From: a virus
Virus record (IMG/VR): IMGVR_UViG_3300049846_001106
Location: 1-23,151 of that record
Length of the DNA: 23,151 nt
Reading direction: 5' to 3' (one strand)
In this document: piece after piece, positions 1 through 23,151 of the stretch
How the letters are laid out: every line of letters begins with the position of its first letter
Position numbering within the stretch: position 1 is the first letter of the stretch
Position numbers and translations under genes: made by a program
Notes under the pieces: generated by a model
What the model was told of the DNA's origin: nothing
Databases searched by the model: none
The model's input: the letters and a program-made list of their open reading frames with translations, nothing else

Positions 1-286
1 AAGATGAAGCATCCCACTTAAGAATCAGATAGTTACCCGCATTCTCTTCTAGAGAAGAGTAATCTCCTATCATTTGTATCGAGGATACTATTCTACTTCC
101 TCCTACTGTCAAGTGCAGAAGGGTTCTATGGACATCAACAGAGTTGACAGAGACGACAAACTTGTTAATAGAGATCTGTGATTTATCAGTAGTAACAGCA
201 ATGGAATCTATCGCAATTACCTTCCCATCGCTGTTCTTATAGATTCTACAAGCTTGCCCATGTTGTCTAGTTGAACTAGGAGGCAT
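1..286 (-). CDS. Partial CDS, unknown protein (3' end outside window)
   Basis: An open frame starts at the ATG at 286-284 and runs without a stop to the window edge (95 codons seen). It begins MPPSSTRQHGQACRIYKNSD. A good Shine-Dalgarno (AAGGAG) lies just upstream, and it overlaps the TAA stop of the preceding gene, so the two are probably translationally coupled. The visible part is rich in beta-branched residues (VIAIDSIAVTT, LLHLTVGGSRIV), which suggests a beta-rich structural protein. It is the last visible gene of the minus-strand morphogenesis operon, beyond the capsid terminator. I do not recognise a family. Confidence 0.75.
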   Translation of the reverse strand, partial: MPPSSTRQHGQACRIYKNSDGKVIAIDSIAVTTDKSQISINKFVVSVNSVDVHRTLLHLTVGGSRIVSSIQMIGDYSSLEENAGNYLILKWDASS

Positions 287-295
287 AGTAACTCC

Positions 296-1036
296 TTATA
301 TTTTTAGCTTTATTAGGTTACCAGAAACCTCAATTGTTTTAGTTAGTTCTCTAACTCCACTAACTGTTGCATTGGGATGATCAGTTGCAGGTAGAGTGCT
401 AAGTCCAAATGAATCTACATCAACAGACAAAGGATCGATATCCTTATTAAAGGTAATGATAATTTCATCTAGTGTCGTAGGATTCTGTATACTTCTATTT
501 CCTGGTGTAATCGAAAGAATTTTTAGTGTATCGGTTGGTGCAGTTGATTCTATTACAGAAGATGAAAGAACAGATGTTGATACTGTACTTGGTATAGTCT
601 CAATAGACCCACTTCCAGTCTCAAATGAGAAAGAAACGAAACCATCAATAGCTACACTTCCAGCATCGAGAACATCAGATAGATTCACTACATAAGTAAG
701 CTCTGGTACAAGTGGATGTGCCGATGTAAACGTAATTAGAGTATTACCAGCTACTCCTGTAACTGTTACATCACCAGTTACTATACCTGTATAGCCTGGT
801 GACTGTAGAAAATCATCCAACGATCCCTGAGAAATATTATCTGGACTAGTTAATTCTATTAGACCTGGACCAACAAATTGATCTGTGTCAGGACCTTCAA
901 CAAAGAAGCCTTCCTTAAGACTAGCTTCATTATAATTAAGCCCGCTTAGTGTTAGACTAATAGAAGTTCTAAGTGGAACTCCTGTATCGTTATTTGCCGG
1001 AAATGTATCAACAATCAGGTCTAAAAGATCAGACAT
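296..1036 (-). CDS. Ig-like (SbsA/Big_5-type) domain protein, likely virion surface or adhesion
   Basis: 246 aa, no signal peptide or membrane segment. Two Ig-like segments are visible. One is N-terminal (about residues 8-130), starting with DTFPANNDTGVPLRTSISLTLSG. The second is C-terminal (about 170-246), with the typical opening SITPGNRSIQNPTTLDEIII and then TFNKDIDPLSVD. The pattern (P-x-N/D-x-x-x-V/P ... I-x-I-x-F-x-x-x-I-D) is that of bacterial SbsA Ig-like (Big_5) domains, often found on phage head or tail decorations. A Ser/Thr-rich linker (about 140-168) joins them. The start has a GAGGAA Shine-Dalgarno inside the end of the preceding gene. It lies in the operon downstream of the capsid gene, fitting a decoration or tail accessory role; the exact role is inference. 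Confidence 0.65.
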   Translation of the reverse strand: MSDLLDLIVDTFPANNDTGVPLRTSISLTLSGLNYNEASLKEGFFVEGPDTDQFVGPGLIELTSPDNISQGSLDDFLQSPGYTGIVTGDVTVTGVAGNTLITFTSAHPLVPELTYVVNLSDVLDAGSVAIDGFVSFSFETGSGSIETIPSTVSTSVLSSSVIESTAPTDTLKILSITPGNRSIQNPTTLDEIIITFNKDIDPLSVDVDSFGLSTLPATDHPNATVSGVRELTKTIEVSGNLIKLKI

Positions 1037-1037
1037 A

Positions 1038-1652
1038 TTATTCCTCGTTTATGGGATTTAGAACAATCCTCTCTACATCTGATTCTACTACATCTGTAAG
1101 ATTAGCCAAGTTTACCATGCCTCTTGTGCCTTCAGTAATCTTAGAATGTGTATTGTCCATAGTAGCTTGGAGAATATCTTCTGTACCCGTAAGATCAGTT
1201 ACGGCCTTAGTATGCTTATCTAGTAGTTCTTGAATTACTTTAAGAACACCAGGTCTTCTAGATCCTTTTTCTTCGAGACGAGCGAGAAGTTTAAGATGTC
1301 GGACTGATCTAATATTACCGATCTTCTTCTTTACAGTAGATACAGTACCTACTAATAGAACATTTAATTCAGCTATTTCAGCTGCCATATATTCCTCTAT
1401 ATCTGGATGTGGTGTCAGTTCAATAGCTTTAACTGGTACTTCATTTGGAGTAGAGTATGTAACTTTCGTCTGGGTTGGAGTTTCATCAGCAATTAGCGAG
1501 CCACTCTTAATCCCATAAGTTACCTGCATCTGCTCTTGTGGAGTCAGTTGTGTATAGTCTATATCAACAGGCCCAGGGCTCTCGAAATTAAGAGCAAAGA
1601 CTTTACCTACTGAATAGAAAGGACATTTGTCTGCGTTCAATGTTATTTTCAT
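1038..1652 (-). CDS. Hypothetical phage protein downstream of capsid
   Basis: 204 aa, family not recognised. The N-terminal third (MKITLNADKCPFYSVGKVFA) looks beta-rich. The middle and C-terminal parts (about 90-204) are predicted helical and charged, with VSTVKKKIGNIRSVRHLKLLARLEE as a likely amphipathic or coiled-coil stretch (first 20 residues VSTVKKKIGNIRSVRHLKLL). A strong Shine-Dalgarno (CAGGAGA) sits 5-6 nt before the ATG. It is the first gene after the intrinsic terminator that follows the capsid gene, so it should be expressed at a lower level than capsid if the terminator is efficient. The next gene starts 1 nt after its stop. Position suggests a head-tail connector or head completion role, but no sequence feature proves it. 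Confidence 0.6.
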   Translation of the reverse strand: MKITLNADKCPFYSVGKVFALNFESPGPVDIDYTQLTPQEQMQVTYGIKSGSLIADETPTQTKVTYSTPNEVPVKAIELTPHPDIEEYMAAEIAELNVLLVGTVSTVKKKIGNIRSVRHLKLLARLEEKGSRRPGVLKVIQELLDKHTKAVTDLTGTEDILQATMDNTHSKITEGTRGMVNLANLTDVVESDVERIVLNPINEE

Positions 1653-1666
1653 TTTAATCTCCTGAT

Positions 1667-1695
1667 AAAAAAAGAGGGGAGCAAAGCTCCCCTCT
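1667..1695 (-). terminator. Intrinsic terminator after major capsid gene
   Basis: On the minus strand a perfect 10-bp stem (1695-1686 with 1682-1673; AGAGGGGAGC pairs with GCTCCCCTCT) has a 3-nt loop and is followed by a run of T (1673-1667). It lies 30 nt past the capsid stop codon and ends only about 3 nt before the Shine-Dalgarno of the following gene. It should end or attenuate transcription after the capsid gene and protect the capsid mRNA 3' end. Confidence 0.9.
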
Positions 1696-1724
1696 AGTTT
1701 AATGATTCTTACTTAGGTTAGCTA

Positions 1725-2975
1725 TTAGAGAACATTAGCAGTTGGGCTAATAGGACCAAGTGAGCTAGAAGCCACGTCGATATTAGCGACGGCGGGCAAC
1801 ACAATCTCATTGGGCACAACATGCACGTTCTTCATGGTAGCAACAGCCTTACCCTCATTCAAGATACCGATAGCATAACGCTCGCGGAGCTTGATCTTAC
1901 GGATATCAACCCGAGGATCATTGAACTCTTCAGTCATAACGTCTTCATCAACGATGAGAACGCCTAACTCACGAGAATCAAACATATAGATATCAGTGAG
2001 CTTACGACGCGGATCGTAAGGCACGAACGGTGATACGATGATTCTAAACGGTACATTAAAGTAGCCGGGTAGATTCGGAGCACTGTTCAAAGTCTGGGGG
2101 AACCCAGCAAGAGGGGTCGCCTCTTGACCATGGGGTGAAGTCCCACCTGTGGCAGTTTGCCCAGGAAGGATGTTCTGACCACCAGACACGCCTAGACCAC
2201 CTTGGCTCGACGCATCCCACGGTGCACGACCAGCGGGATTGCCTGACCAAGAGGCAAAGAACGATCCACCACCATTAGCAAGAACAAACGAACGCAAGGT
2301 TGCATCCTTGACGAACATTGTCCAAGTAAGGGGGTGCATAAGCAAGGTATCAGGGAAGAAGCCCTGAGTAATAACCTGAGCATAGCAATCAAACAGGTCG
2401 TCCATGGTTACAGAACCATTTCCGCCACCTGCAAGATTTCTACCTGTAGTAACACCGTTAAGTGACTTGGTAGGAGCTAAGTTATCAAACACCGGAACGC
2501 CTAAGGAGCGAATATGATTAAAAATCTTTACTTCCTTATGACGGGCCAATGCACGACCAGCAGCACGGAGATGCATACCGATTACATCGAACTGAGAGTA
2601 ACGGATCATTTCATCCGTCACCTTCACGGCAAGACCTACCTTACCGATGTTCGCTGTAACAGTCGCACCACCCATCTGCAAGCTACGCTCTGGGTATTCC
2701 ATGCCTTCCGCAATATCTGCGGCTTGCAAGGCACCTACTGATGGGAAGGATATTGTCTGTCCATAAGAATAGTTAATTCTCTGGAGCAAACTAGTACCAA
2801 CGAGAAGGGGCTCTGCAGCTTCCTTAACGATGTTACTAATAACCTTCGGCATGAGCATAGGAGCATTCGGAACCGATAGGGCGTCCTCAAGTTTTACTCT
2901 CTCGCCATTATCGAGCTTACCATTGGATTTCCAAAGATACTCGAACTGTTTGGCATCTTTAATTTCTAGCGCCAT
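1725..2975 (-). CDS. Major capsid protein (HK97 fold)
   Basis: 416 aa; forms the icosahedral shell. Features fitting an HK97-fold capsid protein are an N-arm, a beta-rich segment (about 70-120, YGQTISFPSV ... VGLAVKVTDEMI), a long spine-helix region (about 120-155, YSQFDVIGMHLRAAGRALAR), MHPLTWTMFVKD typical of the P/A-domain, and a C-terminal KLRERYAIGILNEGKAV. A Gly/Pro-rich stretch at about 234-305 is unusual and may be an inserted loop or domain. Shine-Dalgarno GGAGGT is 9 nt before the ATG. It follows protease/scaffold and decoration genes, the classical order, and an intrinsic terminator lies directly downstream. Codons are richer in C/G at third positions than in most of the operon, fitting high expression. 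No chymotrypsin-like or maturation cleavage site can be fixed by eye. Confidence 0.85.
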   Translation of the reverse strand: MALEIKDAKQFEYLWKSNGKLDNGERVKLEDALSVPNAPMLMPKVISNIVKEAAEPLLVGTSLLQRINYSYGQTISFPSVGALQAADIAEGMEYPERSLQMGGATVTANIGKVGLAVKVTDEMIRYSQFDVIGMHLRAAGRALARHKEVKIFNHIRSLGVPVFDNLAPTKSLNGVTTGRNLAGGGNGSVTMDDLFDCYAQVITQGFFPDTLLMHPLTWTMFVKDATLRSFVLANGGGSFFASWSGNPAGRAPWDASSQGGLGVSGGQNILPGQTATGGTSPHGQEATPLAGFPQTLNSAPNLPGYFNVPFRIIVSPFVPYDPRRKLTDIYMFDSRELGVLIVDEDVMTEEFNDPRVDIRKIKLRERYAIGILNEGKAVATMKNVHVVPNEIVLPAVANIDVASSSLGPISPTANVL

Positions 2976-2992
2976 TGTACGGTTACCTCCTA

Positions 2993-4189
2993 TTATCTCG
3001 ACACGAGATTAATTCTAACTACTAGATTAGCAGCGCCTGCATAATGGACCTTATCAGGTACACCACCGTTCGCTGAACCCGGCATCTGGTCCATTTGACC
3101 AGCATAGGCGGGAAGTGAACCAGAGGCATCACTACCAAGACCATCATAGGCGGTACGAACCTTACCAAGAGCGTCCTTATCCAAGACGTTCTCTACTTCT
3201 AGGACTTGACCCATAATATCCTTAAAGTCTTCAGAAGTTGCCTTCACGAAGTTAGAGTTCGCATCACATTTCACGAAGTCGCCAGCCTTGAGGTTACCCA
3301 CAGCGCAGGCAAACTTAGAAACAGACGAAGGAGCTGAGGCATAGTGCGCGTAAGAAATCTTATACGCAGTAGCGCCACCACCTGGGTCTGAAGAGGCATA
3401 TACGCTAACCATACCAGTAGTTAGATCGATTGCCCAATCACCAGCACCCGCAATATCAGCTGCTGAAGCAACTTGACGAACAAAGCGTGTAGCCGCGTCG
3501 GTCAAGGTGTGATTCGCAAATGTTATTGGAGTACGGAGGGTCGCAGCAGCAACCGGGAGGTTGTTGACGGGACCTAGCACAAGTGTAGAACCTGAGAAAC
3601 TATCATTCTCTAGGGCCTCTAGCGATACGCTAGCGGGAACCAGAGGTACTTCTAGTACATAGTCGCACAAGAGAGCTACTCTATGCTGTAAATTATGGTT
3701 GTGCTCACGGAAACCAGCGGGAGTGAAGCCGTCATCGAGTGAAGAGCCATCCCCTGCCCATTGGAAGAATCCGTAAGGAGCTACACCTAGTGGTTTACTT
3801 ACCACCATAGTCTCACCGGTACCCATAAAATCGGTTACACCTGAGACGGCGAACGTACCTTCGTCACCCAAAACTAGGGGTGATCCAGTACGAACGTCAA
3901 TGACACCAGCTTCGACATCTCGCTCAGTGTAAGTGATAGTTGCACCAGTCAGACCATACTGAGCTGGAACTATGCGGCCTTGGTTGTCAGCGGCAAGAAT
4001 CTTGCCAGGAGTGACAACATAGTAAACCTCATAGTACTTATCAAAAAACTGAACGGGAAGCCAAGCAGCGGGCTTGAATTCACCATGAGGGCGAACGCCT
4101 TCCGAGTGTTCTACCACTGGAAGGATATTACCTACATGATCCCAGCCCTTATGATTTGGCACGTAACGTCCAAGACTATCAAAAGCCAT
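2993..4189 (-). CDS. Putative capsid decoration / head structural protein
   Basis: 398 aa, encoded between the protease-scaffold and the capsid gene, the usual place for a head decoration protein. It is mostly beta-rich with little charge. Near the C-terminus, KAGDFVKCDANSNFVKATSE followed by DIMGQVLEVE resembles the small beta-barrel decoration proteins (DUF2190-like: G-D-x-V/L ... A-T-x-x-x-x-I-x-G-x-V). The N-terminal two thirds (Gly, Ser, Ala-rich; for example DDGFTPAGFREHNHNLQHRV) is extra and not assigned. AAGGAGG lies about 9 nt before the ATG. As for the capsid gene, codons look optimised, so the protein is probably abundant in the virion. The decoration call rests on position and weak motif similarity. 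Confidence 0.6.
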   Translation of the reverse strand: MAFDSLGRYVPNHKGWDHVGNILPVVEHSEGVRPHGEFKPAAWLPVQFFDKYYEVYYVVTPGKILAADNQGRIVPAQYGLTGATITYTERDVEAGVIDVRTGSPLVLGDEGTFAVSGVTDFMGTGETMVVSKPLGVAPYGFFQWAGDGSSLDDGFTPAGFREHNHNLQHRVALLCDYVLEVPLVPASVSLEALENDSFSGSTLVLGPVNNLPVAAATLRTPITFANHTLTDAATRFVRQVASAADIAGAGDWAIDLTTGMVSVYASSDPGGGATAYKISYAHYASAPSSVSKFACAVGNLKAGDFVKCDANSNFVKATSEDFKDIMGQVLEVENVLDKDALGKVRTAYDGLGSDASGSLPAYAGQMDQMPGSANGGVPDKVHYAGAANLVVRINLVSR

Positions 4190-4222
4190 TAGTTACTTCC
4201 TCCTTAAAAAGTTCTCCTTGAA

Positions 4223-5056
4223 TTAATTATCTTGGGGAAGCTTTCCTTTCTTTCTCATATCTGTTAGAAAGGCTTCGGCTGCAGTCTGTCCCTTACTCAT
4301 TCTGATCGTTAAAAACTGTTCATGAATTCTAGTAAGTTCGGCTGCATCTACGCTCTTCTGGGTTTCAACGGCGGTCACGGGACTAACATTTGGAGAGTGA
4401 ACTTCTCCGCTAGGTATCCGAGACATACCATCCCCAAGCTTATCAGCAATCTTAACTATGTCAACATTCTTAAGTGTTTGTGTGATTTCCATATCCAGAA
4501 CTGAATCTTCTAGGGTGGAGAGATCTTGGGCTTTGACCTCATGATCACGCAGCACTCTCAATGTTTGTAAGTGAGATTCCTTTACCTTTCTTGTGTCTAA
4601 CTTTGCCTTAACTACACTATCTTGAAGAGCATCAAAATCTTTAGATAGCGCAGCGTATTCTTTACGTTGTGCTTCTAATCTTCCCTTTAGCTCTTCAATC
4701 GTTCCTTCGAGAGCAGAGATCTTATCAGCTAAGACCTTCTTCTCGTCTACGACAGGTTCTGTGGTAACAGGAGGTTCTGTAGTGACTTTAGCATCTTCAG
4801 TTTTAACCTCTTCTGTTTTGACTTCTTCAGTCTTTGTTTCCTCTGTCTTAGCATCTTCTGTTTTGTTTTCAGTAGTCGTAACAGTTTCTTCGACCTTTGT
4901 TTCCTCAGTCTTTGAATCAGCTACCGGAGCATCAGAAGCTGGAGCAGTTGTTGTAACAACTTCTTCAGTCTTGACTGCAGGTTGCTCACTCGGTACGACC
5001 GTTGAGTCTTGAACTTTTACGCCTTCTTCATTCTTTTTGGCGTCCTCAATCTTCAT
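4223..5056 (-). CDS. Nested in-frame scaffold protein (internal start)
   Basis: Same frame and stop as the protease gene. ATG at 5056-5054 (residue M319 of the long form) gives a 277-aa product starting MKIEDAKKNEEGV. Directly upstream is a complete AAGGAGG (5071-5065) with an 8-nt spacer. That is as strong as the sites of the capsid and decoration genes, and better than the start of the full-length protease. The product would be the scaffold alone: acidic Glu/Thr/Val-rich region, coiled coil and a helical C-terminus (LTRIHEQFLTIRMSKGQTAA). The arrangement matches lambda C/Nu3, where a nested start supplies excess scaffold over protease. The start is inferred from sequence. Confidence 0.8.
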   Translation of the reverse strand: MKIEDAKKNEEGVKVQDSTVVPSEQPAVKTEEVVTTTAPASDAPVADSKTEETKVEETVTTTENKTEDAKTEETKTEEVKTEEVKTEDAKVTTEPPVTTEPVVDEKKVLADKISALEGTIEELKGRLEAQRKEYAALSKDFDALQDSVVKAKLDTRKVKESHLQTLRVLRDHEVKAQDLSTLEDSVLDMEITQTLKNVDIVKIADKLGDGMSRIPSGEVHSPNVSPVTAVETQKSVDAAELTRIHEQFLTIRMSKGQTAAEAFLTDMRKKGKLPQDN

Positions 5057-6010
5057 TGAGTTTTCCTCCTTAATAGGTAATTCATACTGAGGGAATCCAA
5101 GTCTTGCTTCTGTAAGTCGACCTGAAAACTGCTTTTCAGTCTTTACATTGTCCTGAATTCCATTGTAGTTTAACTCTAAAACTTTTGAGTGTCTATCAGC
5201 AGGTACATTAACGAATGAATATTCATCATAAGTTAGATCGCCTGCAATAACGAAACACTTCGCACCGTCATAGATCCCACCTGGCCTATGCTCACACTGA
5301 CCTGTATCTGTCCAGTCTGTTCTGCAGATAGAACAAATAGCAGCATTAGTTGTAGCACCTACTGAACCAGTTAGATATCTACCATCTAGAAGCTTTTGAA
5401 TAGCTTCTGGATCTGTAATATTAGCAACTAGTTCAATATAACCAAGACCATCATATGACTTATCTTCTAGAATTGAATCCTTGAGTATGCTTGTTACTAC
5501 ATCTACCTGCATACCCATAGGCATCTTGCCTGAGGTAAAATCTTTGATTAGCTGTTCTGTTATCTTTCCCTTTTCGTTACCTCTACGATCTTTAACAACC
5601 ATATCTTTATATAGATCAACTACTGATCCAGAGGTATCTCTATAAGTAGCAGCTATAATACGTCCGATATTATCGGAATGGTCGTTGTGGTGCAGGAGAA
5701 CAGGCTTTGGATAGTTATCTGTAAAAGAAGATGCACCTTTCTTCATTTTATCTGGTAGATAGAATCCATTGTTTCGAGTAATTAGGCCTGAGTGTGTTGC
5801 AGCGATTCTAACCATCAATCCAGCTTGAGGAGCAGCTTGCTGCTGAACCATTTGCTGTCCTGGTAATCCTGGCATCATACCCATCCCTGATGGATGGAGT
5901 TGGCCTTCGGGTGCTGGCTTAAAAGCACCAGCATAATCATCTTTGACCCTCATTAAATTAGAGTCCAAGAGAGTAAATTGTACTGTGTCAAATATTTTTA
6001 AGCTACCCAT
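4223..6010 (-). CDS. Prohead maturation protease fused to scaffold domain
   Basis: 595 aa. The N-terminal part (about 65-280) is a U35/S78-type prohead serine protease: the His box LLHHNDHSDNIGRI (H107/H108/H111) and the Ser box RYLTGSVGA (S216). A Cys/His insert follows (C226-x2-C229 ... C239-x-H241), then the typical YDEYSFVNVPADRHSKVLEL. The C-terminal part (about 319-595) is scaffold-like: highly acidic, with a KTEE-type repeat tract (381-408) and a coiled coil at about 425-475. Proteases of this group cut scaffold and capsid N-termini during maturation. The start (ATG) has AAGGGG inside the end of the portal gene, 1 nt away. An in-frame internal start with a perfect Shine-Dalgarno makes the scaffold separately (see the nested CDS). 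The exact nucleophile assignment is by motif only. Confidence 0.8.
   Translation of the reverse strand: MGSLKIFDTVQFTLLDSNLMRVKDDYAGAFKPAPEGQLHPSGMGMMPGLPGQQMVQQQAAPQAGLMVRIAATHSGLITRNNGFYLPDKMKKGASSFTDNYPKPVLLHHNDHSDNIGRIIAATYRDTSGSVVDLYKDMVVKDRRGNEKGKITEQLIKDFTSGKMPMGMQVDVVTSILKDSILEDKSYDGLGYIELVANITDPEAIQKLLDGRYLTGSVGATTNAAICSICRTDWTDTGQCEHRPGGIYDGAKCFVIAGDLTYDEYSFVNVPADRHSKVLELNYNGIQDNVKTEKQFSGRLTEARLGFPQYELPIKEENSMKIEDAKKNEEGVKVQDSTVVPSEQPAVKTEEVVTTTAPASDAPVADSKTEETKVEETVTTTENKTEDAKTEETKTEEVKTEEVKTEDAKVTTEPPVTTEPVVDEKKVLADKISALEGTIEELKGRLEAQRKEYAALSKDFDALQDSVVKAKLDTRKVKESHLQTLRVLRDHEVKAQDLSTLEDSVLDMEITQTLKNVDIVKIADKLGDGMSRIPSGEVHSPNVSPVTAVETQKSVDAAELTRIHEQFLTIRMSKGQTAAEAFLTDMRKKGKLPQDN
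4788..4868 (-). repeat. KTE[E/D]-type tandem repeat tract in scaffold
   Basis: Short degenerate tandem repeats encode about six units of KTE[E/D] plus a spacer residue (residues about 381-408 of the long protease form; for example KTEETKTEEVKTEEVKTEDA). The DNA repeats a TTCTTCAGT/TTCTGTTTT-like unit. The tract is acidic and low in complexity, probably a flexible linker between the protease and the coiled-coil scaffold. Copy number may vary between related phages. Confidence 0.75.
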
Positions 6011-6011
6011 T

Positions 6012-8399
6012 TTACCCCTTCTTTAGAGATGCATTACAAATAGCAAAAGCCGAGGACTTAATACGATCCTCTGACCAGTCTGGATGTTTCTGCCTCAGAC
6101 TCTTCTTGACTTGCAATACACACGATTCAAGTTTAACACCATCCTGATTTTCCTCAAGATCGCTACCTGAATCGCCTAATGATATCACTGATATATCACA
6201 AGCGCAATTAGCGTGATGTGGTGCAACATCGTCCAAGGTCATTACAGACATATCAACTGCTGTTTGAGAAGCATCTCTACAAATAGTACATTTTGATTTC
6301 TCATCTGTTTTACTGATTAAGTACGCGTTCTTCTTACCCTTAATGCCAATAGCCTTACCATACATCATTGCCTTTCTAATTTCAACATCTTCGATGAAAT
6401 CAGTTCTGTATGACATAGAATCAAAGATGGCTCGAACTTCACGAGCTATCTCATCTAGTGACATTGAGTCTGTTAGTCTTCTACGAAGAGTAGTAATAAC
6501 AGCATTTGTTAATCGATTGATATAGTACTCTGCTCGATCAGAAAACATGCTGCGGGCTCTAGAAGACTTCATCATAAAATCTTCAGAACTAGGAGAGACA
6601 TACTTAGCTAGCTCAGATCTAAAGGCAATCATCTGATCACCAATCAAACGTTGAATGGTGGTAGACATCTGAGTTCTAATAAGTGTAGCAATCCAGTCTT
6701 GATCAATTTGCTCTCTTTGAGTAATACGGCTTACTGTATCTTCTTTTACTTGATTAAAGGTATTAGATAGATAACCGTCTGTCATATTGCGCACAACAGG
6801 ACGAGGTTTAGCTTTAGCTACAGCAATCTTAGCTTTAGTCTTTTCCTTCTCAAGTTCCATTTCTTGTTCGTTCTGTTTATCTCCTGCTTCATCGATATCT
6901 TCTGGAGCAACAGCAGTTGCAGGATTCTTAGCGGCAGCAATAGAAGCTGGGCTGAAAGGTTCATCGCTTGCAGAGATCAATAATTGTGGTTCAGCAAATA
7001 ACTTCCATCTCATACGATTCCATTCGGGATACTGTTCTGCACCATCAGTACCATTTTGAACATCTTCAAATGAGGGCAAGCGAAGAGGTTCTAGACCAAG
7101 TTCTTTTCGTGCTTCATCATGAGTAATAATATCTTTTGCGAATAGATCAGCAGCATGGCTTTGCTTCTTAATCTTGGCTTCGGTATCAATTTCCCTAAAG
7201 ACCAATCTAACCATATTCTCTTCATCAAGAACATCTGGTCCAAAAGTAGACTCTAGTAGAAGTTCTTTGATAATGAATTCATTAATGGCATCAGAAACAA
7301 CTTGTTGTAGATCTTTAACCGAATCAACCATATTACGAGACATGTTATCAGCCGTCGCTCTATTGGCTGTCTCGCCTTCACCCATATCAACAGCTGAAAC
7401 TCCAAGACCAGCAAATACACGCTTCTTGAAATGCTCTAGATATCCTTCTGCTCTGAGAGCTCTACCCTCTGCACCAATAGCTTCGATCTTATGACGCTCA
7501 GGAGTAACAATACCACCTTCAGATGGCATATACTGAATCTCTCTACGAACTACGTCGATTTCTCTTTGACCATCCTCTGTATATCCAGCAGGAGCCTCTG
7601 GTGTACCTACTATATATTGGAAGAGAGGAAAGAGATGCTGATAGACCAGTAATTCAATATTCTCTTCAATCTTACGGAGAGCACGAATATCATCGATTAC
7701 AGGAGTAAGAACTGGCGTACCAAATACGAAACCTTCTTTACGATCATAGGCAATGTGAATAACATCAGAAACATCATAGGTCTGTTCAGATCCATTAGGC
7801 ATCATTTGACGCCAAGCTGAAATATACCCACTAGTAAGTTCGTACTCCATTGTTTCAGCTGCAGCAACGAAATAGCCAGCAACAGGTTTTAGAGTTTTAC
7901 CACCCTTACCATTTTCTTTTCTAATAGCTCCACCAGAAGACTTTACGTCTCTAGCTTTGATCAAGAAACAATTAGACTTACGAACTAAAGCAGAACCAAT
8001 ATCGCGAACTAGTTGATTAGTAGATATTTTTGAGGCTGCTGCTATTTGAGCGAATCGAGCTTTGATGTATTTAATTGTTCTAAGGTTAGGTCCAGTAAAG
8101 TCATAACCTTCCTTTAACATCAAGGCGACTTTCTTATCAAATGCCTGACGAACATATGAATCTGTATCTTCGATCTTACCTATTTCAGCAAGATCGTATT
8201 CGGCTGACTGGAAAGCACCTCTACCTAAGTAGCGTGTATCATTATAATCGAGTGTTGGATCTTTGATCCTTGGCAAGAGAGCAGGTTTCTTTGTATCAGG
8301 TATAACAGCCTTAATATCTGGGACTTCGTCCTGAACGACAATCTGTTCAACAGGTTGTTCTTTTTTAGCTCGCTGAATATCGAATCCAAATATTTTCAC
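6012..8399 (-). CDS. Portal protein with C-terminal MuF-like domain
   Basis: 795 aa, starting at GTG (8399-8397) with a GAGGGA Shine-Dalgarno overlapping the previous stop. Residues about 60-500 look like a phage portal: YVRQAFDKKVALMLKEGYDF, a long mixed core with DVIHIAYDRKEGFVFGTPVL, then FAGLGVSAVDMGEGETANRA and a helical stem. The portal is the dodecameric DNA channel at the head vertex. After an Ala/Glu/Lys-rich linker (about 500-545), the C-terminal region carries a MuF/SPP1-gp7-like end: KCTICRDASQ at about 703, and then APHHANCACDISVI at about 726-738, the C-x2-C ... H-x-N-C-x-C signature of that family. Usually portal and MuF are separate genes; fusions exist. It overlaps no gene but is separated from its neighbours by 1-2 nt. 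Confidence 0.85.
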   Translation of the reverse strand: MKIFGFDIQRAKKEQPVEQIVVQDEVPDIKAVIPDTKKPALLPRIKDPTLDYNDTRYLGRGAFQSAEYDLAEIGKIEDTDSYVRQAFDKKVALMLKEGYDFTGPNLRTIKYIKARFAQIAAASKISTNQLVRDIGSALVRKSNCFLIKARDVKSSGGAIRKENGKGGKTLKPVAGYFVAAAETMEYELTSGYISAWRQMMPNGSEQTYDVSDVIHIAYDRKEGFVFGTPVLTPVIDDIRALRKIEENIELLVYQHLFPLFQYIVGTPEAPAGYTEDGQREIDVVRREIQYMPSEGGIVTPERHKIEAIGAEGRALRAEGYLEHFKKRVFAGLGVSAVDMGEGETANRATADNMSRNMVDSVKDLQQVVSDAINEFIIKELLLESTFGPDVLDEENMVRLVFREIDTEAKIKKQSHAADLFAKDIITHDEARKELGLEPLRLPSFEDVQNGTDGAEQYPEWNRMRWKLFAEPQLLISASDEPFSPASIAAAKNPATAVAPEDIDEAGDKQNEQEMELEKEKTKAKIAVAKAKPRPVVRNMTDGYLSNTFNQVKEDTVSRITQREQIDQDWIATLIRTQMSTTIQRLIGDQMIAFRSELAKYVSPSSEDFMMKSSRARSMFSDRAEYYINRLTNAVITTLRRRLTDSMSLDEIAREVRAIFDSMSYRTDFIEDVEIRKAMMYGKAIGIKGKKNAYLISKTDEKSKCTICRDASQTAVDMSVMTLDDVAPHHANCACDISVISLGDSGSDLEENQDGVKLESCVLQVKKSLRQKHPDWSEDRIKSSAFAICNASLKKG

Positions 8400-8401
8400 G
8401 G

Positions 8402-10333
8402 TTATCCCTCAGTCTGCAATTGCTTAATCCAAGTATTTATCTGCTCTGCATCCTTAACAGAAGTCTGTAGGGGACACTTAAATACCAGATTAACCGGTGT
8501 CGTTAATGCTTCTGTTACTCTAGCTATCTCTGTATCTAGAACTGGGTTACCAGTAAATTCTATCAGAGACTCAAGCTTCTGCCTAGAGGTTAAATCTGTT
8601 GCCCCAGTACCCTTATCTTGAGTAGCTGACAAAGTAGGAGTTCCTGTATCTTTTGGTTTCTTACCTAGAATAGCTACTGTCTTATCTACTGATCTTTTGA
8701 TTACCTCTGGATCTGTCTCTATATGGAAGCCACCTTCACTATCTTGCCAGATCTTCATGTCCATTTGTTTGGTACCAAAGCTTCTCATGACCTTTGTTTT
8801 TTCTTCTTCCGTATTGCAGTTCTTTAGATTTGTTAATAGACCTATAAGTTGGGCGACAATAGCAACTACTTGAATAATTGCCATCTTCTCTGCGAGTAGT
8901 TGTACCATTGAACCACCACCGCCAAAGAATTCACCCATAATCTTTTTGAGCTCATCAAAGATTGACTTAAAGAAAGCTTCAACTCTCTGAGCTCCTTCTC
9001 TGAGATATCCTACGATCATTTGAACGAAACTTCGAATACCAGTAAGAGCTGAACCAAGAGACTTATTAATTTCTCCAATTTCAGAGAGACTCTTTTCATC
9101 CTGTGCATTCTTGTAATTCTCTCTTGCTTTCTTTAGTTGTGCGTTATAACTAGCAACTGCTGAACGATCAGCAGCATTAACATCAGATGCTGCAGCTTCT
9201 ATAGCTCGTAGCTCTGAAGCAGCCTTATCTAGGTTTTGTTGATCCTCTTGGTTCTTCTGTTTAATAGCAGAGCCAATAGGACCCAATAAGTTTACATCTG
9301 CTTCAAAGGCACGAGGACCAGAATGTAGATCAACTTCTACTGGAGGTATTGCCCTCAAGGGAACACCAACAACAGGAACATATCCCATAACCTCTTTAGC
9401 TTTGTTTATGTTCTGACCAGTAGTTCCAGTCTTTTCTCCACTCTTTCGACCAAAGGAAAGATGCTTATCAAGAGTCTCAACATTCTGAAAAAGAACATTG
9501 TAATCGAGCTTAGCAAGAATAGCTTGTAGAGACTCAATGATACATTCGATAGGTTTAATAATTAGAAGTATATACTGTTGTAATAGATTAACGAAGTTAC
9601 TGAGTATAGGTTGTAGTAATGGTGCTGCTAACTGAAGAATTAGATCGAAGATCCCATTAATATCAAAGTTAATGAAACCCAATAGAGCCATTAGTACAGA
9701 TAGAATCCTTGCTATATCTGGAACACAAACGAATTGTTTAAGCCACTGAATAAAGGCACAAATATCGATGTACTTGCCTCCACCAAAAAGAGCAAGAGCC
9801 ATGTTCTTTAAGTTGTTCAGGTGAGCAATAAGCCATTGCTTCCAGTACTTAAAGTAGTTGCTTATATCTCCTTTAATCTTCTTCCAGTCAAGCTCACCGA
9901 GCATATTTAGTCTGTCACCACAAGGGATACACTTACTGTTAAAGATATTGCCAAATGATTCGGCATTTACCCACTTACCATTACCTCTAACTTCACCTTG
10001 ATCTGGCTTTATATGTTGTCTCATTCTAGTTAGAATAGAATCAGACTCTGCATTTCCTTTATCTAGATTTTTGAGATCAGCGATAGGCGCAGGAATCCCC
10101 TGACTTCTAAGATCACCAGCTGTATTTGGTGCCATGATCGCAGATACTTTTGAACTAAGATTTTTATCATTTACTAATTGCTTAGAGAAAGAAGAAGATT
10201 GTGATCTTGCAGTAGATAGTAATGGAGTAAACATAGCTGCTGTAGCCTCTTGAGTATTAGAGTGTACAGCACACCGTTCAAAGTGCTTAATGATTGTTAA
10301 ACAATCAACTATCTCTGTCTCTGGAACGGCCAT
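8402..10333 (-). CDS. Large helical virion-associated protein, unknown
   Basis: 643 aa. Family not recognised. A strongly hydrophobic, helical region at about 180-285 (DIARILSVLMALLGF, LILQLAAPLLQPIL, YILLIIKPIECIIESL) and another at about 480-515 (MAIIQVVAIVAQLIGLLTNL) could be membrane-active or packed in a helical bundle. Between them lies a charged coiled-coil stretch (about 360-430). The C-terminal part is Gly/Thr-rich and then helical. The start codon is shared with the previous stop (TAATG), and the Shine-Dalgarno is weak, so expression is probably coupled. It lies between TerL and the portal, where head-tail or internal-virion proteins can be found. Candidate pilot or ejection protein, by inference only. 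Confidence 0.5.
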   Translation of the reverse strand: MAVPETEIVDCLTIIKHFERCAVHSNTQEATAAMFTPLLSTARSQSSSFSKQLVNDKNLSSKVSAIMAPNTAGDLRSQGIPAPIADLKNLDKGNAESDSILTRMRQHIKPDQGEVRGNGKWVNAESFGNIFNSKCIPCGDRLNMLGELDWKKIKGDISNYFKYWKQWLIAHLNNLKNMALALFGGGKYIDICAFIQWLKQFVCVPDIARILSVLMALLGFINFDINGIFDLILQLAAPLLQPILSNFVNLLQQYILLIIKPIECIIESLQAILAKLDYNVLFQNVETLDKHLSFGRKSGEKTGTTGQNINKAKEVMGYVPVVGVPLRAIPPVEVDLHSGPRAFEADVNLLGPIGSAIKQKNQEDQQNLDKAASELRAIEAAASDVNAADRSAVASYNAQLKKARENYKNAQDEKSLSEIGEINKSLGSALTGIRSFVQMIVGYLREGAQRVEAFFKSIFDELKKIMGEFFGGGGSMVQLLAEKMAIIQVVAIVAQLIGLLTNLKNCNTEEEKTKVMRSFGTKQMDMKIWQDSEGGFHIETDPEVIKRSVDKTVAILGKKPKDTGTPTLSATQDKGTGATDLTSRQKLESLIEFTGNPVLDTEIARVTEALTTPVNLVFKCPLQTSVKDAEQINTWIKQLQTEG

Positions 10334-11133
10334 TACTTCTCTGTGGCTCCTTTACGTGGTTTTTGTGAAGCCTTTGCTTTTGTCTTCTTAAAATCCTTTG
10401 CGCCCTTCTTGATTAATTTATCAATATCTGGCACATCAAGTCCTTTTCCTGGATTACAAAGACGTTTTGGAAGTAAGCGTTGTACTCCAACACCAGCTAC
10501 ACTAATTCCAAATGCAGGCCTAACGAATTTCTTCCAAATCATATTCGCCAACATACATAATAGCTTAGCTTTAAGTTTTTTATACTTCAAAGGTTTAATT
10601 ACTTGCCCTCTTGTTTGTAATTCAGGTCGTAATCTACCATCAGCATTTTCGGGTGTTCCAAATCCACCCATTTGAGTAACTGATCTAGATGACTCATTAT
10701 CTAGTGCTTTCTTTGCATCATCTTTAAAAGCACCTATCTCGTCTGGTGTAATGATCAGCTGATCGCCAATATTAATTCCCTCTTGGAGGATATGATCCTT
10801 ACAGTGCTTGTATTGTTGATAAGTTAGGATAGTAGGATCATCATCAGGGAACATACGCTCCATTGCCTGTTGGACAACATCGTCATCGTCCGTAACTGCC
10901 ATCTTTACATCAACAGCAATTTCGTCAACCTTAGACTGTAAAGCAGTAGCTAAAGTGTTAACTGCATCTGCTAACTTCCTCAATTCCTCAACGTCATCAT
11001 ATGCATCTTCTAGCTGAGGTTGATCGGGAGTTATTGGATCAATAACACCTGGCTGAACTTCTGGCTCCACAAAGTTAATCTGTGGTCTAAACTCCAGAAT
11101 ATTCTTACTTTTTGGGTCTAAAGGTCTTGGCAT
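10333..11133 (-). CDS. Hypothetical structural-cluster protein with basic C-terminus
   Basis: 266 aa, family not recognised. The first 110 residues are acidic (DAYDDVEELRKLADAVNTLA is a likely amphipathic helix; then VTDDDDVV). The C-terminal 100 residues are very basic (KPLKYKKLKAKLLCMLANMI, then KKGAKDFKKTKAKASQKPRK), with a hydrophobic patch at LLCMLANMIW. The strong charge split suggests binding of nucleic acid or an acidic partner by the tail. TAATG overlaps join it to both neighbours, so the three genes are probably translated as a coupled set. No clear Shine-Dalgarno precedes the start. Confidence 0.5.
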   Translation of the reverse strand: MPRPLDPKSKNILEFRPQINFVEPEVQPGVIDPITPDQPQLEDAYDDVEELRKLADAVNTLATALQSKVDEIAVDVKMAVTDDDDVVQQAMERMFPDDDPTILTYQQYKHCKDHILQEGINIGDQLIITPDEIGAFKDDAKKALDNESSRSVTQMGGFGTPENADGRLRPELQTRGQVIKPLKYKKLKAKLLCMLANMIWKKFVRPAFGISVAGVGVQRLLPKRLCNPGKGLDVPDIDKLIKKGAKDFKKTKAKASQKPRKGATEK

Positions 11134-11576
11134 TAGGCAAGATTTTCGTCAGCAGAAATTTCAAGATTTGCACCTTGAAAAACCTGTACATCGACTCCTC
11201 TTGGAAGTTCAATTCTTAACCAGAAAGGAAGATAGGTTACAGTATCTCCATTTCCAGAAGACCCAATATCAGCTAAGGATATTGGTGCAGCAGGATCAAC
11301 AGATGCCCATTGAATCTCTGTAGGTTCTGTATCACCTGCAATTAGCTTCCAGGTAAAACCTTCTGTAGCGCCAGAGACAATATCAAGTCCTGAGTCAACA
11401 ACAGGAGTTAAGGTAATACCCGTATAGTACATAGCTCCATCATCGTTACGAAGATATAGTTTTCTTGTAATAACCGCACCTGTTTGTCCATCAACCGAAA
11501 AGGCGAGTGGATTTGAGTAGCTGGCATCAGAACTATAATCTGCATCAGGATTTGGAGAAGAATAAACAGTTAGCAT
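11133..11576 (-). CDS. Small beta-rich virion-type protein
   Basis: 147 aa. Predicted to be almost entirely beta: MLTVYSSPNPDADYSSDAS, then RKLYLRNDDGAMYYTGITLT, WLRIELPRGVDVQVFQGANL. The pattern Y-L-R-N-D-D ... Y-x-x-I-T-L-T-P, followed by a W-L-R-I-x-L-P strand, resembles jelly-roll or Ig-like phage structural proteins of unknown function. GAGAGG precedes the ATG. The stop overlaps the next start by 1 nt. It is the first gene after TerL. It may be a decoration or a neck/tail protein; the sequence does not decide. Confidence 0.5.
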   Translation of the reverse strand: MLTVYSSPNPDADYSSDASYSNPLAFSVDGQTGAVITRKLYLRNDDGAMYYTGITLTPVVDSGLDIVSGATEGFTWKLIAGDTEPTEIQWASVDPAAPISLADIGSSGNGDTVTYLPFWLRIELPRGVDVQVFQGANLEISADENLA

Positions 11577-11593
11577 ACTTAACCTCTCAATTA

Positions 11594-13651
11594 TTATATA
11601 TTCTTACGTCTAGGCTTACCAAGACGCAAGGGCTGAAGTCCTAATCTTTTCCTTGCATCGTTTTCAGCTTGACCCAAAGTCTTTGGTTCTGGTCTTGGTC
11701 CATCTCTATAAAAGTTTTCCCAGCTCCAGATTCCAACAGATGTATCTCTCTTTGTATTACTTGCTGGTAAGTCACCTTTATTTTTGAAGAGTGACATCTG
11801 AGAAGATTTATCAGATGGTAATGCTCTTGAATTCACCGCTTCTCGATCTTTCTTTTGACGTTCTCGAATACTTTGAAGATCAGGTTTAATTACTGTATCT
11901 CCAGAGCCCGTAGGTGCTTCAAGCTTCTCACCAAACTGACCAGCAAAGGTAATATTTGTTTCAAAGCGTGGCTTACCAAGTGGGGTAGCTTCAAGAACGA
12001 AAGCTACAATAGACAACATAACTGCATCTAGTAAGTGATCTCCAATTTCATCTGATGAAGCTTTATAAACAGGTCTTCCTGTTGGAGTTATTCTATCAAT
12101 AACATAACTTAGAAGTTGTTGTTCTAAGTCAGTATCTGCTTCAGGTATCTCAATATCCTGAGCCTCGAATCTACGAATAGTTGATTCTACTAGGAATGGC
12201 TTAGCATCTTTATTTGAGGGCATACCTGTAAAGATATCTCTTGTTTCTACCTTAGATCCAAAATCATACTGTTTAAGTACATTAATCAATTTAGAGTCTG
12301 GATGCGCTGGTCCCTTTGTTGGATTTCTTAAAGAGTCATACCCAAACTTCTTTAGAACTTCGAATTGAGTACCACCAAATCCTGCATCAAGATAGATAGC
12401 AATAGGTTTCCATAGTCTATTTACCTCAGCTATCTTTTCACAGGCAGCAAGTTGGGTCCACCCCTCTCTACTTACAATATGTCTATCTACAAGAACAAAC
12501 TTATTTCTTGTTGGATCTAATCCAAGAATAGCAATAGTTGTACCATTAGCCGTATCGTTCCAATCTACACCTACTGTATAGGTCCAAGAAGAACGATGAG
12601 GAATATCACCATACTTATACTGTCGTCTAGCTGCTTGGACATAGGCATTCTGGAAGACACCTTCTTCCTGTTCACCAAACTCAGCCAAGACTTCATGCTT
12701 ATAACCAATCTCTGTAAGTGATTCTCTAAACAACTGATCTTGTTGCTCAGAATACATTGGGTTAACAGAAGAAGGATAGTGAAATTCCTTCCATGTCTTT
12801 GACATGCATGTCTGATAGAATCTTTCTCGTTTACCAGACGGCGTAGAGGACATCCATACAGTAGCGTTGGGATGGTTTGTTACAATTGATAGAGCTGAAT
12901 CAATGTCTCCAGCAGACAGATAGTCTGCTTCGTCAAAGATTAGCATGTTACCGGTTTGACCACGAACTGAACCAGCATTCCCACCTGATTTTGTGCCAGC
13001 TGTAAAACCTCTAATAGTAGAACCATTCATTAGTTCTATTGTATAGATAGGAGCTTTTACATTACGCTTTAATGAATTTTGTGTAACTGGAGATGCTTGT
13101 ATTAATTGCATAATACGAGCAAAGATAACTTCGATTTGTGATTGATATGGAGTGATAACAATAATCTTAAAGCCTTCTCCTTCGGGAATACCAGGCTTAG
13201 TAAACATATGGAAAAGAGCATTAATAACTAGAGCGTCAGTCTTTCCAGCCTGACGACCTATTCTTGCTACTTTACGTTTAGCAGTACATCGTAACATTTC
13301 ACCTTGATAAGGACGATGGTATCGTGAATGACCTAAAAGAGATTTGCCAGGATTAGCTTTAACCCAGTCATCATACTCATCAGGATTCTTACGTTTCCAG
13401 ATTTCTCCATCAGCATCGAAACAATGCCAGTCAAGAGTCTCAGCAGCCCAAGCCACTGGATCTAACATTGACAAGGCAGAGGAATGTTCTTTTGAACTTA
13501 AAGAAGCGAGTACACTTAAAGGTACGAAATCCTTTGGGATTCCATTACATAAGACCTTGAAAGATTCACCTTTTTCAGGATTGTGTTTAGCTTTATATTT
13601 CTTTATACAACCAAAACAAGCCTGATCGCAATTATTTAAATTGATTGCCAT
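11594..13651 (-). CDS. terL: Terminase large subunit (packaging ATPase-nuclease)
   Basis: 685 aa; powers DNA packaging through the portal and cuts the concatemer. ATPase: Walker A RIGRQAGKT (G132-T138; K137), Walker B NMLIFDEAD (D240, E241), and coupling motif WMSSTPSGKRE. RNase H-like nuclease: GVDWND (D363), IYLDAGFGG (D422) and DHLLDAVM (D542) supply the metal-binding acids. Unusual is the N-terminal C8-x3-C12-x2-C15-x19-C35 cluster, a possible zinc or Fe-S site. No Shine-Dalgarno precedes the ATG; instead a TATACT box (13661-13666) ends 9 nt upstream, so a leaderless or short-leader transcript is possible in addition to operon read-through. Start chosen because it retains the Cys cluster. 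Confidence 0.95.
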   Translation of the reverse strand: MAINLNNCDQACFGCIKKYKAKHNPEKGESFKVLCNGIPKDFVPLSVLASLSSKEHSSALSMLDPVAWAAETLDWHCFDADGEIWKRKNPDEYDDWVKANPGKSLLGHSRYHRPYQGEMLRCTAKRKVARIGRQAGKTDALVINALFHMFTKPGIPEGEGFKIIVITPYQSQIEVIFARIMQLIQASPVTQNSLKRNVKAPIYTIELMNGSTIRGFTAGTKSGGNAGSVRGQTGNMLIFDEADYLSAGDIDSALSIVTNHPNATVWMSSTPSGKRERFYQTCMSKTWKEFHYPSSVNPMYSEQQDQLFRESLTEIGYKHEVLAEFGEQEEGVFQNAYVQAARRQYKYGDIPHRSSWTYTVGVDWNDTANGTTIAILGLDPTRNKFVLVDRHIVSREGWTQLAACEKIAEVNRLWKPIAIYLDAGFGGTQFEVLKKFGYDSLRNPTKGPAHPDSKLINVLKQYDFGSKVETRDIFTGMPSNKDAKPFLVESTIRRFEAQDIEIPEADTDLEQQLLSYVIDRITPTGRPVYKASSDEIGDHLLDAVMLSIVAFVLEATPLGKPRFETNITFAGQFGEKLEAPTGSGDTVIKPDLQSIRERQKKDREAVNSRALPSDKSSQMSLFKNKGDLPASNTKRDTSVGIWSWENFYRDGPRPEPKTLGQAENDARKRLGLQPLRLGKPRRKNI

Positions 13652-13660
13652 TCATGGACT

Positions 13661-13666
13661 AGTATA
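13661..13666 (-). promoter_or_regulatory. Possible -10 box just upstream of terL
   Basis: TATACT on the minus strand, ending 9 nt before the terL ATG, with no Shine-Dalgarno between. A matching -35 hexamer is not evident (GTAGTA at 17-nt spacing). It resembles the better-supported sites at 20872-20877 and 21412-21417. Confidence 0.3.
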
Positions 13667-13689
13667 AAGCTTTTCAGGAAATATACTAC

Positions 13690-14115
13690 TTAACGCCTAC
13701 CTAAACCTCGTATTTTATTAAGAGGTTGATTAGACATTAAGCGAGCGCCTTTCATTACATCTCCACGCATTTGTCCCATAGCAGAACTAGCACCTCTTCG
13801 GAATATATCGCCTATACCAGCATTAGACTTTATAGCACGACCCATTCCTTTTACAGCAGCACCACCATAACGAGCACCACCGGCACCAAGACCAGCACCC
13901 ATCGCCATACCGCCAAGAATAGAAGTGTCGTCTGACATTGCTCCATAGAGTCCACCAGCAGCTGTGCCAATTGCAGCTCCTTGCATAGTTCGTCCGAATT
14001 GACCTGCAAAAGCACCTCTGACAGCACTGCCAGTCATTAGTCCACGAGCACCTGCCAAACTAGCCATTGGGCCCGCTCGTCCTAATAGGCCTCGTGCTAA
14101 ACCTTGCAGAAACAT
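13690..14115 (-). CDS. Small Gly/Ala-rich basic protein, unknown
   Basis: 141 aa. Very rich in Gly, Ala, Met and Arg, with glycine-zipper-like stretches (AAIGTAAGGLYGAM, GGMAMGAGLGAGGARYGGAA) and a basic C-terminus (MKGARLMSNQPLNKIRGLGRR, last residues NKIRGLGRR). Start has a GGAGGT Shine-Dalgarno. It belongs to a run of three similar proteins between the 1455-aa protein and TerL. Glycine zippers often make membrane-inserting helices. Holin, pilot/ejection or packaged basic protein are all possible; no family recognised. Its composition resembles the inter-module segments of the 1455-aa protein. Confidence 0.6.
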   Translation of the reverse strand: MFLQGLARGLLGRAGPMASLAGARGLMTGSAVRGAFAGQFGRTMQGAAIGTAAGGLYGAMSDDTSILGGMAMGAGLGAGGARYGGAAVKGMGRAIKSNAGIGDIFRRGASSAMGQMRGDVMKGARLMSNQPLNKIRGLGRR

Positions 14116-14118
14116 ACC

Positions 14119-14655
14119 TTACCTCCGAATAGTAGACAATCCTCTATATGATGTATGAAGATATTGAGCTTCATTACCAATTGCCATTCTAGCATTCAAT
14201 GCAGAATTGTTCAACGCTTGTAATGATCTAGCTCGTTCAGTAGAGGCGTTATCTATAACGTTGAGCATCTTTCTACTTCCAAACATTTCTGTTCTTCTTA
14301 CATCTTCTCTGTACATCTTTGCTCGATTACCAAATTGATATGCGGCAAAACCAGCACCACCAACAGCAGCAAGGCCAATACCAATTGGATTAGAAAGTGC
14401 AGCTATAGCCATGTCACCTGCTGCCCACATTCCAACGCCGATAGCTGCTTCTTTAGCTGCTCCAGTTACTCCACCTTCTTTATATCCACCATATACTTGT
14501 GAGGCAGTCATTCCAAGAGCTAGTCCACCCATAGCCTTAGCACCAAGACTTCCACCTCTCATCCCAAGGAAGCCTTTTGATATCATAGCTCCACCTTCTT
14601 TTTCGAAGACGAAGCCTACTGACTGTGCAGCCGATCTACCAATAAATCGGCCCAT
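14119..14655 (-). CDS. Small Gly/Ala-rich protein with hydrophobic core, unknown
   Basis: 178 aa. Residues about 35-110 form glycine-rich hydrophobic segments (AMGGLALGMTASQVYGGY, AAIGVGMWAAGDMAIAAL, IGIGLAAVGGAGFAAYQFG), likely two or three membrane-type helices. The C-terminal 65 residues are charged and helical (AKMYREDVRRTEMF, ASTERARSLQALNNSALNAR). No Shine-Dalgarno is visible before the ATG, and about 35 nt separate it from the gene upstream. Same compositional class as its two neighbours. Function unknown; membrane-active virion protein is a guess from composition. Confidence 0.55.
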   Translation of the reverse strand: MGRFIGRSAAQSVGFVFEKEGGAMISKGFLGMRGGSLGAKAMGGLALGMTASQVYGGYKEGGVTGAAKEAAIGVGMWAAGDMAIAALSNPIGIGLAAVGGAGFAAYQFGNRAKMYREDVRRTEMFGSRKMLNVIDNASTERARSLQALNNSALNARMAIGNEAQYLHTSYRGLSTIRR

Positions 14656-14690
14656 AGTTGAACTAGCTCATCTAGCAGCGAGACCTAACA

Positions 14691-15353
14691 TTATCCATGT
14701 CTCCCTCTATGGAGTCCTTGAGTTAGACCCATAGTGCTATTCATAAACTCTGTTGTATTTCGATTCATTGCGCGACCTGAAGCAACTCCACCAGTACCTA
14801 TCTGTTGATTATCAGCCATACGCATTGTAGCATATTGTCCCATCTCTGGAGTATAAGCAGGATTGATTCTTCCACCTGGACCTGTACCAAGAAATGGATT
14901 TAGAGTAGGAGAAAATGAGTTTCCCGCTACTACAGCAGCTCCTACACCAGCAGCAGTTATTGCTCCCAAACCAAGAGCTGTTTTAGGATTCTCAGCTGCA
15001 AAGACCGCAGCTCTAGTCCCTACATTTTTAGCGAATCTACCAGATGCACCAAGAAGATCTTTCCCTAGACCTTTAACTCCTGTAAGAGTTCCCATTCGAC
15101 CAATAGCTGGAACCGGGAATCCAAACTTACCGATTGATCCTCGTCTAAATCCAATAGCGCCTAAAGCTCCACCTAGTAATGCACCTTTAGCAATAGATTC
15201 AGTTTGTAGATTTGCGTTATCATAACCTGAAGCAGCACCTATAGCACCACCAATACCAGCGCCAAGAAGTCCACGCTTTAAAGGACCACCTGAAGCTAAA
15301 CCCCAAGTTCCTTTTGCTACTTTTGCAGCGCTACCTAATATTGCACCTAACAT
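14691..15353 (-). CDS. Gly/Ala-rich protein with glycine zippers, unknown
   Basis: 220 aa. Starts MLGAILGSAAKVAKGTWGLA and has several glycine-zipper segments (LLGAGIGGAIGAASG, GALLGGALGAIGF, ALGLGAITAAGVGAAVVAGN). The C-terminal 70 residues are hydrophilic, with Asn, Met and Gly (YTPEMGQYATMRMADNQQIG). GGATGGAG precedes the ATG. It starts right after the stop of the 1455-aa protein (14 nt), so the pair is probably co-translated. The zipper segments resemble those between modules in the giant protein. I infer a membrane-interacting or virion-internal role; no family recognised. Confidence 0.6.
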   Translation of the reverse strand: MLGAILGSAAKVAKGTWGLASGGPLKRGLLGAGIGGAIGAASGYDNANLQTESIAKGALLGGALGAIGFRRGSIGKFGFPVPAIGRMGTLTGVKGLGKDLLGASGRFAKNVGTRAAVFAAENPKTALGLGAITAAGVGAAVVAGNSFSPTLNPFLGTGPGGRINPAYTPEMGQYATMRMADNQQIGTGGVASGRAMNRNTTEFMNSTMGLTQGLHRGRHG

Positions 15354-15367
15354 TTAAAACTCCATCC

Positions 15368-18300
15368 TTATTGTACCAGACCACCAGATTTTTTTCTATG
15401 TTTAATGCCACCAGTTGAAGCATTTGTCCAAAAGTCCTCAACAGTCTTTCGTTGTAAATTTGCCTGTGCTACCTTATTGATTTGAGGAGCGGGAGATTCA
15501 CCAAATAACTCATCGAAAGCATTATCAACATTACTTTCACCACTAGACATTATAGAAGTTGCCTTTGCTGCTTGTGATGTTGTCTGTGTTGACTTAAAAG
15601 CTGTTTTCAATCCACCTATATCTATAGCACCAAGAGTACCAGTTGCTGCGAATGGATCAATAGAGGCTGCGGGTCTTCGAGTTAGACCATAGTCAACAAG
15701 ACCAACACGCGGACCCAAAGGAGTATCAACTGCCATTATATTTCTAAGAGCTACGTCATTATGCTCAAACCCAAGTTGATGTAATTTCCTAAGAGCTTCT
15801 TCTGCTCCCTGTTCATATTGATGAAGGACAGATGAATCTACACGGCTTAATGCCTTCCCATGAAAGAGTTCAATATCTAGTGTATTTTTTCCAACACCAT
15901 ATAGAGAAGGACTATGTTCATATCCTAAAGACATTAACTCTTTTAGTGTCTCTGGTTCATTCTTTCCAATTTCACCTATCTTTCTAGCAAATTCGAAACG
16001 TTGTCCTCTAAACTCTGACGACATTTTAAAGACCTGGCCCTGTACACCTTCACCAAGTACCTCTAGTTGTCTAGCTCCCGCTAGAGCTGACTTAAACTCA
16101 CTAGTAGCAAGCATGGATTCAAATGTTTCACCGGCCCTTACTAATCCACGTAGACTATCCCAGCCAGAACCGAAGTCAGTATTTAGTTTACGACCAATCC
16201 AGGCAATACCTTTATGGCCTAATCCTTCGATATTGTTATAAGCATCCTTAAACCCAGAGAATCTACCACGCTTATCTCGATGCTGCCATTTAGCATCTAC
16301 TGACTTCTTAAGAGCAGCAAGATCTTCTTCATCGTTACCAGGATCAGCTAGAGTATTTACAAGTTCCATATATCTTGGGTTAATTTCTTTTCCTAGTCTT
16401 TTTGCTAGATCCTCGCCACCAAAGACTTGACCCTTTAGATAATAAAAAGCTCCAGGAATACCTTCTGTAATAACGTGTGGAATACCTCTTAGAAACTCAA
16501 GAACAGGTTGAATGAAAGATACATCCTTGCCTTCCTTCTTTTGTTCATAGAGACGCTTCAATAACATAGTTGATGCTTCATGTTCATCTCTATGCATTGT
16601 CCAAGCATCACCATGACTATGGATGTGATAAGTAGAGCGTGTATTCCGCCACGATGTCCAGCGATCCTGACCAGACTCAGGGATAGCTACTTTAACAGGA
16701 ACGAAACCAAGTTCCTTTTCCATCTCTTCTTCCGAGATGACATACTTAGGAATGATAATACGTTTATGACCTGTTCCTGTTTCTTGTCCATAGGCTTCTA
16801 GTGCTTTTTTGAAAATCTCAAATCGCTCAGCAGCTGTTTCTTTTCCTGTGTAACCGCTACCGAAGTGAGTATTTTCTTTACGTTGCATACCAAACCAACC
16901 ATGTGGCATGGCATCGATAATTACATAGTTATCGTCTTTAGCTGAGAAATGATTATCGTAATACTCGGCAGACCTATCTATAAACTGGCGACCAGGAGCT
17001 GTACGATAAACAAGAATAGCAGCATCATCAACCATATTGATAACACCACCAACCCAACCTGATCCGAAATCAGTTAATTCTTTTCGCTTCTTTTCAGCTT
17101 CACCACCATGCCGCAAACCTTCTATTGTGTTATGTGCATCATCCTTAGCTGTTATCTTATTTACTGCTCGTGTTTTCTTTTTAGTTCCCTTTTTATCACC
17201 TGCAAAGAGCTTATGAATGCCGTAAGCTATGCCACTTTGTATTCCTGCCATAAGTATGGGTAGTCCCATCTGCATAAGCATGGCTTTGCCATAGTGTAGG
17301 TTATGAGCTTTATTCCACTTTGGTAAAAATTCACTAATTAGTTTTTTATCCCATTTAGCTCCATGCTCTAAGAAGTGACCAAGTGTTTTATTAGCTTGTC
17401 TTTCTTCAAATAGAACACTGAGACCAGCAGCAGCAGAAAGACCAGCACTAACACCAAGCATAGGTAACGGATTCGCACCAGTTGCGAGTGTATAGATTGG
17501 TAAACCAAGATTTATAGCAGCTGAACCAATTCCAGCAAATCGACCACTCATTCCTACTGTAGCTAACTTACCCTTGAGACTATTAACCCCAACTCGGGCA
17601 TGTCCTAATTCGTGTCCTAGCGCTACTTCAGCTACCTGTTTATCTTGAAGACCATTTAAAGCTTTTGAAAGATTAGGTTTATTTTTTAGGCGACCAAGTT
17701 CACCATAGTTTATTGTTACTTGTTTGTTTAAGAAATTATATGTTGTATTCTGACCTATCTTATGCCAGATACTCGTTACTTGTGGAGGATCCATAAAGTG
17801 TCGTACTTCTGGAGCCCATGAAGTATTATGTAGTTCTCTAAATGCACGCTTAAAGCTATCAATCTCATACTCAGATAGCATTTGCTTGGGATCGAATCCT
17901 GAACCAAAATGGGTTAGCTCTTTTCTCTTTCGTTCAGCTATACCTCCATGTCGTAAGCCCTCTATGGTATTATGAGAGTCGTCTCGGCCAGAAAATCTAT
18001 TTCGTTTCTTTCTAAGATCTTCTATGAATCTCTGAACTCGTTTTTCTCTTTCCTTTTTTCGTCTTTCCTCTTGAATATTGTTTGCATATAGACCTGCACC
18101 AATTAGACCAGCACCACCAGCTGCACCAATAGCGTTAACCTGTGTTTTGGTAAATTCTGCATATGTTTCTTTTAGCTGACCTGTCTTCTTAATTTCTTGG
18201 TATAGACTATTAAGTTCCTGCATATGACTAGTAGAACCACCCCGATCAGGATGGTATTTCATTGCAAGATCTTTATATATCTCCTTGGCCTTATTAGAAT

Positions 18301-19735
18301 CAAAAGAATGTGTAATGGTTCTTTTTAACGATGTTCTTTCTCCTGAAAGAGTGGAGAGAACAAGCTCTCCCATATCTGCTGCTTTCTTAAACCATCCACT
18401 AAAACCTGTTCTACCTATAAACTCAGACTGTAACTGCTTTCTAATACTAGCAAGCGGAACTTCACGAGTAGCCTTGCCAGCATACTTTATTAACTGATAA
18501 CCAGAACCGAAGTCTGTTAGTTCTTTACGTTTCTTCTCGGCCTGACCACCATGACGAAGGCCCTCAATCGTATTGTACTTATCATCCTTACCAGAGAACA
18601 TTGATAAGGGCTTCAGGACCCATGCGGCAGCTAACCCAACGCCAGTACCAATGAGTAAGGGGTGTGCCTTAGCAGAAGACAACATATCTGCAAAGATCTT
18701 CTTGTTAAATCCTGGCTTATTAAGAAAGAACTTCTCGCTAGTTTCCTTAATGGCCTCACCAGCCATAATTCTTTCTGGTGCTACCTTATATGAACTAGCT
18801 AGTTCTCGAATATCTCCAAGCAGTCCTTCTTCTATCGAGGGCAGCGCCCCGCCGCCAAAAGAGACTGGCGACTTTGCCTTCTGAAGGATTTCTGTGATCT
18901 TTTCTGGGGTATTACCACTTCGAATACTGGATATGTATTTTCTTCTGAGAGCTTGTTGATGCCAAGCTTTGACTTTCTCGGGATCGCCTCCAAAGATAGG
19001 CTTATCTAATAGATCAGCTAATTGCTGACCAGCCATAACATCTTCTTCTGATAAGTGAGCCCGCAAGGGCTCCCCGACGCCCAAGAGTTTATAGAGATCC
19101 TCTTGTTTCCAACCGGCTACCTTATAGCCCTGTGTAGCTAACCACTTAGCCGTCTGTTGATCTGTCGCTCCGCTCTGATGTTGATAGGCCTTGCCTGACT
19201 CGACATAGGTTTTTATTTGGGAATAGAAATCTTGCTCGATAAGCTCCGGAAATTGATAGGCTTCGTTTGCAACCTTCCATGCATATTCCTGACCTATATC
19301 TCGGATCTTAAATTTCCCTAATGCTGCTTGATATCTATTCTCTAGGCCGTAGGCCTTGGCGCGTGTAAGCAACATAGGAATATCAAATCCCTGTGTACGC
19401 TCACCAAATGTCTGGCCCTGACGCTGATATCCAATATTCCAACCCGCAAGAGTTCCACCCTCTTCCGAGGTTTCGAGGACACCTAGAAAGGACTCAAGAG
19501 CAGTTTGCTCTGATGTCGCCTTTTGGCCCGTAGTCTGTAACCGTTCTTTTATCGGTCTCCAGACATTCTCATTGGACCACTGATAGACCCTAGATCCGTA
19601 AGCAGGGTCTGCGTAGAGACTCTGTACCTTTTCTCCTGGTCTTCCATAGGAGATTGAGAGAATAGAAGATTGGTGACCAGAAAGGCCACCTGCTTCTAGA
19701 TCAAAGAAAAGAAATGGTTTTTTAGGTGTGGTCAT
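15368..19735 (-). CDS. Giant modular protein: DEDDh exonuclease, DnaJ, M48 peptidase, kinase, joined by 34-aa repeats
   Basis: 1455 aa. Modules in order: DEDDh 3'-5' exonuclease at 8-235 (FFDLEAGG D12/E14; FDIPML D118; HLSEED H227/D232); repeat R1 at 380-413; DnaJ domain about 475-520 (KYHPDRGG, HPD 495-497); R2 581-614; M48-like zinc peptidase (HELGH 708-712; FEERQAN with E778) with membrane-type helices; R3 861-894; short segment 895-929; R4 930-962; an unassigned His-rich module 963-1158 (HIHSHGD at 1037-1043); R5 1159-1192; protein-kinase-like module about 1220-1370 (GEGVQGQV 1228-1235, K1252, HNDVALRN with D1327/N1332, VDYG with D1348). Key residues all look intact. The start overlaps the upstream gene by 14 nt with no good Shine-Dalgarno, suggesting coupling. 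I infer a polyprotein or modular cargo protein delivered with, or processed in, the virion. Individual domains are called from motifs only. Confidence 0.85.
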   Translation of the reverse strand: MTTPKKPFLFFDLEAGGLSGHQSSILSISYGRPGEKVQSLYADPAYGSRVYQWSNENVWRPIKERLQTTGQKATSEQTALESFLGVLETSEEGGTLAGWNIGYQRQGQTFGERTQGFDIPMLLTRAKAYGLENRYQAALGKFKIRDIGQEYAWKVANEAYQFPELIEQDFYSQIKTYVESGKAYQHQSGATDQQTAKWLATQGYKVAGWKQEDLYKLLGVGEPLRAHLSEEDVMAGQQLADLLDKPIFGGDPEKVKAWHQQALRRKYISSIRSGNTPEKITEILQKAKSPVSFGGGALPSIEEGLLGDIRELASSYKVAPERIMAGEAIKETSEKFFLNKPGFNKKIFADMLSSAKAHPLLIGTGVGLAAAWVLKPLSMFSGKDDKYNTIEGLRHGGQAEKKRKELTDFGSGYQLIKYAGKATREVPLASIRKQLQSEFIGRTGFSGWFKKAADMGELVLSTLSGERTSLKRTITHSFDSNKAKEIYKDLAMKYHPDRGGSTSHMQELNSLYQEIKKTGQLKETYAEFTKTQVNAIGAAGGAGLIGAGLYANNIQEERRKKEREKRVQRFIEDLRKKRNRFSGRDDSHNTIEGLRHGGIAERKRKELTHFGSGFDPKQMLSEYEIDSFKRAFRELHNTSWAPEVRHFMDPPQVTSIWHKIGQNTTYNFLNKQVTINYGELGRLKNKPNLSKALNGLQDKQVAEVALGHELGHARVGVNSLKGKLATVGMSGRFAGIGSAAINLGLPIYTLATGANPLPMLGVSAGLSAAAGLSVLFEERQANKTLGHFLEHGAKWDKKLISEFLPKWNKAHNLHYGKAMLMQMGLPILMAGIQSGIAYGIHKLFAGDKKGTKKKTRAVNKITAKDDAHNTIEGLRHGGEAEKKRKELTDFGSGWVGGVINMVDDAAILVYRTAPGRQFIDRSAEYYDNHFSAKDDNYVIIDAMPHGWFGMQRKENTHFGSGYTGKETAAERFEIFKKALEAYGQETGTGHKRIIIPKYVISEEEMEKELGFVPVKVAIPESGQDRWTSWRNTRSTYHIHSHGDAWTMHRDEHEASTMLLKRLYEQKKEGKDVSFIQPVLEFLRGIPHVITEGIPGAFYYLKGQVFGGEDLAKRLGKEINPRYMELVNTLADPGNDEEDLAALKKSVDAKWQHRDKRGRFSGFKDAYNNIEGLGHKGIAWIGRKLNTDFGSGWDSLRGLVRAGETFESMLATSEFKSALAGARQLEVLGEGVQGQVFKMSSEFRGQRFEFARKIGEIGKNEPETLKELMSLGYEHSPSLYGVGKNTLDIELFHGKALSRVDSSVLHQYEQGAEEALRKLHQLGFEHNDVALRNIMAVDTPLGPRVGLVDYGLTRRPAASIDPFAATGTLGAIDIGGLKTAFKSTQTTSQAAKATSIMSSGESNVDNAFDELFGESPAPQINKVAQANLQRKTVEDFWTNASTGGIKHRKKSGGLVQ
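16160..16261 (-). repeat. Inter-module repeat R5
   Basis: Residues 1159-1192. FSGFKDAYNNIEGLGHKG ... RKLNTDFGSGW. Separates the His-rich module from the kinase-like module. Confidence 0.93.
16850..16948 (-). repeat. Inter-module repeat R4 (divergent)
   Basis: Residues 930-962, 33 aa, one residue shorter than the others. FSAKDDNYVIIDAMPHGW ... RKENTHFGSGY. NTIEGL is changed to VIIDAM, but the FS-x-KDD start, PHG and FGSG end remain. Only 35 residues separate it from R3. Confidence 0.85.
17054..17155 (-). repeat. Inter-module repeat R3
   Basis: Residues 861-894. ITAKDDAHNTIEGLRHGG ... RKELTDFGSGW. Follows the peptidase module, a hydrophobic segment (PILMAGIQSGIAYGI) and a Lys-rich stretch. 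Confidence 0.95.
17894..17995 (-). repeat. Inter-module repeat R2
   Basis: Residues 581-614. FSGRDDSHNTIEGLRHGG ... RKELTHFGSGF. Separates the DnaJ module from the HELGH peptidase. Preceded by a Gly-rich hydrophobic segment (IGAAGGAGLIGAGLY) and a very basic stretch. Confidence 0.95.
18497..18598 (-). repeat. Inter-module repeat R1
   Basis: Residues 380-413 of the giant protein. FSGKDDKYNTIEGLRHGG, then about six residues, then RKELTDFGSGY. Separates the exonuclease from the DnaJ module. Directly preceded by a hydrophobic Gly-rich helix (LLIGTGVGLAAAWVL). Confidence 0.95.
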
Positions 19736-20555
19736 CGGAAGCTAAGACATCGTCCGGAGTGAGAGCTTTTTCTTTCTCTTCTTGGACTGCTTGCTGAGCT
19801 ACCTGATCCAGTTCTCTACGGAGATTCTCAAGCTTCTGGCGCATAGCCGCCATCTGAGATGATGGGTCTGAATCAAGACGCACCTTTAGAGCAGCTTCTT
19901 TCTTATACTTCTCTTGTCTATCTCCGACCATGAGCTTGATTATCTTTGTACGTCGATTAGAGATCTTTTCCTTGATCTCCATGTATGGGGATATTTGCTT
20001 CTGAACAATTGGATCCCCTTCTGAATCAACTCCAACTACCTGATCCATCAACATAGTTGAATTCTCTGGTTTAGCTAATAGCATATTCAATCGCATCTCT
20101 TGGACCATGAGATCTGCTAGTTCTGATACATATCCTACTTCCGTAAAGTTATTGGGATCTACATCGAACTCCTCGAAATACTTCATGATCCAGTCTCTAA
20201 TGAGCTGAACCTCAATAATACACTGTTTGCCTAGTGGAGCCTTATTGACCTGTTGCAAAGGGCAACGGTCTGCGAATGGACATTTGGGGCCTGCGCAATA
20301 CATAGGAGTCATTGCACTTGACCCTGTAGAGAGCTTCATGAGATGAAGGTTAATCTTCTGAGCTTCCTCAGGGGTAAACGTTATATTCTCGTAATCATCT
20401 AGGTTGTGTTGTAAGTGTCTGAAATAGCCAGACTTAACCATCTTACCTGATTCGGTAATGGCAATGCCGCCGAGAGTCACCAACTGCTTCTTCTCCCTAT
20501 TCTCAGTTGTAAATCGTGACTCAGCTTCTAGCTCTTCTCTTTTCTTAGGATCCAA
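19722..20555 (-). CDS. Four-cysteine helical protein, possible small terminase
   Basis: 277 aa from a TTG start at 20555-20553, chosen because GAGGGG (20568-20563) lies 7 nt upstream. A longer in-frame version would start at TTG 20570 but lacks this spacing. A cysteine cluster C87-x4-C92-x5-C98-x13-C112 (YCAGPKCPFADRCPL ... GKQC) is probably a zinc or Fe-S site. The rest is helical, with a C-terminal coiled coil (MRQKLENLRRELDQVAQQAV) at about 235-265. The location near the 5' end of the packaging operon and a helical fold with a C-terminal coiled coil fit a small terminase, but I see no clear helix-turn-helix. The last 14 nt overlap the start of the giant protein gene. The terminase role is tentative. 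Confidence 0.6.
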   Translation of the reverse strand: MDPKKREELEAESRFTTENREKKQLVTLGGIAITESGKMVKSGYFRHLQHNLDDYENITFTPEEAQKINLHLMKLSTGSSAMTPMYCAGPKCPFADRCPLQQVNKAPLGKQCIIEVQLIRDWIMKYFEEFDVDPNNFTEVGYVSELADLMVQEMRLNMLLAKPENSTMLMDQVVGVDSEGDPIVQKQISPYMEIKEKISNRRTKIIKLMVGDRQEKYKKEAALKVRLDSDPSSQMAAMRQKLENLRRELDQVAQQAVQEEKEKALTPDDVLASDDHT

Positions 20556-20556
20556 G

Positions 20557-20811
20557 TTATTTCCCCTCAACAGTTCTGAATAGATTGTGTACTGATTCTA
20601 CCATATCTCTGATCTGTATGTAATCTTTACGAACAAAGATATCTAATGACTTCTTGAAATAGGGACAGTCACTTCCTTGTGTCTCTCTCAGTCCTTCTGT
20701 TCTTTCGATACCTGAGTTATTCAGTCTATCTGATAATTTAGCTAATGCTATCCTTAGTGCATCTAGTTCATGTATTAGCTTTTCACCAGTAGTTAGAGTT
20801 TCTTCTGACAT
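20557..20811 (-). CDS. Small helical protein, first gene of the minus-strand operon
   Basis: 84 aa, MSEETLTTGEKLIHELDALR... The ATG at 20811-20809 is chosen over the upstream in-frame ATG at 20895, because an AGGAGG Shine-Dalgarno lies 4-5 nt upstream and the promoter -10 box (20830-20835) is placed so that only this start is inside the transcript. Predicted to be two amphipathic helices (ELDALRIALAKLSDRLNN; DYIQIRDMVESVHNLFRTVE), possibly a coiled coil. One Cys. Family not recognised. It ends 1 nt before the TTG start of the next gene. Confidence 0.75.
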   Translation of the reverse strand: MSEETLTTGEKLIHELDALRIALAKLSDRLNNSGIERTEGLRETQGSDCPYFKKSLDIFVRKDYIQIRDMVESVHNLFRTVEGK

Positions 20812-20829
20812 ATATCCTCCTATAAGTAG

Positions 20830-20858
20830 AGGATAGTTATCCCGCCACTTGCAGTCAA
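20830..20858 (-). promoter_or_regulatory. Sigma70-like promoter of the structural operon
   Basis: On the minus strand, TTGACT (20858-20853), 17-nt spacer, TATCCT (20835-20830). Predicted start at about 20823, followed by AGGAGG and the ATG at 20811. The -35 box overlaps that of a promoter on the opposite strand (20849-20877). Confidence 0.75.
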
Positions 20859-20877
20859 TTTCCCTTGTTTTTATACT
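20849..20877 (+). promoter_or_regulatory. Sigma70-like divergent promoter
   Basis: On the plus strand, TTGCAG (20849-20854), 17-nt spacer, TATACT (20872-20877). The predicted start is about 20884, only about 3 nt before the ATG at 20887, so the transcript would be nearly leaderless. Confidence 0.7.
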
Positions 20878-20886
20878 AACTTCACA

Positions 20887-21090
20887 ATGCCTCATTTTGA
20901 TTCAAATATAGAAAGACAACAGTTCATAAAAGAACATGCTCTTAGACTAGAGTCTATCCTAAGAGAAATGGAAGATCTTCAAATGAAGATACTTGCATTA
21001 CAAGTAGAAGCTCAGTATGAACAATCATTAGTTATAGAAGCAGTCCACACTCAGAGACTCTCCCGCGATTCTAAAAAAGAATTACCCTAG
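20887..21090 (+). CDS. Small coiled-coil protein, candidate leaderless gene
   Basis: 67 aa, MPHFDSNIERQQFIKEHALR... A single amphipathic helix with heptads (LRLESILREMEDLQMKILAL) makes a coiled coil likely. No Shine-Dalgarno precedes the ATG, but a good promoter has its -10 box 9 nt upstream. It is divergent from the structural operon and convergent with the next minus-strand gene, overlapping it tail to tail by 9 nt. Composition looks like a real protein (no Trp or Cys, regular heptads). Function unknown; a small regulator is a possibility, given its place at the divergent promoter. Confidence 0.6.
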   Translation: MPHFDSNIERQQFIKEHALRLESILREMEDLQMKILALQVEAQYEQSLVIEAVHTQRLSRDSKKELP

Positions 21091-21405
21091 CCAACCAAAA
21101 ATATTCTCAAGCTCATCACCAAAGGTACTCCACTTCTTACCTTGAGGAGCTTTCATAACCCTTGAGATTCCTCCAGCTGAACTACGGAGTCCAAGTCCCA
21201 TACCCATTCCAAACATAGCACCTAGAGTAGTACGTGTGTTGATGTTTGATTGTATCTGTGCGCGAACTGGTGAGTTTTCTGGAAGTCTATCCAGAAGAGG
21301 TTGATAGGCCTTCTTAGCCTTGTGTCTTTGCCAAATAGCTCCAGCCCCTGCACCCAGAGCACCAATAGCTATAGCACCACGATTAGCTTTTAGACTAGCG
21401 AACAT
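21082..21405 (-). CDS. Small Gly-rich protein, candidate leaderless gene
   Basis: 107 aa, MFASLKANRGAIAIGALGAG... Two hydrophobic Gly-rich segments: about 10-25 (AIAIGALGAGAGAIW) and about 59-73 (LGAMFGMGMGLGLRS), separated by a charged stretch (KAKKAYQPLLDRLPENSPVR). The composition matches the three Gly/Ala-rich proteins at 13690-15353. TATAAT ends 6 nt before the ATG and there is no Shine-Dalgarno, so the predicted mRNA begins at or next to the A of ATG. Membrane-associated protein likely; function unknown. Confidence 0.65.
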   Translation of the reverse strand: MFASLKANRGAIAIGALGAGAGAIWQRHKAKKAYQPLLDRLPENSPVRAQIQSNINTRTTLGAMFGMGMGLGLRSSAGGISRVMKAPQGKKWSTFGDELENIFGWLG

Positions 21406-21411
21406 ACAACT

Positions 21412-21439
21412 ATTATACCGAAAGTCCTATAGGAAGCAA
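21412..21439 (-). promoter_or_regulatory. Sigma70-like promoter, leaderless
   Basis: On the minus strand, TTGCTT (21439-21434), 16-nt spacer, consensus TATAAT (21417-21412). ATG follows after 6 nt (AGTTGT), placing the expected +1 at the A of the start codon. Confidence 0.75.
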
Positions 21440-21530
21440 TTTCTGAATAATTTTTATATCAGGATTTTCTGGTTTCCATTAGCAACAAAAAATTAGATTT
21501 TTATTAGTTGAGTGCCTGGTGTTGATTATT

Positions 21531-21552
21531 GGGATCTAAGGAATCCCTTTTT
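21531..21552 (+). terminator. Hairpin plus T-run (weak terminator or leader hairpin)
   Basis: GGGAT (21531-21535) pairs with ATCCC (21543-21547) around a 7-nt loop and is followed by five T. The 5-bp stem is short for an intrinsic terminator. The interval 21406-21530 upstream holds the promoter of the minus-strand gene and an AT-rich stretch, in which I see no further gene and no convincing plus-strand promoter. Confidence 0.5.
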
Positions 21553-21555
21553 CAT

Positions 21556-21600
21556 GTAAGACCCCGGGTAGTTCATGGTGAACTATTTCGTGTGTCGTAC
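21556..21600 (+). ncRNA. Structured leader 1, upstream of the first plus-strand gene
   Basis: GTAAGAC (21556-21562) can pair with GTCGTAC (21594-21600), with one A-G mismatch. Inside is a perfect 7-bp hairpin TAGTTCA-TGG-TGAACTA (21569-21585). Its tip, CA-UGG-UG, is the same as the tip of helix P2 in element A and nearly that of element B. The Shine-Dalgarno AAGGAG follows. Confidence 0.5.
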
Positions 21601-21617
21601 TAGCTAAGGAGAGAGTC

Positions 21618-21842
21618 ATGAGTTATCAGTACTGCAAACTGAGTGATGTGATGAAGAAGATCTCCCTCTATGAAGAAGGAGAGAAAGGTCATCAACCATT
21701 GTCTAAGGAGACATTGGATTACTTCACTGGTGGGTATATCCCGCCGACTGAAGAAGAGATGACTGGCTTCTTTAACAAGGCTATTCGGTATACTAGTGAT
21801 CGCCTAACAGTGATCATTAGTAAAGACTGGAAGCCTTGGTAA
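21618..21842 (+). CDS. Small protein of unknown function
   Basis: 74 aa, MSYQYCKLSDVMKKISLYEE... An AAGGAGAG Shine-Dalgarno is 6-7 nt before the ATG. Charged and soluble; the C-terminus is aromatic (SKDWKPW). No recognised motif; YIPPTEEEMTGFFNKAIRY may be a helix with a short Pro turn. First gene of a plus-strand cluster whose genes are separated by structured RNA. The leader carries a hairpin that could control translation. Function unknown; non-structural, possibly early, by orientation. Confidence 0.75.
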   Translation: MSYQYCKLSDVMKKISLYEEGEKGHQPLSKETLDYFTGGYIPPTEEEMTGFFNKAIRYTSDRLTVIISKDWKPW

Positions 21843-21852
21843 GGCAGACGGG

Positions 21853-21870
21853 TGGGGACGCAAGTCCCCA
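21853..21870 (+). promoter_or_regulatory. GNRA-capped hairpin (GCAA) after first plus-strand gene
   Basis: A perfect 7-bp stem, TGGGGAC (21853-21859) with GTCCCCA (21864-21870), capped by GCAA. It begins 10 nt after the stop codon and is followed directly by structured element A. There is no T-run, so it is not an ordinary terminator. A stability or tertiary-docking hairpin is likely. Confidence 0.75.
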
Positions 21871-21871
21871 T

Positions 21872-21935
21872 TAATGCACTACTACATGCATGGTGTGTGT
21901 AGTACCAGGTCCGAAGTCCTGGATATTGTGCGTTA
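21872..21935 (+). ncRNA. Structured RNA element A (three-helix, 64 nt)
   Basis: P1: TAATGCAC (21872-21879) with GTGCGTTA (21928-21935). P2: CTAC with GTAG (21879-21882, 21899-21902), a 3-nt TAC bulge, then ATGCA with TGTGT and a TGG triloop. P3: CCAGG with CCTGG (21905-21922). The junction has GGATATTG. It has the same length and form as element B, with base changes that keep the pairing. The Shine-Dalgarno GGGAG of the next gene follows about 7 nt after P1. Not a class I recognise. Confidence 0.7.
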
Positions 21936-21954
21936 CTAAGTAAGGGAGATTCAG

Positions 21955-22185
21955 ATGAACAGCAACAAAACCTTTAAGAGCAACGTCCTCGTGTCAGTCA
22001 GCTGCATCGACTGTGGTAAGGAGCATGCTCTTGATACGGACACTAGCAAGCCTTGTGCTTGTGGTGGTGGTGTAGCCGCGCCTGGTCTCGACCTGAAGAA
22101 GTTCGGGTGGGAGCATGACCAGAAGTACTACACCCGTATCCGATTCGAGCATAGTGTCAATAAGGGACACTTGTTCGACCTCTAG
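21955..22185 (+). CDS. Small zinc-ribbon-like protein
   Basis: 76 aa. C17-x2-C20 (SCIDCGKEH) and C34-x-C36 (KPCACGGG) make a probable four-cysteine zinc site. The rest is hydrophilic, with aromatic residues near the end (HDQKYYTRIRFEH). Shine-Dalgarno AAGGGAG precedes the ATG by about 7 nt. Codons are richer in C/G than in the structural operon. It lies between structured elements A and B. Function unknown; small phage zinc-ribbon proteins often bind host proteins or nucleic acids, but nothing here selects among those. Confidence 0.75.
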   Translation: MNSNKTFKSNVLVSVSCIDCGKEHALDTDTSKPCACGGGVAAPGLDLKKFGWEHDQKYYTRIRFEHSVNKGHLFDL

Positions 22186-22191
22186 CAGAGG

Positions 22192-22211
22192 ACTACCCCG
22201 TAAGGGGTAGT
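22192..22211 (+). promoter_or_regulatory. GNRA-capped hairpin (GTAA) after second plus-strand gene
   Basis: An 8-bp stem, ACTACCCC (22192-22199) with GGGGTAGT (22204-22211), capped by GTAA. It begins 6 nt after the stop codon and abuts element B. It differs in sequence from the matching hairpin at 21853-21870 but keeps form and tetraloop type. Confidence 0.75.
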
Positions 22212-22274
22212 AATGCCCTACTATCTACATAGTGTAGGTAGTACCAGTTCCAAGGCTGGATATTGGCTGCATTA
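22211..22274 (+). ncRNA. Structured RNA element B (three-helix, 64 nt)
   Basis: P1: TAATGC (22211-22216) with GCATTA (22269-22274). P2: CTAC with GTAG, a TAT bulge, then CTACA with TGTAG and a TAG triloop (22218-22241). P3: CCAG with CTGG (22244-22259). The junction has GGATATTG. The first T of P1 is shared with the preceding hairpin, so the two compete or stack. The GTAGGAG Shine-Dalgarno of the next gene follows. Confidence 0.7.
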
Positions 22275-22293
22275 CCAATTGTAGGAGTTAGTC

Positions 22294-23052
22294 ATGCGTA
22301 TTGACATCATCAACCACATCCTGGAAACCACCAACAGCTTTAGCAGCAATCCTCTTTCTCACTTCATGGTGAGTGATGAGGAGAGCGTGGGCAACAATGT
22401 CCTGTTCGATAACCTCACCTCTGGTGAGGAAGTCGGTATGGATGATGAGCCCACCAAGCTGGAGGAAGGTCCGGACAATGAGCGTCTTCTTGACGTAGCT
22501 CTCTGTCTGCATGATGTACAGATCCGCACCCTCAAGGTAGCGGTGAAGTACAATGATGCGAAGAAGGCTATTGTGAAGCAGATCAACGAACTCTACACCA
22601 AGTGGAATTCGTTCCTCGAAACCGAGAAGTTCGAGGCGCTCACCAAAGGCCAGAAGTCTCTGGCATGGGACAAGTACAAGTCCCACATGAATGCGCTGAA
22701 GGAGCGCAATGAGAAGGCCAAGCCCTTTGTACAGGAAGCTTGGAACAACTACAATCAGGCCAAAGCAGAGTTCAACTCCTATATGGAGGCGAATACCTCT
22801 CTCTGGCCGCTCTTCTACTCTCTCATGAGTGATGAGTCTGATAGTTCCGGCTATTGGACTCGCTCAGGTGAGAGCTGGCAGGCTGAGACTGAGATCGTCA
22901 CCGCAGATGATCTCATTAAGGCCTCCCAGATGCGGGAGATCAACCAGATGGACGAGGAAGAAGCTATCCTCGCCCGTATTGGCATCTCTGACCAGCAGGA
23001 GGAAGAGGAATCTGAGGTCAATGACCTCTTGGCTACTGAACTTGGCATCTAA
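22294..23052 (+). CDS. Acidic helical protein of unknown function
   Basis: 252 aa, MRIDIINHILETTNSFSSNP... The GTAGGAG Shine-Dalgarno is 6-7 nt before the ATG. Residues about 1-65 are acidic and probably disordered. Residues 65-165 form long charged helices (DVQIRTLKVAVKYNDAKKAI; AKPFVQEAWNNYNQAKAEFN), perhaps a coiled-coil bundle. The C-terminal 60 residues are again very acidic (MDEEEAILARIGISDQQEEE). No catalytic motif seen. The overall negative charge is compatible with a DNA mimic or a binding protein, but that is only a guess. C/G-rich codons suggest good expression. Two other open frames on the opposite strand inside it are shadows. Confidence 0.8.
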   Translation: MRIDIINHILETTNSFSSNPLSHFMVSDEESVGNNVLFDNLTSGEEVGMDDEPTKLEEGPDNERLLDVALCLHDVQIRTLKVAVKYNDAKKAIVKQINELYTKWNSFLETEKFEALTKGQKSLAWDKYKSHMNALKERNEKAKPFVQEAWNNYNQAKAEFNSYMEANTSLWPLFYSLMSDESDSSGYWTRSGESWQAETEIVTADDLIKASQMREINQMDEEEAILARIGISDQQEEEESEVNDLLATELGI

Positions 23053-23106
23053 GTAGCCTCCAGACCTGGGCAAGTCTATAAACTGCCCACCTATCGACTC
23101 TACTTA
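23050..23106 (+). ncRNA. Structured region after the last plus-strand gene
   Basis: TAAGTAG (23050-23056, containing the stop codon) pairs perfectly with CTACTTA (23100-23106). Inside is TGGGCA (23067-23072) with TGCCCA (23084-23089). It is not the same sequence as elements A and B but has a similar layout. A second hairpin, TATACT (23105-23110) with AGTATA (23118-23123), holds an AAGGAG in its loop and stem. The region to 23151 has no gene that I can support. Confidence 0.45.
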
Positions 23107-23151
23107 TACTACTAAGGAGTATATAGACAGTACAATATATATGGTATGGGT

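What the first reader, a model, noticed from the sequence alone, without database searches (positions are those of the whole stretch)
15368..19735. Five copies of one 34-residue repeat separate unrelated enzyme modules in a single phage protein
The sequence shows FSG-x-DD-x-x-NTIEGL-x-HGG ... RK-x-x-T-D/H-FGSG at residues 380, 581, 861, 930 and 1159, each at a boundary between modules that have nothing in common (exonuclease, DnaJ, peptidase, His-rich, kinase). A repeat that marks every joint suggests a processing, sorting or attachment tag that lets a phage build a polyprotein from interchangeable cargo. I do not recognise this repeat as a named domain.
Basis: partly seen in the sequence, partly recalled or inferred. 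Interest (0 to 1): 0.92.

Follow-up and report, generated by a model that had tools for sequence, protein, structure and literature searches.

The report
Joint motif linking phage effector modules
A large phage protein that is probably carried in the virus particle and injected into the host is a chain of unrelated enzymes, and the same undescribed ~34-residue peptide sits at its joints; in dozens of uncultivated relatives the peptide stays constant while the enzymes are swapped and reordered.

Summary
The 1455-aa ORF (15368-19735, minus) carries five copies of one ~34-residue repeat at residues 380, 581, 861, 930 and 1159, between exonuclease, DnaJ, HELGH-peptidase, His-rich and kinase modules; copies 3 and 4 enclose only a 35-residue spacer. 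Copies 1-3 are 80-87% identical in protein but share codons no more than chance, so selection acts on the peptide, not the DNA. The repeat is absent from Pfam, PHROGs, PDB sequences, the literature library, isolate phages and plasmids, but IMG/VR scans found it in about 50 further uncultivated tailed phages (119 copies in 46 complete ORFs, window included). In each of 29 records it lies in one ORF, and that ORF keeps a fixed slot upstream of the terminase where both could be seen, while modules change order and number. This makes it a 'polyvalent', probably virion-packaged effector chain with a conserved joint motif. Structure models leave the repeat disordered; a hydrophobic segment often precedes the first copy. 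Best reading: a disordered docking/tethering motif for loading or ejecting the modules. Proteolytic processing is the main rival and is untested. Interchangeable cargo is supported; the tag's job is not shown.

The parts
15368..19735 (-). polyvalent effector-chain ORF, 1455 aa, five joint repeats
18497..18598 (-). repeat 1 (aa 380-413) FSGKDDKYNTIEGLRHGGQAEKKRKELTDFGSGY
17894..17995 (-). repeat 2 (aa 581-614)
17054..17155 (-). repeat 3 (aa 861-894)
16850..16948 (-). repeat 4, diverged (aa 930-962)
16160..16261 (-). repeat 5 (aa 1159-1192)
   Evidence: low pLDDT in model
18746..19735 (-). N-terminal DEDD exonuclease module plus helical extension (aa 1-330)
18602..18703 (-). hydrophobic glycine-rich segment just before repeat 1 (about aa 345-378)
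   Evidence: (a homologue matches a glycine-zipper model)
18197..18313 (-). DnaJ-like segment with HPD (aa 475-513)
   Evidence: Pfam E 9e-4
17156..17893 (-). zincin-like peptidase module, HELGH (aa 615-860)
   Evidence: motif; no relative found
16949..17053 (-). 35-residue spacer between repeats 3 and 4
16262..16849 (-). His-rich, probably zincin-like module (aa 963-1158)
15626..16159 (-). protein-kinase module (about aa 1193-1370)
15371..15520 (-). C-terminal tail (about 50 aa) shared by chains with different last enzymes
19722..20570 (-). conserved upstream neighbour (282 aa, Cys cluster, function unknown)
14691..15353 (-). small glycine-rich protein, C-terminal motif STxGLVQGLHxGRHG
14119..14655 (-). 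small glycine-rich protein, C-terminal motif RxRSLQALxxSxLNxRxAxGNEA
13690..14115 (-). small glycine-rich protein
11594..13651 (-). terminase large subunit
4223..6010 (-). probable prohead protease/scaffold
   Evidence: 29% to annotated protease of phage KLEB27-3, E 7e-24

Best explanation
The ORF is a polyvalent protein: a chain of unrelated effector enzymes encoded with the head genes, most likely packaged in the virion and injected with the DNA. The repeat is a conserved, intrinsically disordered joint motif that lies in the linkers between modules. I think it most likely docks each module (or the linker next to it) to one conserved virion component during loading or ejection, so that a chain can take up new modules while keeping the same handle. 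Shown: the repeat, its conservation at protein level, its joint position, module exchange around it, the fixed gene slot, a hydrophobic segment before many first copies, low-confidence (disordered) models. Inferred: virion packaging and injection (from the operon and the polyvalent-protein precedent), docking, and the partner.
For: Same repeat in about 50 further non-redundant proteins; 119 copies in 46 complete ORFs (window included), 1-6 per ORF, number rising with length (rho 0.65). FGS plus an aromatic is 98-100% conserved, with D, N, G, R, T also conserved over 30 positions. Modules move: a PD-(D/E)XK-like module first, middle or last; kinase directly after a repeat in most proteins and in variable position, twice in two proteins; SNase alone or joined to others. 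Gene order around the slot is constant. Window copies 1-3 share the same codon 8/24, 10/26, 9/25 against 10.6, 11.9, 11.2 expected, so peptide not DNA is conserved; within-protein identity 0.535 vs 0.496 between proteins, none of 2000 label shuffles as high. Two relatives (L136, L148) lack this repeat but carry their own repeat, the same variant in all 4 or 3 copies, which fits co-adaptation to a partner. Repeat disordered in two AlphaFold models (block pLDDT about 30-51). Hydrophobic segment in the 40 residues before the first repeat in 62% vs 4% at random places. Where the exonuclease core is lost (L006, L008, L009, L093, L100) the hydrophobic segment plus repeat 1 remain. Copies only 18-46 residues apart, or 14-45 residues from a chain end, make little sense as cuts that free enzymes.
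Against: No partner was identified and no physical interaction was tested. Packaging in the virion is not shown for any of these phages. The repeat lies at joints rather than at the outer ends of most chains, as a cleavage or spacer element also would. The nearest isolates (MTATph1, KLEB27-3, ME3) gave no repeat match, so that wider group does not need it. Within-protein similarity could partly be shared ancestry (L023 has a clear recent duplication, 27/28 same codons).
Confidence: 0.45

Rival explanations
1. Processing site: a phage protease (prohead protease or a zincin module in the chain) cuts in the repeats and releases separate enzymes.
For: Joint position and predicted disorder. A probable prohead protease/scaffold is encoded nearby. 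P1 DdrB, a polyvalent protein, is processed before packaging (PMC5512222). SPN3US head and ejection proteins are cut by the prohead protease (PMC10052503).
Against: The conserved stretch covers ~30 residues; the SPN3US protease motif is three residues, AXE. The repeat core was not found in other ORFs of these phages, whereas prohead proteases also cut capsid proteins. Only 17 of 53 chains have an HExxH motif (1.9 expected by chance), so a zincin in cis cannot serve all of them. Many spacers between copies are only 18-46 residues.
Confidence: 0.27
2. Flexible spacer whose sequence is kept for mechanical reasons, for example to let the chain unfold and thread through the tail, with no specific partner.
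For: Disordered in models, lies between domains; number rises with chain length.
Against: Spacers usually drift in sequence; here FGS is 98-99% invariant and other positions are fixed in very diverged phages.
Confidence: 0.18
3. DNA-level recombination element: the repeats are kept as homologous DNA that lets phages swap modules.
For: Modules are exchanged at these joints; L023 shows one recent duplication (27/28 same codons).
Against: Elsewhere codon sharing among copies is near chance (within-protein 0.470 vs 0.422 expected, L023 included; window at or below expectation), so the DNA is not conserved beyond what the protein requires.
Confidence: 0.06

Closest known systems
Polyvalent proteins (Iyer et al. 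2017, PMC5512222), including phage P1 DarB/DdrB and N4 virion RNA polymerase
   Same: One polypeptide joins enzymes of disparate activity (peptidase, protein kinase, nuclease and others), encoded with the portal-terminase genes of tailed phages. The kinase fold match covers only about half of a standard kinase, and the paper describes kinases lacking the C-terminal subdomain.
   Different: No joint repeat was found in term searches of that paper. None of the matches printed for the window protein was a 'large polyvalent protein' Pfam domain. Packaging was inferred, not tested.
Capsid targeting sequences (T4 internal proteins; P1 DarB N-terminal 30 residues, PMC9024508)
   Same: A short peptide that could carry different proteins into the head; P1 DarB's was enough to package a reporter.
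   Different: Here the element is internal, repeated 1-6 times and strongly conserved.
Giant-phage ejection proteins cut by a prohead protease (SPN3US gp53/gp54, PMC10052503)
   Same: Large myovirus heads with a protease and injected proteins.
   Different: There 13 of 14 cut sites remove N-terminal propeptides, after AXE; here no such shared motif was seen and cleavage is untested.
0305phi8-36-like myoviruses (nearest isolates found: Moorella MTATph1, Bacillus KLEB27-3, Acinetobacter ME3)
   Same: Related TerL and portal and small glycine-rich proteins before TerL, with a similar C-terminal motif in all three.
   Different: No repeat was found in these three genomes. ME3_11 in a similar slot shows no significant similarity to the exonuclease module (hhalign E 0.12).

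Membership tests
Polyvalent proteins | several domains of disparate activity in one polypeptide | tested here: met
   exonuclease and kinase by profile and fold, DnaJ weak, HELGH motif; a relative with SNase plus kinase (L018)
Polyvalent proteins | phage context with portal-terminase packaging genes | tested here: met
Polyvalent proteins | packaged and injected with the DNA | not testable with these tools
   inferred from the operon only
Polyvalent proteins | domains shared with the catalogue (zincin peptidase, kinase, GNAT, ART) | tested here: inconclusive
   kinase confirmed; zincin by motif; GNAT, ART and PD-(D/E)XK in relatives read by eye only
Prohead-protease substrate | cleavage motif shared with capsid/scaffold proteins of the same phage | tested here: not met
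   the repeat core was not found in other ORFs of the loci; the protease's true specificity is unknown
Prohead-protease substrate | mature termini at the site | not testable with these tools
   no virion mass spectrometry
Capsid targeting sequence | sufficient to package a foreign protein | not testable with these tools
   needs an experiment
Named repeat or domain | match in Pfam, PHROGs or PDB | tested here: not met
   no PDB sequence at E 5; best single-member E 0.17 (Pfam) and 0.22 (PHROGs)

The most novel reading that the evidence does not exclude
The repeat is a general plug-in joint: a peptide code, shared by a large uncultivated phage lineage and co-evolving with one virion partner, that lets any effector module be added to a single injected chain and loaded or ejected.
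Probability: 0.35. Interest if true: 0.85.

Novelty: new variant of a known kind. Interest (0 to 1): 0.68.

Why it matters
Polyvalent proteins are known, but how phages join, load and deliver so many unrelated enzymes in one chain is not. A conserved joint peptide gives a handle: it can be mutated, moved to a reporter and used as bait. As a profile of about 30 positions it also finds such chains, and their new anti-host enzymes, in metagenomes.

Tried and rejected
Recombination element at DNA level: disfavoured by codon comparison. Self-processing by a cis zincin as a general rule: 36 of 53 chains lack HExxH. Free-standing tag on other genes: none in 29 whole records. Homology of ME3_11 to the exonuclease module: not significant. 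Homology of the KGHD repeat of L136/L148 to this repeat: hhalign E 0.005 but probability 7%, inconclusive although slot and layout agree; a scan for more of that variant returned only the same two contigs. Plasmids and isolate phages: no credible match. Literature: no paper with the motif in the held library. L008_s1 as ART, L008_s5 as GNAT, L011_s0 as PD-(D/E)XK are eye readings, not tested by profile.

Full report
Check. The ORF 15368-19735 (minus) is open from ATG to stop, 1455 aa. The five repeats begin exactly where stated and score E 1e-11 to 4e-18 with a profile that includes relatives. One correction: copies 3 and 4 enclose a 35-residue spacer, not an enzyme.

Modules. The first module is a DEDD exonuclease (profile to PDB exonucleases E 2e-5; confident model; Foldseek TREX1/RNase T). 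The second holds a weak DnaJ match with HPD. The third has HELGH. The fifth segment is His-rich and aligns with relatives that have HEDVH or HEDEH. The last is a protein kinase (E 1.6e-14), whose match covers about half of a standard kinase.

Relatives. The window is itself a whole IMG/VR record. Scans with the repeat and with TerL gave, after removal of contained copies, 57 proteins with 150 profile hits down to E 1 (a few near-identical pairs remain). At E below 0.01 and complete ORFs only, with four near-duplicates dropped: 46 proteins and 119 copies, 308-2419 aa. In each of 29 whole records all matches lie in one ORF. Around that ORF gene order is constant: a conserved 282-aa-type protein, the chain, small glycine-rich proteins, TerL, then further head genes and portal.

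Module exchange. Segments between repeats cluster across phages in different positions. The exonuclease is N-terminal in the chains where the window's profile finds it. The kinase begins directly after a repeat in most chains, in variable position, and occurs twice in L021 and L026. The SNase module (Pfam E 1.6e-15 in L008) is first, middle or last. A ~50-residue C-terminal tail is shared by chains with different last enzymes. In L100 only the hydrophobic segment, a diverged repeat, the kinase and the tail remain.

The repeat. Over 132 aligned copies FGS is 98-99% invariant and is followed by G, P, K or R and then an aromatic; D, N, G, R and T are also strongly conserved. It matches nothing in Pfam, PHROGs or PDB sequences. 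In two AlphaFold models with 22 and 16 sequences the enzyme domains are confident and the repeat is not (block pLDDT about 30-51), apart from a short helix. A hydrophobic segment lies in the 40 residues before the first repeat in 62% of proteins, before later repeats in 23%, against 4% at random places.

Selection. Copies 1-3 of the window are 80-87% identical in protein yet use the same codon no more than expected (8/24, 10/26, 9/25 against 10.6, 11.9, 11.2). Copies within one protein resemble each other more than copies between proteins (0.535 vs 0.496; none of 2000 shuffles as high). L136 and L148, in the same slot, carry a different repeat (KGHD...GR...DFxPG), the same variant in all copies of each protein. 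This is what co-adaptation to a partner would give, but shared descent within a protein can contribute.

Mechanism. I commit to a disordered docking or tethering motif (0.45). Processing is the main rival (0.27): a probable prohead protease is present and P1 DdrB gives a precedent (PMC5512222), but the conserved stretch is long, the core was not seen in other proteins of these phages, 36 of 53 chains lack HExxH, and copies can lie 18-46 residues apart or near a chain end. No result here observes loading, cleavage or binding.

Known relatives. The chain fits the polyvalent-protein class except that packaging and injection could not be tested. The joint repeat was not found in that paper by term search or elsewhere in the held library. 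The nearest isolates found (Moorella MTATph1, Bacillus KLEB27-3, Acinetobacter ME3) share TerL and portal and small glycine-rich proteins but gave no repeat match (a search without a positive control among those three genomes, although the same model matches all 29 IMG/VR records).

Limits. Contigs are fragments and hosts are unknown. Absence from bacterial genomes rests on one scan with the window copies. Domain names in relatives other than SNase, kinase and exonuclease are motif readings.

Noticed in passing
window 14691-15353, 14119-14655, 13690-14115 (minus): Three small glycine-rich proteins next to the chain; two have strongly conserved C-terminal motifs (STxGLVQGLHxGRHG; TMRQRSLQAIQNSxLNGRxALGNEA), the second also seen in MTATph1, KLEB27-3 and ME3.
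   Followed up: partly
L136:3324-6491, L148:2938-5646: Same slot, different repeat (KGHDxGHWGR...SGDFxPGSSW), 4 and 3 copies, the same variant in all copies of one protein.
   Followed up: partly
L007, L009, L010, L019, L020, L100 TerL ORFs: TerL frames of about 3-4.4 kb against 2.1 kb in the window, perhaps inteins or insertions.
   Followed up: no
L100:7294-7866, L140:8544-9158: Short ORFs between the head genes that look like homing endonucleases.
   Followed up: no
L023 copies at aa 277 and 699: Two identical repeats sharing 27 of 28 codons: a recent duplication inside one chain.
   Followed up: no
window aa 895-929, L028 and L054 short spacers: Short inter-repeat peptides with a similar DDxAxxxY-like stretch.
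   Followed up: no

Follow-up and report, generated by a model that had tools for sequence, protein, structure and literature searches.

Intercistronic cuts that leave structured ends on mRNAs are made at the RNase III sites of phage T7. Self-cleaving RNAs have also been described beside phage genes (PMC5408937, PMC6154101, PMC10085705 and PMC3088659 are cited here and below from extracts). Clusters of hammerhead ribozymes flank prophage genes and cleave in vitro and in E. coli, and a role in processing of long phage transcripts has been proposed for them (Perreault et al. 2011, PMC3088659). In bacteria, the vicinity of Mu-like phage genes is enriched in twister and hammerhead ribozymes, and these ribozymes also tend to lie close to one another, for reasons given as unknown (PMC10085705). 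Twisters occur as types P1, P3 and P5, contain the pseudoknots T1 and T2 and cleave at a U-A step, which is the basis of the scissile bonds predicted below (PMC5408937); P5 stems are present in about 1% of annotated twisters (PMC6154101). The glmS ribozyme lies in the 5′ UTR of a bacterial mRNA and leaves a 5′-OH product that is degraded by RNase J1 (PMC3997798), and pairing of the 5′ terminus stabilises mRNA, according to the titles of cited references.

Two RNA elements of a phage locus, A and B, resemble the described type-P5 twisters (RF02684; permutations in PMC5408937 and PMC10085705) in having GCAGA with L1, a closed P1, UAAUGC with a U|A site, P4/L4 with AAG, both pseudoknots and the strand order of the P5 permutation. 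They differ in that a 3′ antisense tail is added in a subset and in that elements of this kind are arranged in strict stop-ribozyme-SD series, with as many as 15 in one phage. Like the prophage hammerhead clusters, several ribozymes (here predicted to self-cleave) flank single phage genes; the hammerheads are another ribozyme class, and the extract of PMC3088659 mentions neither stop-codon overlap nor an antisense tail.

The window (i.e. the whole stretch of DNA analysed) is an IMG/VR virus record of 23,151 bases with terminase, portal and capsid genes of phage type on its minus strand. The closest named-phage matches of the terminase were those of Moorella MTATph1 (34.8% identity over 65%), Acinetobacter ME3 and Bacillus KLEB27-3. 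As the named phages with the closest terminases are 177–235 kb in size, the window probably represents part of a large phage genome. At its right end are three consecutive plus-strand ORFs, and the two elements fill both gaps between them (Table 1). Homologues of the 252-aa protein were absent from viral_contigs, the 76-aa protein was absent from the four relatives searched, and blastn against named phages gave no match for this region, for phage contig G019 or for locus L026.

Table 1. Features of the locus carrying elements A and B (window coordinates)
Feature	Position	Strand	Basis and remarks
74-aa ORF, upstream of ribozyme A	21618..21842	+	no family found
Ribozyme A, type-P5 twister	21843..21921	+	RF02684; starts right after stop TAA 21840-21842
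A: P2 5′ strand, L1 (GCAGA) and T1 strand	21844..21851	+	alignment; T1 strand CGG 21849-21851 pairs with L4 CCG 21911-21913
A: closed P1 hairpin	21852..21871	+	fold, 21852-21859 / 21864-21871; P1 -15.1 kcal/mol
A: catalytic strand UAAUGC and T2 strand AC	21872..21879	+	predicted scissile bond U21872|A21873
A: P4 hairpin with L4	21905..21922	+	T1 strand 21911-21913, T2 strand 21916-21917; P3 of the original prediction
A: antisense tail GUGCGUUA	21928..21935	+	8 bp complementary to UAAUGCAC 21872-21879
76-aa ORF, between the two predicted cuts	21955..22185	+	no family found
Ribozyme B, type-P5 twister	22184..22259	+	RF02684 at gathering; stop TAG 22183-22185 overlaps first G of GCAGA
B: P2 5′ strand, L1 (GCAGA) and T1 strand	22185..22192	+	alignment; T1 strand GGA 22190-22192 pairs with L4 UCC 22249-22251
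B: closed P1 hairpin	22193..22210	+	fold, -14.3 kcal/mol
B: catalytic strand UAAUGC and T2 strand CC	22211..22218	+	predicted scissile bond U22211|A22212
B: antisense tail GG-(CU)-GCAUUA	22265..22274	+	complementary to UAAUGCCC with 2-nt bulge; 6 contiguous bp computed, GG/CC extension and bulge by eye
252-aa ORF, downstream of ribozyme B	22294..23052	+	weak PHROG match, function unknown

Two other features of the window were observed. A 1455-aa protein (15368–19735, minus strand) contains five copies of a motif of about 30 residues (NTIEGLRHGG..RKELTDFGSGW-like) at about residues 389, 590, 870, 939 and 1168, and a single copy also occurs in a relative phage, G003 (L005). Between the motifs, segments resembling an exonuclease, a DnaJ domain, a metallopeptidase, a JAB-like domain and a kinase were seen by eye, the DnaJ domain with a weak Pfam match; the motif may serve as a tag for virion cargo. 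Gene ends are followed by a second conserved hairpin, non-coding and with a GUCURUAAAC-like loop, in the window (23060–23110, plus strand) and twice in G003 (L013, 1840–1870 and 2005–2035). No Rfam match was obtained for this hairpin in the window, and it may represent a promoter or a further regulatory RNA.

Elements A and B are identified by sequence as type-P5 twister self-cleaving ribozymes. Both were aligned to RF02684 over 58 of 58 model positions, with E-values in this record of 5.1e-10 (A) and 2.6e-8 (B). The match of A scored 44.2 bits (gathering 37.6); that of B scored 37.6 bits, i.e. the gathering score itself, and was listed in searches of short stretches and of the record but not in the whole-window gathering scan. 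The aligned parts in each copy were GCAGA with L1, the closed P1 hairpin, UAAUGC, a variable P3 hairpin and P4 with L4, and the conserved U|A scissile step (as defined in PMC5408937) falls in the UAAUGC directly after P1. An 8-bp P5 in A is possible by eye (21835–21842/21933–21940) and in B none stands out; P5 is not part of the Rfam model. No hammerhead family reached threshold within the window, and matches to SNORD35 and MIR7729 were far below gathering and are attributed to chance.

The original prediction had found both elements at their correct positions as 64-nt copies of one structured RNA, used twice with compensatory changes, and had matched it to neither twister nor any other known class. 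The repeats are real, and two of their hairpins differ between the copies with pairing kept (P2 and P3 as then named, i.e. P3 and P4 of the twister). An unknown riboswitch or RNA class is ruled out by the RF02684 matches, and the failure to match a twister is corrected by these matches and by the covariation of both pseudoknots. The functional unit also extends about 28 nt further upstream, into GCAGA, L1 and the P1 hairpin (21844–21871; 22185–22210). The first base of each 64-nt element is the U of UAAUGC, just 5′ of the scissile bond, so that the expected 3′ cleavage product had been seen rather than the ribozyme. The three-helix fold assigned to both copies was recovered for A alone (-26.7 kcal/mol, z -3.6); the minimum-energy fold of isolated B differs, so for B that fold rests on comparison and not on energy.

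The Rfam model contains no pseudoknots and T1 and T2 therefore provide an independent test of the fold. T1 joins the three bases after GCAGA to three bases of L4, as CGG/CCG in A and GGA/UCC in B, and as GCA/UGC and UGA/UCA in G003. Because the element-finding script demands T1 pairing, T1 was counted only on Rfam hits, of which there were 73; four were dropped (three identical copies with CAG for AAG in L4 and one off-layout). All three pairs were intact in 67 of the 69 readable hits. Among distinct triplet combinations, 8 of 10 were complementary as compared to a shuffle mean of 2.0, a count of 8 being reached in 1 of 5000 shuffles; most of the records counted had been fetched by patterns fixing T1 as GTG/CAC or GG+YCC, and the combinations CGG, GCA, UGA, AGG and GCG were not pattern-selected. 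T2 joins the dinucleotide after UAAUGC to L4 (AC/GU in A, CC/GG in B) and was assessed on 78 elements found by the script, which demands T1 but not T2. Pairing between L4 and position 7 after the scissile U was present in 44 of 45 distinct record combinations, as compared to a null mean of 29.1, and none of 5000 shuffles reached this value. On these alignments, both twister pseudoknots covary across relatives. Further covarying homologues, the lack of which had been set beforehand as one part of the refuting test, were thus found, and both the homologues and the covariation favour a real structure.

Copies of the element were present in other phages and in bacteria. The relative G003 (terminase 37% identical) contains two RF02684 matches just below gathering (36.7 and 33.9 bits), each directly 3′ of a stop codon and followed by SD-ATG. 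DNA-pattern scans, which placed no constraint on stop codon or SD, yielded 78 distinct elements across 39 records; this count includes L062 and L064, with no RF02684 match over the cut-off, and L048, with none above gathering. RF02684 matched at E ≤ 0.001 in 30 of the 32 records tested (over the cut-off in 29) and gave no match in 14 control genomes, in three named large phages with related terminases or in Pseudomonas phage HRDY3. Elements were found by the script in 10 of 21 pattern loci (L047, L048, L049, L050, L054, L059, L061, L062, L063 and L064), of which L061 had a chance-like appearance and was excluded from the 78. All four loci of one pattern (L007–L010) were near-copies of one sequence without the surrounding structure and were taken as chance; L017, L019 and L021 matched a pattern, lacked GCAGA and P1, and were discarded. 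A scan of bacterial genomes gave eight loci, all Rfam-confirmed, in seven metagenome-assembled genomes and Lacrimispora amygdalina, whose strain PI-S10-A1B (L072) is the one named bacterial strain with a copy; one clostridial metagenome-assembled genome had five type-P5 copies and another had three. In the Clostridia genome RGIG7288 (L067), five type-P5 twisters lie within about 2 kb with a tmRNA gene nearby. A twister-P5 copy with CAG for the AAG of L4 (56.5 bits) was seen in L106, L107 and L108 (G015, G023 and G012) and is possibly a natural variant or a dead copy.

The largest arrays comprised 15 RF02684 matches each, all on the minus strand of G019 (22705–30315) and all on the plus strand of G030 (21418–30802). 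These are phage contigs of 81–83 kb (L104 and L103, respectively), with the 15 ribozymes confined to about 8–9 kb. A blastn search with one 73-nt element of G019 returned short, chance-like matches only. The copies in G019 have nearly identical P1 hairpins and varying P3 hairpins, a pattern suggestive of duplication and homogenisation, and the ribozymes could on this basis be selfish repeats or recombination boundaries, i.e. homologous spacers for gene shuffling in which catalysis is incidental. This explanation appears highly improbable, as P3, T1 and T2 vary with pairing kept, indicating that the fold is under selection, and the same placement recurs in unrelated records of different sequence. 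Another function is suggested by the window itself, where the two predicted cuts flank one ORF and would release an RNA of 339 nt (21873–22211) carrying the 76-aa ORF. Twister ends suit RtcB, and paired ribozymes might excise such a small RNA for circularisation by this ligase. The copies in G019 and G030 are however serial between many genes and not paired, many records have a single match, and no circular products of the prophage hammerheads were detected according to the extract of PMC3088659; excision is regarded as extremely unlikely.

Both A and B have a stop codon on their 5′ side and the next SD/ATG on their 3′ side, as the original prediction had stated, and this arrangement was general among the copies. 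Using ORFs of at least 30 codons, 75 of the 78 elements were testable on both sides and were compared to 15,600 random positions from the same loci. A stop codon ended at -4 to +6 nt of GCAGA for 56 of 75 elements (9.9% of random positions), and a stop together with an SD/start surrounded 50 of 75 (3.0% of random positions). The stop overlapped the ribozyme by one base in 32 of 78 elements. Without G019 and G030, 31 of 48 elements abutted a stop, and at least one stop-abutting element was present in 26 of 39 records. In G019 and G030, ribozymes occupied most gaps between same-strand genes (mechanical ORFs), mostly with a single copy in each. At the level of sequence, the stop-abutting, pre-SD placement is established alongside family membership and both pseudoknots. 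Median spacing was 29 nt from stop to scissile bond and 62.5 nt from scissile bond to start, so that each cistron would retain its stop, SD and start after the predicted cleavage.

Some copies carry a further 3′ segment. In the window, P4 is followed by AUAUU and then by the tail (Table 1), which is the 3′ strand of the helix originally named P1 (AAUGCAC/GUGCGUU). As the tail is complementary both to UAAUGC and to the dinucleotide of T2, its helix excludes twister P2 and T2; the predicted helix exists in a subset of relatives and competes with P2 of the ribozyme rather than forming part of its core. Pairing of at least 6 contiguous bases was found in 20 of 78 elements as compared to 1.9 expected from shuffled tails, the 20 including A and B, which had been chosen for that pairing. 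Those outside the window were all reachable by tail-unconstrained searches, some having first been seen in a tail-constrained scan. The tail is present in 15 of 39 records and absent in 24; in G019 an SD follows P4 almost directly. As the 5′ strand of the tail helix is fixed by catalysis, covariation is visible only at positions 7–8. In the 8-bp helices, position 7 is A-U (window A, L015, G006, L018 and L035), G-C (G012 and G030) or C-G (G030), and a GG/CC extension with a 2-nt bulge is shared by eye between B and the G003 pair. In tail-bearing copies of G006, L026, L035, L039, L042, L043, L072 and G030, the first bases of the predicted 3′ product are paired with the tail in its minimum-energy fold. 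In L018 the tail helix did not form in the predicted 3′ product, and for both window copies and both G003 copies a fold other than the full helix was preferred at minimum energy when longer context was included.

The tail and the position of the stop codon raise the prospect of a regulated switch, in which a terminating ribosome would cover GCAGA and the T1 strand while the tail captured UAAUGC; the RNA would stay uncut while the upstream gene was translated and would be cut otherwise. Consistent with such a switch, the stop abuts or overlaps the P2/T1 strand, and the bases paired by the tail are those of P2, with matching variation at position 7. The stop could however owe its position to short intergenic gaps alone, most records have no tail, and the twister would form ahead of transcription of the tail. 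Twister cleavage is also fast. A switch in which tail and ribosome compete with twister folding is therefore judged unlikely; gating by the terminating ribosome is possible.

Intercistronic processing is the most likely role on the present comparisons, and A and B probably act as type-P5 twisters that cut the polycistronic phage mRNA between cistrons. Self-cleavage of the transcript is predicted at U21872|A21873 and U22211|A22212. In the type-P5 order, the closed P1 hairpin would lie 5′ of the cut and the P3 and P4 hairpins 3′ of it. With this strand order, the stop would remain on the upstream mRNA, which would now end in a hairpin (for A, its P1 hairpin), and SD and start would remain on the downstream mRNA, preceded by hairpins. 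P1 was predicted to be stable in all 66 folded elements (-9.0 to -26.5 kcal/mol). In tail-bearing copies such as A and B, cleavage would free the catalytic strand (AAUGC..) for pairing with the tail, and the new 5′-OH end would be closed into a three-way junction; such a closed 5′ stem could block re-ligation and shield the RNA against 5′-end-dependent nucleases. This 5′ sealing is a further inference, from modelled folds, for the tail-bearing subset, and its absence from 24 of 39 records means that it cannot be the general function. SD accessibility did not change on cleavage in the folding model, and unmasking of the SD was dropped as an explanation. Overall, processing would yield mRNAs of one or a few cistrons with no need for a protein nuclease, in the manner of the prophage hammerhead arrays. 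The proposed intercistronic cuts leaving structured mRNA ends are like those at the T7 RNase III sites, which differ in using a host protein nuclease and in their chemistry and ends.

Cleavage could instead destabilise the downstream message by creating a 5′-OH entry site for degradation, as for glmS. Ribozyme products bear a 5′-OH and RNase J1 degrades a glmS product (PMC3997798), and glmS shares with these elements a self-cleaving ribozyme, its 5′-UTR location in a bacterial mRNA and the 5′-OH left behind; it differs in being ligand-dependent, in destabilising its own mRNA and in its unrelated fold (PMC3997798). The predicted 3′ product has hairpins near its 5′ end and, in a subset, a tail that may pair with that end, and 15 destabilisers in one operon region seem implausible, so that destabilisation is considered very unlikely. 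Returning to intercistronic processing, a broader proposal is offered tentatively: in some phages, type-P5 twisters fused to the stop codon may serve as general intercistronic punctuation in place of a nuclease, and in a subset the tail may turn the spent catalytic strand into a closed, cap-like 5′ stem, such that one RNA element would cut the message and protect both new ends.

No description of phage type-P5 twister arrays or of the antisense tail was found in the literature searched, and earlier notice, for example in Roth 2014 or Weinberg 2015, is possible. The twister family is already known; in our view, the serial stop-fused arrays and the antisense tail are the new part. The antisense tail suggests a route by which an RNA with a 5′-OH end may survive. 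Arrays of up to 15 copies, locked between stop and ribosome site, give a direct form to the question of why twister and hammerhead ribozymes cluster near phage genes (raised in the extract of PMC10085705), and pose the question of whether phages cut their operons into gene-length messages.
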